Shown here one piece after another: positions 1 to 64,000 of a stretch of DNA of 64,000 nt. A model generated the notes under the pieces. That model did not search any database. It worked only from the letters and a program-made list of their open reading frames with translations, and was not told where the DNA came from. The stretch is taken from contig NZ_CP009110.1 in the NCBI RefSeq assembly GCF_000739085.1, positions 1 to 64,000 on the forward strand, read 5' to 3'. How positions within the stretch are numbered: position 1 is the first letter of the stretch; every line of letters starts with the position of its first letter. The position numbers and the translations under genes were made by a program. This stretch comes from Amycolatopsis methanolica 239 (GTDB taxonomy: Bacteria > Actinomycetota > Actinomycetes > Mycobacteriales > Pseudonocardiaceae).

Positions 1-1617
1 GTGTCCGAGCACCAGTTGAATCTGGGCGTGGTCTGGGACCAGGTGGTCCGGGAGCTGTCGGACGGCACGCTTTCGCCTCAGCAGCGGGCCTGGATGCGAG
101 TCACCCGCCCGATCGGCCTGCTCGACGGCACGGCTCTGCTCGCCGCCCCGAGCGACTTCGCGAAGGAAGCGATCGAGCGCGCCCTGCGGGACCCGATCAC
201 GCACGCGCTCTCGCGCCGGCTCGGCCGTCCCGTATCGCTGGCCGTGAAGGTCGACACCGCCGAGGTGACCCCGCCCCCGCCACCACCGCCCGCCCCGTAC
301 CCGTCACCCGCCCGGGTGGAAACGGCGCCTGTCGCCGCGGCCGAGGCGCCGGTGATGCCCCCGAAGATGCCTCCGCTCGACGACGGCATGCTCCCGCCGC
401 TGCGGCGGGTCCGCGCGCACCCGGCGGAACCGGCGAAGGCCGTCCTGCCTGAGGACGACGGTGACGAGGAAGTCGACGAAGAGGGCGAGGCGCTGGCCGC
501 CGCGCACGAGATCTGGCCGATGTTCTCCGGCCAGCCGAGCGCGGGCCAGCCATACACCGCACCGGCCCAGCCGGAGACGTCGAAGACGCGGCTCAACGAG
601 AAGTACACGTTCGACACGTTCGTCATCGGCGCGTCCAACCGCTTCGCGCACGCGGCGGCGTTCGCCGTCGCCGAGGCGCCGTCCCGCGCGTACAACCCGC
701 TGTTCATCTGGGGCGAGTCGGGGCTGGGCAAGACGCACCTGCTACACGCCGTCGGGCACTACGCGCAGCGGCTCTTCCCCGGCATGCGCGTGCGCTACGT
801 CTCGACCGAAGAGTTCACCAACGACTTCATCAACTCGCTGCGCGACGACCGGAAGGTGGCGTTCCAGCGCCGCTACCGGGACATCGACATCCTGCTCGTC
901 GACGACATCCAGTTCCTGGAAGGCAAGGAAGGTACTCAGGAGGAGTTTTTCCACACCTTCAACACGCTGCACAACTCGAACAAGCAGATCGTGGTGTCCT
1001 CGGACCGGCCGCCGAAGCGGCTGGAGACCCTGGAGGACCGGCTGCGCACGCGGTTCGAGTGGGGCCTCATCACCGACATCCAGCCGCCCGAACTGGAGAC
1101 GCGCATCGCGATCCTCCGCAAGAAGGCGGCGCAGGACCGGCTGGCCGTGCCGGGTGACGTGCTCGAGTTCATCGCCTCGCGCGTGGAGGCGAACATCCGC
1201 GAACTGGAGGGCGCGCTCATCCGCGTCACCGCGTTCGCGTCGCTGAACCAGCAGCCGGTGGACGTCGGTCTCGCGGAGATCGTGCTGCGTGACCTGATCC
1301 CGGACTCGCAGGCGCCGGAGATCAGCGCGCCGACGATCATGGCCACCACGGCCGAGTTCTTCGACGTGACGGTCGACGACCTGTGCGGCCCCGGCAAGAC
1401 GAAAGCGCTTGCCACGGCGCGGCAGATCGCGATGTACCTGTGCCGTGAACTGACGGACATGTCGCTGCCGAAGATCGGGCAGACGTTCGGCGGCCGCGAC
1501 CACACGACCGTCATGCACGCGGACAAGAAGATCCGCAAGGAGATGGCCGAGCGCAGGCGGATCTACGACCAGGTCCAGGAACTCACCGCGCGCATCAAAC
1601 AGCGCGCCCGTCAGTAG
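1..1617 (+). CDS. dnaA: Chromosomal replication initiator DnaA
   Basis: ATP-dependent initiator that binds DnaA boxes at oriC, opens the duplex and loads the helicase. The 538-residue protein starts with GTG at base 1. It has domain I (about 1-85), a long Pro/Glu/Asp-rich linker (about 90-190, with seven consecutive prolines), an AAA+ domain with Walker [10 protein letters not shown] near residue 237 and Walker B LLVDDIQF near 298, and the C-terminal DNA-binding helix-turn-helix with the signature [13 protein letters not shown] near 499. Long domain II linkers are usual in actinobacteria. Its promoter lies outside the window. Unusually, oriC is separated from it by a decayed gene pair. Confidence 0.98.
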
Positions 1618-1624
1618 CCCGTTC

Positions 1625-2490
1625 CGCGCACACCGCTTCGATCGCCGCGATCGCGCGGCGATCGGCCACTGCTCCGCACTCCCGCGCCGCGACGGACGCG
1701 GGTTGCCGCGCAACGGAATCCGCACCACCTCGTGCTGCGGCGGCAGGGGAGCGAGCCGCGGCACGAGGCACACCCCGAGCCCGGCGGCGACGAGCGCGGA
1801 CACCGCGAACCACTCCTTGGCTTCGTGCGTGATGTGCGGCGTGAAACCGGCGGCGGCGCAAGCGACCTGCAGGAGCACTCACGTGTCGTTGTGGCGCGGC
1901 TTCACGATCCACGGTTCACGCGCGGCGTCGGCGAATTCCACCGCGTCCTGCCGCGTCAGCGGATGCCCTGCGGCGATGAGGAGATCCTGCGGTTAGTCGA
2001 GCAGCGGCCACTGCGTGAAGCGGGGTCGTCGACGGCGTTACTTCGGGCGTGGGCAGCACGACAGCGATGTCGGCCGCTTCGGCGAGCAACAGCTCGTAGC
2101 AGTCAGCGCTTTCCTCTTCTATTAGGCGCGCGGTCAGCCGCGGGTGCTCCCGCCGTAGCCGCGTGACCGCCGGACCGAGCAACGCGGCGACCGTCGAGGA
2201 GACGCCGCACATGCGCACGGTGCCGGCCTCCTCGCCGACGGACAGGTCGGCCCGCGCTCGTTCCCATTGCGCGAACAGCGAATCCGCGTGTTCGAGCAGC
2301 ACGACCGCGGCAGGGGTCAACCGGACGCGGCGCCCGTCGCGCGCAGCAGTTCGACACCGACCTCTTCGGCGAGCAACCGGAGTTGCTGCGAGACCACCGA
2401 CGGGGTCAGGTGCAGCGCGTCCGCGGTGGCCGTGACGGTGCCGTGCTCGGCCAGTACCCGGAGGACGCTCAGGCGCCGGAGGTCGATCAT
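1625..2490 (-). pseudogene. Decayed LysR-family transcriptional regulator
   Basis: Reading leftwards from an ATG at 2490, the N-terminal winged helix-turn-helix is clear (MIDLRRLSVLRVLAEHGTV, then SVVSQQLRLLAEEVG). The frame then shifts near 2330-2340 and continues as the effector domain (about 2320 to 2040), shifts again, and the C-terminal part is readable from about 1930 to 1700 (KEWFAVSALVAAGLGVCLVP). An in-frame TGA also splits PRHNDT from VLLQVAC near 1879. At least two frameshifts plus a nonsense codon make this a genuine wreck. It is divergent from an EamA transporter gene, the usual arrangement for a LysR regulator and its target, and both partners are broken. The exact 3' end is uncertain. 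Confidence 0.85.
1640..1663. terminator. Perfect hairpin just after dnaA
   Basis: A 10-bp perfect stem (GATCGCCGCG / CGCGGCGATC) with a 4-base loop begins 23 bases after the dnaA stop. There is no T-run, so it would be a Rho-independent terminator only in the loose actinobacterial sense. It also lies at the 3' edge of the decayed LysR gene on the other strand. Confidence 0.45.
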
Positions 2491-2526
2491 GTAGTGGAGG
2501 CTAAAGAGTTCCGTGCACGAAGTCTC

Positions 2527-3378
2527 GATGGATATCCGGCGGCTCCGCGCCAAGACTCGGAAAGCATAAGAGCCGCACTTCTCGTCCTCGGCAGCGTCGT
2601 CAGCGTCCAGACCGGGCAGGCGTTCGGGAAGCAGCTCTTCGCCGCGGCAGGCCCAGGCGGGGTGGTCGCGTTGCGGCTCTCCGTCGCCGCGCTCGTCCTA
2701 CTGGCGATCCACCGCCCGGCGTTGCCGTCACGCCGGAACCTTCCGCCGGTGCTGGGTTTCGGCGTGGCGATCGCCGGGATGAACGTGATCTACCCGGCGC
2801 TGGGTTTCCTGCCGCTGGGTGTGGCGAGCGCGTTGCAATCGCTCGGTCCGCTCGGGGGTCGCGGTGGCGACGGCACGGCGTGCGCGTGACGCCGGTTTCG
2901 CTCTGGTCGCCGCGTTCGGGGTGTGGCGTTCCATTCGCCGTCCGGGACGACGCTTCCGGCGGCGGGAGTCGCGCTCGCTCTGCTGTCCGCGGTGTCGATG
3001 GGCGGATACCTGGTGCTGAGCCGGAAAGTCGGCGCGAGTGTCCCGGATGGATCGATCCTCGCGCTCGCGGTGACGGTGGCCGCGATCCTCACCCTGCCCT
3101 TCGGTGTGACCGCGCCGGTGTGGCGGCCTTCCTTGCTGCTGGCGGGATTCGGCGTCGCGGTCCTGTCGGCTGTGATCCCGTACTCGCTCGATCTCGCCGC
3201 GCTGCGCCGGGTTCCACCGCGCACGGTCGCGCTGCTGGAGAGCCTCGAAGCGGCGGTGGCGGGAGTGGCCGGCGCCCTCGTGCTCGGCGAGCGACTGCCG
3301 CCCGCCGTATGGGCCGGGATCGCTTGTGTGACAGCGAGTGCGGCCGCGGCGGGCCGCGCTGCGGCGCGGAGTCTGTGA
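2527..3378 (+). pseudogene. Decayed EamA/DMT-family transporter
   Basis: Drug/metabolite transporter superfamily membrane protein, normally about ten transmembrane helices. Hydrophobic EamA-type segments are readable in one frame (LVLGSVVSVQTGQAFGKQL to about 2855), then in another frame (VAVATARRARDAGFALVAAF, about 2860-2920), then back in the first from 2923 (LSAVSMGGYLVLSRKV to the end). The pattern fits an extra G in the G-run at about 2856 and a lost base near 2922; the segment between the shifts contains a stop in the original frame at 2887. No convincing start codon is in frame, so the 5' end is also damaged. It is divergent from the decayed LysR gene and, with it, is wedged between dnaA and oriC. 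Confidence 0.85.
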
Positions 3379-3439
3379 TCCCAGTAACGAGAACGCATCG
3401 ATCGACGCGAGCGCGGTCACCCACCGGGTTGGTTCCACG

Positions 3440-3830
3440 GCGACCGCGTCTGTGCGCGGCCATGGGGACGAACATCCCCACAACTGGGGACAGTTCTGTG
3501 GACAGCTGGGGACAACTGTGGATCATTTGGGGACCGCCCGAAGTTGTCCACGGACGGCCCGAGTTGTCCACCGGTAGTACTCCACAGATGTCCACACCCC
3601 GCCGCGCGAGCGGACCTGCGACGACGGCAGTAGTCCCCAGAATCCACAGCCCCTATTACTGTCACTGCCCTTGGTTTTTTCTCAAGAAGTCCTTCGGAGA
3701 AAAACAGGGGGCTGTGGACATGGGGACAGAGCCCCGAGAAAGATCGTCTTATCGACAAATCGATGGGCTGCCCCGAGTGACGCCGGTGCCGCTCACGTTC
3801 TAACGTGGGTATCCACACCCAGCCCGCTCG
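3440..3830. other. Chromosomal replication origin oriC (DnaA-box cluster)
   Basis: This non-coding stretch upstream of dnaN contains at least eight matches to the actinobacterial DnaA box TTGTCCACA/TTATCCACA with zero to two mismatches: TGTGGACAG 3497, TGTGGATCA 3517, TTGTCCACG 3544, TTGTCCACC 3564, ATGTCCACA 3588, GAATCCACA 3640, TGTGGACAT 3713 and GTATCCACA 3809 (first base given), in both orientations. An AT-richer patch at about 3650-3700, with a T6 run near 3675, is a candidate unwinding element. Position next to dnaN and box density make the call secure; the boundaries are approximate. No gene is visible between 3379 and 3965. Confidence 0.93.
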
Positions 3831-3965
3831 TCGTTGGCGACATCGGCACCGGGCCACACCACACTGCGAGATCCCTGGTCAGCGCGCTGCTCGAGGCCTG
3901 CCCGGGGACGTTTGTCGATCTTCTCGGGCCGCGATGAGGGGCTCGGCTGTCGAAAGGATGGGCAC

Positions 3966-5099
3966 ATGAAGATCCGCGTCGAGCGCGACGGGCTCGCGGA
4001 CGCCGTCGCGTGGGTGGCACGCAGCCTGCCGTCGAGGCCACCGGTCCCGGTCCTGGGCGGGGTGCTGCTCGACGCCGGATCGGACGGCTCCACCGACGCC
4101 CTCACCGTCTCCGGCTTCGACTACGAGGTCTCCGCGACGGTTGGCGTCCCGGCGACGATCGCCGACGGCGGGCGGCTGCTGGTGTCCGGGCGGCTGCTCG
4201 CCGACATCACCAAGGCGCTCCCGGCCCAGCCGGTCGAGATCTCCGTCGAGGGCTCCCGCGCCTCCATCACGTGCGGCAGTGCCCGGTTCAGCCTGCCGAC
4301 CATGCCGGTTGAGGACTACCCGCAGCTGCCGGCCCAGCCGACGTTCGCTGGCGAGGTCGCGGGCGAGGCGTTCGGCCAGGCGGTCACCCAGGTCGCCGTC
4401 GCGGCCGGCAAGGACGACACCCTGCCGATGCTGACCGGTATGCGGCTGGAGATCTCCGGCAACTCGCTCACCCTCGTCGCCACCGACCGCTTCCGACTGG
4501 CGATGCGCGAGTTCGCGTGGGAGCCCGCCGAGGGGCTGGCCGACGCCGCGGTGCTCGTCCCGGCGCGCACGCTCGCCGAGGCGGCCAAGTCGCTCGGCAC
4601 CGCGGGCAACAAGGTTTCCGTCGGGCTCGCCAGCGGCGAGGGCCTGCTCGGTCTGTCCGGCAACGGCCGCTACACGACCACCCGGCTGCTCGACGCCGAG
4701 TTCCCGCCATACCGGCAGCTCCTCCCGAACCAGCACTCGTCCCGCGCCGTGATCGAGGTGTCCCCGCTCTCGGAGGCGATCAAACGTGTGTCGCTGGTGG
4801 CGGAGCGGGGGACCCAGGTCCGGCTGGAGTTCGGCGACAACTCGCTGCGCCTGTCGGCCGGCGGCGACGACGAGGGCAGCGCCGAAGAGGAGCTGCCGGT
4901 GGAGTACGAAGGCGAGCCGGTGACGATCGCGTTCAACCCGGGCTACCTCGTCGACGGCCTGGGCGCGCTGCACCACGACCGCGCCGAGCTGACATTCACC
5001 ACCCCGAACCGTCCGGCTTTGATCAAGCCGGCCGACGAGCAGGGCCAGGTCGTTCCTGGTTACCTCTATCTACTGATGCCGGTCCGCCTACCCGGCTGA
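3966..5099 (+). CDS. dnaN: DNA polymerase III beta subunit (sliding clamp)
   Basis: Ring-shaped processivity factor that tethers DNA polymerase III to DNA. The ATG at 3966 ([20 protein letters not shown]) is preceded by an AAAGGA Shine-Dalgarno at about 8 bases, and the 377-residue length is normal. Three clamp-fold repeats are evident, with [16 protein letters not shown] in the middle of the protein and the C-terminal PVRLPG tail typical of actinobacterial clamps. It lies directly downstream of oriC and 31 bases upstream of gnd, as in mycobacteria. Confidence 0.97.
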
Positions 5100-5130
5100 C
5101 CGCGACGGAGAAAGCACGAAGGGGAGTTCC

Positions 5131-6021
5131 ATGGTTCAGCTGGGACTGGTCGGCCTCGGCCGGATGGGCTTCAACATGCGCGAGCGGCTGCGCGCCGCCG
5201 GGCACGAGGTGGTCGGCTACGACCGCAACCAGGCGGTCTCGGACTCGACCTCGCTCGCCGACATGGTGTCCAAACTGGACGCGCCGCGCACCGTCTGGGT
5301 GATGGTCCCCGCGGGCGGGCCGACGCGCGAGACGGTGGCCGAGCTGGGTGAGCTGCTCGCCGAGGGCGATCTGGTGATCGACGGCGGCAACTCCCGGTTC
5401 ACCGACGACAAGCACAACGCCGAGGTGCTGTCCGCCAAGGGCATCGGCTACCTCGACTGCGGTGTGTCCGGTGGCGTGTGGGGCAAGGAGAACGGCTACG
5501 GCCTGATGGTCGGCGGCGACAAGGAGCTCGTCGAGCGCGCCATGCCGATCTTCGACGCGCTGCGCCCGGACGGCCCGCGCGAGGAGGGCTTCTCGCACGC
5601 CGGCTCGGTCGGCGCCGGCCACTACGCGAAGATGATCCACAACGGCATCGAGTACGGCCTGATGCAGGCCTACGCCGAGGGCTTCGAGCTGCTCGAGGCC
5701 GCGAAGGTCGTCGAGGACGTGCCGGCCGTGATCAAGGGCTGGCAGCGCGGCACCGTCGTCCGGTCCTGGCTGCTCGACCTGCTGGTGCGTGCGCTGGACG
5801 AGGACCCGGAGCTGGACGACCTTGAGGGGTACGTCGAGGACTCCGGCGAGGGCCGGTGGACGCTGGAGGAGGCCATCAACAACGCGGTGCCGGCGCCGGT
5901 CATCTCGGCCGCGCTGTTCGCGCGGTTCGCCTCGCGGCGGAAGGACTCGTCCGCGATGCGCGCCGTCGCCGCGCTGCGCAACCAGTTCGGCGGTCACGCC
6001 GTGAAGAAGGCCGGCGAGTAG
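5131..6021 (+). CDS. gnd: 6-phosphogluconate dehydrogenase, decarboxylating (short GntZ type)
   Basis: Converts 6-phosphogluconate to ribulose 5-phosphate and CO2, reducing NAD(P). The 296-residue protein is the short form without the C-terminal extension of the 470-residue enzymes. The N-terminal Rossmann motif is [12 protein letters not shown] (residues 5-16), followed by [10 protein letters not shown] (about 86-95), [20 protein letters not shown] (about 110-129) and the catalytic region [16 protein letters not shown] (about 161-176). A GGGGAG Shine-Dalgarno precedes the ATG. A gnd gene between dnaN and recF is a conserved feature of this group. Confidence 0.95.
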
Positions 6022-6031
6022 GCACCCAGCC

Positions 6032-7189
6032 GTGCACATACGGCACCTGCAGGTCACCGACTTCCGTTCCTGGGAGCATGCTGACCTGCCGCTCACCCCC
6101 GGACCGACGGTCCTCGTCGGCCAGAACGGCCGTGGGAAGACCAACCTGCTGGAGGCGATCGGCTACCTGGCGACCCTCGGGTCGCACCGGGTCGCGACGG
6201 ACGCCCCGCTGGTGCGGCACGGATGTGAGCGGGCACTCGTGCGGGCGGCCGTGGTCAACGAGGACCGCGAGCTGACCGTCGAGCTGGAGATCAACCCCGG
6301 CCGGGCGAACCGCGCCAGGGTCAACCGGGGGGCGGTCGGCAAGCCGCGGGACATCCTCGGGATCCTGCGCACCGTGTTGTTCTCCCCGGAGGACCTGGCG
6401 CTGGTGCGTGGCGACCCCGGCGAGCGCCGCCGGTTCATGGACGAGCTGCTGGTGCAGCGCGCACCCCGGTACGCGGGGGTGCGCGCCGACTACGAGCGGA
6501 TCCTCAAGCAGCGCAACGCGTTGTTGAAGACGGCGGGCAAGAAGAAGGGCGCCGCGCGCGACGACCCGTACGCGCTGTCGACCCTGGAGGTGTGGGACAA
6601 CCACCTCTCGGTGGTCGGCGCCCAGCTGCTCGCCGCCCGGCTGGACCTGGTCGCCGACCTCGGGCCGCACACCACCGCGGCCTACGCCGGGGTGGCGCCC
6701 GACTCGCGGCCGGCCAAGATCTCCTACCGGTCCAGCCTGGGCGCGGCACTGCCCGAGGGGTACGGGGTTCCGGACGGGAAACGCGCCGAACCGGAGGTCC
6801 TCACCGGTATCCTGGTGGAGGCGATGGCGCAGGTGCGGCAGCAGGAGCTGGAACGGGGGATCAGCCTGGTCGGGCCGCACCGCGACGAGCTGGAAATCGT
6901 CCTCGGGGAGGCCCCTGCGAAGGGCTACGCGAGCCATGGGGAATCCTGGTCGTTCGCCCTCGCGCTGCGGCTGGCGTCCTACGAGCTGCTGCGGCGGGAA
7001 GCGGGTGAACCGGTGCTCCTGCTCGACGACGTCTTCGCCGAGCTCGACCGGCGGCGCCGGTCGCGGCTGGCCGAGGTGGCCGCCGGCGCTGAACAGGTGC
7101 TGGTCACCGCGGCGGTGGACGAGGACGTCCCCGAGGAACTGGCCGGGGTCCGGTTCACCGTCGCCGACGGGGAGGTGCGCAGTGCCTGA
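6032..7189 (+). CDS. recF: DNA replication and repair protein RecF
   Basis: SMC-like ABC ATPase that helps load RecA on gapped DNA and assists replication restart. The GTG start lies 10 bases after the gnd stop; the protein is 385 residues. Walker A is [17 protein letters not shown] (about residues 30-46), the signature region is around [12 protein letters not shown] (about 280), and Walker B is [11 protein letters not shown] (about 329-339). The gene overlaps the next by 8 bases, so translation is probably coupled. Confidence 0.96.
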
Positions 7190-7916
7190 CGACAAACGGC
7201 CCGATGAGCCACAGCGAGTGACCGGGGCCACACGAGTTACCCACCGATCTGGGGACAACTCTGTGGATAGTGTGGATAACACGGTGAACGCGTTATCGCC
7301 CCGCGTGACCAAGCGGCCGAACGAGCGATCTTCAACGAACGGCGAAGCCGCCAGTACTCCCCAGAAGAGTGGATCAGACACGGACGGTGATGTCACGGCT
7401 GAGCCGAACGGGAACACTACCGGACGTGATCTCGTCCGCTCCGCGCTGGCCGCCGCTCGCGCCAAGGCCGACGCCAGGGGCACCGAGCCGGGCAGGCGGA
7501 AGTTCGAGCTCGGCGGCCAGAGCCCGCGCCGGCGCCGTTGGTCGGGAGCGGGCCCGGACGCCCGCGACCCGCAGCCGTTCGGCCGCCTCGTCGGGCGGCT
7601 GGTCGCCGAACGCGGCTGGCAGGAGCGCGTGACCAGCAGCCGGGTCTTCGGCGAGTGGGTCCGCCTGGTCGGCGAGGACGTCGCCGAGCACGCCCAGCCG
7701 GTGACGTTGAAGGACGGCGAGCTCACCGTCCGCGCCGACTCGACCGCGTGGGCCACGCAACTGCGGCTGCTCCAGAGCCAGCTCATCGCCAAGATCGCCG
7801 CCGGGGTCGGGCACGGTGTGGTCAAGCGCATGCGCATCCACGGCCCGACCGCCCCGAGCTGGCGGAAGGGCCCGCGGCACGTGCCCGGTCGCGGGCCGCG
7901 CGACACCTATGGGTGA
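7182..7916 (+). CDS. DUF721/DciA-like protein (putative replicative-helicase loader)
   Basis: DciA-family proteins are the ancestral bacterial partners of DnaB helicase. The best start is GTG 7182, overlapping the recF stop by 8 bases, giving 244 residues. The first ~80 residues are polar and probably disordered, followed by a basic segment ([17 protein letters not shown]). The conserved DUF721 domain is about 115-215 ([34 protein letters not shown]). Oddity: codons for the disordered N-terminus (SVDSVDNT) are made of tandem DnaA boxes (7262-7279), so this tail may be shaped by a DNA-level function. Placement between recF and gyrB is conserved in actinobacteria. Confidence 0.88.
7262..7279 (-). 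promoter_or_regulatory. Two abutting DnaA boxes inside the dciA-like gene
   Basis: TGTGGATAG (7262-7270) and TGTGGATAA (7271-7279) lie head to tail with no gap. The second is a perfect reverse complement of the consensus DnaA box TTATCCACA; the first has one mismatch. They sit about 3.5 kb from oriC in the 5' coding part of the dciA-like gene. DnaA titration or transcriptional control is inferred, not shown. Confidence 0.7.
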
Positions 7917-8078
7917 CTGAGCGCGTCGTATCGCGGCCCGACCCCCGCCGGATAGCGCCGGACCCGTCCACGCTCGCGTTCGGGCCTCTGTGACGAAATC
8001 AGGGGTGTCCTTGCGGCATGTCAGCAGAGCTGGCCAAGTAGGATGGAAGGGAGTGGGGAGTCCCTTGGGCAAGACTGA

Positions 8079-10061
<1,983 letters not shown>

Positions 10062-10103
10062 CGCGCCCCGCCTCCGATTCCCATTCGTCAGTAGAAGGAC
10101 CCC

Positions 10104-12623
<2,520 letters not shown>

Positions 12624-13340
12624 GTGACGACACCGGAGAACCCCGAACAGCACGGTGCGCAGACCGGTGACGCGGGCACGCCGCCCTGGCAGCGGCTGAG
12701 CCGCGACGCCGGTCAGGGCACGACGACCGACCCCAAGGCCGGCGGATACCGGGACGGGTGGTCGTCGGAAGGCCAGGCCGAGAAAACTGTGCTGTACTCG
12801 AACGGTGACGACCAGCCGGTCGTCACCGGTTCGGCGGCGCAGGGTCTGTTCGGCAACCCCGCGGCGCGCGACGACGCGTTGTCAGGGTTGAGGGGGCAGG
12901 AAACGGTGAGCGTCGCCAGTGCCGGCACGAAGGGACGTTCGACGCCCAGCGCACTGCGCCGCCCCGGCCGCGGCCCGCGGCGGGCGAGCCTGCAGATCAA
13001 GCGGTTCGACCCGTGGTCGGTGCTGAAGCTGTCGCTGGTTCTCGGTGTCGCGCTGTTCTTCGTGTGGCTGGTGGCCGTCGGCGTGCTGTACACGGTGCTC
13101 GACGGCATGGGCGTGTGGGACAAGCTGAACGGCACCTACTCGTCCCTGGTGTCCGGCGAGGGCGCCGGCGTGACCAACGAACCGCTCATCAGCGCCGGCC
13201 GGGTGTTCGGCATCGCGGCCATCCTCGGCGCGATCAACATCGTGCTGCTCTCCGCGCTGGCCACTGTGAGCGCGTTCATCTACAACGTGTCCGCCGACCT
13301 GGCCGGAGGCCTAGAGGTGACCCTGTCGGAACGCGAGTAG
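12624..13340 (+). CDS. DUF3566 membrane protein
   Basis: Integral membrane protein of unknown function found after gyrA throughout actinobacteria (Rv0007 position). The start GTG follows the gyrA stop with no gap. The first ~115 residues are polar and Gly/Pro/Ser-rich. Two hydrophobic segments follow, one near residues 132-156 (LSLVLGVALFFVWLVAVGVL) and one near 195-220 (IAAILGAINIVLLSALATVS), which form the DUF3566 domain. Transcription with gyrBA is likely. Confidence 0.88.
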   Translation: MTTPENPEQHGAQTGDAGTPPWQRLSRDAGQGTTTDPKAGGYRDGWSSEGQAEKTVLYSNGDDQPVVTGSAAQGLFGNPAARDDALSGLRGQETVSVASAGTKGRSTPSALRRPGRGPRRASLQIKRFDPWSVLKLSLVLGVALFFVWLVAVGVLYTVLDGMGVWDKLNGTYSSLVSGEGAGVTNEPLISAGRVFGIAAILGAINIVLLSALATVSAFIYNVSADLAGGLEVTLSERE

Positions 13341-13370
13341 AAGGCATGTTGTAGTCTTCTCTCCGTTCGA

Positions 13371-13447
13371 GGGCCCATAGCTCAGGCGGTTAGAGCGCTT
13401 CGCTGATAACGAAGAGGTCGGAGGTTCAAGTCCTCCTGGGCCCACCA
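13371..13447 (+). tRNA. tRNA-Ile (GAT), target of the integrated element
   Basis: A complete cloverleaf: acceptor GGGCCCA pairs with TGGGCCC (13437-13443), discriminator A at 13444 and CCA at 13445-13447. The anticodon stem CTTCG/CGAAG encloses loop CTGATAA with anticodon GAT, and the T-arm is GGAGG TTCAAGT CCTCC. The 3' half from 13403 is also the left attachment repeat of the integrated element, whose identical 43-bp copy is at 26687-26729. The tRNA stays functional because the element supplies an exact copy of the displaced 3' part. Confidence 0.97.
13403..13445 (+). repeat. attL: 43-bp direct repeat in the 3' half of tRNA-Ile
   Basis: Identical over 43 bases to 26687-26729; the flanking bases differ (G versus T before, C versus A after). 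It runs from the anticodon loop to the first base of CCA. This is the classic layout for a tyrosine integrase that uses the 3' part of a tRNA gene, with the crossover probably at the anticodon loop. Confidence 0.95.
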
Positions 13448-13450
13448 CCA

Positions 13451-13494
13451 CCCCGGTAGCGCTGATCAGGCAAGACAGCGCCACCGGGGTTTTG
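13451..13494 (+). terminator. Element-borne terminator behind tRNA-Ile
   Basis: Stem CCCCGGT-A-GCGCTG pairs with CAGCGC-C-ACCGGGG across an 11-base loop, followed by TTTTG. It lies immediately inside attL, so the element provides a new terminator for the tRNA it interrupts. The original chromosomal hairpin now sits beyond attR at 26738-26771. Confidence 0.85.
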
Positions 13495-13569
13495 TGGTTC
13501 TAGCGGGCGAGCCGGACTTGTGGCCAACCTTGTGGCCAAACGGCCTGATTTCCGTGGTGAGTGGGGGCG

Positions 13570-14940
13570 TCAGGCGGCTTCTAGTGTGACCTCCACCGCA
13601 TCTGTCCCGAAGCCAGGCGTACCGAGGAACAGGTTGCTGATCTCCTGAGCTGCGGCCTGATCGAGTTCCGGGATGTCCGCGGTGTAGAGGTCCAGGGTGA
13701 ACGCGACCGTGGCGTGACCCAGCCGGGTGCTGACGATCTTGGGATGGACCCCGGCCCGCAGCGCCGTGGTGGCGTAGGTGTGCCTGAGTTCATGCAGGGT
13801 CAGGTGCGGCAGCCCCAGCCGGTCGGCGATACGGGCCAGCCACTCGGTGATCGTGTCCGGGTAGATCGGCCGCCCATCCTCCCAGCAGAACACCAGGCCG
13901 TGGTCCTGGTACGCGTCGGCCCAGGTCGCCTTCTCGGCCTGGATCATCTCCACGTGGGTGAGCAAGGCGGCCACTGTCGCCTTGTCCAGCGAGAGGCGAC
14001 GACGGCTCCGGCGCGACTTGCCAAACCCCTGTCGAACTTTGCCGTTCGTGACCACCCTCGTCGTCCTCACCGCAAGCGCCCCGTTGTCGAGGTCCAGCCC
14101 GTCCAAGCGGAGGCCGGCGACTTCCGAGCGGCGCATTCCGGTCGTAGCCAGCAGCAGCCACATCGCGTAGAGGCGGTCCGACTGGACGGCCGTGAGGAAC
14201 CGTCGTAGCTCCGTCGGGGTCCAGGTCCGGTGGCCTCGATTCTCCGGGGACGGAGCCTTGACAGCCGCTACGGGATTCGTGGGTACGTACTTCCAGGTCA
14301 CCGCATCGGCGAAGGCTGACCTGAGCATGATGTGGACCGAACGCACCGTCTTCTTGCTCAGGCCGTTCGTTTCGCCGGTCGGCGTGCGTCCGGCGCGGAA
14401 CCTCCGCATCGCCTTGTAGGCCGCGTCGTGCGTCACTCCGACCTCCCGGGCTAGCTCCCGCGCGCTGATCTCATCACCGCGGCCAGTCACCTCCTGCCAG
14501 ATTCTGAACATCTCTCCGTTCGTGTCGCGCTTCCTCCGGCCGCTGTTGAGCAGGTGCTCGTAGAGGGAGGTCACGGTGACTGCGTCGATGTCCTGGAGGC
14601 GCTTCTTACCGATCACCGGGATGACGTACGCGCGAGCCAAGGTCTCATAGTTGTTCGCCGTCGTCGGTGACCCGATGCTGTTGCGCATCCTCGGGAACCA
14701 CTCCTCGAAGAACTGGGCGACTGTCCGTTTCGACGGCTTGGTGAGCTGGCCCTCCCGCAGTTTGGCCTGCGCCTCGGCCATCTTTTCCCACGCCTCGTCC
14801 TCGGACTCGAAGCCGCTTTTCCGGATCCGGTTCCGTTCACCGGTCAGCGGGTCCGCCGGACCGTCGAACGCGAACGCCCACTTGTTGCCGCGTCGAGTGA
14901 CCGAACCGGGGATACCGCGGCGCTTCCTGGTACGTGGCAT
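13570..14940 (-). CDS. int: Tyrosine-recombinase integrase
   Basis: Site-specific recombinase that integrates and, with Xis, excises the element at tRNA-Ile. The 456-residue protein has a basic N-terminal arm-binding region, a SAM-like core-binding domain (from about residue 60), an unusual insert near 150-195 (WQEVTGRGDEISARELAREV), and the catalytic domain: TTGMRRSEVAGL with the first Arg (about 265-276), HELRHTYATT (about 380-389) and the region VAFTLDLYTADI with the nucleophilic Tyr (about 413-424). Its ATG overlaps the xis stop (TGATG), so int and xis are translationally coupled. It reads toward the tRNA, next to attL. Confidence 0.96.
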   Translation of the reverse strand: MPRTRKRRGIPGSVTRRGNKWAFAFDGPADPLTGERNRIRKSGFESEDEAWEKMAEAQAKLREGQLTKPSKRTVAQFFEEWFPRMRNSIGSPTTANNYETLARAYVIPVIGKKRLQDIDAVTVTSLYEHLLNSGRRKRDTNGEMFRIWQEVTGRGDEISARELAREVGVTHDAAYKAMRRFRAGRTPTGETNGLSKKTVRSVHIMLRSAFADAVTWKYVPTNPVAAVKAPSPENRGHRTWTPTELRRFLTAVQSDRLYAMWLLLATTGMRRSEVAGLRLDGLDLDNGALAVRTTRVVTNGKVRQGFGKSRRSRRRLSLDKATVAALLTHVEMIQAEKATWADAYQDHGLVFCWEDGRPIYPDTITEWLARIADRLGLPHLTLHELRHTYATTALRAGVHPKIVSTRLGHATVAFTLDLYTADIPELDQAAAQEISNLFLGTPGFGTDAVEVTLEAA

Positions 14941-15179
14941 CAGGCGGCCTCCTCACCAATCGTGGGCAGCTCGGACTCGTCGACTTCAAGTAGCGCGGCG
15001 AGGCCAGAGCGCAGGACGAAGACCCGGCGGCCGAAGCGACGCACAGGCAGCTCACCGGCAGCGGCGTACCGGTATGCGGACGCACGGCTGAGCCCGAGGA
15101 GCTGGGCGGCGGTCGGCAGCGGGATCAATGGCGGAAGGGACTGACCAGCCGTCGTGGTTACCGATCCTGCGGTGTCCAT
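14940..15179 (-). CDS. xis: Excisionase / helix-turn-helix DNA-binding protein
   Basis: Small MerR-like helix-turn-helix protein that directs excision. The ATG at 15179 is preceded by GGGAG at 8 bases and gives 79 residues (MDTAGSVTTTAGQ...); a longer frame opening at 15224 lacks a good ribosome site. The winged-helix core reads LPTAAQLLGLSRASAYRYAA, then GELPVRRFGRRVFVLRSGLA. It overlaps int by one base and follows the rep gene by 55 bases, giving the order rep-xis-int common in AICEs. Confidence 0.88.
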   Translation of the reverse strand: MDTAGSVTTTAGQSLPPLIPLPTAAQLLGLSRASAYRYAAAGELPVRRFGRRVFVLRSGLAALLEVDESELPTIGEEAA

Positions 15180-15234
15180 GTGGTGTGCTCCCATGAGTCG
15201 AACTGGGTGTGGTCGAGGGGGCATGTAGGGGTGG

Positions 15235-16485
15235 TCAGGCGTTGTTGCCGACGACTTTGAGGGGGGTTGCCGTCCCAGCCGTACCAGCCTCGTTTTTGCT
15301 GGTCAGGGGCGGTACGGCTTTTTTGCTGGTACGGCTTGAGCCGTACCACTCGTCAAGCCGTACCGGGTCTGAGCTGGGGTTATGAGGCTGGTACGGCTGG
15401 GACGGCTCACCCCCTCCGGACGTGTCGAGATCGGGTGCGTAGCGGCTCCAGGCGTCGGCGAAGTCGGCGCGCTGGTAGCCCTTGGCCTGCCCGCTGCCGG
15501 GGAAGCGGATGGTGGCCGAGCGGATGCCGTACTCCTTGAGCAGCGACCCGAGTTTCATGGCGGTGAGCCCGGTCGGACCGAACTCCCGCCACGGGGACTC
15601 CTCCAGCCCGCGCAGGCGGTGCAGCAGCTCGGCGGTGGGCAGGGCGAGGTCGTCGGCGAAGGCGGTGCGGCAGTCGATGAGCAGCCGCAGCCGGTCGGAG
15701 ATTTCCCCGGTCTCGTTGTGCTCCCGGGTCATCTCCACGGCGGCGGTGCGGGCACGTTCGGGCCAGTCGCCCCCGGCGTGGTCGGCGACGGCCACCAGCG
15801 GCTCCCACGTGTCGGCGGCCCGGTCCTCAACGGGCATGGCCGGTTCGGCGCGCTCGAGGACGGCCATGTCGCCGCGCAGCCACTCGGTGAGCCGCTGCGC
15901 GAGCGCCCGGAGCGGTTCCCGGTCGCGGCGAGCGCGGTAGGGGAAGGTCTTCTCCCCGGAGGCGCGGCGGCGCATGTGCACGACCACGGCGCGGTCCTCG
16001 ATGGTGTCGGGCATCGCCCCGATCCCGGCGAGCGCGGCCATCGCGAACGTGGGGATGGTCACGACCTTGGAGGTGGCGGCGTCGTAGCGCAGCGCTGGCC
16101 GGCCGCGCTGGTGTCCGGCGTTGAGCAGCCCCCGCAGGTCCTCGTTGTCCCCGGCCTTGGGGCCGAAGATGGTGTCGGCCTCGTCCACCAGCAGCACCGG
16201 CGGGTCCGGGGTGATCGAGCGGTACACCGCGGCCGGGCTGGCGTTGACCGTGATCAGCGGGTCGTGGCAGGTGGCCTCCACGATGTCGAGCAGCCGCGAC
16301 TTGCCGCACCGCCGCTCCGGTGCCCGGATCACCAGCCGCGGGGCGTGTGCCCAGGCGGGTTGGACGTGGGTGGCGGCGATCCAGAGGACGACAGCGTCGG
16401 TGGCCTGTTCGGAGGGCATGACCACGTAGCGGGTCAGGGCGTCGTGGAGCTGGGCGAGCAGTGTCGCTCCGGGGTTGGCGGTCAT
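15235..16485 (-). CDS. DUF3631-type P-loop protein, putative element replication protein (RepAM position)
   Basis: The 416-residue protein starts at ATG 16485 (MTANPGATLLAQLHDAL). The ATPase core has Walker A-like ERRCGKSRLLD (about residues 71-81), Walker B PVLLVDEADTIF (about 110-121) and arginine-rich motifs after AIEDRAVVVHMRRR-like sequence, typical of DUF3631 helicase-like proteins on actinobacterial mobile elements. The last ~60 residues are low-complexity, and their DNA carries the symmetric repeat array. The position directly before xis-int matches the replication gene of AICEs such as pMEA300 (RepAM). The start overlaps the upstream stop by one base (TGATG). The role in replication is inferred from fold and context. 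Confidence 0.72.
   Translation of the reverse strand: MTANPGATLLAQLHDALTRYVVMPSEQATDAVVLWIAATHVQPAWAHAPRLVIRAPERRCGKSRLLDIVEATCHDPLITVNASPAAVYRSITPDPPVLLVDEADTIFGPKAGDNEDLRGLLNAGHQRGRPALRYDAATSKVVTIPTFAMAALAGIGAMPDTIEDRAVVVHMRRRASGEKTFPYRARRDREPLRALAQRLTEWLRGDMAVLERAEPAMPVEDRAADTWEPLVAVADHAGGDWPERARTAAVEMTREHNETGEISDRLRLLIDCRTAFADDLALPTAELLHRLRGLEESPWREFGPTGLTAMKLGSLLKEYGIRSATIRFPGSGQAKGYQRADFADAWSRYAPDLDTSGGGEPSQPYQPHNPSSDPVRLDEWYGSSRTSKKAVPPLTSKNEAGTAGTATPLKVVGNNA
15272..15403. repeat. Mirror-symmetric array of six GGTACGGCT motifs (candidate replication origin)
   Basis: Six copies of the 9-mer GGTACGGCT or its complement AGCCGTACC start at 15277(-), 15311(+), 15328(+), 15339(-), 15356(-) and 15390(+). 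Start-to-start spacings are 34, 17, 11, 17 and 34, exactly symmetric about 15337.5, and each pair is inverted. The outer arms are perfect 20-bp inverted repeats (15272-15291 and 15384-15403); the inner pair forms GGTACGGCT-TG-AGCCGTACC. The array lies in the coding 3' end of the rep gene, where the protein is low-complexity. An initiator-binding site or plasmid-type origin is the natural reading; no experimental support is visible here. Confidence 0.8.
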
Positions 16486-16997
16486 CAGGCGGCCACCTCC
16501 AGGTGGGTCGGGGCCGTCGTGGCGGCCTGGTAGCGGGTCCACAGTTCGTCGATGGCTGCGGTGTCGTCGGCCAGCTCCCGCAGCACGGCAGTGGGCGAGC
16601 TGGACGCGGCCTGCTCGATGCGGCGGGCGTGGGCGAGCAGCGCGCGCCGCCACGCGGCCTCCAGCAGCACGGCCTTGAGGTGGTGAGCCAGCTCAGGCGG
16701 CGGGGCGTCGCGGAAGGTGTCAACGAGCCAGCCGGACAGCCACTCGCGGCGCTTCTCACCCGGTGCCTGGCCGGTGGCGAGGGCGTGGGCGTAGAGGGTG
16801 ACCGGGGCCGGGGTGTGGTCGGCGGCCACGACCTCGATGGCGAGTTGGAGGACGTGGGCGGCCATGCCGCCGGTGAAGTCGGTCGCGCGCATCCCGGCCA
16901 GCACCCGTCGCGCGGGGCGGGCGGGCATCTGCATCAGGCAGCCGAGGAACTGGCGCTCCGGGTCGGTCAGGGCGTCTGTCGCTGTGGCGGTAGGCAT
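16485..16997 (-). CDS. Stand-alone DnaB N-terminal-domain-like protein
   Basis: The ATG at 16997 (MPTATATDALTDPERQFLGCLMQMP) follows GAAAGG at a suitable distance; 170 residues. The N-terminal ~100 residues follow the pattern of the helical N-domain of replicative helicase DnaB: an ERQFLGCLM helix, then RATDFTGGMAAHVLQLAIEV and DHTPAPVTLYAHALATG. No RecA-like motor follows, only a helical Ala/Arg-rich tail (about 120-170). It is coupled to the P-loop gene downstream. Together they could be a split helicase/loader pair or a device that recruits host primase. The similarity is judged by eye. Confidence 0.6.
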   Translation of the reverse strand: MPTATATDALTDPERQFLGCLMQMPARPARRVLAGMRATDFTGGMAAHVLQLAIEVVAADHTPAPVTLYAHALATGQAPGEKRREWLSGWLVDTFRDAPPPELAHHLKAVLLEAAWRRALLAHARRIEQAASSSPTAVLRELADDTAAIDELWTRYQAATTAPTHLEVAA

Positions 16998-17083
16998 GGA
17001 CAACCTTTCGCGAGTGCGGACGGTCTTGGGGGCTGCCGGGCCGCCCGGAGGCGGTGTCGCGGACGGCCCGGCAGGGTCGGTGG

Positions 17084-17254
17084 CTACTTGCGCTTGCGGG
17101 CTGCGTGAATGGCCTCGCACTGCGGGCAGGCCGGGCTGGTGAACCAGGGCGACTTCGCGTCACCACGCGGGATCGTGAGCCCGCAGAGGGTCTTCACGTC
17201 GCCGGTCCACCAGGACTTGGTTCCGCGGTGCACCAAGGGCTTGTTGCTTCCCAT
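17084..17254 (-). CDS. 56-residue Cys-containing miniprotein
   Basis: ATG 17254 to TAG 17084. The product MGSNKPLVHRGTKSWWTGDV... has a lone Cys at 24 (KTLCGLTIPRGD), then CPQCEAIH at 43-50 and a basic tail AARKRK. C-x2-C-x3-H plus the earlier Cys could bind one zinc ion. It lies in the rep operon between the zinc-ribbon miniprotein and the DnaB-N-like gene. No known family is recognised. Confidence 0.6.
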   Translation of the reverse strand: MGSNKPLVHRGTKSWWTGDVKTLCGLTIPRGDAKSPWFTSPACPQCEAIHAARKRK

Positions 17255-17281
17255 CGAGGCGTGTCCTTTCCAGACGGTGGG

Positions 17282-17392
17282 CTACTTGTTGGCGCAGATG
17301 GAGCACATGACCTGGTCGGCCGGGAGCTGCGCGCCGCAGTCGGGGCAGGTGGCGACGAAGGCGGCGATCAGGCGGGCGAGGCGGGCAGTCAT
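17282..17392 (-). CDS. 36-residue zinc-ribbon miniprotein
   Basis: ATG 17392 (MTARLARLIAAFVATCPDCG) to TAG 17282. Two CxxC knuckles (CPDC at 16-19 and CSIC at 30-33) make a minimal zinc ribbon after a short amphipathic helix. A GGAGG-like Shine-Dalgarno precedes the ATG (reverse of CCTCC at 17398). It is the first gene of the replication group, after the 224-base non-coding gap. The function is unknown; such ribbons often bind DNA or protein. Confidence 0.6.
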   Translation of the reverse strand: MTARLARLIAAFVATCPDCGAQLPADQVMCSICANK

Positions 17393-17616
17393 CGAACCTC
17401 CGAAAGTGACTGTGAGTGACGATCGGTGGGCGTGCGGGGGTAGGGAATCGGCAGGGAGCGGGCGAGGGAATCCGGTGATGGGTAGGGAAAATTCCCCCGG
17501 CGTGCCCCTAGGCGGCTTCCCTAGGGTTGATCTGCGGTTTCAGTACTGAATGGAGTGAGGGAGCGGAGGGAGAACCCGCCCGCGAGGTGGGCTGGCAGGC
17601 GGGTTTTCCGGCCCGG
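17393..17616. other. Non-coding gap between rep and transfer modules, with repeated TAGGGAA words
   Basis: No gene is seen here. It contains TAGGGAA at 17451 and 17483, GAGGGAATCC at 17464 and the inverted TTCCCTA at 17517, plus the perfect 12-bp palindrome TTCAGTACTGAA at 17539-17550. A hairpin at 17573-17607 (AACCCGCC / GGCGGGTT, then TT) could end the transfer operon, whose last gene stops at 17617. The rest may carry the promoter of the replication group on the minus strand, or a transfer locus. Confidence 0.5.
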
Positions 17617-19830
17617 TCAGCCGTTCCCTCCCTCGCGGGCAGCGAGCGCCTGGTGGACACGCTCGGTGAACACCATGAGGACGCTGACCTTGGTGACCTT
17701 GCAGCCGTGCTCGGCGAGCTGGTCGCGCAGCCCTTCGGCCTTGAGGCTGAGGTAGGGGCGGTAGTCGGGGGCCAGCTTGCGCAGCCGGGAGCAGACGTCG
17801 GTGGCCGGCACTTTGTCCTCCCCGGGCTCCAGCACGGCGGCTACGTCGGCGAGCAGGTCACGCTGCTGCGGCTGCTCGATCGCGGCGCGGTGGACCCGGC
17901 CGCCGCGCAGCTCGACTCCGCGGGTGACGATCGCGGCCTTCTGCTGGTCGGTGAGGTTGTAGGAGCGCAGCAGGCCGGGGGTGTCCATGTACCCGACGGT
18001 GACCGAGGTGCCCACGTCGTTGAGGGCCACGATCTTGCCGCCCTTCTTCACCGCGGGCTTGAGTTCCAGCGCCGAGAGCCCGTTCTCGTACGCCTTCTCC
18101 CCGAGCACGACGTTGTTGCGGGCCTTGTCACCGATGGCGAAGCACGCCTTGTTGGTGGTGACCGCGACCAGGTCCCGCGGCAGGGACTGGTCCGAGGGGG
18201 TCGGGGTGGCGAAGTTCAGCACGATCCCGTACTTGCGGGCGGCGGAGAAGAACCGCACGACCAGGTTGACCACCTCGCGCCGGTCTTCGGGCTTGTCCTG
18301 CCGGAAGAAGCTCTGGCACTCGTCGATGACCACGATCCGGGGCCGCAGCCGGTCGTCCTTCTCCGCGGCTTCGCGGGTGACGGCGCTGATGCCGTACTCG
18401 CGCAGCAGCCGGCCCCGCTCGGCGAGGGAGTCGTGCAGGGCGTGGATGTGGTCCATGCACGCCTGGACGTTCTCGGCGGTGTCGCCCATGGAGATGATCG
18501 AGGCGACTGGGCGCAGCCATTCGTAGTCGTTGTTCTCGGCGAAGCAGAACACGTCGATGTCCACCAGCGGGTCGAGCACCGCCCCGGCCAGCTCGGTCTG
18601 GACCAGCGTGGACTTACCGGAGCCCATGATCCCGGCCTTGACGAAGTTGCGCTCGAACACCGGCGTTTCCACGGGGTTCCAGCGGGCGTCGATGCCGACC
18701 GGGAACCCGGTCCAGAAGTCGGTCTGTCCGCCGTCGAGCAGCGGGTAGTCCGGCACCGGCTTCCGCAGCGACCCCGGGTCCAGGACCAGGCACTTCATCG
18801 CCATCGGGTCGTTGTCGTCGACCTCGACCCACACCTCCTCCGGGCGTCGCCCGAGGTTGTGCGCCAGCACGGTCTTGCGGGCGTTGATGCTGGTCGCGGG
18901 CACCCCGGACGGAAGCCGAAGCACGAACTCCCAGCCGTGCCCGACCGGCAGCGGCGGCTGCACCCAGGTCGGGGTGATCGCGGTGCCCCAGCCCTCCTTG
19001 AGCTTCTTGTTCAGCGCCGGGTGGCCCAGGTTGCGCAGCGCGTTCATGATCACCGACTCGTCCACCGCCGTCTCCGGGCCGCCCGCGGCGGCCGGGGCCG
19101 AGCGCAGCCAGCCGGGCAGCTCGACATGCTTGCGGCCCTGGTAGTGCAGGTAGTAGAACCCGGCCGCGGTGCCCCCGGCCAGCAGGAACACCCCGTAGGT
19201 GACCACGAACCACACCGCGAACGCGATCGCGTCCACCACTGCGCTGATCGGGCCGATCACGTCGGCGATGTGCCCGGAGCTGACCGCCAGGATCATCCCG
19301 AGGACCAGCAGGAACCCGGCCACACCGACGATCCCGAGCGCCCCGGCCTTAATCCACTGCCCGGGCGCGGCGACCCAGTCCATCACCCGCTGGTGGCGGC
19401 GCTGCTTCTCCGCCACGTCGCGGGCCTCCCACTCCAGCAGCCGCTCGTGGTCGCCCTCCAGCTCCGCGGCGAGCATCTGCCGCTCGTAGCGGGACGCGCC
19501 GTGGGTGTCGCGCCACCGCTTGAGCACCACCCCGGCCCCGGCGATCGGGTAGCCGAACACGTGCCGCCCGGTGGCCTTCACGAGGGTCTTGGTGCGGTCG
19601 TGGAAGGCGACGGTCTTCACCGCCCGCCCGGCGGTGACCAGGTCGCGCCGGTAGCCCTTGTAGCGCTCGATCGCCTGCCCGCGCTGGGTGAACAGCCGCT
19701 GGTACTCCTCCTCGGAGATCAGCTCCCCCTCCACCACCTCGGTCTCGGCAGGGGTCGGGGTGGTGTCGGCGCGGTGGGTGGGCAGGTAGTGCACCCGCGC
19801 CAACTCCTCCTGCTCGTGCTGCTGGGTCAC
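17617..19830 (-). CDS. FtsK/SpoIIIE-type conjugative DNA translocase (TraB/TraSA-like)
   Basis: Hexameric ATPase thought to pump double-stranded element DNA between hyphae in AICE and Streptomyces plasmid transfer. It has 737 residues with a GTG start overlapping the upstream stop by 4 bases. Order: a charged N-terminal segment, two membrane segments (about 163-183 and 200-228), then the motor with Walker A AGIMGSGKST (about 399-408) and Walker B RIVVIDECQ (about 498-506). The C-terminal ~70 residues contain a winged-helix-like segment (ATDVCSRLRKLAPDYRPYLS), the position where TraB-type proteins recognise their clt repeats. Last gene of the transfer operon. Confidence 0.9.
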   Translation of the reverse strand: MTQQHEQEELARVHYLPTHRADTTPTPAETEVVEGELISEEEYQRLFTQRGQAIERYKGYRRDLVTAGRAVKTVAFHDRTKTLVKATGRHVFGYPIAGAGVVLKRWRDTHGASRYERQMLAAELEGDHERLLEWEARDVAEKQRRHQRVMDWVAAPGQWIKAGALGIVGVAGFLLVLGMILAVSSGHIADVIGPISAVVDAIAFAVWFVVTYGVFLLAGGTAAGFYYLHYQGRKHVELPGWLRSAPAAAGGPETAVDESVIMNALRNLGHPALNKKLKEGWGTAITPTWVQPPLPVGHGWEFVLRLPSGVPATSINARKTVLAHNLGRRPEEVWVEVDDNDPMAMKCLVLDPGSLRKPVPDYPLLDGGQTDFWTGFPVGIDARWNPVETPVFERNFVKAGIMGSGKSTLVQTELAGAVLDPLVDIDVFCFAENNDYEWLRPVASIISMGDTAENVQACMDHIHALHDSLAERGRLLREYGISAVTREAAEKDDRLRPRIVVIDECQSFFRQDKPEDRREVVNLVVRFFSAARKYGIVLNFATPTPSDQSLPRDLVAVTTNKACFAIGDKARNNVVLGEKAYENGLSALELKPAVKKGGKIVALNDVGTSVTVGYMDTPGLLRSYNLTDQQKAAIVTRGVELRGGRVHRAAIEQPQQRDLLADVAAVLEPGEDKVPATDVCSRLRKLAPDYRPYLSLKAEGLRDQLAEHGCKVTKVSVLMVFTERVHQALAAREGGNG

Positions 19831-20951
19831 TTGCGGCCTCCCTTGGTGTGTTCGTCGCGGAGCTGGCGGGCGCGGGCCGCCGACACGCGCAGGGTCTTGC
19901 GGATCGACTCCGCCGAGGTCGGGTTGACCGTCCCGGCCTCGATCGCGGCGGCCAGCTCGGCGCGAAGCTGCTCGATCGACCGGCCGGGCTTGCGGTCGGC
20001 TCGCTGCTGGTCGGGGGTCGACTCATGCAGGTCAGGGCCGTGGTCGAGGGTCGCCACCGCCCCGCCCTCGATCGAGTCGCCCGGGTCCTGCTCGCCCTCG
20101 ATCGACGGCTTCGAGCCAATGGCGGTGTTGGCGAGCAGGTCGGCCAGCTCGCGGTCCCAGTCGGTCGAGGCGGCCACCGGCAGGCCGGGCGCGGTCGCGG
20201 GCTCCAGTGCGCGCCAGCGGGTGAGGGTGTAGCGGCCGGGGGCGTAGAGCAGCCGGGCGGAGCCGTCCGCGTCGATCTCGGCCACCGCGCGCTTGACCGC
20301 GGCGCGGCGGATGCGGGCGACCTTGCGGGCGGCGGCCCGCTCGATCCGCGCCTCCCGCCGCTGCTGCCCGGACTTCGGGGCGGTCGCCAGCGTGAGCTGG
20401 TGGGCGACCACCCCGGCGATCGAGGCGGTGCCCATCACCACGCCGTGGTCCCACGCGGTGGTCAGACCGTGGGTGAAGTTGATCCCGAACGCCACCGCGC
20501 CGAACACCAGCACCCCGGCCACCAGACCCCACACCGAGCGATCCGGGTGGCGGCGGCGCTGGATCACCACCGCGACCGCGAACGCCCACATCCCCAGCTC
20601 GGTGATCCCGGGCAGCAGCGCACCCAGCCCGGAGGCGAACACCTCGACCCCGTAGCGGGCCATCGCCGGGGCCGCCAGCACGAACGACAGCAGCGCAATC
20701 GGGTAGATCAGCAGCTCCACCACGTGCGCGCCGAGCCAGGCGCGGAGGCCACGTACGGCGGCGGCCCATCGCTCACGGCGGGCGGCGGCTGCCTGCTGCT
20801 GGGCCTCGCGGCGGGCCTGTTCGTCCTCGCGCTTGATCTGCGCCGCGGCCTGCCGCTCGGCGATCCGCACTTGCGCGGCCGCCGCGGCGTCCTCGCGCCG
20901 GATCATCGCCTCCGTGCGCTTGTTCTCGCGCCGCTCCTCATACCAGCTCAC
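19827..20951 (-). CDS. Multi-span membrane protein with HTH-like tail (DUF2637/SpdB-like)
   Basis: 374 residues, GTG start overlapping the previous stop by 4 bases (GTGA). The first ~65 residues are a charged Ala/Arg/Glu/Gln-rich helix, probably a coiled coil. About four membrane segments lie between 75 and 195 (VELLIYPIALLSFVLAAPA, WGLVAGVLVFGAVAFGI and others). The tail ends in SAESIRKTLRVSAARARQLRDE, a helix-turn-helix-like pattern seen in DUF2637 proteins next to plasmid translocases. It is likely a spread or mating-related partner of the translocase encoded directly downstream. Confidence 0.6.
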   Translation of the reverse strand: MSWYEERRENKRTEAMIRREDAAAAAQVRIAERQAAAQIKREDEQARREAQQQAAAARRERWAAAVRGLRAWLGAHVVELLIYPIALLSFVLAAPAMARYGVEVFASGLGALLPGITELGMWAFAVAVVIQRRRHPDRSVWGLVAGVLVFGAVAFGINFTHGLTTAWDHGVVMGTASIAGVVAHQLTLATAPKSGQQRREARIERAAARKVARIRRAAVKRAVAEIDADGSARLLYAPGRYTLTRWRALEPATAPGLPVAASTDWDRELADLLANTAIGSKPSIEGEQDPGDSIEGGAVATLDHGPDLHESTPDQQRADRKPGRSIEQLRAELAAAIEAGTVNPTSAESIRKTLRVSAARARQLRDEHTKGGRK

Positions 20952-21295
20952 TGCGACACCTCCCCGTCCTTCGTGGACTTGCCACGGGCGGCCGGGCGGG
21001 TGCGCACGGCGCGCTGCTGACGACGCAGCCGCAGCTCGTTCGCCGCCCACCCCAGGGCGGTCAGCAGTGACAGGGCGTAGAAGCCGTCCCACACCGCCGC
21101 TCCGAGACCGAGCGGCACGACCACGCCGGACAGTTCGCCGAAGTGCCAGCCGATCCAGGACACGGTCTGGGTGGTGCGGGTGGGGTACTTGGCGTTGGTG
21201 TAGATCGCCAGATCGGCCGCGCGGCGCGCCTCGACCGCCTCGGTCGTGGACTGTCCAGTGTGGTCGGTGGTGGGCTTGGGCTCAGGCGTGAACAT
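20948..21295 (-). CDS. Small membrane protein of the transfer operon
   Basis: 115 residues starting MFTPEPKPTTDHTGQSTTEA. One or two hydrophobic stretches lie at about 45-85 (SGVVVPLGLGAAVWDGFYAL, SLLTALGWAANELRL), followed by a strongly basic tail (RLRRQQRAVRTRPAARGK). It is translationally coupled to its neighbours on both sides (4-base overlap downstream, 14-base overlap upstream). No family is recognised; spread proteins of actinomycete plasmids are of this type. Confidence 0.6.
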   Translation of the reverse strand: MFTPEPKPTTDHTGQSTTEAVEARRAADLAIYTNAKYPTRTTQTVSWIGWHFGELSGVVVPLGLGAAVWDGFYALSLLTALGWAANELRLRRQQRAVRTRPAARGKSTKDGEVSQ

Positions 21296-21539
21296 TGATG
21301 GCCTCCTCCCGGGTGACGGTGGGGTGGTGGAAGAACTGGTTTTTCGGACCGGCCGGGGGCTTGCTCGCGTGCCGGGCCACGAACCCGTCCAGGCGGCGCA
21401 TGGAGATCTCCAGCACCTTCGCGATCAGCACCAGCGGAATGCGGATCAGGTGCAGCAGCAGGAACACCAGCACCACGCCGGTGAACACCAGCAGCGCGAA
21501 CGTCCCGCACCGACGCAGAACCTCGAACATCGACATCAC
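21282..21539 (-). CDS. Small membrane protein of the transfer operon
   Basis: 85 residues (GTG 21539, or ATG 21536). A strong membrane helix with flanking hydrophobic residues at about 10-42 (FALLVFTGVVLVFLLLHLIR) is followed by a basic cytoplasmic tail (ISMRRLDGFVARHASKPP). The start overlaps the preceding stop and the end overlaps the next gene by 14 bases, an unusually deep overlap that implies coupled translation. The function is unknown. Confidence 0.6.
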   Translation of the reverse strand: MMSMFEVLRRCGTFALLVFTGVVLVFLLLHLIRIPLVLIAKVLEISMRRLDGFVARHASKPPAGPKNQFFHHPTVTREEAINVHA

Positions 21540-21775
21540 CGCTCACCCCGCTTGGTCGCGGCGACACGACGCCAAGCCGTCCACTCAGGAACGTCGAGGT
21601 CCCCGCCCATCGCTGTCGCCGCAGCCAGCGCCAGCGTCGCGTGGACCTGTGCGGCCTCCACGAACGGCGACGGCGGCCGGTCAAGCGGCACCTCGCGGTA
21701 GGCATCCCGTGCGGCAGAGACGGCGGCCATCTCCAGCAGTCGCTCAGCTTCGCGGTAGTGCTCGGGGCCGGTCAT
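21536..21775 (-). CDS. Small soluble helical protein
   Basis: 79 residues from ATG 21775 (MTGPEHYREAERLLEMAAV). Predicted as two amphipathic Ala-rich helices (REAERLLEMAAVSAARDAYR; EAAQVHATLALAAATAMGG) ending with PEWTAWRRVAATKRGER. Short proteins of this kind recur on actinomycete elements without known function. It overlaps both neighbours by a few bases. Confidence 0.55.
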   Translation of the reverse strand: MTGPEHYREAERLLEMAAVSAARDAYREVPLDRPPSPFVEAAQVHATLALAAATAMGGDLDVPEWTAWRRVAATKRGER

Positions 21776-21951
21776 CAGCGGCCACCTCCCAGGCCAGAGA
21801 ACAGCACGGTCAGCGCGTGCACGACGCTGTCCAGCGCGTGCCGGGCCTGGTAGGGGTGCTGCACGATCCACACCACGACGGCGACCAGCACGGCGAGCCA
21901 GAGCAGCTTGCTCAGGGTGTTCTTCTTGGGCAGCACGTTGGTCTTGCTCAT
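21775..21951 (-). CDS. 58-residue single-span membrane protein
   Basis: ATG 21951 (MSKTNVLPKKNTLSKLLWLA). A basic N-terminus, one membrane helix (LLWLAVLVAVVVWIVQHP, about 16-33), then an amphipathic helix ending FSGLGGGR. The layout and the V-x-HP motif at the membrane exit resemble the 68-residue protein at 24334-24540, suggesting the two are paralogues. The start overlaps the upstream stop by 4 bases. Confidence 0.6.
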   Translation of the reverse strand: MSKTNVLPKKNTLSKLLWLAVLVAVVVWIVQHPYQARHALDSVVHALTVLFSGLGGGR

Positions 21952-22208
21952 GCCGGAACCTCCGTGTCGGCGTCGGTCAGGGAGAACAGGTCGGTTTGGC
22001 CGGCGGGCTGCCACGCCCCGTCCCGCCACACCGCGTCGGCGGCGATGCCTTCCTCACCGCGGATCACCGGCTCGGTCTTCGCGAGCCACTTCCGCTTGGC
22101 CGTCTCGGTGGCCTCCCGCCACCGCTTGCCGGTCGTGGCCTCGTAGCGGCGGATGCACAGCGTTTTGAGCTGGGCCGGGGTGGTGCCGACCGCGATGCGG
22201 GCGCTCAC
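21948..22208 (-). CDS. Small basic protein of the transfer operon
   Basis: 86 residues from GTG 22208 (SARIAVGTTPAQLKTLCIRR after the start residue). Basic and Trp/Arg-rich in the middle (YEATTGKRWREATETAKRKW), acidic at the end (LTDADTEVPA). A nucleic-acid contact is possible but unsupported. Overlaps of 4 bases on both sides place it firmly in the operon. No family is recognised. Confidence 0.55.
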   Translation of the reverse strand: MSARIAVGTTPAQLKTLCIRRYEATTGKRWREATETAKRKWLAKTEPVIRGEEGIAADAVWRDGAWQPAGQTDLFSLTDADTEVPA

Positions 22209-22636
22209 GCGGCCTCCTTGATCCGGTCCAGCTCGCGCTGCGCCAGCGCCTCCAGGGCGTCGGCCTCGCGGTGGTGATCCCGGGCGCGGAGGAACGAAGG
22301 CTGCGAAGCGCCCAGCGGGACCTGGCGAGTGATCTCGGCCTGCCTGGCGGCCTGCTCCCGGTGCCAGGCGGCCCGCTCGCGCAGCCGTCCGGCGACCTCA
22401 CGGGCCACTACGGTCGAGATCAGTTCGTTGAGTGCCTGCGGGGTGTAGGTGACCAGCTCATCGTCGATCGCCAGAGCCAGCCGGGCGGCCGCGGTGCTGA
22501 TCCGGGCGCGGGCCTTGCCTACCATTGGGGTCCTTCCCTTCGAGTCGTTACGCGAGTGGTTGGGGAGACCCGGCGCGGTGACGTTCTTGGCGGGATGCGC
22601 CGCGCCGGGACCCGAAATGGACTGGGCGTTGCTCAC
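22205..22636 (-). CDS. Helical protein of the transfer operon
   Basis: 143 residues. The GTG at 22636 has a perfect AGGAGG Shine-Dalgarno 5 bases upstream, which settles the start; a second possible start at ATG 22525 also has GGAAGGA 7 bases before it, so a 106-residue form may be made too. From about residue 50 the protein is almost entirely helical and Ala/Arg/Glu-rich (VAREVAGRLRERAAWHREQA, then DHHREADALEALAQRELDRI), consistent with a coiled coil. The function is unknown. Confidence 0.6.
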   Translation of the reverse strand: MSNAQSISGPGAAHPAKNVTAPGLPNHSRNDSKGRTPMVGKARARISTAAARLALAIDDELVTYTPQALNELISTVVAREVAGRLRERAAWHREQAARQAEITRQVPLGASQPSFLRARDHHREADALEALAQRELDRIKEAA

Positions 22637-22645
22637 GGCGGCCTC

Positions 22646-23524
22646 CTAGAGGCTGGTGGCGTAGGTCTCGACCGCGGAGCGGGCGGCGGCGACCATGCCC
22701 ATGAGCTTCTCGACGGTGTCGCGCAGCTCGGCGTAGAGGCTCAGGGCCTCCTGCACCGGGGCCTGGCTGCTGCCCCCGGCGACGGAGTGCAGGCGGCCCT
22801 GGATCTCGGACACGGCCTGGGATGCCTGCCCGAGTGCGCCGAGCACACCCTCGGCCTGCTCGTTGCTGCCGGCCAGAACCGCGCGGATTTCCTCGATGCT
22901 CGACATTGCGGGTGTTCCTCCTGCTGTTGTGGTGGTGGTTGCCGTCGTGCTCGGCGGTGGGGGCGTCTGCGTCCCGTTGGCGTCCGGTGATGGGGCGGGG
23001 CGGCAGTGTTCGGGCACCTCGTGTCCGGCCTTGGTGAGCACCAGCCGGGCGTAGTGCTGGTACAGAGCTGGCATCCGGCGGTCGGAGTCGGTGCGGGTCC
23101 ACCACAACGGGTCGTCGATCAGGCGCGAATCGGTGGTGGTGAGGTGGTCGTGGAACAGTTCCTCGCGCGGCAGCCGCCGCACTTCCACCTCCAGGCCGGT
23201 CAGCTTCCGGTACCGCTCGGCGAAGGCGTCCAAGGAGTCGTGGCGGCCGTAGATGTCCAGCACCGCCCCATCCGGCGTGGCTACCGCCGTGTGCACGGCC
23301 GTCCACCCCTGGCCGGGGTAGTAGAGCTTGACCCCCACCAGCTCCCAGCCGGTCATGCAGCTCATCGCCGCCGCCAGCCAGTGGCAGTGGCTCTGCCCGA
23401 AGAACTCCTCCTCCTGCGGCCCGATCTGACCCGAGGTGAGCGTGAGAGTCTCCGACCCGGCACTCGTGCCACCCGGAATGTGGAGCTCCGCCGTGCCCTC
23501 GAAGTCCCCGTCCAACCGCCACAT
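22646..23524 (-). CDS. Two-part protein of unknown function, possibly two nested products
   Basis: 292 residues from ATG 23524. Residues 1-175 form one compact region (MWRLDGDFEGTAELHIPGG, QSHCHWLAAAMSCMTGWELV) that reads like a small globular protein. A Pro/Thr linker follows (TPPPPSTTATTTTTAGG), then an 86-residue helical region from Met at 22906 (MSSIEEIRAVLAGSNEQAEG). That Met has its own AGGAGGA Shine-Dalgarno 9 bases upstream, so the C-terminal part is probably also made separately; its size and helicity recall WXG-like small coiled-coil proteins. No enzyme motif is recognised. Confidence 0.6.
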   Translation of the reverse strand: MWRLDGDFEGTAELHIPGGTSAGSETLTLTSGQIGPQEEEFFGQSHCHWLAAAMSCMTGWELVGVKLYYPGQGWTAVHTAVATPDGAVLDIYGRHDSLDAFAERYRKLTGLEVEVRRLPREELFHDHLTTTDSRLIDDPLWWTRTDSDRRMPALYQHYARLVLTKAGHEVPEHCRPAPSPDANGTQTPPPPSTTATTTTTAGGTPAMSSIEEIRAVLAGSNEQAEGVLGALGQASQAVSEIQGRLHSVAGGSSQAPVQEALSLYAELRDTVEKLMGMVAAARSAVETYATSL

Positions 23525-23526
23525 GG

Positions 23527-23820
23527 TCAGGCAGCCGCCTTACCCGCACTGCCGGTGCGGACCCGGGAACGCAGCACCTCCCGCGTCACCCGCCGAACCG
23601 CCCGACGCGCGCTGACCAGGTCAGTCAGCTCCCGCGACACCCGGAACGACTCCACACGCTCCGCCGCGGCCCACTCCCGCTCCGCCTCCTCGATCAGCGC
23701 ATCGATCTCCGCGACCTCCGCCGCGATCTCCTCATCCCGCGCCACGGCGGAAATGTCCTCATCGACCAGCGGAAACAGCGCGTCGACGGCCGTGGGGCTG
23801 GTGATCCGTGCGAACTTCAT
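23527..23820 (-). CDS. First gene of the transfer operon, small helical protein
   Basis: 97 residues, ATG 23820 (MKFARITSPTAVDALFPLVD) with AGGAG 7 bases upstream. The middle is an acidic helix (ARDEEIAAEVAEIDALIEEA) and the end is basic (SARRAVRRVTREVLRSRVRT). It lies directly behind the strong promoter at 23880-23908 and two bases before the next gene, so it leads an operon of about ten genes ending with the translocase. The function is unknown. Confidence 0.65.
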   Translation of the reverse strand: MKFARITSPTAVDALFPLVDEDISAVARDEEIAAEVAEIDALIEEAEREWAAAERVESFRVSRELTDLVSARRAVRRVTREVLRSRVRTGSAGKAAA

Positions 23821-23851
23821 TGCTCTCCTGTTCGTTGAACTTCGAGGACTT

Positions 23852-23926
23852 CTGTCCTAGGCCAGTTGGCTTGAGTGAGACAGTAAGTAGGACAGATTTG
23901 CTTGTCAAGGGTCTGGCCTAGGACAG
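23852..23926. promoter_or_regulatory. Transfer-operon promoter flanked by GntR operators
   Basis: On the minus strand, TTGACA (23903-23908), a 17-base spacer and TACTGT (23880-23885) form an almost ideal housekeeping promoter for the operon starting at 23820. Two 14-bp arms, CTGTCCTAGGCCAG (23852-23865) and CTGGCCTAGGACAG (23913-23926), are perfect reverse complements on either side of it, and a half-site TAGGACAG (23888-23895) lies between -35 and -10. The divergent GntR gene starts at 23960. Repression of both directions by that protein, possibly through a loop, is the natural inference. Confidence 0.8.
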
Positions 23927-23959
23927 CGCTAGACTGGGTGCGCTGCGGAAGGGGATTCG

Positions 23960-24316
23960 ATGGTCGTGACCAGGGAAGACATCGCCGGTCAGCTACGTGA
24001 GCGCATCCTTGCGGGTGATCTCAAGCCGGGGGAGCGGTTGCCCAGCACTCGCGAGCTGGTCGCGCAGCACGGCGGTTCTCGCACCACGGCGAATCAGGCA
24101 CTTCGGCTGCTCGCTGCGGAAGGTCTTGTCGCCCTGAGGGAGAAGAGTGCCGCGGTTGTGCTCGCTCCCGAGGATGCTGGGAAGACGCCAGAGTCCCGGC
24201 TTGCTGAAGCTCGGACTGAGCTGCTGGAACTTCGCGACGAAGTCCGCACGATCAGGCACCAGTTCGAAGACCTGGAGCGTCGGTTGTCTGCTGCCTTGGG
24301 GCGTCTCGGCTCGTGA
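23960..24316 (+). CDS. GntR-family repressor (KorSA-like transfer regulator)
   Basis: 118 residues. The N-terminal GntR winged helix-turn-helix covers about 5-70 (TREDIAGQLRERILAGDLKP, then GSRTTANQALRLLAAEGLVA), followed by a short coiled coil (LAEARTELLELRDEVRTIRH) in place of a large effector domain. In pSAM2 the homologous KorSA represses transfer and its own gene. Here the gene is divergent from the transfer operon, and the inverted repeats between them are likely its operators. The ATG follows GGAAGGGG. Confidence 0.88.
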   Translation: MVVTREDIAGQLRERILAGDLKPGERLPSTRELVAQHGGSRTTANQALRLLAAEGLVALREKSAAVVLAPEDAGKTPESRLAEARTELLELRDEVRTIRHQFEDLERRLSAALGRLGS

Positions 24317-24333
24317 CGAGTCAACAGGCTCGG

Positions 24334-24540
24334 CTATGCGGCGAGCTGCCGGGTGAAGGCGGCAATCCCGTCGATGATGCTGCCGATGCCCGCGGCGAGT
24401 GCCTTGGCCCAGTTCGCCGCATCGGTCGGGTGCTTCACAACGAAGACCAGTAGCGCGAGCGCGATCAGGGCGCCCAGCACCTTCGGCAGTAGCCCGCTCC
24501 CACCAGTCGGGACCGGAATCATGTTGCCCTTCTTGCCCAT
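24334..24540 (-). CDS. 68-residue single-span membrane protein
   Basis: ATG 24540 (MGKKGNMIPVPTGGSGLLPK) with GGGAGGT 5 bases upstream. One membrane helix (VLGALIALALLVFVVKHP, about 21-38) and an amphipathic C-terminal helix (WAKALAAGIGSIIDGIAAFT). It looks like a paralogue of the 58-residue protein at 21775-21951. It lies alone between two regulator genes on the opposite strand. Confidence 0.65.
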   Translation of the reverse strand: MGKKGNMIPVPTGGSGLLPKVLGALIALALLVFVVKHPTDAANWAKALAAGIGSIIDGIAAFTRQLAA

Positions 24541-24625
24541 GGCTACCTCCCAGGTTCTGCGGCTCGGCGGTTTCCGTTGCCATGCCTCAAGATTCGTCTG
24601 GTTCCGGCTTCTTGGGGAGATGAGT

Positions 24626-24664
24626 CCCTGGTGAGTCGTTGGTGATTCGCTCGACTCACCAGGG
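24626..24664. promoter_or_regulatory. 13-bp inverted repeat upstream of the XRE/TPR regulator
   Basis: CCCTGGTGAGTCG (24626-24638) and CGACTCACCAGGG (24652-24664) are perfect reverse complements 13 bases apart, with a third imperfect copy (TGGTGATTCG) in the spacer. The array ends 35 bases before the GTG of the regulator at 24700 and 86 bases from the divergent small gene. It is likely an operator for that regulator. Confidence 0.65.
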
Positions 24665-24699
24665 GCTGACCAGGCACAATGCCCGCAAGGGAGGTGACC

Positions 24700-25821
24700 G
24701 TGGGGGACAGCGGGGCAACCGAGAGCAAGCTTCGCCGTGCTCGCCTTGCCGCCGGGATGACGCAAGGCGAGGTCCGGGCCAAGCTCACGCAGGCTCGCCG
24801 TCGCCGGGGCAAGATGCCCCCGAAGGAAGCCAGCTTGAAGCGGATGTACACGTCGTGGGAGACCGGCGCGGTGATCCCGACGGACTGGCGGGACGAACTG
24901 TGCGAGGTATTCGAGCTTCCACCGGCCGCGCTCGGGTTGGTCGAGACCACACCGCCACCTGCGCTCGACCTCCCGAGCACATTCGAGGTGGTCCGGCTCG
25001 ATCCAGCGGTGATTTCGCTGCTAGACCAGCAGACGAACTTCTACCGGCTGCAGGACCGGCTGCTGGGGGCGGCGATCATTCCGCAGACCGAAGCCCACGT
25101 CCGCAACCTTGAGCAGATGCTGCGAAATGCGCTGCCGAGCGGCCACCTTCCGACAGCGGCGGTGACCCTCGCTGAGGCGGCTGCGCTCGCCGGTTGGCAA
25201 GCGCTCGATGCGGGTGATCTCCGGAAAGCGTGGGACCTGCACGACATCGCGAAGTCCGCAGCACGGCAGGGGGAGAACCCAGCCGTGCTCGCGCACGTCA
25301 CGGCGCAGCAGGCTTACGTTCTGCTCGATGCCGGCCGGGCCGCCGATGCGGTGGAGCTGGTCGAGTATGCAAGCGAACCCAGGCTGCTCGGACAGGTCCC
25401 CGCACGCCTTCGGTCGTGGTTGGCCGCGGCGCACGCCGAGTTCCTGGCCGCGGCGGGGGACCGATCCGGCGCGATGCGGCGGCTCGATCAAGCGGCCGAC
25501 GTGCTGCCAGCTGGCGACAACGACCCTGAGTTGCCGTACCTGATGCTGAACGGCGCGCACCTCGCCCGGTGGCGGGGCAACTGCTTGGCGCGACTCGGCG
25601 AAGACCAGGCGATCGAGGACCTGACAGCGGCGCTCGATGGGCTCACCACGCTCACCTCACGGCGAGCAGAGGCGGGGCTTCGTGTAGACCTCGCGCTTGC
25701 CCTGCGGAAGCGCGGCGACCTGGACGAGTCGCGCGTGCAGGCCCGACAAGCCGCCGAGCTGGCCGGCACAACAGGCTCAGCCCGGCAGCGAGCCCGGATC
25801 GCGGAGCTACTTGCCGCCTAG
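24700..25821 (+). CDS. XRE-type HTH regulator with TPR domain
   Basis: The GTG at 24700 has GGAGG 5 bases upstream and gives 373 residues; the ATG at 24679 has no such site. The N-terminal helix-turn-helix (KLRRARLAAGMTQGEVRAKL to about residue 75, with an insert) is followed by about 270 residues of helical TPR-like repeats (LHDIAKSAARQGENPAVLAH; QAYVLLDAGRAADAVELVEY). This layout is common in actinobacterial regulators that sense a peptide or small ligand. In an element it could control excision, replication or transfer. Its gene converges on the Nudix gene with a 15-base overlap. Confidence 0.8.
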   Translation: MGDSGATESKLRRARLAAGMTQGEVRAKLTQARRRRGKMPPKEASLKRMYTSWETGAVIPTDWRDELCEVFELPPAALGLVETTPPPALDLPSTFEVVRLDPAVISLLDQQTNFYRLQDRLLGAAIIPQTEAHVRNLEQMLRNALPSGHLPTAAVTLAEAAALAGWQALDAGDLRKAWDLHDIAKSAARQGENPAVLAHVTAQQAYVLLDAGRAADAVELVEYASEPRLLGQVPARLRSWLAAAHAEFLAAAGDRSGAMRRLDQAADVLPAGDNDPELPYLMLNGAHLARWRGNCLARLGEDQAIEDLTAALDGLTTLTSRRAEAGLRVDLALALRKRGDLDESRVQARQAAELAGTTGSARQRARIAELLAA

Positions 25822-26346
25822 CGCGAGAACGTGCAGCAGCCCGATCAGAGCGCCTGAGTTCCCGACCTGGCCTGCTCGGATGAGGTCGGGAACGTCGCGG
25901 AAGGGCATCCACTGGAAGGTGCCTTCGTTCTGCTCGGTCGGGTCGGCGACTTGCTCGACGCCTCGGACGACAAAGAGGTGGTTCGGGTTGCGCAGCATGC
26001 CCACCGCGGGCTCGAACGTGATCAGCGGCTCGATCGAGCGCGGCCGGTAGCCGGTCTCTTCCTCGATCTCGCGGACGACGGTCTCCTCAGGGGACTCGTC
26101 GCCGTCGATGATGCCGCCGGGTACTTCCCAGCTCCAGATGTTTGGTGCGAACCTGTGTCGCCAAGCCATGAGAACGTGATCCGCAGTGTCGTTGAAGACG
26201 ATCGCCATGGCGACGGGCGGAAACCACACGGTGTGATGCTCGAAGCGCTCGCCCGATGGCTGCGAGATGTCGGCTAAGCCGACTTTGACCCACTCGGTCT
26301 CGTAGACGGGACGCTCGCCGTGGACGATCCATCGGTCCTTGTCCAT
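25807..26346 (-). CDS. Nudix hydrolase (Pif-like candidate)
   Basis: 179 residues from ATG 26346. A complete Nudix box, GGIIDGDESPEETVVREIEE followed by ETGY, lies at about 98-121 and should hydrolyse a nucleoside-diphosphate-linked substrate. In pSAM2 the Nudix protein Pif prevents redundant transfer between element-bearing cells, so a transfer-immunity role is possible here. The gene is the rightmost of the element, pointing inward, and its 3' end overlaps the XRE/TPR gene by 15 bases. Confidence 0.85.
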   Translation of the reverse strand: MDKDRWIVHGERPVYETEWVKVGLADISQPSGERFEHHTVWFPPVAMAIVFNDTADHVLMAWRHRFAPNIWSWEVPGGIIDGDESPEETVVREIEEETGYRPRSIEPLITFEPAVGMLRNPNHLFVVRGVEQVADPTEQNEGTFQWMPFRDVPDLIRAGQVGNSGALIGLLHVLALGGK

Positions 26347-26686
26347 GGGGATAGGGTCTCCCGCTCTAGCGCTGTGTGGGGTCACGCCGATGAACCTCCC
26401 GTGGGTCGTCTCGCATGTCAAACGCTGTCGGAGAAGTCCTCGTTCCGGCGGCCTGACGACACGGGCTTTCGTTGTGCGACACCGGCCGAGATGTTGGAGA
26501 TGCTGCTCGCCCGCCGACCCGGTGGGTAGGAGGCAAGCGCCCCGGAAGTGGTGTCCAATCCTGTGTCCAGTGCGGCTCGCGACAGGGTGTGAATCCTGAG
26601 ACAACGTGAGACGCCCCGATGTCGCGACGGCGAGCGAACAGGGCCGTTTGAGACCGCGGGACACGCCTGAGACGCGACCCGTTCTT
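26347..26686. other. Right end of the element, no gene seen
   Basis: 340 bases between the Nudix start and attR. Open frames here are antisense or tRNA-overlapping artefacts. A TTTGACA-like -35 lies on the minus strand about 70 bases upstream of the Nudix ATG but lacks a -10 at normal distance. The stretch probably contains integrase and Xis arm sites of attR; none can be assigned by eye. Confidence 0.5.
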
Positions 26687-26729
26687 CTGATAACGAAGAG
26701 GTCGGAGGTTCAAGTCCTCCTGGGCCCAC
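26687..26729 (+). repeat. attR: 43-bp copy of the tRNA-Ile 3' half
   Basis: Perfect copy of 13403-13445. It holds only the 3' part of the tRNA (from the anticodon loop) with no acceptor 5' strand or D-arm, so it is a remnant and not a second tRNA. Confidence 0.95.
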
Positions 26730-26737
26730 AACAGGTC

Positions 26738-26771
26738 AGCCCCCGTCTCCCATCCAAGGGAAACGGGGGCT
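26738..26771 (+). terminator. Original tRNA-Ile terminator, displaced by the element
   Basis: AGCCCCCGT (26739 region) pairs with ACGGGGGCT across a short, partly paired loop, immediately right of attR. Before integration it would have followed tRNA-Ile directly. It is now 13.3 kb away, and its place is taken by the hairpin at 13451-13494. Confidence 0.65.
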
Positions 26772-26847
26772 GAGCGTCATTCTGGGCGACATGCCCCGCA
26801 GATCCGCGCGGATTGGTTACGCCACTGTCCGAGTGCTTGTTGGCTGC

Positions 26848-27663
26848 CTACCGTCCCGCCAGCTCGGCGACGACCGGCGCGAGGGCACCGGCGGCGTCGG
26901 CGCCGAACACGAAGTAGGAGAAGCCGATCTCCTCGCGTCGCCGTTGGATTTCTTCGGCCGCGGCAGCGGGATCGCTGGGCAGGAACGCGAGCGAGTCCGC
27001 GGCCCGGACGGCGGCGGGGTCGGTGTCGGGTGCGGCCATGAACGCAGCGACCGAGTCGCCGACCACGGGGACGTGCAAGGCCAGTTCCGCACCGCGACGG
27101 TTGTCGAAGTCTTGTACCCGTTGCGTCGTCGCTGCCCGCGTCTCGATCTGCGGCATCACGAAGGTCACCGTGTCGGCGAGTTCAGCTGCCAGCGCTTGTG
27201 CCTTCGGGCCGCGCACGGCCATGGCCACCGGCGTGTGCAGGTCCGGACCGTCGAGGTCACGCAGGGCGGTGACCACGTCACGCACTTGGCTCCACCGTTG
27301 GCTCTCCGGAGTTAGCGGCAGACCCAGCTCACGGAGTTGGTCGGCGATTCCGGGACGGCCGGTGCCGATGCCCATTTCGAAACGCCCATCGGTGAGCACG
27401 GACAGCGAGTGCGCCTCCCACGCGGTGATCCACGCAGGTCGAACCGGAGATGCGTACACCCAGGTTCCCACGCGCAGGTCGGTGATCGTTGCCGCCACGG
27501 CGAGCGCCGGGCCCGGTGCGGGCTGCCACTGCGGCACGTCGGGCATCAGGACCGTCGAGAGACCACTGTCGGCCAGCCCGCGTAACTGATCACGCCAAGT
27601 CGGCATGTCTGTGGTGATCGGTGCGACGACGCCGAACCGCAACGGCCTGATCTGACCTGTCAT
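26848..27663 (-). CDS. LLM-class (F420-dependent type) oxidoreductase
   Basis: 271 residues from ATG 27663. TIM-barrel luciferase-like fold: RFGVVAPITTDMPTWRDQLR at the start, VGTWVYASPVRPAWITAWEA near 75-94, the family-typical GRFEMGIGTGRPG near 102-114, and a C-terminal FSYFVFGADAAGALAPVVAE. Members usually use coenzyme F420, sometimes FMN; the substrate cannot be read from sequence. It lies alone just outside the element. The genes on either side are unrelated. Confidence 0.85.
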   Translation of the reverse strand: MTGQIRPLRFGVVAPITTDMPTWRDQLRGLADSGLSTVLMPDVPQWQPAPGPALAVAATITDLRVGTWVYASPVRPAWITAWEAHSLSVLTDGRFEMGIGTGRPGIADQLRELGLPLTPESQRWSQVRDVVTALRDLDGPDLHTPVAMAVRGPKAQALAAELADTVTFVMPQIETRAATTQRVQDFDNRRGAELALHVPVVGDSVAAFMAAPDTDPAAVRAADSLAFLPSDPAAAAEEIQRRREEIGFSYFVFGADAAGALAPVVAELAGR

Positions 27664-27756
27664 TGGTGAAGCCCCTCTCACGCGGCCCGGCCTGATGCCG
27701 GACTTCACGTCTTCTACGAACGAACCACCGTGAATCCGACAGACTCGCCGCTCGAG

Positions 27757-27783
27757 GGTTAACCGGCGCAGCCGAACGGGTAC
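27757..27783 (+). promoter_or_regulatory. Stress-sigma (SigB/SigF-type) promoter candidate
   Basis: GGTTA (27757-27761), a 16-base spacer and GGGTAC (27778-27783) match the GTTT/GGTTT...GGGTA pattern of actinobacterial SigB/SigF-family promoters with one mismatch in the -35. It lies 33 bases upstream of the SpoIIE phosphatase ATG, in the right orientation. Confidence 0.5.
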
Positions 27784-27815
27784 CCACGGCGCCACCGAAA
27801 GGAGGGAGCGCGGGC

Positions 27816-28949
27816 ATGTCCGATGTCCGGTCCGGCCTTGCGGCGGTGCTCGCCGCCGCCGAGCGGGCCTCTCCGGTCCGCTCGGTCGACGTGGTCGCCG
27901 CCTACCTGGCCGAGCGCTTCGCCGCGGCGGACACCTCGTTCCTGCTCGTCGACCTCGTGGGCCGTGAGTTGGTGCGCCTCGACGGAACGGCACTGCACGG
28001 CGCGGACGCCGACCGCGTCGACCTGGCCGGCAGCGTCTACGAGCGCGTCCTGCACAGCCAGGAGCCGTTCCACGACCAGGGGCGCGTCATCGTGCCCGTC
28101 ACGCACCGCGGCGACGCCATCGGCCTGCTCGAAACGACCGTGCCTGGCCCCGACGTGCTGCGGCAGGTGGGCGAGATGGCCCACGCCCTCGCCTACCTGA
28201 TCGTCACCGACCGGCGCTTCACCGATCTCTACGAGTGGGGCGAGCGCACCACCCACGTGAGCCTCGCGGCCGAGATCCAGCACCAGCTGCTGCCGCCCGC
28301 CCCGTCCTGCGAGGCCCCGGAGTTCACGCTCGCCTGCGCGCTCGTGCCCGCCGACGACGTGGGCGGCGACACCTACGACTACGCCCTCGACCACGGCACG
28401 CTGAACCTGTCGATCACCGACGCGGTCGGTCACGACGTCCAATCCGGCCTGGTCGCGACCCTGCTGATGGGGGCGCTGCGCGGCGCCCGCCGGGCCAACC
28501 GGCCCCTCGCCGACCAGGCGGCGGAGGCGGACCGGGCCGTGCTGCACCACGCGAAGATCCCGTACGCGACCGGTCAGCTGTTCCGTATCGAACTGGCCGG
28601 CGGCCGCACCGAGGCCGTCAACGCCGGGCACCCGCTCCCACTGCTCCTGCGCGGCGGCCACGTCCGCGAGGTGCCGTTGCACCGCGACACCCCGTTCGGC
28701 ACCGGCCTGCAGGACAAGCCGCACGAGGTCCAGGTCGTCGACCTGCGCCCGGGCGACCGGCTGTTCCTCCTGACCGACGGGATGCTGGAGCGGGAGGCGG
28801 CATCGGTGGACCTGCGAGGGCTGGCGCGGGAGACCGCCGGGCTGCACCCGCGTGCCGTGGCGCAGGCGCTGACCAGGGCCGTTGTCGACGCCGCCGACGG
28901 GCACCCCAAGGACGACGCCTGCGTGATCTGCCTCGACTGGGAGGGGTGA
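27816..28949 (+). CDS. SpoIIE/RsbU-family PP2C phosphatase
   Basis: 377 residues, ATG after a strong AAAGGAGGG site. The N-terminal ~135 residues look like a GAF-type sensor ([20 protein letters not shown]). A linker with the SpoIIE-typical [13 protein letters not shown] (about 148-160) leads to the PPM domain: [12 protein letters not shown] (about 179-190), [20 protein letters not shown] (about 204-223), [10 protein letters not shown] (about 270) and [13 protein letters not shown] (about 312-324). Such enzymes dephosphorylate anti-anti-sigma factors in partner-switching modules; no partner is adjacent. The candidate stress promoter upstream suits this role. Confidence 0.9.
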
Positions 28950-29052
28950 TTCAGCGCTGCCGGAGCGGTGACTCTGGTAACGACCGGGTCACGGAACACC
29001 GTTCTGCTGGTTATGGTCGCCTGCGGACCGCCGACCGATGGGAGACCCTCCG

Positions 29053-29910
29053 ATGTTCAGCCGCCTGCGTCGACGTGACGGCCGACAGGGGGAGCCCGTC
29101 ACGTTCGCGGCCGGCGCCGGCCTGGTGAGCGCCCGGCTGCGGGACGAGACGGGCAACCCGCTGGCCGGGGCCGAGATGGTCCTCCGGCACAGGCGGAGCC
29201 CGCGGGTCTTCCGCGCGGTGTCCGACGACTACGGGCTGGCGGTCGTCACCGCGGCCACCGGCACCTACCAAGTGACGATCACCGCGGGCGGTTACCGCGA
29301 ACTCACCCACACCGTCGACGTCGCCAGCGGCGACCACACTTCGCTGGGTGACCTCGAGCTGCACCCCGACGCGAGCGTCCGCCTGCCGGGGGCGGGCCGC
29401 TGGGTGATCGACCCGGACCACACGTCGATCCGCTTCGTCGCGCGGCACATCGGCCTGTCCCGCGTCCACGGCCGGTTCACGCGCTTCCACGGCAGCATCA
29501 CCGTCGGCGAGCGGATCGAGAACTCGTCGATCGAGGTCGTCATCGACGCGGCCAGCATCGACACCGCCGCGGAGAAGCGGGACGAGCACCTGCGCTCGCC
29601 CGACTTCCTCGACGTCGAACGCTTCCCGAAGATCCACTTCTTCAGCGACCGGGCCCAGCGCGTGGCCGGGGACCGCTGGCAGATCGACGGCACACTTAAC
29701 CTGCGCGGCGCGAGCCGCGGCGTGCGGCTGGACGCGAGCTACCTCGGCCTGCGGTCGTGGAACGGCGAGCGGCTCGGCGCGGTCGCGAAGGCCGAGCTGC
29801 ACCGCGAGGACTTCACGATCAACTGGCAGCAGACGCTCGCGAAGGGCCTGGTGGTGGTCGGTTCGACGGTCGAGCTCCGCTTCGACGTTCAGGCCGTCCG
29901 CGGCGCCTAG
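29053..29910 (+). CDS. YceI-family protein with N-terminal carboxypeptidase-regulatory-like domain
   Basis: 285 residues from ATG 29053, preceded by GGGAG; another ATG at 29038 is less well placed. Residues ~15-105 resemble a carboxypeptidase regulatory-like beta-sandwich (VSARLRDETGNPLAGAEMVL, YQVTITAGGYRELTHTVDV). Residues ~118-285 are a YceI lipocalin-like domain (WVIDPDHTSIRFVARHIGLS, RFHGSITVGE, RSPDFLDVERFPKIHFFSD), known to bind isoprenoid-type lipids. No signal peptide is seen, so it is probably cytoplasmic. The fusion is recurrent in actinobacteria. Confidence 0.88.
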   Translation: MFSRLRRRDGRQGEPVTFAAGAGLVSARLRDETGNPLAGAEMVLRHRRSPRVFRAVSDDYGLAVVTAATGTYQVTITAGGYRELTHTVDVASGDHTSLGDLELHPDASVRLPGAGRWVIDPDHTSIRFVARHIGLSRVHGRFTRFHGSITVGERIENSSIEVVIDAASIDTAAEKRDEHLRSPDFLDVERFPKIHFFSDRAQRVAGDRWQIDGTLNLRGASRGVRLDASYLGLRSWNGERLGAVAKAELHREDFTINWQQTLAKGLVVVGSTVELRFDVQAVRGA

Positions 29911-30258
29911 GCCGCGACGTCGGCGACCACGCAGGCGATGTTGTCCGGGCCGCCGCGCCGGTTGGCGAGGTCGACCAGCGTGCCGACGGCGTCGCCCGGG
30001 GTCGCGGCCGCGTGCAAGCTCGGCGTGCAGCACACCGGGCGGCACCGCGTTGTAGAGGCCGTCGGAGCACAGCAGGTACCACGCCGTCCCGGCCGTCGCG
30101 CAGCAGCAGATCCGGCTCGGCCGGCTGCCGGTGCAGGGCCTTGACCAGCGTGGCCGGGATCGCGGTGCCCTGCACGTGGTTCTGTGTCAGCTGGTGCAGC
30201 TCGCCGGCCAGCAGGTGCGGCCCGGGGGTGGGCGGCGTCAGGATTCGTCATGGCAGTG
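29907..30258 (-). pseudogene. Remnant of a PP2C-type Ser/Thr phosphatase
   Basis: The C-terminal ~110 residues of a PPM phosphatase are readable only by changing frame: LAGELHQLTQNHVQGTAIPA, then WYLLCSDGLYNAVPP (metal-site SDGL), then RRGGPDNIACVVADVAA to the stop at 29907. At least two frameshifts are needed, and the N-terminal catalytic half is missing. Upstream (30260-30403) a short open frame ([20 protein letters not shown]) is not recognisable. Compare the intact PstP at 53142-54467. Confidence 0.8.
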
Positions 30259-30482
30259 TCCTTTCCGGACAGTTGCTCGACGAGGAAGGCGACGAGCCGC
30301 CCGCGCGCCGCGACATCGGCCTCGACCGAACGCCAGTACGCGAGGACCTCGGCTGCCGGAACGGCGCTGGACAGGGCCAGGGAAATCCGCGCCAACGGCA
30401 TCCCATGTCGCCCTCCTCGTACCAGGCATTTTGCCCGGCGGAAGCGACTGTGGGGCCTGCCCCAGGGGCAAGGTCAACCTTG

Positions 30483-30496
30483 GTTCCACGTGGAAC
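30483..30496. promoter_or_regulatory. parS-like palindrome
   Basis: GTTCCACGTGGAAC is a perfect 14-bp palindrome matching the ParB-binding consensus TGTTNCACGTGAAACA with one symmetric substitution (GTTTCACGTGAAAC in the actinobacterial form). It lies in an intergenic stretch 27 kb from oriC, the region where parS sites cluster. It is the only such site I found in the window. Confidence 0.6.
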
Positions 30497-30552
30497 GGCC
30501 AGGACAGACGGGGAACTGAGCCGCGTCTGACCTGGCCGTGTCTCGGGGTGGG

Positions 30553-30786
30553 TTACTGCTCGCGGCGCTGCCGCGCCTCACCCGGTGCCGCTTCCTCCCG
30601 CGCCCGGTCGGCTTCGGCTTCCTTCTCGGCGACGCGCTGCTGTGCGTCCGCCTTCTCCTGCTGCGCGCGGCCTTCCCGCTGGGCCGAGTCGTTCCCCAGG
30701 AACGTGCCGGCGGTCTCCTTGACCTTGCCCTTCAGGCCCTCGACCGCGCCCTTGATGCCTTCCTGACGGTCTTCCTTGTCGGTCAT
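30553..30786 (-). CDS. CsbD-family stress protein
   Basis: 77 residues with a strong AAGGAGGGG site before ATG 30786. The CsbD pattern is clear: QEGIKGAVEGLKGKVKETAG (about 8-27), TFLGNDSAQREGRAQQEK. The tail is highly charged and helical. CsbD proteins are abundant general-stress proteins of unclear mechanism. A GGGTAG box on the minus strand (30820-30825) with a loose GTGATT about 15 bases further upstream could be a stress-sigma promoter. Confidence 0.85.
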   Translation of the reverse strand: MTDKEDRQEGIKGAVEGLKGKVKETAGTFLGNDSAQREGRAQQEKADAQQRVAEKEAEADRAREEAAPGEARQRREQ

Positions 30787-30846
30787 TTCCGCCCCTCCTT
30801 CGTCACCGTCACAAATCGGCTACCCGGGTGACAGGGGGCTAATCAC

Positions 30847-32244
30847 TTACGCGGGTGCCAGTGCGGGTTTGATGTTCGGATTCCGGTGCAGCAGGTTCTC
30901 CGGGTCGTAGTGCGCCTTGATCCGGGCCAGCCGCGCGTATTTCGCGGCCCCGAAACTCGCGCGCACCCGGTCGTCCTCGTAGTCGGTCATGAAATTGACG
31001 TAGCCGCCGGTGCCGGACGAATGCGGTGCCACGGCGTCCCACAGATCCCTGGCCAATTGCCGGTCGCGCGCGAGCAGGTCCGCGTCGTTGGCGAACGCGC
31101 CGATGCTGAACAGCACCACGGGTTTCCGGGCGCCGCCGAAAGCCGTGGCGTCGTCGGCGACCTCGGTGAAGGCGCCGCCCGCGAACATGTTGGGCAGGAA
31201 CGACATCGGCGAGTTGCGCAGCGGCAGCCGTTCGGTGACCGCGGTGATGACCGGCTCCGAGAAACGGTCCAGGTAAAGCGCTTTCTCGTACGCGAGGACG
31301 CCCGGCAGCGCGGTCTCGTCGAGCATTTGCTGGAGCGCGACGTAGGGCATCGGGGTGGTGAACTCGAACAGCGGCGCGAGACCGGCGCGGACCTGCTGCG
31401 CGACGTCGGCGATTTCCGGCTCCGGGCCGAACCCGGCGAGGAGGAGCGCGTAACCCGGACGGAAGCGGTGCTCCTCGGGCACGAAATCGGCGGGCGGAGC
31501 GTTCAGCGCCGCGATGATGGCGCCGGCTTTCCGCGGCAACGACTCGATGATCCCCTGCATGTGCCGCAGCGCCTCGGCGCCGCGGTCCTCTTCCCAGAAG
31601 AACAGGCCGACCTGGACGACCGGGCCGACCGGGTGGAGCCGGAACTCGAACTCGGTGACCACGCCGAAGTTCCCGCCGCCACCACGCAGGGCCCAGAACA
31701 GGTCGGTGTTCTCGGTGTCCGACGCGCGCAGCACGTCGCCGGAGGGGAGGACGACCTCCGCGGAAAGCAGGTTGTCGCAGGTCAGGCCGTACTGGTTGGT
31801 GAGCCAGCCGAAGCCGCCGCCGAGGGTGAGGCCGCCGACGCCGGTGTCGCTGACGGTGCCGCCGACCGTGGCTAGGCCGTGCCCCTGGGTGGCGGTGTCG
31901 ACCTGCTGCCACCGCGCCCCGCCGCCGACCCGCGCGGTGCGGGTGCCCGGGTCGACCACGACCTGGTCGAGACTGCTCAGGTCGATGGTCAGGCCGCCGT
32001 CGGCCACCGCGGCCCCGCCGACGTTGTGCCCGCCGCCGCGGACGGCCACCTCCAGCGCCGAGTTCCGGGCGGTCGCGAGCGCCGTGGCGACGTCACGCGG
32101 GCCGGACGGCTGGACGATGACCGCCGGATGGCGGTCGATGAGGCCGTTCCACACGGCACGGCCCTGGTCGTACCCCGGATCGCCGGGGGTGAGGGCGGCG
32201 CCGTCGAGGGACCGCCGCAAGGTCTCCACGTCGAAGGGGTTCAT
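30847..32244 (-). CDS. BBE-type FAD-linked oxidoreductase
   Basis: 465 residues from ATG 32244 (MNPFDVETLRRSLDGAALTP), AGGAAG upstream. The FAD-binding-4 domain contains VRGGGHNVGGAAVADGG (about 83-99), where the His of GGGH is the usual 8-alpha attachment point, and GLTCDNLLSAEVVLPSGDV (about 163-181), whose Cys is the usual 6-S attachment, so bicovalent FAD is likely. The C-terminal berberine-bridge domain ends YDPENLLHRNPNIKP. Substrates of relatives include sugars and secondary metabolites; none can be assigned. No signal peptide. Confidence 0.9.
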   Translation of the reverse strand: MNPFDVETLRRSLDGAALTPGDPGYDQGRAVWNGLIDRHPAVIVQPSGPRDVATALATARNSALEVAVRGGGHNVGGAAVADGGLTIDLSSLDQVVVDPGTRTARVGGGARWQQVDTATQGHGLATVGGTVSDTGVGGLTLGGGFGWLTNQYGLTCDNLLSAEVVLPSGDVLRASDTENTDLFWALRGGGGNFGVVTEFEFRLHPVGPVVQVGLFFWEEDRGAEALRHMQGIIESLPRKAGAIIAALNAPPADFVPEEHRFRPGYALLLAGFGPEPEIADVAQQVRAGLAPLFEFTTPMPYVALQQMLDETALPGVLAYEKALYLDRFSEPVITAVTERLPLRNSPMSFLPNMFAGGAFTEVADDATAFGGARKPVVLFSIGAFANDADLLARDRQLARDLWDAVAPHSSGTGGYVNFMTDYEDDRVRASFGAAKYARLARIKAHYDPENLLHRNPNIKPALAPA

Positions 32245-32413
32245 GGCTTCCTGCTTTCGCGGGCGGATAGTGGACGTGGCGCGAACCACCAGAGGAAGTC
32301 GAAGTCGGTGTGACCTGCATTACAGATGGCGGCCGTCCGCACCGCGCGAACCTCCCCCGGGCGGGTGCAGTAGCATCGTGAGGTCAGCCGGAACGTCGAA
32401 GAGGGGCCTGAAC

Positions 32414-32602
32414 GTGAAGAAGCTGCTGGCGCTCGCAGTCGTCGCGGGTGGGGTGCTGTTCGTGATCAAGCGCAACAAGGACGCCAAGGCTGAGGCCGAC
32501 CTGTGGCGCGAGGCCACCGCTCCGACCGAGCGCCCGCTGGCCGCGGTCTCGACGAACGGCAGCGCGCCGGCGAAGGCCGCCGAGGCAGGCACGAACAACT
32601 GA
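32414..32602 (+). CDS. DLW-39 family small membrane protein
   Basis: 62 residues from GTG 32414 (KKLLALAVVAGGVLFVIKRN after the start). One membrane helix, then the family signature ADLWREAT at about 27-34, and a Ser/Ala-rich tail. It sits immediately before tRNA-Ala, as in other actinobacteria. The function is unknown. Confidence 0.85.
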   Translation: MKKLLALAVVAGGVLFVIKRNKDAKAEADLWREATAPTERPLAAVSTNGSAPAKAAEAGTNN

Positions 32603-32631
32603 ACTTCACGCGGGCTTGGGGGCCCGCGTCC

Positions 32632-32704
32632 GGGGCTGTAGCTCAATTGGTAGAGCGCTGCTTTTGCAAGGCAGAGGTCAGGGGTTCGATTCCCCTCAGC
32701 TCCA
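32632..32704 (+). tRNA. tRNA-Ala (TGC)
   Basis: GGGGCTG acceptor pairs with CAGCTCC (32697-32703), discriminator A at 32704. Anticodon stem CTGCT/GGCAG with loop TTTGCAA (anticodon TGC); T-arm GGGG TTCGATT CCCC. CCA is not encoded. It occupies the alaT position of the conserved ileT-alaT pair, here separated from tRNA-Ile by about 19 kb of element and accessory genes. Confidence 0.96.
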
Positions 32705-32951
32705 CGCATCGGAGGCTCGTGCTCGCGGAGAGCGCGAGTCGTTTGCGTTTCGCGTGTCTTGTGGGGGCGCAGCCCCCACGCCCCGCTCGGGGGGCGCGCC
32801 CCCCGAACCCCCGCTGGTGGTTGCGTCGGCCGCGTAAGGGGCGCCGGAGGGCGAAGCGGCTGATGTGATGTCTTGGGGTGAAACTGTCGCGCCCGGTCTG
32901 CTGATCATGGACAATCAGGGCTCGTTGATCACCTGATCCGCTGGGGTTCCC
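32705..32951. repeat. Intergenic stretch with two GC-rich hairpins
   Basis: No gene is seen in these 247 bases. GTGGGGG-CGCAG-CCCCCAC (32761-32779) is a 7-bp hairpin, followed at 32788-32805 by the perfect 18-bp palindrome CGGGGGGCGCGCCCCCCG. The pair may terminate tRNA transcription or belong to a dispersed palindromic repeat family; a genome-wide count is needed to tell. Confidence 0.6.
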
Positions 32952-33251
32952 TTGTCCTCCTTGGCCGTCTGGCTCGCCGCTGCCGCGGTGCTCGTCCTCG
33001 CGGGCGGTGGTGCCGTGTTGCTTCCGCGGTGTCGCGACCGGCGCCGCTCCACCGGCACGGCTTGGTCCTCGGCGCGGGCAGCCGTCGCCAGGGCGCAGAT
33101 CAGTCGTGATGCCGCCATGACCGACATCGGAGAGGCCGAACACCTCCTCACCAAGGCGGAGCGCCTGCTTGCCGACGGTGGCGGCACCGGCGCGGCCGAG
33201 ACCGCCGAGCACGCCGCCCGGCGCGCCGATCAACTGTGGCGCGACGCGTGA
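32952..33251 (+). CDS. Small membrane-anchored protein, first of a three-gene operon
   Basis: 99 residues from TTG 32952 (SSLAVWLAAAAVLVLAGGGA after the start); the start codon is uncertain. One N-terminal membrane helix (about 5-25), then an Ala/Glu-rich helical soluble part (ARAQISRDAAMTDIGEAEHL, ETAEHAARRADQLWRDA). The end overlaps the next start by 4 bases. No family is recognised with confidence. Confidence 0.6.
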   Translation: MSSLAVWLAAAAVLVLAGGGAVLLPRCRDRRRSTGTAWSSARAAVARAQISRDAAMTDIGEAEHLLTKAERLLADGGGTGAAETAEHAARRADQLWRDA

Positions 33252-34561
33252 AGCGCGGGCTCGAATGGCTGCGCTGGGGCTGCCTCGCCGCCGCGATCGG
33301 CGTCCTCGTCGTCTTCCTCGTCGCACAGGGGCAGACCTTCGACGTCAGCTACGGGCAGTCGCCGACGCGCACCGACCCCATCCGCGAGGGCGAGGCCGGC
33401 GAGCTCAGCGACACGACCGTCCCCTCCGTGGCGGAGATGACCGCGCTCGTCGCCGCCACCTCGGTCACCCGGCTGCCCGGTTCGATCGCGCAGTGGGACG
33501 AACAGCAGGTCCGCGCGGCGATCGGCGCCACCGACGTCCGCATCCTCGTCGCCCCGCCCGGGCTGGACGAGGCCGAGCGCGACCGCGTCCGCGACGTCGA
33601 GAACGCGAACATCACGATCATGGGCACCCAGGTCACCGGCGACCCCGGCCGGGTCGCCGCCGACCGGCTCACCGGCTGGCGCGCCCAGTTCGCCGCCGGA
33701 GACGTCACCGACCTGCTGCTCTTCCTGATCGCCCACATCCAGGACCGGCCTGAACCACCCGACGCCGACACCATCCGGTACCGCCAGCCGACCGCCGCCG
33801 AGCTCGAACCCGTTGTCGCCGACCTCCGCGCCAGCGGGACGCACGGCATGACCGACATCCCCGCCGCGGCCGACGCCTTCCCGAACGGCGCGCTGTTCGT
33901 CGTCCTGCCCCGGCAGCGGGCCGGACAGCCCATCCCGGACTACGGCACCGCGCTGACCAGCGTCTTCTCCGGCAAACCGATCGTCGTCATGTACGGCGAG
34001 TGGGTCGAGTACCACGGGCCGCAGGCCGCCGACTTCGCCGAGATCGCCGCCGCCGGCTTCTACGGCCAGTACAGCGACCGGCTCAGCCTCTACGCCTACC
34101 CGCAGCGCAACATCCTCGGCGCCTACCTCGACCGCGTCACCGACGTCCGCTATGCGGGCCTGTTCGACCGGCCACTGCCGTACCAGCCATTCGACCCCGT
34201 CCGGGTCGCGCTGCCCGCGCTGCCGTGGATCTTCGCGGCCTGCGCGCTCGTGTTCCTGGTCCTGACGGCGCGTGCGGTACGCACGACCGGGCAGCGGCGG
34301 CCGGGCGCGAGCGTGCGGATGGCCGGCCTCACCGCGCTGGCCATCGAGGTCTCCGGCCTCACCGGCGACACCACCGACCCAGCGCTGACCAGGGCGATCG
34401 CCACCCTCCAGTCCGCTCGGGAAGCCGTCGCCGAGAACCTGCCGGACCAGCACGTCGCCGCCCTGCTCGACGACGCCGAGGCCGAACTCGACCACGTGGC
34501 GAAGACCTTGAAGCGCCGGGAGTACCGGCCCGCCGTCTACCTCCGGGGCAGGCTGGCATGA
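33248..34561 (+). CDS. Membrane protein with large extracytoplasmic domain, function unknown
   Basis: 437 residues, GTG 33248 overlapping the previous stop. An N-terminal anchor (LRWGCLAAAIGVLVVFLVAQ, about 9-28) is followed by ~290 extracytoplasmic residues (for example RILVAPPGLDEAERDRVRDV, ADAFPNGALFVVLPRQRAG, IVVMYGEWVEYHGPQAADF). A second membrane helix (LPWIFAACALVFLVLTARAV, about 325-345) leads to a helical cytoplasmic tail. The last gene of the operon has the same layout (anchor, outer domain, second helix, helical tail), suggesting a heteromeric complex. No catalytic motif is evident. Confidence 0.7.
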   Translation: MKRGLEWLRWGCLAAAIGVLVVFLVAQGQTFDVSYGQSPTRTDPIREGEAGELSDTTVPSVAEMTALVAATSVTRLPGSIAQWDEQQVRAAIGATDVRILVAPPGLDEAERDRVRDVENANITIMGTQVTGDPGRVAADRLTGWRAQFAAGDVTDLLLFLIAHIQDRPEPPDADTIRYRQPTAAELEPVVADLRASGTHGMTDIPAAADAFPNGALFVVLPRQRAGQPIPDYGTALTSVFSGKPIVVMYGEWVEYHGPQAADFAEIAAAGFYGQYSDRLSLYAYPQRNILGAYLDRVTDVRYAGLFDRPLPYQPFDPVRVALPALPWIFAACALVFLVLTARAVRTTGQRRPGASVRMAGLTALAIEVSGLTGDTTDPALTRAIATLQSAREAVAENLPDQHVAALLDDAEAELDHVAKTLKRREYRPAVYLRGRLA

Positions 34562-35394
34562 CGAAGTTCTTCCGCAGCACCTTCGGCATCGCCACCGTCG
34601 TCTGCTTCGCCTTCGCGGTCTGGGCACTGTGGACCGGCGGGATCTTCGAGGGTGCCATGGCCCGCGACGTGCGCACATCCTCGGTGTACGTCGCGGACGG
34701 GGTGGACCTCGACGAGGCCGCGGCCGAACGCGTCATCGGCAACCGTCGGCTCGTCGTCATCGTCGAAGAACCCGGCGCCGACCTCCGCGAAGGCTGTGAC
34801 GACGTCGAGCGCGCCGCCGACGGCAACCTCGTCCTGCTGCTCAGCCAGGGCGACGACGAGTACGACACCTACGGCTGCGCGCTCCTGCCCGACCGCGACG
34901 ACGAGAACTTCGGCAAGGCCTTCGTGGCCGAGCAGATCATCAAGCGCGGCATCGACCAGTTCGCCGACCGGCCGCGGGAGGCGATCAAGGTCGTCGCGGT
35001 CAACTACGACCTGCTCGTCCGCGCCGGCACCGTCCCGGACGGCGCGCGCGAGATCAGCGCGCCGCTGCCGCGGTTCCTCATCGCCGGCGCCGCGGTGCTG
35101 GCCGTCGTGCTCGGCGCGGTGGGCCTCAACCTCGCGGCCCGGCGCGCCGCCCGGCTGGCGATCCGGGTGCAGGAACAGCGGACGGCGGCCGGCGACGCGC
35201 GCAGCAGGCTCAACGCCGGGGCTGCCGTGCTGGCCCAGCAGATCATCGACCTCGACGGCAGGCACCCCGCTTCGATCATCGACGACTACGTTCGGTTGCT
35301 CGACGACATCCCGGACGCCCGCACCGAGGCGGAGTACAACGCGCTGGCCAAGCGGGTCGACGCGCTGAGCGAACGCTGCCGCCGCGTCACGTAG
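34558..35394 (+). CDS. Second two-helix membrane protein of the same operon
   Basis: 278 residues, ATG overlapping the preceding TGA. An anchor at about 8-30 (FGIATVVCFAFAVWALWTGG), an extracytoplasmic domain of ~130 residues with paired cysteines (REGCDDVERAADGN and YDTYGCALLPDRDDENFG, possibly a disulfide), a second helix at about 174-195 (LIAGAAVLAVVLGAVGLNLA) and a helical cytoplasmic tail (about 200-278). The outer domain has an alternating beta/alpha pattern (RRLVVIVEEPGAD, NLVLLLSQGDDEYD). No known family can be named. Confidence 0.7.
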   Translation: MTKFFRSTFGIATVVCFAFAVWALWTGGIFEGAMARDVRTSSVYVADGVDLDEAAAERVIGNRRLVVIVEEPGADLREGCDDVERAADGNLVLLLSQGDDEYDTYGCALLPDRDDENFGKAFVAEQIIKRGIDQFADRPREAIKVVAVNYDLLVRAGTVPDGAREISAPLPRFLIAGAAVLAVVLGAVGLNLAARRAARLAIRVQEQRTAAGDARSRLNAGAAVLAQQIIDLDGRHPASIIDDYVRLLDDIPDARTEAEYNALAKRVDALSERCRRVT

Positions 35395-35404
35395 AGTTGC
35401 GGCA

Positions 35405-36283
35405 ATGGCAGGCAGAGGCACGAAGCGGCGCGGCACCGCCCGTCCAGTTCCAGGCCGCTACCCGGTCCGCTTCGGACTCGCCGAGTTGCTCGCCGACGCC
35501 GACCGCCCCAACGCGTGGCTCCTGACCGTCGACGAGGTCGCGCAGTCCTATGTGGACCTCGATGATCCGACGCACCTGGAGTTCGAGTACGTGCGGCGCA
35601 TCGGGGACGTCATCGACTGCCTCGCCGACGGCCCACTGGAGGCGCTGCACCTCGGCGGCGCGGGCTGCACCGTGCCGCGCTACATCGCGGCGACGCGGCC
35701 CGGCTCACGGCAGCTCGTCTTCGACGCCGACGAGCCGCTCATCGAGCTCGTCCGCGAGCAGCTCGACCTGCGTGCGGTTCCCAACCTGCGGGTGCGCATC
35801 TCCGACGGCCGCGAGGGCGTGGCCACGCGCCGCGACGGCTCAGCCGACCTGGTCGTCGCGGACGTCTTCCAGCGCGCGAAGATGCCGGGTGACGTGGCGA
35901 CCCTGGAGTTCACCACCGACGTCGCCCGTTTGCTGCGGCCCGCGGGCACGTACCTGATCAACGTCGCCGACGGGCCGGGCCTGAAGTTCGCCCGCCGGGT
36001 CGTCGCCACGATCGGCGCCGTGTTCCCGCACGTCGTGATGCTCGCCGACTCGGGCGTGCTGCGCGGGCGGCGGTTCGGCAACGTCGTGCTGGTCGCCTCG
36101 CGTGCGGACCTGCCCGTCGACGGGATCACCCGTCGCGCCGCGTCCGCGGCCTTCCCGTCCCGCGTCACCAGCGGCGCGGAGCTGGAGCGGTTCCGCGGCA
36201 ACGCCAAACCGATCCGCGACGACGAGGCGCTGGACACCCCGCGCCCGCCGTGGAACGTCTTCGGCCTGCCGCCTAGGACCTGA
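35405..36283 (+). CDS. Spermidine synthase-like protein
   Basis: 292 residues. A Rossmann methyltransferase-like fold of the polyamine synthase type: EYVRRIGDVIDCLADGPLEA, nucleotide-binding LHLGGAGCTVPRYIAATRPG (about 82-101), DADEPLIELVREQL (about 107-120), and LVVADVFQRAKMPGDVATLE (about 150-169) where the catalytic-pocket Asp resides. Stand-alone actinobacterial members are of uncertain activity. It converges on the next gene with an 11-base overlap. Confidence 0.82.
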   Translation: MAGRGTKRRGTARPVPGRYPVRFGLAELLADADRPNAWLLTVDEVAQSYVDLDDPTHLEFEYVRRIGDVIDCLADGPLEALHLGGAGCTVPRYIAATRPGSRQLVFDADEPLIELVREQLDLRAVPNLRVRISDGREGVATRRDGSADLVVADVFQRAKMPGDVATLEFTTDVARLLRPAGTYLINVADGPGLKFARRVVATIGAVFPHVVMLADSGVLRGRRFGNVVLVASRADLPVDGITRRAASAAFPSRVTSGAELERFRGNAKPIRDDEALDTPRPPWNVFGLPPRT

Positions 36284-36902
36284 TCTCGGCCAGGTGGTTG
36301 TAGGCCGACGCGCGGGAGATCCCCAGCGCGGCGGCCACCTCCGGCACGGCCTTCTGCAGCGCGAACAGCCCGCGCTCGTCGAGGGCCCGGAACAGGTCCA
36401 GCCGCTCGGCGCGCGTCATGCGGCTCACTGGCCGGCCGAGCTTGAGCTCCTCCTCGGCCACGACCGCGCGGATCAGCTGACCGACGTCATTGGTGAACGT
36501 CGTGGTCGCGTCGGGCAGCGCGGTCACCGCCGCCAGCTCGCCGAGCAGCACGGCGGCGTGCCGCAGGTCGGTCACGTCCAGGTTCACGCACAGCGCCCCG
36601 AACACCTCGCCGTCGCGGTCGCGCAGCAGCATCGTGGACGCCTTGATCACGCGCCCGGCCGGGGTCCGCGTCAGGTAGTTGATCTGGTCGCGCGCGTCGC
36701 GGCCCTGCTTGAGCAGGCTCAACCCCAGCTCGCTCATCGAGCCGCCGGGCGCGCGGCCGGTGACCTCGCCCGCGACGGCGACGACGGAGCCCTCCGGCCG
36801 CCGGTAGTCGTGCAGGACGACCTCGCAGTTGCCGCCGAAGGTGGCGGCCAGGCCGTCGAGCACGGGTCGGAGCGCGGAGAGCACCGCGTCGGCATCGGTC
36901 AC
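36273..36902 (-). CDS. YheO-PAS / helix-turn-helix transcriptional regulator (DauR-like)
   Basis: 209 residues, GTG start. Residues ~10-115 form a YheO-like PAS domain (LDGLAATFGGNCEVVLHDYR, INYLTRTPAGRVIKASTMLL, FGALCVNLDVTDLR). The C-terminal ~60 residues carry a helix-turn-helix (RLDLFRALDERGLFALQKAV, VPEVAAALGISRASAYNHLA). Homologues regulate amino-acid catabolism genes. It is transcribed together with, or just downstream of, the divergently unrelated carboxypeptidase gene 33 bases away. Confidence 0.87.
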   Translation of the reverse strand: MTDADAVLSALRPVLDGLAATFGGNCEVVLHDYRRPEGSVVAVAGEVTGRAPGGSMSELGLSLLKQGRDARDQINYLTRTPAGRVIKASTMLLRDRDGEVFGALCVNLDVTDLRHAAVLLGELAAVTALPDATTTFTNDVGQLIRAVVAEEELKLGRPVSRMTRAERLDLFRALDERGLFALQKAVPEVAAALGISRASAYNHLAEIRS

Positions 36903-36935
36903 CTGGGCATGATGTACAAAACCTGGATCGATTGT

Positions 36936-37967
36936 CTAGCGCGCCTCGGAGATCAGGATGTCCACCGCCGCGTCGTTGCGGGTCGTCTCCCGGACGATGT
37001 CCTCGTCCGGCGGGTAGAAGCCGGGGAACGGGCTCGTCGGGTACATCTCGAAGGTGAACGTCAGGATCTTGTGGGTACCCCACATCCAGTCGTTGATGTC
37101 GCCGTCGGTGACGTAGAGGTCGCTGGACTGCTGGGCCTTGTACTGGTTCGTCGCCGCCATGCGTTGCCCCACGTCGCGGAAGCGCGCGTTCTCCTCGGCC
37201 GTCATCCCCTCGCCGGTGTCGTCCTCGGTGTGCCCGAACGGCCAGAGGACCAACTCGGAGTAGGTGTGGAAGTCGATGTGCGCCTTGATCCGCTGCTTCC
37301 CGCCCGCCGCGCGGGAGTCGACGAACCTCGACACGGCCTGCGTCTCCGGCTCGGAGAAGGCCGACGGGCCGCGGTAGGTGTCTGACGCGGGCCGCGCGCT
37401 GGAGCCGTCGCAGCAGCCCCACTTGTAGCCCCAGTTGCGGTTCAGGTCGGTGCCGATCTTGCCGTCCTCGACGGGCCTGCGGTTCTTGCGCCAGTACTTG
37501 TAGTCGGTGTCCGAGATGTCGTACTCCGAGCCGTCCGGGTTGACGTTCGGGACCACCCAGATCACGTGGCCGTCGACCATCGAACGGATGTGCGGGTCGC
37601 TCGCGTATCCGTCGGTGAAGCGCTGCACGATGTGCAGGCACATCTCGGTGGTCAGGTGCTCGCGCGCGTGCTGGTTGCAGGTGAACAGCACCTCCGGCTC
37701 GCCCTCGTCGGCGGCGGCGTTGTCGCTGATCTTGATCAGGTTCAGCTCGCGGCCCTCGTAGGACTTGCCCACGCTGGACAGCACCGCGATCTCCGGGTGG
37801 TTCGCGGCCGCCTTCTGCAGTTCCGTCGTGACCTCGGCGTAGGTGTGGTAGCCCTCGTCGCCTGCCGGGAACTCGGCCGCGACGGCATGCGCGGGCGCGG
37901 TCCCGGCCAGCAGGGCGGCTCCGGTCACCAGGGCGAGCACGCCACCGGCGGCCCGAAGTGAATACAT
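36936..37967 (-). CDS. Secreted M14-family zinc carboxypeptidase
   Basis: 343 residues, ATG 37967 with GGAGG upstream. A Sec signal peptide (about 1-32, LALVTGAALLAGTAPAHAVA) precedes the M14 domain. Zinc ligands: HxxE in CNQHAREHLTTE (about 94-105) and His in AHIDFHTYSELVLWPFGH (about 225-242). The substrate-binding NVNPDGSEY and TDLNRNWGYKWG lie near 145-190, and the catalytic Glu is in TFTFEMYPTS (about 300-309). It releases C-terminal residues of extracellular peptides. Exported, with no C-terminal accessory domain. Confidence 0.93.
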   Translation of the reverse strand: MYSLRAAGGVLALVTGAALLAGTAPAHAVAAEFPAGDEGYHTYAEVTTELQKAAANHPEIAVLSSVGKSYEGRELNLIKISDNAAADEGEPEVLFTCNQHAREHLTTEMCLHIVQRFTDGYASDPHIRSMVDGHVIWVVPNVNPDGSEYDISDTDYKYWRKNRRPVEDGKIGTDLNRNWGYKWGCCDGSSARPASDTYRGPSAFSEPETQAVSRFVDSRAAGGKQRIKAHIDFHTYSELVLWPFGHTEDDTGEGMTAEENARFRDVGQRMAATNQYKAQQSSDLYVTDGDINDWMWGTHKILTFTFEMYPTSPFPGFYPPDEDIVRETTRNDAAVDILISEAR

Positions 37968-38066
37968 TTCGCCTCCGGATGAACACGTAGAGTAGCTTCT
38001 TCTACCCTGCTGTAGCGGCGCGCCAGCGACAACCCGGTGGCTGCCGGGTGGTTCACTGATCGGGTT

Positions 38067-38582
38067 ATGCGACGAGTTATGCCCGCCCTGCTCGCGGCCG
38101 CCGCACTGGCCGGTTGTGCCGCCCAACAGGCTCCGGAGGCGCCCCCATCGCCGAGTGCGCCGCCGACGATCGCCGTGCAACTGCCGCCGGAGCCCACGCC
38201 GGCCCGCGCCGCGCCCTGCCCGTACCTGGAGAACTCGTTCGTCGCGAACGCCAACGGCCAGCGGGTGTCGAAGGTGGAGGTCTCCGCCGACCAGCCGCAT
38301 CCGGCGTGCTTCTTCTACGCGCTCTCCGGGAAGCTCCAGCTGACCGTGTGGGTCTACACCGGCGATCCGGCGGTGGCGAAGGCGATCGTCGACCAGGCGG
38401 CCCCGGTGGCCACGAGCAACCCCGCGACCGATCCGCCAGGGTGGCAGGGCGGTTACGCAGCGAAACCGGACGGCGCGGTATATGCCGTGGCCAAGGACGG
38501 TACGGCGGTTGTCGTGACCACCGATCAGCAACAGACGGTGAAGGCGAGAACCGTTGCCCGGCAGGCGATCTCGCGGCTTTAA
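38067..38582 (+). CDS. DUF2020 lipoprotein
   Basis: 171 residues from ATG 38067. Lipoprotein signal MRRVMPALLAAAALAGCAAQ with lipobox LAGC, so the mature protein begins at Cys17. A Pro/Ala-rich linker follows, then the DUF2020-like domain with CPYLENSFVANANGQRVSKV (about 51-70), PACFFYALSGKLQLTVWVYT and WQGGYAAKPDGAVYAVAKDG. Two cysteines may form a disulfide. Found in actinobacteria; role unknown. Confidence 0.83.
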   Translation: MRRVMPALLAAAALAGCAAQQAPEAPPSPSAPPTIAVQLPPEPTPARAAPCPYLENSFVANANGQRVSKVEVSADQPHPACFFYALSGKLQLTVWVYTGDPAVAKAIVDQAAPVATSNPATDPPGWQGGYAAKPDGAVYAVAKDGTAVVVTTDQQQTVKARTVARQAISRL

Positions 38583-38744
38583 GGCCGCCAGGGTGCAGTG
38601 TCAAGTTGATCTTGTATTACCCTGATCGCACCTCGCAGCCGGGGGAGGACCAGCACGCGTACGGTCGAGACCTGCGGCCGGCGCCGTGCCACGGGCTGCG
38701 AGAAGCCCCCCCGTGTACCTCGATGTGAAGAAGGACAGACATTC

Positions 38745-39197
38745 GTGGCTGACACCCTCAAGGAAATCCTGCTCGACTCCAGCAGGCGTCCGGCCGTTGT
38801 GACCGACCTGGAGACGCTGGTCGACGAAGAGGTCTCGGACAAGGGCGGCGTGTCCGGCGCCGTCATCAAGACCGGCTTCGCCGCGGTCAAGAAGATCAAG
38901 CCGGGCATCATCGGCTCCGCCGTGGACAGCCTGCTCGACGACTTCACCGCCGCGCTCGAGCCGTTCTACGCCGACTTCAAGGCCCAGGGTGGCGGCGACT
39001 TCGGCGCCTACCTGTCCAGCCGTGGTGACCAGGCCGCCGACGCGCTGCTGAGCGTGACCGACGCGCGCGCCGCCAAGAGCAGCCGCGACAGCATCAAGAA
39101 GGTCTACGAGAAGCTGCGCCCGAATGGCAAGAAGAACGTCGAGGAGGCGCTGCCCCGCCTGGGCAAGCTGATCGACAAGCACGCGGCCGCCGCCTGA
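38745..39197 (+). CDS. Conserved actinobacterial protein (DUF6918-like)
   Basis: 150 residues, GTG 38745 with AAGGACA upstream. Soluble, mostly helical: ADTLKEILLDSSRRPAVVTD, ETLVDEEVSDKGGVSGAVIK, then ALEPFYADFKAQGGGDFGAY. I recognise the general family (short actinobacterial proteins beginning with LKxILLD) but not a function. It ends 16 bases before a strong hairpin and appears monocistronic. Confidence 0.75.
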   Translation: MADTLKEILLDSSRRPAVVTDLETLVDEEVSDKGGVSGAVIKTGFAAVKKIKPGIIGSAVDSLLDDFTAALEPFYADFKAQGGGDFGAYLSSRGDQAADALLSVTDARAAKSSRDSIKKVYEKLRPNGKKNVEEALPRLGKLIDKHAAAA

Positions 39198-39213
39198 GGC
39201 AGGCCACGCGCGC

Positions 39214-39259
39214 GAACGGCCGTTTTCCCTTCGGTACCAGTAGGGAAAGCGGCCGTTTC
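39214..39259. terminator. Long bidirectional hairpin between convergent genes
   Basis: GAACGGCCGTTTTCCCT (39214-39230) pairs with AGGGAAAGCGGCCGTTTCG (39242-39260) with one bulge. It lies between the genes ending at 39197 (+) and 39346 (-), so it can terminate both. Confidence 0.8.
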
Positions 39260-39345
39260 GCATGTGCGGGCGTCCCGCGGATGGCGCCCGCGCAGGCGGA
39301 GGCGCCGCTCGAACCAGAGCCGAGCGGCACCTCCGGTGGAACGTG

Positions 39346-39948
39346 TCAGTTCTGCTTTTCCGCAGGTGACGGGCTCGGCGCGTGCTGGCCGTTCGCCGTC
39401 GACTCCGGGGTGGCCGGCTTCGGCGCCGCGCGCGGCGGCTCGGTGGCCACCGGCGGCTCCTGCTTGCCACGCAGCGCGACCGCGGCACCTGCCGCGGCCA
39501 GGACGCCCAGCACCAGGAAGAGCGGCCACTTGCGGCTCTTCTTCGTGCCCTTGGCGGCCAGCTTCGCCTCCTCCAGCGCGGCCCGGAAGTCCTTCTTCGC
39601 CTGCTTGAAGTCCTTCTTGGCCTTGCGCTTCGACTCGCCCGCCGCCTTCGCGGCCTGCACCGCGGCCTTGCGGGCCTTGCGGCCGGGCTTGCGCAGCTCG
39701 GCGAGCCGCGCCGCGGCCTCCTTGCGCGCCTGCTTGCTCGCCTTGGTCAGGTCCTTCCGGGCCTGACGGCCCCGCTTGACGGCTTCCTTGCGCGCCTCCT
39801 CGGTGCTCTCGGAAAGCCGTTTCTCGGCCGCGTGGGCGGCCTGAGCGGTCACTTCGGCGCCTGCCTTGCCGACCTCGACGGCCCGCTTGCTCAGGCCGAG
39901 CAAGCCGGCCTTGACCGACTCGCCCACCGAGTCCGCAGCTCGGGTCAT
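39346..39948 (-). CDS. Lys/Ala-rich membrane-anchored protein
   Basis: 200 residues, ATG 39948. Residues 1-135 are a long helical, histone H1-like Lys/Ala/Arg-rich region (AAEKRLSESTEEARKEAVKR, KAKKDFKQAKKDFRAALEEA), followed by one membrane helix (KWPLFLVLGVLAAAGAAVAL, about 141-160) and a Pro-rich tail. With the basic part inside, it could hold DNA or acidic polymers at the membrane; this is inference from composition. No family is assigned. Confidence 0.65.
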   Translation of the reverse strand: MTRAADSVGESVKAGLLGLSKRAVEVGKAGAEVTAQAAHAAEKRLSESTEEARKEAVKRGRQARKDLTKASKQARKEAAARLAELRKPGRKARKAAVQAAKAAGESKRKAKKDFKQAKKDFRAALEEAKLAAKGTKKSRKWPLFLVLGVLAAAGAAVALRGKQEPPVATEPPRAAPKPATPESTANGQHAPSPSPAEKQN

Positions 39949-40045
39949 GGCCTTTCACCTCGACAATCGTTTCGTCTCACGTTCCATCCCCGTAACCATC
40001 CTGCCCGTTTCCGGCCGATCTCGCTGCGGATGGCACGATGAAGCG

Positions 40046-40597
40046 GTGACCCAGAGCAGTGAATCCCTCGTTGGTGCGAAGGCGACCGCCGTGCTGCACA
40101 CCAACGCCGGTGACATCCGGATCAACCTTTTCCCTGATCACGCCCCCAAGACGGTGGCCAACTTCGTCGGCCTCGCGGAGGGCACGAAGGAGTACCAGCG
40201 CCCGAACGCCAAGGGCGAGAACTCCGGCCCGTTCTACGACGGCGCGATCTTCCACCGCGTCATCTCGGGCTTCATGATCCAGGGCGGCGACCCGACCGGC
40301 ACCGGCCGCGGCGGCCCCGGCTACCAGTTCGGCGACGAGTTCCACCCCGAACTGCAGTTCGACCGGCCGTACCTGCTGGCGATGGCGAACGCGGGACCGG
40401 GTACCAACGGCTCGCAGTTCTTCATCACCGTGGCCAAGACGCCGCACCTGAACTTCAAGCACACGATCTTCGGCGAGGTCGCCGACCAGCAGTCGCGCGA
40501 CGTCGTGGACTCGATCGCGAACACCGCGACCGGCCCGGCGGACAAGCCGCTGCAGGACGTCGTCATCGAGAAGATCGACATCGAACGTGCAGGCTGA
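40046..40597 (+). CDS. ppiA: Cyclophilin-type peptidyl-prolyl cis-trans isomerase
   Basis: 183 residues from GTG 40046. Cytoplasmic cyclophilin: AVLHTNAGDIRINLFPDHAP, catalytic Arg in AIFHRVISGFMIQGGDPTGT (about 70-89), and NGSQFFITVAKTPHLNFKHT (about 120-139) with Phe and His of the active site. Matches Rv0009 (ppiA) by position. Confidence 0.95.
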   Translation: MTQSSESLVGAKATAVLHTNAGDIRINLFPDHAPKTVANFVGLAEGTKEYQRPNAKGENSGPFYDGAIFHRVISGFMIQGGDPTGTGRGGPGYQFGDEFHPELQFDRPYLLAMANAGPGTNGSQFFITVAKTPHLNFKHTIFGEVADQQSRDVVDSIANTATGPADKPLQDVVIEKIDIERAG

Positions 40598-40619
40598 GCC
40601 AGGGTAGGTTGGAGGCATC

Positions 40620-41564
40620 GTGAACATGCCTCCCCACCCGCCTGTCTCGCAGCCGCCCCAGCAGTCGGCCCTGCCCGGTTGCTGGTGGCACCCGTCGCGC
40701 CCCACCGGGCTCACCTGCGTCCGGTGTGGCCGTCCGGCGTGCCCGGACTGCCTGCGTGAGGCCTCGGTCGGCTACCAGTGCATCGACTGCGTGCAGACCG
40801 GGCGGCGCGAGCAGAACGTCCAGCGCTACACCCCGCGCACGATCGCCGGCGCCCCGGTTTCGCACCGGCCGGTGGTCACGCCGATCCTCATCGTGCTCAA
40901 CGTGCTGGTGTACGTGGTCACGGTGTCGCAGGCGGGCAGCCTGACCGGCAACGACGCGGCGCCGCTGTTCCGCGACGGCGTGCTGTTACCGGTGCTGATC
41001 GCGGACGACGGCGAGTGGTGGCGGCTGGTGCTGTCCGGCTTCCTGCACTACGGGCCGATTCATCTCGCCGTCAACATGCTCGCGCTGTGGATCCTCGGCC
41101 GGGACATGGAAACCCTGCTGGGACGGGTCCGCTTCACCGCGCTGTACCTGGTGTCGCTGCTGGGCGGCGCGGTGGCGGTGTACCTGTTCGACGGCATGAC
41201 GAGGGCGACCGCGGGCGCGTCCGGTGCGATCTACGGCCTGCTGGGCGCGATGCTCGTCGCGGTGATCCGGTTGCGGCTCAACCCGGCGTACGCGATCGGC
41301 ACGATCGTGCTGAACCTGATCATCACCGTGTCGCTGCCGAACATCTCCCTGCTCGGCCACCTCGGCGGCCTGATCGTCGGTGCGCTCGTCACGGCGGCGA
41401 TGGTCTACGCGCCGGCGAAGGGGCGCCAATACTGGCAGGGCGGGGCGGTGGCGGCGCTGCTGATCGCGTTGGTGGTGCTGGTGTTCGTGCGTGACGCGCA
41501 GTTGGCGGGCGTGTCCTGCGAACTGCGCGGGAACCTGCTGTCCTGCACGGGGCTCGCCGGCTAG
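40620..41564 (+). CDS. Rhomboid-family intramembrane serine protease
   Basis: 314 residues from GTG 40620. An N-terminal zinc-finger-like segment (GCWWHPSRPTGLTCVRCGRP, PDCLREASVGYQCIDCVQ) precedes six or seven membrane helices. The catalytic Ser is in AGASGAIYGLLGA (about 198-210) and the His in LGHLGGLIVGA (about 245-255), with the conserved HLAVNMLALW near 143-152. Follows ppiA as in mycobacterial relatives. Substrates are unknown. Confidence 0.93.
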   Translation: MNMPPHPPVSQPPQQSALPGCWWHPSRPTGLTCVRCGRPACPDCLREASVGYQCIDCVQTGRREQNVQRYTPRTIAGAPVSHRPVVTPILIVLNVLVYVVTVSQAGSLTGNDAAPLFRDGVLLPVLIADDGEWWRLVLSGFLHYGPIHLAVNMLALWILGRDMETLLGRVRFTALYLVSLLGGAVAVYLFDGMTRATAGASGAIYGLLGAMLVAVIRLRLNPAYAIGTIVLNLIITVSLPNISLLGHLGGLIVGALVTAAMVYAPAKGRQYWQGGAVAALLIALVVLVFVRDAQLAGVSCELRGNLLSCTGLAG

Positions 41565-41980
41565 GGCTGCAACGCGGTCAGCGTGTCGAGCACGTCCCGC
41601 GGATCGGCGCCGAGTTCGAGCCAGCCGAAGACGAACAGCTGGTCGCCCGCTTCGATTTCCAGCGTCGCCGAGTCGCGGCCGAAGCGGCGCGTGGTGCGCA
41701 CGCGCGCGGTCACCTCGGGCCAGTGCAGGTCGTGTTTTCCCGTCGTGGTGCGGATCCGCAGCCCACGCGGATCCGCGGTGAGACGGGGGCGGACGAGCAA
41801 ACCGTGCAGTGATAACGCGGTCAGCGCGGTCGCCGCGACGGCGAAGAACACGGTGCCCATGCGGTCGCTCGCCAGTACCGCCGCGGCCGTCGCGAAAACG
41901 GCCGCGGCACAACCGGCTCCGACCAGAACGGGTCGCGGAGCCCAGTGCGGAGACGAGTTATCCACAGTGGTTATCCACAC
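41561..41980 (-). CDS. PH-domain membrane protein (Rv0010c-like)
   Basis: 139 residues if GTG 41980 is used; aligning from memory with the mycobacterial homologue suggests GTG 41965 (VDNSSPHWAPRP). Two N-terminal membrane helices (about 20-60) are followed by a bacterial PH domain (GLRIRTTTGKHDLHWPEVTA, GDQLFVFGWLELGADPRDVL). The conserved position is between rhomboid/ppiA and crgA. Its start region is overlapped by two perfect DnaA boxes, and no Shine-Dalgarno is visible. Confidence 0.8.
   Translation of the reverse strand: MWITTVDNSSPHWAPRPVLVGAGCAAAVFATAAAVLASDRMGTVFFAVAATALTALSLHGLLVRPRLTADPRGLRIRTTTGKHDLHWPEVTARVRTTRRFGRDSATLEIEAGDQLFVFGWLELGADPRDVLDTLTALQP
41958..41979 (+). promoter_or_regulatory. 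Two perfect DnaA boxes at the PH-protein start
   Basis: TTATCCACA occurs at 41958-41966 and again at 41971-41979, same orientation, 13 bases start to start. Both are exact consensus boxes, stronger than most in oriC. They overlap the start codon/promoter region of the PH-domain gene (41980 leftwards). Confidence 0.75.
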
Positions 41981-42049
41981 TGGGGAAAAGTCACAGTGCT
42001 GTAATTAGGGGTCAAGCGGCTGTTCGGGGCAATCGCCGTGATCTTCCGC

Positions 42050-42316
42050 TCAGCGCCAGCGCATCGTCATGAGCAGACCGACGATCATCAACGCGAAGCC
42101 CACCGCGAAGTTGCCGTTGCCGAGGTCCGCCATGAACGGGATCTTGTCGCCCGCGATGTAGTTCACGACGAGCCAGACCAGGCCGAGCAGCATCAGCCCG
42201 AACATCACGATCTTGTAGACCAGGCTGGACGGCCCAGCGGCACGCACCTTGACCGGCGTGCGCCGATCGGCCGGCGGCGTGTAAGCCGTCTTCTTGCGGA
42301 CCTTGGACTTGGGCAT
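42050..42316 (-). CDS. crgA: Cell-division protein CrgA
   Basis: 88 residues from ATG 42316 (MPKSKVRKKTAYTPPADRRT). Two membrane helices (YKIVMFGLMLLGLVWLVVNY about 40-59; NFAVGFALMIVGLLMTMRWR at the C-terminus) with the family-typical ending. CrgA acts at the division septum with FtsZ, FtsQ/FtsI-type partners and coordinates growth and septation in actinobacteria. Confidence 0.95.
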   Translation of the reverse strand: MPKSKVRKKTAYTPPADRRTPVKVRAAGPSSLVYKIVMFGLMLLGLVWLVVNYIAGDKIPFMADLGNGNFAVGFALMIVGLLMTMRWR

Positions 42317-42408
42317 CGGAACCTCGCGGTGTTCGTGTCTGGCCAGGTGGTGCGCATCCACCCGTACATTCACACGTTAACGTAAGCGTCCCCGAGAGAG
42401 GAGCGCGC

Positions 42409-43245
42409 GTGGCAGTCCTCGACGCCCCGCCACCGCGGAAGTCCGGTGGCGGTTTCGCCAGGACCGTGCGGACCATCGGCGAGCTGCTGATCACCGCCGG
42501 ACTCGTCGTGCTCCTGTTCGTGGTCTACGAGCTCTACGTCACGGACCTGTTCTCCGCGCGCAAGCAGGCCAGCGCGACGGTGGCGCTGGACCAGGACTGG
42601 GCGCAGGGCCGCACGCGGCACGCCGACCTGATCGACGGCGAGGCGTTCGCGAAGATGTACATCCCGAGCTTCGGCGCGGACTACCACTTCACGATCCAGG
42701 AGGGCACGGACGCGAAGGCGCTCGAAGTCGGGCCGGGGCACTACAAGGGCACCGCCCTGCCTGGCGAGCCGGGGAACTTCGCCGTCGCGGGGCACCGCGT
42801 CGGCAAGGGCGCCCCGTTCAACGACCTCGACCTGCTCGCCTCGTGCGACGCGATCGTGATCGAGACGCAGAGCGACTTCTTCGTCTACCGCGTCCTGCCG
42901 CACGCCGACGAACTCGCGAACTGGAACGCGGACAAGGCCACGCGGCCGCAGTGCGCGAACGTCGGCACGCTGCGCACGGACGCGGCGGACGGCGGACCGT
43001 ACGGCCGCACCTTCGGCCGGGAGATCGTGACGCCGGACCAAGGCGAGGTGGTCGCGCCGGTGCCGCACCAGACCGCCGACGTGCTGCCGCCCGCCCAGCA
43101 GGTCGCCCTGCTCACGCTGACCACCTGCCACCCGCGGTTCTCCGACAAGCAGCGGCTGATCGTGCACGCCGTGCTGACGAACCAGTACCCGAAGACCCCG
43201 GGTGCCACCTACGAACAGCTGCTGCAGGCGATCGGAGGCGTGTGA
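42409..43245 (+). CDS. Class E sortase
   Basis: 278 residues from GTG 42409. One N-terminal membrane helix (LLITAGLVVLLFVVYELYV, about 26-44). The sortase barrel has His in FAVAGHRVGKG (about 124-134), nucleophilic Cys in LTLTTCHPRFSDKQRL (about 235-250) and Arg shortly after. Class E enzymes attach surface proteins bearing LAXTG-type signals. Its stop overlaps the ATG of the next gene by one base. Confidence 0.93.
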   Translation: MAVLDAPPPRKSGGGFARTVRTIGELLITAGLVVLLFVVYELYVTDLFSARKQASATVALDQDWAQGRTRHADLIDGEAFAKMYIPSFGADYHFTIQEGTDAKALEVGPGHYKGTALPGEPGNFAVAGHRVGKGAPFNDLDLLASCDAIVIETQSDFFVYRVLPHADELANWNADKATRPQCANVGTLRTDAADGGPYGRTFGREIVTPDQGEVVAPVPHQTADVLPPAQQVALLTLTTCHPRFSDKQRLIVHAVLTNQYPKTPGATYEQLLQAIGGV

Positions 43246-43400
43246 TGTACGGCTGGATCTGGCGCAGGCTGCCCGGACCGGTCGCGGTCCGGGCCCTGAT
43301 CGCGCTCGTGCTGGTGCTCGGCGTGATCGCGTTGCTGCTGTTCGTGGTGTTCCCCTGGCTGGAGCCGATGCTGCCTTTCAACCAGGTGTCGGTGAACTAG
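43245..43400 (+). CDS. 51-residue membrane protein (Rv0012 position)
   Basis: MYGWIWRRLPGPVAVRALIA followed by one membrane helix (LVLVLGVIALLLFVVFPWLE) and a short tail. Translationally coupled to the sortase. The final stop overlaps the stop of the convergent reductase gene (43397-43400). A partner for the sortase is possible but unsupported. Confidence 0.8.
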   Translation: MYGWIWRRLPGPVAVRALIALVLVLGVIALLLFVVFPWLEPMLPFNQVSVN

Positions 43401-44752
43401 CCGCGCGAGACGCGGACCATCTCGTCGCGCTCGACGACCTTCACGCGCTCGCGGCCCTGCGGCTCGCCGAGGGCGCGTTCGTGCGCGTCGAGCTTGCCCC
43501 AGCCCTCCCAGGTGGTGAACGGGACACCGCGGTCGGCGAGGAACGACGTGATCGCGTCCGGGTCGGCCTGCTTCGGCGCGGTCAGCTGGTCCGCGTCGGC
43601 CAGCAGGTTGCGGATCGTCTCGGCCGCGTCGCCCTTGGTGTGGCCGATCAGGCCGACCGGGCCGCGCTTGATCCAGCCGGTCACGTACACGCCGGGCACC
43701 TGGTCGCCGTCGATGTCCAGCACCCGGCCGCCCTCGTTCGGGACCGTGCCGCTGTCGTGGTCGAACGGGATCTCCGGCAGCTCGGACGACAAGTAGCCGA
43801 CCGCGCGGTACACGGCCTGGACGTCCCAGTCGTGGAACTCGCCGGTGCCGCGGACGTTGCCGTCGCCGGTCAGCTCGGTGCGCTCGGTGCGCAGGCCGGT
43901 GACCCGGTCGTCGCCGAGGATCTCCGTCGGCGAGTGGAAGAAGTGCAGGTGCAGCCGCTTCGGCCGGTCGCCCTGGTCGCGGATCGCCCACTCCTGCAGC
44001 GTCTTGACCACCATGTCGACCTGCTTGGAGGCGCGGATCGCGGCGATCGAGCCGTCGTCGAACTCGATGTCCTCGGGGTAGACGATGACCTCGACGTTCG
44101 GCGAGTGGTCCAGCTCGCGCAGCTCGAGCGGGGTGAACTTGGCCTGGGCGGGCCCGCGGCGGCCGAACACGTGCACGTCGGTGACCTTGCTCGACTTCAG
44201 GCCCTCGTACACGTTCGGCGGGATGTCGGTGGTCAGCAGCTCGTCCGCGGTCTTCGCGAGCACCCGGGCGACGTCCAGCGCGACGTTGCCGACACCGAGG
44301 ACGGCGACGCTGGTCGCCTCCAGTGGCCAGGTGCGCGGGACGTCCGGGTGGCCGTCGTACCAGGACACGAAGTCCGCGGCGCCATAGCTGCCGGGCAGGT
44401 CCACGCCAGGGATGTTCAGCGCGCGGTCGCTCATCGCGCCGGTGGCGAAGATGACCGCGTCGTAGAACTCGCGCAGGTCGTCCAGCTTGATGTCGGTGCC
44501 GTAATCGACGTTGCCGAGCAGGCGGATGCCGGGCCGGTCGAGCACCTTGTGGAGGGCGGTGACGATGCCCTTGATGCGTGGGTGGTCGGGCGCGACGCCG
44601 TACCGGATCAGCCCGAACGGCGCCGGCATGCGTTCGAAGATGTCGATGCTGACGTCGGCGTCGGACTTGTCGAGGATGTCGGCGGCGTAGATGCCGGCGG
44701 GGCCGGCGCCCACGATGGCGACGCGAAGAGGACTACGGCTCACCCTTGCCAC
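43397..44752 (-). CDS. Ferredoxin/adrenodoxin-type NADP+ reductase (FprA-like)
   Basis: 451 residues from GTG 44752. FAD-binding motif RVAIVGAGPAGIYAADIL (about 10-27), NADP-binding SVAVLGVGNVALDVARVL (about 153-170), FGRRGPAQAKFTPLELREL (about 204-222) and GWIKRGPVGLIGHTKGDAAE (about 375-394) all match FprA/adrenodoxin reductase. It passes electrons from NADPH to ferredoxins, feeding P450s and Fe-S biogenesis. A DtxR/IdeR-like box lies just upstream. Confidence 0.92.
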   Translation of the reverse strand: MARVSRSPLRVAIVGAGPAGIYAADILDKSDADVSIDIFERMPAPFGLIRYGVAPDHPRIKGIVTALHKVLDRPGIRLLGNVDYGTDIKLDDLREFYDAVIFATGAMSDRALNIPGVDLPGSYGAADFVSWYDGHPDVPRTWPLEATSVAVLGVGNVALDVARVLAKTADELLTTDIPPNVYEGLKSSKVTDVHVFGRRGPAQAKFTPLELRELDHSPNVEVIVYPEDIEFDDGSIAAIRASKQVDMVVKTLQEWAIRDQGDRPKRLHLHFFHSPTEILGDDRVTGLRTERTELTGDGNVRGTGEFHDWDVQAVYRAVGYLSSELPEIPFDHDSGTVPNEGGRVLDIDGDQVPGVYVTGWIKRGPVGLIGHTKGDAAETIRNLLADADQLTAPKQADPDAITSFLADRGVPFTTWEGWGKLDAHERALGEPQGRERVKVVERDEMVRVSRG

Positions 44753-44759
44753 GGTAAAG

Positions 44760-44778
44760 ATAGGTGACCCTTACTTTC
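44760..44778. promoter_or_regulatory. Candidate iron box (DtxR/IdeR type)
   Basis: ATAGGTGACCCTTACTTTC matches the 19-bp consensus TTAGGTGAGCCTAACCTAA at 13 positions, best in the left half (TAGGTGA-CC). It lies 8-26 bases upstream of the GTG of the FprA-like reductase, where binding would block expression. Weak enough to be chance. Confidence 0.35.
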
Positions 44779-44885
44779 ACTGTGATATGAATTGCGGTCC
44801 ACATCGTGGACGCCGGCACTCTTGGCCGGCCGCTTCCCCGCCGCCACCCTCAACGGAGACGCTTCGCGTCGCATACCCTGACCCA

Positions 44886-45527
44886 ATGCGCGTTCTGGTC
44901 GTCGACAACTACGACAGCTTCGTCTACAACCTGGTCCAGTACCTGGCCCAGCTCGGCAACGAATGCACTGTCTGGCGCAACGACGTCGTCGACCTCGACC
45001 GCGTGCCGGAGTTCGACGGCGTGCTCGTGTCGCCCGGCCCCGGCACGCCGGAGCGCGCCGGCCAGAGCATCGACGTCGTGCGCAAGTGTGCTGACACTCA
45101 CACCCCGATGCTCGGCGTCTGCCTCGGCCACCAGGCGATCGGCGTGGCGTGGGGCGCGACCGTGGACCGCGCGCCGGAGCTGTTGCACGGCAAGACCAGC
45201 CAGGTGCACCACCAGGGCAACGGCGTGCTGGCCGGCCTGCCCGACCCGTTCACCGCGACCCGCTACCACTCGCTGACCGTGCTGCCGGAGACGATCCCGG
45301 ACTCCTTCGACGTCACGGCGCGCACCGAGTCCGGTGTGGTCATGGGCATGCGGCACCGCGAGCTGCCGGTCGAGGGCGTGCAGTTCCACCCCGAGTCGGT
45401 GCTGACGCAGGGCGGCCACCGGATGCTGGCGAACTGGATGGCGACCGCCGGTCACCCGGTCCAGGCGCCGGTGGTCGATGCGCTGGAGCGTGAGGTCGCG
45501 GCGTTGCAGAAGGCCGCCGCTGCGTGA
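44886..45527 (+). CDS. pabA: Glutamine amidotransferase subunit of aminodeoxychorismate/anthranilate synthase
   Basis: 213 residues. [20 protein letters not shown], catalytic Cys in [12 protein letters not shown] (about 75-86) and the His-Glu pair in GVQFHPESV (about 165-173). It supplies ammonia from glutamine for p-aminobenzoate (folate) or anthranilate (tryptophan) synthesis; sequence alone does not separate the two, and the Rv0013 position suggests the dual-use form. The stop overlaps the GTG of the broken ABC gene by 4 bases. Confidence 0.9.
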
Positions 45528-46297
45528 TCCGGCTGCTGGGGGTCGGCAAGCGCTACGGTGACGCCCGGGTGCTGACCGGGGTCGACCTCGAGGTGCGCCC
45601 CGGGACCGTGGTCGGCGTCGTCGGCGCCAACGGCTCCGGCTAGTCGACGCTCCTGCGGATTCTCGCCGGGGTGTCCCGGCCCACGTCCGGCACGGTGACC
45701 GGCCGCCCGCGCGTCGGGTACGTGCCGGACCGGTTTCCGGCCTCGACGCGGATGAGCGCGCTCGCCTACCTGCGGCACCTCGGCCGGATCTCCGGTGCAT
45801 CCGAAGTGGACCCGCGGGCGCTGCTGGACCGGCTGGCGCTGGCCGGCGGCCCGCGCGCGCCACTGCGGCAGCTGTCGAAGGGCAACGCGCAGAAAGTCGG
45901 GCTGGCCCAGGCGTTGCTCACCCAACCGGACCTGCTCGTGCTGGACGAACCGTGGTCCGGGATCGACCCGGACGCGCACGGCGTGCTAGCCGAGATCATC
46001 GCCGAGACCAGCGCCCGCGGCGCGAGCGTGGTGTTCACCGAGCACCGCGACGAGCGCGCCCACGCGACCGAGGTCCACCGGCTGACCGGCGGCGTGCTGA
46101 CCACTGTCGACCGGGCCGCCAGGGTGGTGCTGCGCGGGTCCGGCGAGGTGGACCTGCCGGGTGTGCTCGCGACGCGCCGCACCGGCGATCACGTCGAACT
46201 GACCGTCGCGGCGCAGCGCACCGACGAGCTGTTGCTGAAGGCGCTGAACAGCGGCTGGTCCGTGGCGCGGGTCGACACCCCGGAGGCACGCCGGTGA
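45524..46297 (+). pseudogene. ABC transporter ATPase with amber stop at the Walker A lysine
   Basis: From GTG 45524 the frame reads a normal ABC ATPase: [19 protein letters not shown], then [11 protein letters not shown] (45641-45643), then STLLRILAG. TAG occupies exactly the place of the catalytic Lys of GxxGxGKST, one base from AAG. After the stop the frame is intact to 46297, with the signature-like QLSKGNAQKVGLAQAL, Walker B LLVLDEPWSGID and H-loop FTEHRDE. The truncated product would be 39 residues. The 4-base overlaps with pabA and the permease show it was an operon. Confidence 0.9.
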
Positions 46298-46928
46298 TCC
46301 GCTACCAGCTCGCGCTGCTCGGGCATTCGCAGCGCTGCTGCCGCCGTCGCTGGCCTACCTGGTCCTGCTCGCCGTCCTGTACAACGACCCGACGGCGCCA
46401 GTCCCGCCGGAATTCGCCGTCCGCGCAGGCGGTCTCACCGTCGTGGCGTGCTGGCTGACCGTCGCGCTGGTGGACGCCGAAGACCCGGTGCAGCGGCTCT
46501 TCACGCTGGTCCACGCCCGCCGGCTGTCCACTGTGCGCACCGGGTTCGTGGCCGCGGCCGCGCTCTGTTGCGTGGTGCTCACCGCGGTGTCCCTCGCGTG
46601 GGCGGCCCTGGTGCACCACGGTCTGCCCGCCGCCGTCCTGAACGACGGGGTGGTCGCGCACGCGGCCTGCGCGGCGGCCGGCATCGGGCTCGGACTGCCG
46701 TGCTCCCGTCTGGTGCTGCCGCGGATCGGCTACACCGTGCTCGCCGCGCTGGTGTTGCTCGGGGTCGTGCTGCTGGTCCGGTGGGTGCCGGTGGTGAACC
46801 CGATGCCGCGGTCCCTGACCGGAGCGGGCTCGCACACCAGCGCGGTGGCGCTCGGCCTGCTCGGCGGCGTGCTGCTGCTGGTGGTGAGCGCCGCGGTTAC
46901 GGGCCGGATCGTGCACCGGCGGGCATAG
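46294..46928 (+). pseudogene. ABC transporter permease with early frameshift
   Basis: GTG 46294 (IRYQLALLGHSQR after the start) overlaps the ATPase stop by 4 bases, then the frame breaks after about 15 codons near 46335. The remainder is open in another frame as a membrane protein: LPPSLAYLVLLAVLYND, VVACWLTVALVDAED, then helices such as VAAAALCCVVLTAVSLAWAA to the stop at 46926. Loss of a single base in AGCGCTGCTG explains it. Both halves of the exporter are thus inactive by independent lesions. Confidence 0.85.
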
Positions 46929-46930
46929 CG

Positions 46931-46964
46931 AAGGGCCCGCCTCCCCGGTGGGGAAGCGGGCCCT
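46931..46964. terminator. Strong bidirectional hairpin between permease remnant and pknB
   Basis: GGGCCCGCCTCCCC pairs with GGGGAAGCGGGCCC across a 3-4 base loop with one mismatch, flanked by A and T residues. It separates the convergent operons. Confidence 0.85.
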
Positions 46965-46977
46965 CGTCGGTCGGACT

Positions 46978-48960
46978 CTACGGGCCGCCCGGGATCGGGA
47001 ACCTCGGCGAGCTGGTCGGCGACGTCGTGTCGTTGCCGCCACCGCCGCCGCTGTTGGACTCGCCGATCAGCAGGGTGATCGTCTCGCTCTTGGTGATCTG
47101 GGTGCCCGCCGTCGGCACGCTGCCGGTGACCTTGCCGTCCATGTCCTCGTCGGACAGCCTGTCGGACTGGTAGTTCACCGTGCCTTCCCAGCCCATCTGC
47201 TGGAGCTTCTGCAGCGCCTCGTTCTGGGTCAGCCCACGCAGGTCCGGCATCGAGATCTTCTGCTGCGACCCGTTCGACACGGTCAGGGTCACAGTCGAGC
47301 CCTCGCGCTGCTGGCCCGCGTTCGGCTTCTGGTTGAGGACCTGGCCCTCCGGCTGGTCGGAATCGGCCTCCTGCTTGCTGACCTTGAAGCCGAGCGCCTC
47401 CAGGCCGGCCTTCGCGACGTCGTACTGCTGGCCGGTGTAGTCGGTGACCTCCACCATGTTCGGCGTCTTGCCGACCTTGATCGACACCGTGCTGCCCTGC
47501 GCGATCTGCGTGTTCGCGTTCGGGTTCTGGCTCTGGACCTTGCCGTACTGGTCCTCGTCGTTGACATCCACCTCCGGGACGTTCGGGTCGAGGATCAGCC
47601 CGGCCTGGTTGAGCAGTGCCTCGGCCTCGTCCCGGGTCTTGCCGAGCAGGCTCGGCACCGCGACGTTCGCCGGCGCCCGTCCGATGTACAGCGTGATCTT
47701 CTGGTCGAGCGCGACGCTCACGCCGGCGGCGGGATCGGTGTTGATCGCCTTGCCGATCGAGTCGGCCGAGCAGGTCTCCACGCCGTTGGGCTGGCGCACG
47801 CACGGCTTGTCCGCGAGCACGATGTTGGTGAAACCCTTGTCCCGCAACGTCGCCTCGGCCTGCGCCTGCTGCTGACCGTTGACCTCGGGGATCATCGCGG
47901 TTTCCGGCTTCGACTCGAACGCGCCCGCCAGCCACATGATGAACGCGATCAGGCCGAGGGCGATCAACGTGAAGATCACCGCGGCCGTGATGCGCCTGCG
48001 CTTGCGGCGCTTCTCGTCCTCTTCGACCGCGTCGGGGTCGTAGTCGGCCGCGTGGCCGGGCGCCCCGCCGATCACCTGCGTGCGCTCGTCGGGCGTCATC
48101 ACCATCGGGGCCGACGGCCGTTGCCCGGACAGCGTCCGGACCAGGTCGGCGCGCATCTCGGCGGCCGACTGGTACCGGTTGGCCGGGCCCTTGGCCAGCG
48201 CTTTCAGCACGATCGCGTCGAGCTCCGCCGACACCGCGGGGTTGACCGCCGACGGCGCCTTCGGGTCCTCCCGCACGTGCTGGTAGGCCACCGCGACCGG
48301 CGAGTCACCGGTGAACGGCGGCTCGCCGGTGATCAGCTCGAACAGGACGCACCCGGCGGCGTAGACGTCGCTGCGGGCGTCCACACCCTCGCCGCGCGCC
48401 TGCTCCGGCGACAGGTACTGGGCCGTGCCGATCACCGCGGCGGTCTGGGTCATCGCGGCCTGGCCGTCGTGCATCGCGCGCGCGATGCCGAAGTCCATCA
48501 CCTTGACCGCACCCTGGTCGGTGATCATCACGTTGGCCGGCTTCACGTCCCGGTGCACGATGCCGTGCCGGTGCGAGAAGTCGAGCGCGGCGCAGACGTC
48601 CGCCATGACCTCCATGGCCCGCTTCTGCGACAACGGCCCCTCGGTCTTGACGATGTCGCGCAGCGTCCGGCCGCGCACGTACTCCATCACGATGTAGGGC
48701 AGCGGACCGTACTCGGTCTGCGCCTCACCGGTGTCGTACACGGCGACGATCGCCGGGTGGTTCAGCGCCGCGGCGTTCTGCGCCTCGCGGCGGAACCGCT
48801 CCTGGAACTGGGGGTCGCGGGCGAGGTCGGCACGCAGGATCTTCACGGCGACCTCGCGGCCCAGCCGGACGTCCGTGCCGTGGTGGACCTCGGACATGCC
48901 GCCGTAACCGAGCGTGTCGCCCAGTTCATAGCGGTTGGACAGCATCCTGGGTGCAGTCAT
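46978..48960 (-). CDS. pknB: Ser/Thr protein kinase PknB with four PASTA domains
   Basis: 660 residues from ATG 48960. A cytoplasmic kinase domain (about 11-275): Gly loop LGYGGMSEVHHG, VAVKIL, catalytic HRHGIVHRDVKPAN (about 130-143), DFGIARAM and activation loop. Juxtamembrane segment with acidic/basic clusters, one membrane helix (about 324-346), then four extracellular PASTA repeats (about 353-640) that sense peptidoglycan fragments or lipid II, and a Ser/Thr/Gly tail. Controls cell-wall synthesis and division. Last gene of the fhaA-to-pknB operon. Confidence 0.97.
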   Translation of the reverse strand: MTAPRMLSNRYELGDTLGYGGMSEVHHGTDVRLGREVAVKILRADLARDPQFQERFRREAQNAAALNHPAIVAVYDTGEAQTEYGPLPYIVMEYVRGRTLRDIVKTEGPLSQKRAMEVMADVCAALDFSHRHGIVHRDVKPANVMITDQGAVKVMDFGIARAMHDGQAAMTQTAAVIGTAQYLSPEQARGEGVDARSDVYAAGCVLFELITGEPPFTGDSPVAVAYQHVREDPKAPSAVNPAVSAELDAIVLKALAKGPANRYQSAAEMRADLVRTLSGQRPSAPMVMTPDERTQVIGGAPGHAADYDPDAVEEDEKRRKRRRITAAVIFTLIALGLIAFIMWLAGAFESKPETAMIPEVNGQQQAQAEATLRDKGFTNIVLADKPCVRQPNGVETCSADSIGKAINTDPAAGVSVALDQKITLYIGRAPANVAVPSLLGKTRDEAEALLNQAGLILDPNVPEVDVNDEDQYGKVQSQNPNANTQIAQGSTVSIKVGKTPNMVEVTDYTGQQYDVAKAGLEALGFKVSKQEADSDQPEGQVLNQKPNAGQQREGSTVTLTVSNGSQQKISMPDLRGLTQNEALQKLQQMGWEGTVNYQSDRLSDEDMDGKVTGSVPTAGTQITKSETITLLIGESNSGGGGGNDTTSPTSSPRFPIPGGP

Positions 48961-48997
48961 CGGAGAAAGCCGTTCCGTTCCGTCCAAGGTGTGCTCA

Positions 48998-50179
48998 TCA
49001 TGCCTCGTAGGTCGTCTCTTCAGGGGGAGGGAGTTGCCGCGTGCCGGGAACCATGTCGGTCGTGCCGACCTGACCGCCCGGGACCCGGCCGGTTCCGCTG
49101 TCGCCACCCCAGTCGGGCAGGAACACCAGCAGAACCACCACGATCCCGGCCACCAGAACGGCCAGCAGCACCCACACGGCGATCGGCACCCGCCGCCGCG
49201 GTGGCACCGGCATCGGCAGCACCCCGCTCGGGTGCGGCATACCGGGTGGGCTGACCGGCTGCATCGCCGGCTGCGAAACCGGGCCGACGGCTGCCACCGG
49301 GCCGACGACCGGGGCATAAGTCTGCACCAGTCCGGACGGCGTCGGTAACGCGTGCCCGTTGCGGACCGCGGCGATGGCGGTCGCGAACTCGCCGCCGCTG
49401 TTGTAGCGCTGCCGCGGGTCCTTGACCAGGGTCGCCTCGATCACCGCGCGGGCGTGCGGTGGCACGTCCGGCGGCAGCGGCGGCGGCAGGTCGCGGATGT
49501 GCATCATCGCGACCGTGACCGCGTTCTCGGACAGGAACGGCCGGTGCCCGGCCAGGCACTCGTAACCGCACACGGCCAGCGAGTACACGTCGCTCGCCGG
49601 TTCCGCGTCGTGGCCGAGCGCCTGCTCCGGCGCGATGTAGTGGGCAGTGCCCATGACCATGCCGGACCTGGTCACCGGCGCCGCGTCGGCGGCCTTCGCG
49701 ATGCCGAAGTCGGTGACCTTCACCGTGCCGCTCGGGGTGACCAGGATGTTGCCCGGCTTGACGTCCCGGTGGACCAGACCGCGTTCGTGCGCGGCCTGCA
49801 GCGCGTTGCCCGCCTGCTCGAGGATGTCCAGCGTCCGGTCGGCCGCCAGCCTGCCCTCGCGCATCAGGATCCCGGCCAGCGGCTCGCCGTCGACGTGCTC
49901 CATCACGAGGTAGGCGATCGCGTGCTCGCCCGCGACCGTCTCGCCGTAGTCGTGCACGGCCGCGATGCCGGGGTGGTTCAGCGACGCCGTCGTGCGTGCC
50001 TCGGTGCGGAAGCGGTGCAGGAACTCCGCGTCCTGGGACAGCTCGGCCTTGAGCACCTTCACCGCGACGATCCGGTCCAACCGGGTGTCGCTGGCCTGCC
50101 AGACCTCGCCCATCCCGCCGACGGCGATCCGGTGGACGAGACGGTAGCGATCGGCCAGCAGCTGACCGGTGGACAGCAT
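48998..50179 (-). CDS. pknA: Ser/Thr protein kinase PknA
   Basis: 393 residues. Kinase domain with [12 protein letters not shown] (about 20-31), [10 protein letters not shown], catalytic [10 protein letters not shown] (about 135-144), DFGIAKAA. A Pro-rich linker (about 280-325), one membrane helix ([20 protein letters not shown], about 329-348) and a short outer tail. No PASTA repeats, as in mycobacteria. It partners PknB in controlling cell shape. It starts 3 bases after pbpA. Confidence 0.96.
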
Positions 50180-50182
50180 GCG

Positions 50183-51649
50183 CTATCCACCCCCGAGCTG
50201 GGCGTTGATCGCGGCGCGGCCGATCTCGGCCGCCACGGTGCCACCGGTGGCCTCCAGACCGCGGTTGCCGCCGGACTCGACGATGACGGCGACGGCGATC
50301 TGCGGGTCGGCGGCCGGCGCGAACGCGGTGTACCAGGCGTGCGGCGGCGTGGACTTCGGGTCGGTGCCGTGCTCGGCGGTGCCGGTCTTGGAGGCGATCT
50401 GGATGTTCGCGCGCTTGCCGCCGCCCTTGGTGTTGGCCTCGGAGGCGATCATCATGTCGCGCAGCACGGCCGCGTTCGCCGCGGACAGCGCCGGCGTGCC
50501 GGTCAGCTCCTGCGGCGAGAAGGTCTCCAGGTCGGACAGGTCCGGCGCGAGCAGCTTCTTGATCAGCTGCGGCTTCATGGCCATGCCGCCGTTGGCGATC
50601 GTGGCGGACAGCATCAGGTCCTGCAGCGGGGTCAGCCGCACGTCGCGCTGGCCGATGCCGCTCTGGTACAGCGCGGCCTGCGAGTCCATCTCGCCGAGGC
50701 TGGACGGCGCGACGTTCATCGGGATCGACAGCGGCGTGCCGATGCCGAAGTTGACCGCGATCTGGTTCAGCTTGTCCGCGCCCAGCTGGCCGGCGAACGT
50801 CGCGAACGGCACGTTGCAGGAGTGCGCCAGCGCCTCCTTGAACGTGGTGCCGGGGCAGGCCGCGCCGCCGTAGTTCTCCAGCGTGGTCCGGGTGCCCGGC
50901 AGCTGCACGTTCGGCGCGTTGCTTACCGGGGTGTCGGCGGTGGCGCCGTTCTCCAGCTCGGCGGCGGCGACCAGCAGCTTGAACGTCGAGCCCGGCGGGT
51001 AGGTCTGCGAGATCGCCCGGTTGAGCATCGGCTCCTTCGGGTCGTCCGCGAACTGCGTCCACGCCTCCTGCTGGGCGGTGCTGTCGTGCGAGGCGAGCGC
51101 GTTCGGGTCGTAGGACGGGGTGGAGACCATCCCGAGGATCTCGCCGGTCTTCGGGTTCATCGCGACCGCGGCGCCGGTGTAGCCCTTGGACGTCATCGCG
51201 TTGTACAGCGCCGCCTGGACGGCCGGGTTGATCGTCAGCTGCACGTTGCCGCCGCGCGGGTCCCGTCCGGTGACCATGTCCGACAGGCGGCGCACGAACA
51301 GCCGCGGGTCCTCGCCGTTGAGGATGTCGTCCTCGGCGCGCTCCAGCCCGCCGGAGCCGTAGCGCACCGAGTAGTAGCCGGTGACCGGCGCGTACATCGG
51401 GCCGTCGGTGTAGCGGCGCTCGAACTTCAGCTTGTCGTTCGTCGCCACGACGTCGGCGAGCACCTGGCCGTCGTACTGCGACACGATGCTGCCGCGCTGC
51501 CGGGAGTACTGGTCCAGCAGCACCCGCTGGTTGCGCGAGTCGGTGCGGTAGTCGTCGGCCTTCACCACCTGGATGTAGGTGATGTTGACCAGCAACAGCA
51601 CCACCATGGTGATCATGGCGATGCCGACGCGGCGCATGGGCTTGTTCAT
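50183..51649 (-). CDS. pbpA: Class B penicillin-binding protein PbpA
   Basis: 488 residues. N-terminal membrane anchor (RVGIAMITMVVLLLVNITYI), a dimerisation domain, then transpeptidase motifs SxxK (STFK, about 219-222), SxN (SCN, about 274-276) and KTG (KTGTAE, about 419). It cross-links peptidoglycan in partnership with the RodA protein encoded just upstream in the operon. Overlaps rodA by 4 bases. Confidence 0.96.
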   Translation of the reverse strand: MNKPMRRVGIAMITMVVLLLVNITYIQVVKADDYRTDSRNQRVLLDQYSRQRGSIVSQYDGQVLADVVATNDKLKFERRYTDGPMYAPVTGYYSVRYGSGGLERAEDDILNGEDPRLFVRRLSDMVTGRDPRGGNVQLTINPAVQAALYNAMTSKGYTGAAVAMNPKTGEILGMVSTPSYDPNALASHDSTAQQEAWTQFADDPKEPMLNRAISQTYPPGSTFKLLVAAAELENGATADTPVSNAPNVQLPGTRTTLENYGGAACPGTTFKEALAHSCNVPFATFAGQLGADKLNQIAVNFGIGTPLSIPMNVAPSSLGEMDSQAALYQSGIGQRDVRLTPLQDLMLSATIANGGMAMKPQLIKKLLAPDLSDLETFSPQELTGTPALSAANAAVLRDMMIASEANTKGGGKRANIQIASKTGTAEHGTDPKSTPPHAWYTAFAPAADPQIAVAVIVESGGNRGLEATGGTVAAEIGRAAINAQLGGG

Positions 51650-53142
51650 GCCGTCGGTTCCCCTGTCGGATTGCCCCCGGCCGGCGGCCGCTGCACCATC
51701 ACCGTGTGTGCCTCGGCCAGCGGAGCCTGCTGCTGCGGCTGCTTGGGCCGGGGTTTCTGGGCGGGTCGCCGCGCCGCGTCCGAGATGCGGAGCAGCAGGG
51801 CGACCAGGATGTAGTTGGCCAGCAGCGACGAGCCGCCGTAGGACAGGAACGGCGTCGTGATGCCGGTCATCGGGATCAGCTTGGTCACCCCGCCGACGAT
51901 CACGAACACCTGCATGACGATCGCGAACGACAGGCCGCAGCCGAGCAGCTTGCCGAACGTGTCCCGCACCGCGAGCGCGCTGCGCATGCCGCGGGTGGCC
52001 AGGAGCAGGTAGATCATCAGGATCGCGGCGAGCCCGACGAACCCGAGCTCCTCGCCGAGACCCGCGGTGATGAAGTCGGTGTTGGACTCCGGCACGATCT
52101 CCGGCCGCCCGGCGCCGAGGCCGGTGCCGCCGACCCCGCCGGTGCCGAGGCCGAACAGGCCCTGCGCGATCTGGTAGCCGCCACCAGGGTCGGAGTAGGT
52201 CTCCAGCGGGTCGATCCAGTTCGCCACGCGCTGCTCGACGTGCGTGAACAGCTGGTAGGCGATGAGGCAGCCGACGATGAAGAAGCTCAGCCCGGTGACC
52301 ACCCAGATCGCCCGCTCGGTGGCGACGTAGAGCATCACCAGCACGATGCCGAACAGCAGCAGCGAGGTGCCCAGGTCCTTCTCGAACACCAGGACCAGCA
52401 GGCAGACACCGGCCGCGATGAGCAGCGGGCCCAGGTCACGCGCGCGGGGCAGCTCGACGCCGAACACCTTGCGGCCCGCGATCATGAACAGGTCGCGTTT
52501 GGCCACCAGGAAGGAGGCGAAGAAGATCATCAGCAGGATCTTCGAGAACTCCGCGGGCTGGATCGAAAAGCCTGGCAGCTTCAGCCACACCTTCGCGCCG
52601 TTGACCTCGGACAACGAGCTGGGCAACAGCGCGGGCAACGCCAGGGCGACCATGCCGGCCAGGCCCGCCGTGTAGCCGTAGCGGGTGAGCGTCCGGTGGT
52701 CCTTGACCAGGATCAGCACGGCGAGGAACAGCGCCAGCGCGAGCGCGGTGAACAGGACCTGCTTCGGCGCGTCCGCGGTGAAGTCCTTGCTGGCCTGCGT
52801 CGCCTTCTCCGCGTTGGCCAGGTCGATCCGGTAGATCATCACCAGGCCGAGGCCGTTGAGCAGTGCGACGCACGGCAGGATCAGCGGATCCGCGTACGCC
52901 GCCCACTTGCGCACGGCCGCGTGGGCGACCGAGAACAAGCCCAGGTAGGCCAGCCCGTACCAGACGATCGACCAGGACAGCTCCTGCTCCTGGTTCGCCT
53001 GCACGAGCACGAACGCGCACGTCACGATGAACGCGGCGAAACCCAGCATGGCCAGTTCCGTGCCACGCCGGGTCGGCATGTCCCGCGGGGGGTTGGTCGC
53101 GTAGATGGAGGCTGCCTGGTCCGACAGCGGTGGCTGGCTCAT
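51646..53142 (-). CDS. rodA: RodA/FtsW-family SEDS glycosyltransferase
   Basis: 498 residues with about 10-12 membrane helices. SEDS landmarks: GLVMIYRIDLANAEKATQAS, WLKLPGFSIQPAEFSKILLM, VATERAIWVVTGL, GLFGLGTGGVGGTGLGAG and GVTKLIPMTGITTPFLSYGG. Polymerises lipid II into glycan strands together with PbpA. The tail is Pro/Gln-rich and basic. Start ATG overlaps the pstP stop by one base. Confidence 0.96.
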   Translation of the reverse strand: MSQPPLSDQAASIYATNPPRDMPTRRGTELAMLGFAAFIVTCAFVLVQANQEQELSWSIVWYGLAYLGLFSVAHAAVRKWAAYADPLILPCVALLNGLGLVMIYRIDLANAEKATQASKDFTADAPKQVLFTALALALFLAVLILVKDHRTLTRYGYTAGLAGMVALALPALLPSSLSEVNGAKVWLKLPGFSIQPAEFSKILLMIFFASFLVAKRDLFMIAGRKVFGVELPRARDLGPLLIAAGVCLLVLVFEKDLGTSLLLFGIVLVMLYVATERAIWVVTGLSFFIVGCLIAYQLFTHVEQRVANWIDPLETYSDPGGGYQIAQGLFGLGTGGVGGTGLGAGRPEIVPESNTDFITAGLGEELGFVGLAAILMIYLLLATRGMRSALAVRDTFGKLLGCGLSFAIVMQVFVIVGGVTKLIPMTGITTPFLSYGGSSLLANYILVALLLRISDAARRPAQKPRPKQPQQQAPLAEAHTVMVQRPPAGGNPTGEPTA

Positions 53143-54467
53143 CAGCCACCGCCACCTGGCACCGTCGTCGTCGCGCAGTCCCTCCCCGCCTGCTGGCTCG
53201 TCGATTCACTCGGCAGCGTCGGCACGCCGGGAATGGTGGTCTGGGTGCAGTCCCGCAGCGTCTTGTAGCGCAGGAAGTTGTCGATGTAGTCGCGCGCGTC
53301 GGCCAGGCTGTCCTTCTTCACGCCGTTGCGCACCGCGGCCTGCGCGTCCTGCTGCAGCTGCGGCACGGTCAGCTCGTCGCACAGCTGGTCGCCGGACGGG
53401 CACGAGCCCTCGGCCTGCTGGTGCAGCGGGATGCCGAGGATGCTGCCGGGCACGCCGCGGAAGATCGCGACCTCCGAATTGGCGCCCTCGCCGACGTAGT
53501 ACTGGCTGAGCACGAAGTAACGGGTCGCGATCGCGCCCGCGCCCAGCACCACCAGCACCAGCAGGACGCCGACGATCCAGCGCCACCTGCGGCGCTTCTT
53601 CGGCTCCTCCGGCGGCGCGATCATCTGCGGCGGCGGAGGCGGCGGCTGGGTCAGCGCGCGAGCCCTGGCCGCGGGGGAGTCGCCCTGGTGGTCGTACTGG
53701 TCGCTGCCGTCACCGGCCGCGCCGCCCACGATCGGGGCGTTCTCGCCGTAGTCGACGTCCACCACGTCCGCGACGATGACCGTCACGTTGTCCGTGCCGC
53801 CGCCCTTGAGCGCCAGCTCGATCATCCGGTCGGCGCAGTCCTGCGGGTCCGGGATGCGGATCGCCTCGGCCAGCGTCTCGTCGCTGACCATGCCGGACAG
53901 GCCGTCCGAGCACAGCAGGTACCGGTCGCCCGCGCGGGCTTCGCGCACGGTCAGGCTCGGCTCCACCTCGTGCCCGGTGAGCGCCTTGAGCAGCAGCGAG
54001 CGCTGCGGGTGCGTCGCGGCCTGGTCGGCCGTGATGCGGCCCTGTTCGAGAAGCTCGTTGACGAAGCTGTCGTCGCGCGTGATCTGGGTGAGCTGCCCGT
54101 TGCGGAACAGGTAGGCGCGCGAGTCGCCGACGTGCACCATGCCGAGGCGCGAACCCGAGAACAACATCGCGGTGAGCGTCGTGCCCATCCCGTCGAGGTC
54201 CGGGTCGTTCGCCACCAGTTCGCTGATGGCCGCGTTGCCGCCGGCCACCGCGTCTCTCAGCATGGTCAGCAGGTCGTCGCCGGGCTCGTCGTCGTCGAGC
54301 GGGGCGAGCGAGGCGATCACGACCTTGCTGGCCACCTCACCCGCGGCATGGCCACCCATGCCGTCGGCGAGTGCGAGCAGGCGGGGGCCCGCGTACACCG
54401 AGTCCTGGTTGCTGGACCGCACCAGGCCACGGTCGCTGCGGGCCGCGTAGCGAAGAACGAGTGTCAT
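53142..54467 (-). CDS. pstP: PP2C-family Ser/Thr phosphatase PstP
   Basis: 441 residues. Cytoplasmic PPM domain (about 1-240) with metal-binding ALADGMGGHAAGEVASK (about 33-49), VGDSRAYLFR, LLCSDGLSGMVSD (about 182-194) and GGTDNVTVIVADVVD (about 227-241). A disordered Pro-rich linker, one membrane helix (RWIVGVLLVLVVLGAGAIAT, about 298-317) and an outer domain with cysteines. It reverses PknA/PknB phosphorylation. The same operon also holds its FHA-domain partners. Confidence 0.96.
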   Translation of the reverse strand: MTLVLRYAARSDRGLVRSSNQDSVYAGPRLLALADGMGGHAAGEVASKVVIASLAPLDDDEPGDDLLTMLRDAVAGGNAAISELVANDPDLDGMGTTLTAMLFSGSRLGMVHVGDSRAYLFRNGQLTQITRDDSFVNELLEQGRITADQAATHPQRSLLLKALTGHEVEPSLTVREARAGDRYLLCSDGLSGMVSDETLAEAIRIPDPQDCADRMIELALKGGGTDNVTVIVADVVDVDYGENAPIVGGAAGDGSDQYDHQGDSPAARARALTQPPPPPPQMIAPPEEPKKRRRWRWIVGVLLVLVVLGAGAIATRYFVLSQYYVGEGANSEVAIFRGVPGSILGIPLHQQAEGSCPSGDQLCDELTVPQLQQDAQAAVRNGVKKDSLADARDYIDNFLRYKTLRDCTQTTIPGVPTLPSESTSQQAGRDCATTTVPGGGG

Positions 54468-54931
54468 GGGCGAAGCTCGATCACCGTCTTGCCGATCCGG
54501 ATGGGGACACCGAGTGGAACTCGGAGGGGTGCAGTGACCTTAGCCCGGTCCAGGTAAGTCCCGTTGGTCGATCCCAGATCTTCCACGTACCAGTCCGTAC
54601 CGCGCAGCGACAGCCGGGCGTGCCGGGTCGAGGCGTAGTCGTCGTCCAGCACCAGGGTGGAGTCGTCGGCCCGGCCGAGCGTGATCGGCCTGCCGTCGAG
54701 GGTGATCCGGGTGCCGGCCAGCGCCCCGTGGGTGACGAGCAGCTGGCGGGGCGTCTTGGCGTTGCCCCGCGGCTTCTTCTGCTCCTTGGCGCGGCGCAAC
54801 CCGGGCATCGCGACCTTCAGGCCCGACGCCGCGTACAGGTCCGAGCGCACCACCCGAAGGGCAGCCAGCACGAACAGCCAGAGCAGCACGAGAAAGCCTA
54901 CTCTGGTGAGTTGAACGACCAGCTCCGGCAC
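54464..54931 (-). CDS. fhaB: FHA-domain protein FhaB (FipA-type)
   Basis: 155 residues from GTG 54931. N-terminal membrane helix (VGFLVLLWLFVLAALRVV, about 11-28), then a phosphothreonine-binding FHA domain (about 72-150) with ITLGRADDSTLVLDDDYAST, RHARL and LGSTNGTYLD. Links kinase signalling to the division machinery. Overlaps pstP by 4 bases. Confidence 0.94.
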   Translation of the reverse strand: MPELVVQLTRVGFLVLLWLFVLAALRVVRSDLYAASGLKVAMPGLRRAKEQKKPRGNAKTPRQLLVTHGALAGTRITLDGRPITLGRADDSTLVLDDDYASTRHARLSLRGTDWYVEDLGSTNGTYLDRAKVTAPLRVPLGVPIRIGKTVIELRP

Positions 54932-55055
54932 GTGTCTCCGCCTTCTGTTCTCCCGACCGTGGCACGCGTGCGCCGCGGCGTCCCGCAGGGGTCATTCTGC
55001 GGGACACGGGATTTCGGGTGCGAACCCGGTCAGGCGCAGGTTACCGGCGCGCGTG

Positions 55056-56273
55056 TCAGCCCTGCGTGCGGAACACCAGCGAGGAGTGGCCGACCCGGAT
55101 CACGTCACCGTCCGCGAGCTGCCACGTCTGCACCGGGGTGCCGTTGACCGTGGTGCCGTTCGTGGAGCCGATGTCGGCGAGCGTCGCGCTCTGGCCGTCC
55201 CAGGTGATCTCCAGGTGGCGGCGGGAGACACCGGTGTCCGGCAGGCGGAAGTCGGCGTCCTGGCCGCGGCCGATGACGTTGCCGCCCTGCTTGAGGGTGT
55301 AGTTCCGGTTCGAGCCGTCGTCGAGCTGCAGGACGGCCTGCACCTGGCGGCCCGCGCCCGGCGCGGCGGGCGGCGGAGCGTAGCCCTGCTGCGCGTACGG
55401 GTCCGGAGCGCCCTGCGGCGGCCCGTAGCCACCGGGCGGGGTGCCGTAGCCGGGCTGCTGCCCGTAGCCCTGGTCGTAGCCACCCTGCGGCTGGCCGTAG
55501 CCCTGGTCGTAGCCGGGCTGCTGGCCGTAGCCCTGGTCGTACCCGCCCTGCGGCTGGCCGTAGCCCTGGTCGTAGCCGGGCTGCTGGCCGTAGCCCTGGT
55601 CGTAACCCGGCTGGCCACCGTAGCCGCCGCCCTGGTCGTACCCGGGCTGGCCACCGCCGTAGCCGCCCTGGTCGTACCCGGGCTGCTGGCCGTAACCCTG
55701 GTCGTAACCCGGCTGGCCATAGCCACCCTGGTCATAACCGGGCTGTCCCTGCTGTCCGTAGCCGTACTGGCCCTGCTGGCCGTACGGGTCACCCTGGTCG
55801 TATTGGCCTTGGCCGTAGCCGGGGGGCTGGCTCATTGCTGGGTCTCCTGCGTTGCTGGGTCGTGCTGACCGTCCTGCACCCGCGACGTTACGCGCGCTGA
55901 CGTCGGGGTCGACGGATGAACGGGTCTTGAATTGTCCAGTATGCAGCGCGTCGTTGCGCTCGAGCGAAACTACGACGTCACCATAGGTGTCCCAACCGTG
56001 TTCGGCGAGGTGCTCCTTGACGGCTTCCGTGAGCACCCGGGTGACGCGCAACTCATCGCCGGCCATCCGGTCGTAGTCAGTCGGCCCCAGCGACACGATG
56101 TAGTGGTTGGGGGCGAGCAGCCTGCCACCGGCCAGCTCACGAACGTTGTCCTCGCCTTCGCGTTCCAGGGCCTGCGCCACCTCTTGCGTGACGACGTTGC
56201 CGCCGAACATGCGTGCGAAGGTGTTTCCCACCAGGGATTCCAGGCGTCGATCGAAGCGTTCAACCCGACCCAC
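55056..56273 (-). CDS. fhaA: FHA-domain protein FhaA with long Gly/Tyr/Gln repeat linker
   Basis: 405 residues if GTG 56273 ([20 protein letters not shown]) is used, with AAGGAGG 11 bases upstream; in-frame GTGs at 56282 and 56342 are alternatives. The N-terminal DUF3662/FhaA domain (about 1-115) is followed by a ~180-residue linker built from [10 protein letters not shown]-type repeats, and a C-terminal FHA domain (about 315-402: [31 protein letters not shown]). FhaA recruits phosphorylated MviN-type partners to regulate peptidoglycan precursor flipping. First gene of the operon. Confidence 0.93.
55430..55800 (-). repeat. Tandem coding repeat in fhaA ([10 protein letters not shown] units)
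   Basis: About a dozen imperfect units of 21-36 bases encode [20 protein letters not shown] and [15 protein letters not shown] variants. Some units are near-identical at DNA level (CGTAGCCCTGGTCGTAGCC recurs several times), so copy-number change by slippage is likely. Rejected as CRISPR because it is coding and lacks unique spacers. Confidence 0.85.
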
Positions 56274-56404
56274 GGAACCCACGCCCTCCTTCGCACCATG
56301 TGCTTTCGCATCGATCCTATCGGGATCCGCGCCCTTCGACACGACCCCCGGTGAAGGGCCCCGAAACGGCCTGCTAGAGTTCTCTTCGCTGTCGCAGGCA
56401 ACTC

Positions 56405-56487
56405 GGGCGAGTGGCGGAATGGCAGACGCGCACGGTTCAGGTCCGTGTGTCCGAAAGGACGTGAGGGTTCAACTCCCTCCTCGCCCA
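56405..56487 (+). tRNA. tRNA-Leu (CAG)
   Basis: Acceptor GGGCGAG pairs with CTCGCCC (56480-56486), discriminator A at 56487. Anticodon stem CACGG/CCGTG with loop TTCAGGT (anticodon CAG), a long variable arm (TGTCC GAAA GGACGT) typical of class II tRNAs, and T-arm GAGGG TTCAACT CCCTC. CCA is not encoded. Conserved position upstream of fhaA. Confidence 0.96.
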
Positions 56488-56495
56488 CCCGATGA

Positions 56496-56528
56496 CCCGG
56501 GCTCTGGATCCCAGAGCCCGGGTTTTTT
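56496..56528 (+). terminator. Rho-independent terminator after tRNA-Leu
   Basis: CCCGGGCTCTGG pairs perfectly with CCAGAGCCCGGG around ATC, followed by TTTTTT (56523-56528). A textbook intrinsic terminator nine bases after the tRNA. Confidence 0.95.
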
Positions 56529-56644
56529 CGTTGCACGACGTATCTCACCCCGGCGCGGTGAGGAGCGTTCCCGCGAAGTGACCCTCCGTGCCGCCACGAG
56601 GATGTTTCCGTGGCATCGATGCGCGTAGAAGGGGCCACCTGAAC

Positions 56645-58394
56645 GTGGACGCGGCGGGGCGGCTGGACGAGATCTTCGCGCGGCGAACGGGGCGCCCGAT
56701 CGTGGTCGTGGTGAAGGGCCCGCCCGGATCCGGGCGCACGGACCTGGCCGTGCAGTGGGTCCACCACCGGCACGCGGCCGACTACCCCGGTGGCGGGGCC
56801 GTTCTTCGTCCGCCTCGGCGGCGGGCTCAGCGACAGCGACCGGCTGCTCACCGGCCGCGGACGCTGCTTCTCGCCACCGGCGGGTTCCACGCCGGGGACC
56901 TGCCGCACAGCCTGGACGGCCTTTCCGCGCTGTGGCGCGACTCGTGCCGGACGAGGGCGACTCCGCGGTGCTGACCACCGAGGCCCGTGAGCTGGGCGCG
57001 CTGCGGGTGCACACCGCGCCCGAGGTGGGCGACATCGAGCCGATGAACGCCGAAGCCTCCCGGGAGCTGCTCACCCGGATCGCGGGCGCCGACCTGGTCG
57101 CCGCCGAGCCCGAGGCCGTCGGTGAGCTGGTCGAGGTGTGCGGCGGGCCGGCCATCGCGCTGTGCGTGGTGGGCACGATGCTCGCCGACGCCGAACCGGA
57201 CCGGCCTGCGGCCCGGCTCGCCAGGCGGCTCGCGCGGCGCGAGCGGGTCCTGCACGAGCTGTCCCGCGATCACGAGCTGTCCGTGCGGGCCGTGCTGGAC
57301 GCCGCCTACGAGCGGATGGACGACCTGACCCCAGCGGGTGCTCGGCGCGCACCCCGGTTCCGGCGCGGTCGCCGCGGCGCTCGGGGACCGCTGGACGACG
57401 CCCGCGACGGTGTGCGCCTGATCCGCGCCCGGCTCGCCACCCGCGCCGACGAGGACCGCGTCCGCATGCTCGGGCTGGTGCGCGACCACGCGCGCACCCG
57501 GCTCGCAGGCCGGTGCTGGGCGCGTTGATCGACTACTAATGGTCGCACGCGGTGTCCGCGGCCCGAGCGGTCAGCCCGGGCCGGATCTGGAACCGGCTCC
57601 TCGGCGACCCGCGGTTGTTCACCGACCGCGCGACCGCCCTGAGCTGGCTGGAGGAGGAGCACCCGAACCTGTACGCGACGGTCGGCGAGGCGCATCGCGC
57701 CCCGCTGCTGACTTCCGTGCTCCGGACCCAGCTGGGGTTCGCCCACCGCCAGCGCGGCGGGCACGAGACCGGCGCGGACGTGCTGCGTGCCGCCCTGGAC
57801 GCCACTCGGGAGGCCGGATCGCCCGAGGCGGAGGCCACGGCGCTGGAAGGGCTCGGCCTGGTGCTCCTCGACGAGCGCGATCCACGAGCGGCCGCCGTCC
57901 TGCGGGAGAACCTGGCCCTGGCCTCGGGCATCGCCGACGAGCGCGGCCTGGCGCTGGCCCGGATGCACCTGGCCAAGGTGCTGGAGCCGGACGAGGCGCT
58001 GCCGCTGCTCGACCTCGCGCACGCCTACTTCACGGCGCGGGAGGAGGCGGGCAACGTCCTCAAGACCGATCTCTGGCGCGGCCGGAAGCTGACCGCGGCG
58101 GGTCGTCCGGCCGAAGCCAGGGAGCTGCTCGACCGCGTGGCGAGCGCCACCGGGCACCACCGCGAGCGTGGTGAGGCGCGGCTTGCGCTCGCCGACGTCG
58201 CACTGGCCTCGGGTGCTGATCCCGCTCCTGACCTGCGCGAAGTCGAGCGGATCTTCAGCCGGTTCGGCTTCCCGCGTGAGGCGGCGACGGCCGCGGCTCT
58301 CCGAGCTGACCTGAGCACCGTGACCCGCGCCTGGTGCGTGCGTCCACCCACCCGCACGCGGAGCGACCCCGGGACGGCGACGGCCAGGTGGTAG
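56645..58394 (+). pseudogene. Decayed NB-ARC/TPR signalling protein
   Basis: From GTG 56645: VDAAGRLDEIFARRTGRPIV, then a P-loop VKGPPGSGRTDLAVQW in which Lys is replaced by Arg. The frame breaks near 56795 (FFVRLGGGLSDSDRLL in a second frame), near 56945 (ARELGALRVHTAPEVGDIEP and VCGGPAIALCVVGTMLAD in a third), and again near 57340; the region 57552-58320 is open and TPR-like (LAFAHRQRGGHETGADVL-type repeats, ALEGLGLVLLDERDPRAAAV). A TAA ends one frame at 57539. It is the wreck of an AfsR/NB-ARC-type regulator or defence NTPase; the missing N-terminal effector leaves the role open. Confidence 0.8.
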
Positions 58395-59831
58395 AGCGCC
58401 GACGCGAAGGCCTCCGCGGGAGCGGTGAGGTCGTCGAGCCGGATGAGGCCGCCGTCGTCCGTCCCCACGAGCCAGCCGTTGTCCCCGCGCGCGAGAGCCA
58501 GCGCGCAGCCGGGCAGGGACCGCAACTGCGCCGAGATCCACGCCTCCGCGTCCGGTGGCCGGTGGTGCACCACGATGTCGGCGAAGTCGAGCAGCCGCGC
58601 GCTGGCCTCGCGCACGTCCACGACGAGGTGGGTCCCGCCCGGCGCGTGCCGGGGTTCGTGCAGGGAGTCCGCGGGGAACCGCGTCACGACCGCCTCACCG
58701 CCGCGGAACTCGACCCGGGCCAGGTGGGCCCGTGGTTCCGGGGACCTCGATCTCCGGCACCGGGAGCACCCGCGGGTCCGCGGGAACGGGCTCCAGGCCG
58801 AGGTGGCGGTAGATCGTCTCGGACAGCACCGTGCCTGCCGAGCCCGGCGGTGAGGTGGTGCACGAGGTGATCGCGGCCGTGCTGAGGGGGTCGTGCCCGG
58901 CGATGACCTCCTCGATCTGGCGGACTGGATCTTCGGCCAGCCGCGGCGCCACGGCGAGCAGGCGCGCGATCGGCGAATCCGGCGCGACCGCATCGGCGGG
59001 TGCCGAGACGAGGATCACAGGCGTGCCCAGCGCCGCCGAGTAGAAGCTGACCGATCCGTGGTCGCCGAGGGGCGAGGTCGGCGGCGACCAGCGCCTGGCA
59101 CCAGAACCGCTCGTCGGGCAGGACGAGGACCCCGGCGCGGTGGCACTCGTCGAGCCACATCCGCGCCTGCCACGGCGAGTGGTGCGCGGAGATGTTGGGG
59201 TGCGGCGCCACCGCGATCCGGTAGGAGTCCATGTCCAGGCTGGTGGCGAGCCGGTGCGCGAGCCGCAGGTCGTTGCCGAGCAGGGACTGCCCGTCCCAGG
59301 TCGTCGAGACCACGATCAGCTTCGCGCCGGTGTCGACGCCGAGGGCCTGCCGGTACGCCTCGCGCAGCGGCAGGCTCGCCAGCATCCGGTCGAAACACGG
59401 GTCGCCCGCGACGACAGCACGATCACGGACGGCACCACGCGGCCTTCGTGCGTCAGCCAGTCCGCGGACAGGCCGAACACCCCAGCGCGGCCCTCCGAGT
59501 CGAGGTACTTGTTGTAGCCCGTGCCGTGCGGCACGGGCTACAACGGCGCCTTGACCTCGTGCAGGTCGCCTCCGTAGCTCGCGGCGATCGCGAGGTCGGC
59601 GGGGCGGTCGAGGGCCTCGGCCCAGGGCAGGACGTCGATGCCCGCCCTGGCCAGGTATTCGTGGGTGCCGTTGGTGAAGGCGGTCGACCCGGGGCAGGTG
59701 AAGATCGTCTGCACCCGTGGATCGGTGGCGAACAGCGGCAGGATGTCGAACAGGCGCGTCGCCGCCGTGGTGTTGTGCACGATCGCCAGCACCGTGCGTT
59801 CGGTGCGCACCGTGCTCCAGTCGACCGACAC
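58300..59831 (-). pseudogene. Decayed gene of unrecognised enzyme-like family
   Basis: GTG 59831 begins VSVDWSTVRTERTVLAIVHN and continues as an alpha/beta protein (TRLFDILPLFATDPRVQTIF, GIDVLPWAEALDRPADLAIA) to a stop at 59538. The sequence resumes across at least three frame changes: PHGTGYNKYLDSEGRAGVFG, then FDRMLASLPLREAYRQALGV, LIVVSTTWDGQSLLGNDLRL, RIAVAPHPNISAHHSPWQAR, then SVSFYSAALGTPVILVSAPA. The two-lobed pattern and APHP motif recall CDP-glycerol/glycosyltransferase-B folds, but I cannot name the family. It converges on the NB-ARC wreck. Confidence 0.7.
59512..59543. repeat. 14-bp perfect inverted repeat at the lesion of the decayed gene
   Basis: TTGTAGCCCGTGCC and GGCACGGGCTACAA flank GTGC. 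One arm encodes the native-looking GTGYNK; the other creates the stop at 59538. The structure looks like an inverted duplication made by template switching. Confidence 0.75.
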
Positions 59832-59842
59832 GACGGCTGATC

Positions 59843-60033
59843 TTAGAAGCTGATGTTCCCCTGGATGTCCCGCGCCTGGACGACGTTGCCGTGGACCGTG
59901 CCGGAGATCTGGTTGTTCGCGCCGTCGCCGCGCTGGCTCCACGCCTCGCATACGGGTCGTCGGCGAACCGCCGTTTGATCAGCTCGTACAGGCCCTGCAC
60001 GGCCTTCGTCGCAGCGGCGGTGGCGATGCTCAC
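59843..60033 (-). pseudogene. Small frameshifted gene ending in a TVHGNVVQARDIQG motif
   Basis: ATG 60033 begins MSIATAAATKAVQGLYELIK (a helical start), the frame slips near 59945, and the C-terminus NNQISGTVHGNVVQARDIQG plus NISF ends at TAA 59843. C-termini of this type (GTVHGNVVQAxDIxG) are common in short actinobacterial proteins encoded beside NB-ARC, NACHT or trypsin-like genes. About 60 residues when repaired. It lies 12 bases upstream of the decayed gene at 59831. Confidence 0.65.
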
Positions 60034-60063
60034 CAGGATGGGTCCGGCATGGACCCACGGTAG

Positions 60064-60963
60064 TCACGGCGTCCAGTCCGCGTTGGCGCCGCAGAGCAGG
60101 ACGCACGGCGCTTCACCGGGCACCGCGCCGGCCAGCCACGCGGCGAACGGCACCGCGGCCGCCGGTTCGACGGCCAGCCGGAACTCGTCCCACAGCCGGT
60201 CCCGCGCCGCCAGGATCTCCGCCTCGCCGACGACCAGCGACCGCACGCCCGGCCCGGACAGCACCTCGAACGGGACCTCCCCGACGCGGGTCGCGCCCAG
60301 CGCCGACGCGGCGACCGAGTCCACCTCCGCCTCCACCGGGTGCCCAGCCGCGAGCGCCTGGTGCAGGCAGGAGCACCGCTCCGGCTCGACCGCGACCGTC
60401 AGCCGCCCGCCGGAGCCGAGTGCCACCCCGGCCGCGAGGCCGCCACCGCCGACGGCCACCGCGATCGCGTCCACCTCGGGCGCGTCGGCGACGATCTCCG
60501 CCGCCACTGTGCCCTGGCCGGCGACCACCACCGGGTCGTTGTAGGCCTCGACGTACCGCGTGCCCGGCGCCTGTGCGTCTTCGCGGGCGGCCGCCGCCGC
60601 GTCGGAGTACCGCGTGCCCGCCCGCACCAGCCGGGCGCCGGCCGCCTCGATCCGGCGCGCCTTGCTAGCCGGCACACCGTCCGGTACGAACACGGTCGCG
60701 GGCAGGCCGAGGATCGCCGCGGCCGTCGCGACGCCGATGCCGTGGTTGCCGCCGGACGCCGTGACGACCTGCTCCGGCCGCTCCCCGGCGAGCAGGGCGT
60801 TCAGCGCGCCGCGCAGCTTGAACGAGCCGGTGCGCTGCAGGTGCTCGAGCTTCAGCACGAGCGGGCGGCCGTCGACCTCGGCACGCAGCACCGGGGTGTG
60901 GCGGACGTACGGGCGGATGCGCTCCGCGGCGGCGGTGACGTCGGGGACGACCGTGCTTGTCAT
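60064..60963 (-). CDS. Threonine/serine dehydratase-like PLP enzyme
   Basis: 299 residues from ATG 60963 (MTSTVVPDVTAAAERIRPYV). Fold type II PLP enzyme: schiff-base Lys in LQRTGSFKLRGALNALL (about 42-58), ASGGNHGIGVATAA (about 68-81) and the phosphate-binding GGGGLAAGVALGSGG (about 172-186). Deaminates Thr/Ser or racemises Ser. No regulatory domain. Divergent from a LysR gene 73 bases away that probably once regulated it. Confidence 0.9.
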   Translation of the reverse strand: MTSTVVPDVTAAAERIRPYVRHTPVLRAEVDGRPLVLKLEHLQRTGSFKLRGALNALLAGERPEQVVTASGGNHGIGVATAAAILGLPATVFVPDGVPASKARRIEAAGARLVRAGTRYSDAAAAAREDAQAPGTRYVEAYNDPVVVAGQGTVAAEIVADAPEVDAIAVAVGGGGLAAGVALGSGGRLTVAVEPERCSCLHQALAAGHPVEAEVDSVAASALGATRVGEVPFEVLSGPGVRSLVVGEAEILAARDRLWDEFRLAVEPAAAVPFAAWLAGAVPGEAPCVLLCGANADWTP

Positions 60964-61036
60964 GAGTCCACTGTGCGCAGCACGGCCGTAAGCCGCCAGC
61001 GCTTTCCCGTTGCCCGGCATTAGCGATACTTACGGC

Positions 61037-61919
61037 ATGCTCGTCGCCGAACGGCTGCGCGTCCTGGTCGAGGTCGCCCACGCCGGGTCCATCGCCACCG
61101 CGGCGCGGAACATGGGCTTCACCGCCTCCGCGCTGTCCCAGCAGCTGGCCCGGCTCGAACGCGAGGCGGGCTGCACGCTGCTGGAGCGCCGCGCGACCGG
61201 CACGGTCCTCACCGAGGCCGGACGGCTGCTGGTCCGGCACGGCGAGGCGATCGCCGGGGAGCTGCGGGAGGCGGAGCAAACGCTTGCGGCCCTGCGCGAC
61301 CAGCCGCCCGCCGCGTTGACGGTGGGCACCTTCGCGACCGCGGGGCAGGTGCTGTTGCCGCAGGTGGTGGGGGGAGTTCCGGCGCGCGTACCCGGCGACC
61401 CGGCTGCGGCTGGTGGACCTGGAGCCGCCGGACGGCTACGACCTGGTCGTCTCGGGCGAGCTCGACCTGTTGATCACCCACCGCTACCCGGGGCGGCAGC
61501 TGCCGCCGTCACGCGGGCTGACGCGGGTGCCCCTGCTCGCCGACCGGCTGCGGCTGGTGCTGCCCGCCCGCCACCCGGCGGCACGCAAGCCCGAGGTGAA
61601 GCTGGTCGACCTCGCCGACGACGACTGGATCTCGGCCGACCGCCCGTGCCTGGACCTGCTGGCCGCCAAGGACGGGGTGGAGCCGCGGATCGCCTACGAG
61701 ACCCGGGACTACGCGGCGATCCTGGCGCTGGTCCGGGCCGGGCTGGGCGCGGCGCTGGTGCCGGCGAGCGTGGTGCGTGGCGCCGACGGGATCGTGGTGC
61801 GCGACCTGGCCGGGAGCGCGCTGGACCGCGAGGTGTACGCGGTGCACCGGCCCCGGCCGGCCGCACACGTCGAGGCCGTGGCCGGCCTGCTGGCGCGGGT
61901 GGCGTCCCGGCTCAGCTGA
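61037..61919 (+). pseudogene. LysR-family regulator with one frameshift
   Basis: ATG 61037 (MLVAERLRVLVEVAHAGSIA) gives a clear winged helix (GFTASALSQQLARLEREAGC) and linker up to about 61370. The effector domain continues in another frame (RLRLVDLEPPDGYDLVVSGE to LLARVASRLS, stop 61917-61919). An extra G in the G6 run at about 61368 (GTGGTGGGGGGAGTTCC) accounts for the shift, restoring VVGGEFRRAYPATRLRL. A single homopolymer change could be a sequencing error or phase variation. Converges on the FKBP gene with an 8-base overlap. Confidence 0.85.
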
Positions 61920-62286
61920 CGTCGACCAGGTCCACCACGAAGACGAGCGTCTCGCCCGGCTTGATGACGTTGCCCGCGCCGCGGTCGCCGTAGGCCAGGT
62001 GCGGCGGGATGACCAGACGTCGGCGCCCGCCGACCTTCATGCCCTGCACGCCCTGGTCCCAGCCCGGGATGACGTGCCCGGCGCCGAGCGGGAAGCGCAG
62101 CGGCTCGCCCCGGTTCCAGGACGCGTCGAACTCCGCGCCGGTCGAGTGCGAGACGCCGACGTAGTGCACGGACACGACGTTGCCCGCTGCGGCTTGGGGG
62201 CCGTCGCCGACGGTGAGGTCGGTGACCTCCAGCTCGGCCGGGGGCGGCCCGGTCGGCTTGTCGACCTCGGGGCGTTCGAGTGCCAT
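61912..62286 (-). CDS. FKBP-type peptidyl-prolyl isomerase
   Basis: 124 residues from ATG 62286, AGGGAGGAA upstream. Single FKBP domain: VSVHYVGVSHSTGAEFDASW (about 43-62), LRFPLGAGHVIPGWDQGVQG (about 68-87), MKVGGRRRLVIPPHLAYGDR and a TLVFVVDLVDV end. No signal peptide, so cytoplasmic. Confidence 0.94.
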   Translation of the reverse strand: MALERPEVDKPTGPPPAELEVTDLTVGDGPQAAAGNVVSVHYVGVSHSTGAEFDASWNRGEPLRFPLGAGHVIPGWDQGVQGMKVGGRRRLVIPPHLAYGDRGAGNVIKPGETLVFVVDLVDVS

Positions 62287-62371
62287 GCGTGTTCCTCCCT
62301 GTGTTTGCGGTCGCTGCACGGTACCCAGCGGCTCCGGGGGTCGCACGCCCAGTTCGGGGTCGGCTGTTGTA

Positions 62372-63421
62372 ATGAGCAGCGTGAACCTCGACGACCTCAC
62401 CCCGCGCAGCCGCGCGGTGGCCGCCGGACGGCCGGACGAACCCGGGGAGCCGCTGAACACCCCGCTGGTGCCGGCGAGCACCTACCTGGCTGGCGCGGGC
62501 TTCCGGTACGCGCGGGAGGACGGCACGCCGACCTGGGCCGCGCTCGAAGAAGCCGTGGGCGCGCTCGAAGGCGGGCACGCGACGGCGTTCGCCTCCGGCA
62601 TCGCCACCGCGGCCGCGGTGCTGGACCTGCTGGACGTCGGCGCCGAGGTCGCAGTGCCGGTCTACAGCTACGCGGGCACCCGCGGGCTGCTCGACCACGC
62701 CGCGGACAAGGGGCGGCTGAAGGTGCGCCGCATCGAGCCGTCCGACCGGGAGGGCTGGCTGGCCGCCGCCCGTGAGGCCGACGTGGTGTGGGTCGAGTCG
62801 CCGACCAACCCGACCCTGGACCTGATCGACATCGCCGAGCTGACGGGCCACCGCGCGCGGGTCGTCGTGGACAACACGTTCGCCACGCCGCTCGGCCAGC
62901 AGCCGCTGTCGCTGGGCGCGGACATCGTCGTGCACAGCGCGACCAAGCTGATCGGCGGGCACAGCGACCTGCTGCTCGGGCTGACGATCGCGGCGGACGA
63001 GGGCGTGGCCGCGGAGCTGCGCGACGCCCGCACCCGCAACGGCGCAACGCCAGGCGCGCTGGAGGCGTGGCTCGCGTTGCGCGGGCTGCGGACGCTGCCG
63101 GTCCGGCTGGCCGAGCAGTCCCGCACCGCGGCGCTGCTGGCGGAGCGGCTCGGTGAGCACCCGGCGGTGACGAAGGTGCGTTACCCCGGCCAGGGCACGA
63201 TGATCGCCTTCGACCTGGCCGACGCGGACGCCGCCGACCGCCTGTGCGCGTCGCTACGGCTGATCCGGCACGCCACCAGCCTCGGCGGGGTGGAGAGCAT
63301 CGTCGAGCGCCGCGCGATGTGGCCTGGCGACGCACACGTGCCTGCCGGTTTGGTGCGGTTCAGCGTCGGCCTGGAGGACCCGGAGGACCTCTGGCGGGAC
63401 CTGGCTCAGGCGCTGACCTGA
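62372..63421 (+). CDS. Cystathionine gamma-lyase/synthase-family PLP enzyme
   Basis: 349 residues from ATG 62372 (MSSVNLDDLTPRSRAVAAGR). Cys/Met-metabolism PLP domain: FASGIATAAAVLDLLDVGAE, YAGTRGLL, VWVESPTNPTLDLIDI (about 135-150), VVDNTFATPLGQQPL, and the PLP Lys in VHSATKLIGGHSDLLLG (about 186-202). Shorter than the usual ~380 because a loop after KVRYPG is missing; GGVESIVERRAMW remains. Either beta/gamma elimination or synthesis of transsulfuration intermediates is possible. Confidence 0.9.
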   Translation: MSSVNLDDLTPRSRAVAAGRPDEPGEPLNTPLVPASTYLAGAGFRYAREDGTPTWAALEEAVGALEGGHATAFASGIATAAAVLDLLDVGAEVAVPVYSYAGTRGLLDHAADKGRLKVRRIEPSDREGWLAAAREADVVWVESPTNPTLDLIDIAELTGHRARVVVDNTFATPLGQQPLSLGADIVVHSATKLIGGHSDLLLGLTIAADEGVAAELRDARTRNGATPGALEAWLALRGLRTLPVRLAEQSRTAALLAERLGEHPAVTKVRYPGQGTMIAFDLADADAADRLCASLRLIRHATSLGGVESIVERRAMWPGDAHVPAGLVRFSVGLEDPEDLWRDLAQALT

Positions 63422-63828
63422 GCCCGCCGCGTCAGCTGGTCCGGGTCCAGGTGCCAGGCGTGCACGACGCGCGGGTGGATCCGGATCAGCTCGTCGCTGA
63501 AGAAGCCGCGCCCGAACGACGGCGGCTCGACGCCGGTGAGAAGTTCGGCCGTGCCGCGGACCTCGACGCCCCGTCCCCAGCCGGGTTTGACGGCGCCCGG
63601 CTCGTCCGGGGTGATGTCGTCGACGACGAACGACACCTCGGGGTTGCGTTCGAGGTTGCGCCACTTCTGGCTCTTGCTGAGGTCGGGGCCGCCGATGTCG
63701 ATCGTGCCGTCGTCGTTGAGCCGGAAGCCCAGCGGCCGGACCTGCGGGCGCCCGTTGGCGTCGACGGTGCCCATGCGGCCGAGCCGCTGGCCGGCCAGGT
63801 ACGCGCGCTCGCGTTCGGTGAAGATCAT
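63406..63828 (-). CDS. PPOX-class, F420- or FMN-dependent split-barrel protein
   Basis: 140 residues from ATG 63828 (MIFTERERAYLAGQRLGRMG). Pyridoxamine-oxidase-like barrel: VDANGRPQVRPLGFRLNDDG, SKSQKWRNLERNPEVSFVVD, VEVRGTAELLTG. The substrate is unknown. The promoter upstream (63836-63866) would start transcription at or next to the ATG, so the mRNA is probably leaderless; the in-frame GTG at 63837 then falls in the -10 box. Overlaps the end of the PLP enzyme gene by 16 bases. Confidence 0.88.
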   Translation of the reverse strand: MIFTERERAYLAGQRLGRMGTVDANGRPQVRPLGFRLNDDGTIDIGGPDLSKSQKWRNLERNPEVSFVVDDITPDEPGAVKPGWGRGVEVRGTAELLTGVEPPSFGRGFFSDELIRIHPRVVHAWHLDPDQLTRRAQVSA

Positions 63829-63835
63829 GGCATTC

Positions 63836-63866
63836 ACGCTAGAACCTCCAGATAACTGGAGGTCAA
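63836..63866 (-). promoter_or_regulatory. MerR/SoxR-type promoter with 19-bp spacer
   Basis: On the minus strand: TTGACC (63861-63866), a 19-base spacer and TAGCGT (63836-63841). The spacer is centred on the palindrome ACCTCCAG-TTAT-CTGGAGGT, which matches the SoxR box CCTCAAGTTAACTTGAGG at 15 of 18 positions. The over-long spacer with an internal dyad is the hallmark of promoters activated by MerR-family regulators. No merR gene is visible in the window. Confidence 0.75.
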
Positions 63867-63915
63867 GGAAATGCGGGTGCCCGCCCGGCGCGAGCCCGTT
63901 AGGGTCGCGCCTGAC

Positions 63916-64000
63916 ATGAGTAAGCACATCGCCATGGTCGGGGTCCCGGCCGTCAGCCACGTTCTGCCCGGCCTCGAAGTGATCCGCGAGCTGGCCGCGC
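63916..64000 (+). CDS. N-terminus of a macrolide-type (MGT) glycosyltransferase, cut by the window end
   Basis: The first 28 codons, MSKHIAMVGVPAVSHVLPGL and then EVIRELA, match the N-terminus of GT1-family UDP-sugar transferases of the macrolide-inactivating type (MGT). Only the donor-independent start is visible. It is divergent from the PPOX gene across an 87-base region holding the MerR-type operator. Confidence 0.7.
   Translation, partial: MSKHIAMVGVPAVSHVLPGLEVIRELAA

Follow-up and report, generated by a model that had tools for sequence, protein, structure and literature searches.

A mirrored array at the 3′ end of rep as the probable replication origin of an Amycolatopsis integrative element

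A mirrored array of short sites (15268-15407), overlapping the 3′ end of a rep gene, is proposed as the replication origin of an integrative element in Amycolatopsis methanolica 239. It lies in the window, i.e. the whole stretch of 64,000 nucleotides that was analysed (NZ_CP009110.1, positions 1 to 64,000). We consider it very probable (roughly 0.8) that this array is the origin, with its sites read by Rep and replication in theta mode, because the array letters change in step with two DNA-reading residues of Rep. Binding and replication data are not available, and the role as an origin, beyond that of a Rep-bound control site, is inferred.

The element and the layout of the array

Two copies of a 43-bp direct repeat, 13,284 bp apart from repeat to repeat, delimit a 13.3-kb integrative element in a tRNA-Ile gene (13371-13447). 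Within its gene set, the integrase is clearly assigned by Pfam and the FtsK-like gene only marginally. The features of the element are as follows:

13403..13445, no strand: att core at one element end, 3′ part of tRNA-Ile; direct repeat with 26687-26729
13570..14940, minus: tyrosine integrase (PF00589, E=3.1e-21)
14940..15224, minus: excisionase-like HTH_17 gene (xis) downstream of rep, start mechanically called (PF12728, E=2.3e-9)
15235..16485, minus: rep, DUF3631 (RepAM-class) initiator with predicted AAA+ core and C-terminal winged helix (PF12307, E=1.9e-67; fold model)
15436..15645, minus: codons for residues about 281-350, the C-terminal winged helix of Rep (from modelled secondary structure)
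15511..15513, minus: codon 325, first wing strand, covarying with site position 7 (Thr-A, Asn-C)
15556..15558, minus: codon 310, start of the recognition helix, covarying with site position 2
16485..16997, minus: 170-aa protein upstream of rep (open reading frame)
17617..19830, minus: FtsK/SpoIIIE-like transfer protein (PF01580, 23.9 bits, just under the cut-off of 24)
26687..26729, no strand: att core at the other element end

Rep reaches 227.4 bits against PF12307 (cut-off 24), and the array overlaps rep codons 360 to 406 approximately. The xis product stays under the cut-off of TIGR01764. The 170-aa frame (16485-16997) overlaps the rep start, is detected only in some relatives and has no significant family match; an impression that it resembles the N-terminal domain of DnaB found no support in searches. 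A gene for an NsdA-family TPR-like regulator (24679-25821) lies within the element, close to the far att site. The element is probably pMEA300 of A. methanolica, which we take to agree with it in size and tRNA-Ile site; the identity is unproven. The same genome contains a second DUF3631 rep, about 40% identical (G000:C1:547067-548137; L114, L246), in an element at 547 kb with its own mirrored CGTAACC array and identical CAGGTCAG/CTGACCAG boxes.

The sequence-only reading had described six exact motifs in the window with start spacings of 34-17-11-17-34 and perfect 20-bp inverted repeats as outer arms. Positions, orientations and spacings were all confirmed, as were the arms (15272-15291 against 15384-15403); chance alone would give 0.36 motifs in the window, and none of 100 shuffles reached six. 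The count of six fell short of the full array, which comprises eight 9-bp sites: AGCCGTACC-like copies at 15268-15276 and 15399-15407 add a 9-bp step on each side and extend the mirror. The start spacings are thus 9-34-17-11-17-34-9, and on the rep strand the mirror reads >9>34<17<11>17>34<9<. TGCCGTCCC differs from AGCCGTACC by two changes and GGGACGGCT by one. The array is composed of:

15268..15276, plus: outermost site TGCCGTCCC, degenerate (repeat comparison)
15277..15285, plus: site AGCCGTACC, exact motif
15286..15294, plus: third 9-bp step AGCCTCGTT, degenerate, a recognisable site in some relatives
15299..15306, plus: second-type box CTGGTCAG
15311..15319, minus: site, exact motif, GGTACGGCT on the plus strand
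15328..15336, minus: site, exact motif
15339..15347, plus: site, exact motif
15356..15364, plus: site, exact motif
15369..15376, minus: second-type box, CTGAGCTG on the plus strand, one change from CTGACCTG
15381..15389, minus: third 9-bp step, degenerate
15390..15398, minus: site, exact motif
15399..15407, minus: outermost site GGGACGGCT, one mismatch

Across the 7.24-Mb genome, 123 copies of the motif are present (59 + 64), and six of these lie within 122 bp; a reversed control pattern occurs 241 times. The AT content of the array gaps is 37-54%, compared with 29% upstream and 33% downstream, and by this measure the array contains no strongly AT-rich melting element, a point against the origin reading.

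Sequence between the motifs had been thought not to be conserved between the arms. Across 43 canonical loci this is true of the 17-bp gaps, where left and right match at 0.29 (shuffled 0.30), and not of the 34-bp gaps, where the left gap and the reverse-complemented right gap agree at 0.61 (shuffled 0.32). The similarity of the 34-bp gaps is due to a second mirrored box, CAGGTCAG/CTGACCAG, which occupies them. The place of this CAGGTCAG/CTGACCWG box is fixed, with TCA at offset 17 in 43 of 43 left and 40 of 43 right gaps. In remoter loci, exact forms of the box (six words allowed) were found near the rep end in 25 of 47 cases (15/27, window included, and 10/20 viral), as opposed to one of 47 upstream stretches; a search for exact forms found none in the phage locus L091. 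The box is kept also where the main site differs, e.g. in the 547-kb element, so that its putative reader is probably more conserved than the winged helix.

Conservation of the array and covariation with Rep

A contig scan yielded 138 Rep relatives, of which the best 80 were kept. A motif-free finder was applied to 83 loci, namely 79 of these 80 (L061 ends too soon), the window, two Streptomyces plasmids and a Pseudomonas phage, with at least four mirror-paired sites as the criterion. The mirror geometry was met in 82 of the 83 loci (L048 has two) and in two of 166 control stretches drawn from these loci. In these 82 loci the array lies at the rep 3′ end; it is detached in a few others. A strict chain of six core sites is present in 43/80 loci (the 79 and the window), with arms agreeing within 1 bp in all 43, and several other loci have an additional inward pair at the array centre.

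Neighbouring genes vary among the loci that keep the geometry, and so do the stop codon and reading frame. The array contains the rep stop codon in 58 of 80 loci; in 19 the stop follows the array, and in three it precedes or overlaps the first site. The fourth site begins in all three codon phases (24, 14 and 5 of 43). The proposal that the protein tail is dictated by the DNA is borne out; as far as these comparisons reach, it is the DNA rather than the protein that is conserved at the rep end.

Remoter relatives have different site sequences, and the mirrored arrangement returns: TCCGCTACC in the Streptomyces plasmids (Rep 41% and 44% identical), ATCCGCGACA in the Pseudomonas phage (Rep 36% identical) and CGTAACCGG in the 547-kb element of the window's own genome. 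In the phage (Phipami28, L091), four ATCCGCGACA copies are mirrored (>51>21<51<) at +1343 to +1475 of a DUF3631-like gene annotated as hypothetical, inside its 3′ end. Looser sets gave a weaker result: four mirror-paired sites were reached by 12 of 27 phylum-wide family matches, the loosest set (window included; controls 0/27), and by 11 of 20 viral contigs (controls 1/60). Within the bacterial family, Rep was found in 114 of 390 genomes; 150 places were listed and 110 read, 67 close to the window's clade and 43 remoter. From the close 67, 35 were dropped, as their 220-bp array stretch is identical to that of a used locus, and one was too short, leaving 31. The criterion was met in 58 of these 74 unused, non-duplicate loci (close 23/31, remoter 35/43) and in none of 74 controls. 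The 16 failures comprise 11 loci without an array at the rep end and five whose repeats are not mirrored by the criterion (L184, L202, L207, L227, L232).

The letters of the sites follow two Rep residues. At position 7, A occurs with Thr325 in 30 of the 80 loci, with Met in two and with Leu in one, and C occurs with Asn325 in 46 and with Thr in one. The rule Thr325-A/Asn325-C therefore holds in 76/80 loci; its exceptions are L082 (C with Thr) and three AGCCGTAAC loci with Met or Leu. Residue 325 has a covariation score of 0.75, compared with 0.22 for the next best among the columns that the array does not encode. Columns 386 and 392 correlate trivially, being encoded by the array itself, and were set aside. 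At position 2, G accompanies Met, Ala, Ser, Asn, Val or Ile at residue 310 (71/71), and other letters accompany Arg or His (9/9). Residue 310 does not cleanly separate the non-G letters: Arg occurs with C five times and T once, His with A twice and T once.

On a tree of Rep residues 1-300, the position-7 letter changes 15 times, at least 10 of them on starred branches. Ten independent pairs on starred branches were compared, and in a mean of 9.7 of them residue 325 (Asn or not) changes along with the letter (p about 0.002). For position 2 (G or not) and residue 310 (Arg/His or not), all seven of seven independent pairs agree (p=0.016), and position 8 changes only once on the tree. All copies of an array switch together, as 742 of 790 sites carry the position-7 letter of their own element.

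A CCGTNCC scan of the 31 unused close loci gave the letter/residue pairs C/N 17, A/T 7 and T/N 3, and G/N, T/Q, C/P and C/T once each. The odd pairs came from scattered matches without an array, and therefore the motif-free finder was used instead. Among the 23 unused close loci with an array, all 22 with Thr or Asn at 325 fit (L203 has Pro), and residue 310 fits in 20 of the 20 loci where position 2 is readable. The unused loci are not independent by descent of the first set.

In the model of Rep, residue 310 is placed at the start of the recognition helix and residue 325 in the first wing strand. A reading of the sites by the putative C-terminal winged helix is supported, indirectly, through covariation and in the absence of binding data. 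The sequence-only idea of an initiator-binding origin inside rep gains support from the covariation with residues 310 and 325 and from the fit of detached arrays of the same clade.

The specificity switches might also arise by swapping of a whole module, which is not excluded. A swap could account for the finding that the nearest neighbour shares the motif in 69/80 loci when chosen by winged-helix DNA and in only 52/80 when chosen by AAA+ DNA. With the contact codons left out, however, the difference vanishes in pairs of 80-85% AAA+ identity (winged-helix identity 0.800 for same-motif and 0.800 for different-motif pairs); in pairs of higher identity it remains (0.844/0.820 and 0.921/0.889). 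Local rewriting fits better than a module swap. Different motifs are also seen in the locus list as co-residents of single genomes, which might be a sign of incompatibility.

Arrays away from rep

The sequence-only reading had placed the origin within its own rep gene. This describes the 82 loci above; embedding is not essential, because some relatives carry the array 9-16 kb away. When the 11 array-less loci were followed, seven had an array about 9 to 16 kb upstream of rep. L161, L173 and L197, all with His310, have upstream clusters of 12, 10 and 11 exact AAGCGTCC, of which 12, 8 and 10 copies are mirrored (determined by hand from the positions). An ANCCGTMCC scan found nothing in these three loci, and the AAGCGTCC arrays emerged from a motif-free cluster search. 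Among the first-set Reps with His310, two of three have AAGCGTCC(C) and the third has ATCCGTCCC. L167 (Ala310, Asn325) has ten detached AGCCGTCCC, with the centre split by about 200 bp. In the four of seven detached arrays that can be checked, i.e. those of the window's clade, the motif fits the expectation from residues 310 and 325; the His310 expectation derives from three cases and was not recorded in advance. The remoter L230, L235 and L236 each have six exact CGGTAACC, detached and in both orientations. No array was present in the stretches fetched for L205 (where the contig ends), L206 and L233, and the stretch searched for L243 has only weak repeats. No second Rep-like frame was found in the seven stretches with detached arrays. 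By separating the array from both rep and xis, the detached arrays constitute the strongest evidence against explanations based on coding or on xis; a coding function as the reason for the array is rejected on this ground.

Further loci show other arrangements. In L251 an array about 9.3 kb upstream of rep is split at its centre by about 200 bp, 40% AT compared with 32% in the adjoining 10 kb, with both halves intact. L256 (3737-4041) contains 61-bp unit repeats with CCGCGTACGCGG palindromes about 0.5 kb from a detached array. L010 has two complete tandem origins at rep +1060 to +1460, a AGCCGTACC array followed by a CGGTAACC array, each with CAGGTCAG-type boxes, and only one Rep-like gene in the locus.

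A half-array pattern was found at 62 places in 41 of the 390 genomes, and 39 of these 41 belong to the 114 that have a Rep match; the reversed control pattern gave no match in the 390 genomes. Apart from the detached L167 case, six places have no listed rep alongside: one at a contig end (G582:C49) and five that were fetched. In three of them (L267, L268, L269), whole AGCCGTCCC arrays near 9900-10100 lie about 1 kb or less from a tyrosine integrase, and no whole rep was found in 19.9 kb each. The only Rep match in L267 is to the array-encoded tail, and two of the three places share a genome in which a Rep of the fitting type lies elsewhere. L270 and L271 contain C-terminal pieces of Rep. The rep-less arrays may be remnants or satellites.

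Proposed mechanism, alternatives and known systems

A first structure model of Rep was poor (pLDDT 65); a second, built with more diverse relatives (pLDDT 87.4), was used. It predicts an AAA+ domain and a C-terminal winged helix. Fold matches include MCM, NrS-1, PriRep1, D5/E5 and ORC/Cdc6, with a moderate TM of about 0.4, and also the non-replicative AAA+ proteins RavA, RuvB, ComM, NorQ and LONP1. A profile of the 80 Reps found no chain among PDB sequences up to E=10, although PriRep1 is in the PDB.

In the proposed mechanism, Rep would act as an AAA+ helicase-like initiator that reads each 9-bp site through its C-terminal winged helix. A half-array would consist of two or three sites 9 bp apart, the CAGGTCAG box and two opposite-facing sites, and would nucleate one Rep assembly. 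As the halves face each other, two oppositely oriented rings are expected to be loaded. The DNA between the rings would be opened, and replication would proceed as theta rather than rolling circle. The overlap with the rep 3′ end would merely be a convenient position for the array. In L167 the split leaves both halves of the array intact, which points to the half-array as the unit and to the centre as the place where the strands would part. Binding, the two rings, melting, theta replication, and the hexamer and helicase activity of Rep are all inferred.

The array could instead be mainly a Rep-bound control site, for autoregulation of rep-xis-int or for copy control by origin pairing, with the origin elsewhere. 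In the window, the called xis start is 43 bp downstream of the array, and the covariation is evidence of contact with Rep and not of initiation. Iteron arrays can serve as both origin and control. Arrays nevertheless persist 9-16 kb from rep and xis, rep-xis arrangements without an array exist (L161, L167, L205, L233), and whole arrays occur within about 1 kb of an integrase in stretches that yielded no whole rep. A mainly regulatory role is thus regarded as unlikely.

Slightly less likely still is rolling-circle initiation by RepAM, in which case the array would provide the binding part of a double-strand origin and a nick site would lie close by. Initiators of the pC194 type carry a catalytic HUH motif and nick at CTTGATA. 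A motif scan of the window's Rep found no HxH, and histidine is kept in over half of the 80 Reps only at positions 40, 47, 74, 125, 185 and 236. The consensus nick sequence is absent from both strands of the element; the shorter CTTGAT occurs at 20832, 22217 and 25487, all far from the array. Mirror symmetry would also have no obvious use in a one-way mechanism. Rolling-circle replication was predicted for RepAM, with pC194-like nick sites cited, in the part of PMC3218068 available to us. The predicted AAA+ fold and the lack of HxH argue against this mode and for a self-loading helicase like that of SaPIs, within the limits of a model.

Binding of the array by the excisionase or by another non-Rep regulator is very improbable. 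The gene xis is immediately downstream of the array; the site letters, however, follow Rep residues, and array-less loci still have an excisionase-like frame after rep. Moreover, L013 keeps the array and a 97% identical Rep next to an unrelated integrase (25% identical), and the window Xis gives no detectable match there. Short repeats for the translocase occur in actinomycete elements, yet a transfer locus recognised by the FtsK-like protein is the least credible reading, as L010 and L012 have the site sequence of the window with an FtsK of only 28% and 26% identity, respectively (identity comparison only).

With Rep-dependent initiation at the array as the preferred reading, a broader picture can be offered tentatively and is, in our view, still somewhat doubtful. 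A single modular origin might be common to a whole class of actinobacterial mobile elements. It would consist of facing half-arrays whose letters are set by two winged-helix residues, with all copies rewritten together to give new incompatibility types. Such an origin could leave its gene, double (L010) or sit on rep-less elements, which as satellites might borrow a Rep encoded elsewhere in the cell. The finding provides a named residue-to-base code for an initiator family still labelled 'unknown function' by Pfam and present in 114/390 genomes of the bacterial family. It points to helicase-type over rolling-circle replication, and it makes the origin motif partly foretellable from the Rep protein sequence. 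Natural sister pairs, such as L058 (Thr325, AGCCGTACC) and L074 (Asn325, AGCCGTCCC), are available for studying the joint change of specificity in an initiator and its eight or more binding sites.

An origin of this type is known in outline; its layout, code and moved forms were not found in the literature searchable here. Most subscription papers were outside the scope of that search, and nothing was recognised in it as describing this array. In 2006, te Poele and colleagues reportedly described binding or inverted repeats in repAM; part of this origin may already be in print, perhaps partly mapped. Archaeal Orc1/Cdc6 proteins, which are among the fold matches, likewise combine AAA+ with a winged helix. 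They recognise inverted origin boxes, load a separate helicase and belong to a different family.

Within the literature searched, DUF3631 and RepAM with pMEA300 are discussed only in PMC3218068, where, in the accessible portion, RepAM is held responsible for autonomous replication of pMEA300; two further papers mention pMEA300. RepAM shares with the window's Rep the Pfam family, the int, xis-like and FtsK-like neighbours, the tRNA-Ile site and the size of about 13.3 kb. The eight-site mirror, the two second-type boxes, the residue-site code and the detached arrays do not appear in the portion of PMC3218068 at hand. The oriV of the IncU plasmid RA3, another plasmid system, has been mapped to the 3′ end of repB according to the accessible text of PMC9455977, and likewise lies at the end of an initiator gene.

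Among the closest known systems are SaPI Rep and SCC Cch2, self-loading helicases whose iteron origins lie downstream. As far as the excerpt of PMC7581432 goes, SaPI Reps use the C-terminal domain to bind repeats immediately following their gene, apparently as two hexamers. The shared features would be a helicase-like initiator, C-terminal recognition of repeats (for the window's Rep from covariation only) and a downstream position of the repeats, and PriRep1 is among the fold matches. The window-type array differs in often overlapping coding sequence and in its second-type box. As the profile search found no sequence relation, the window's Rep is best described as working like a SaPI Rep, without being classed as one.
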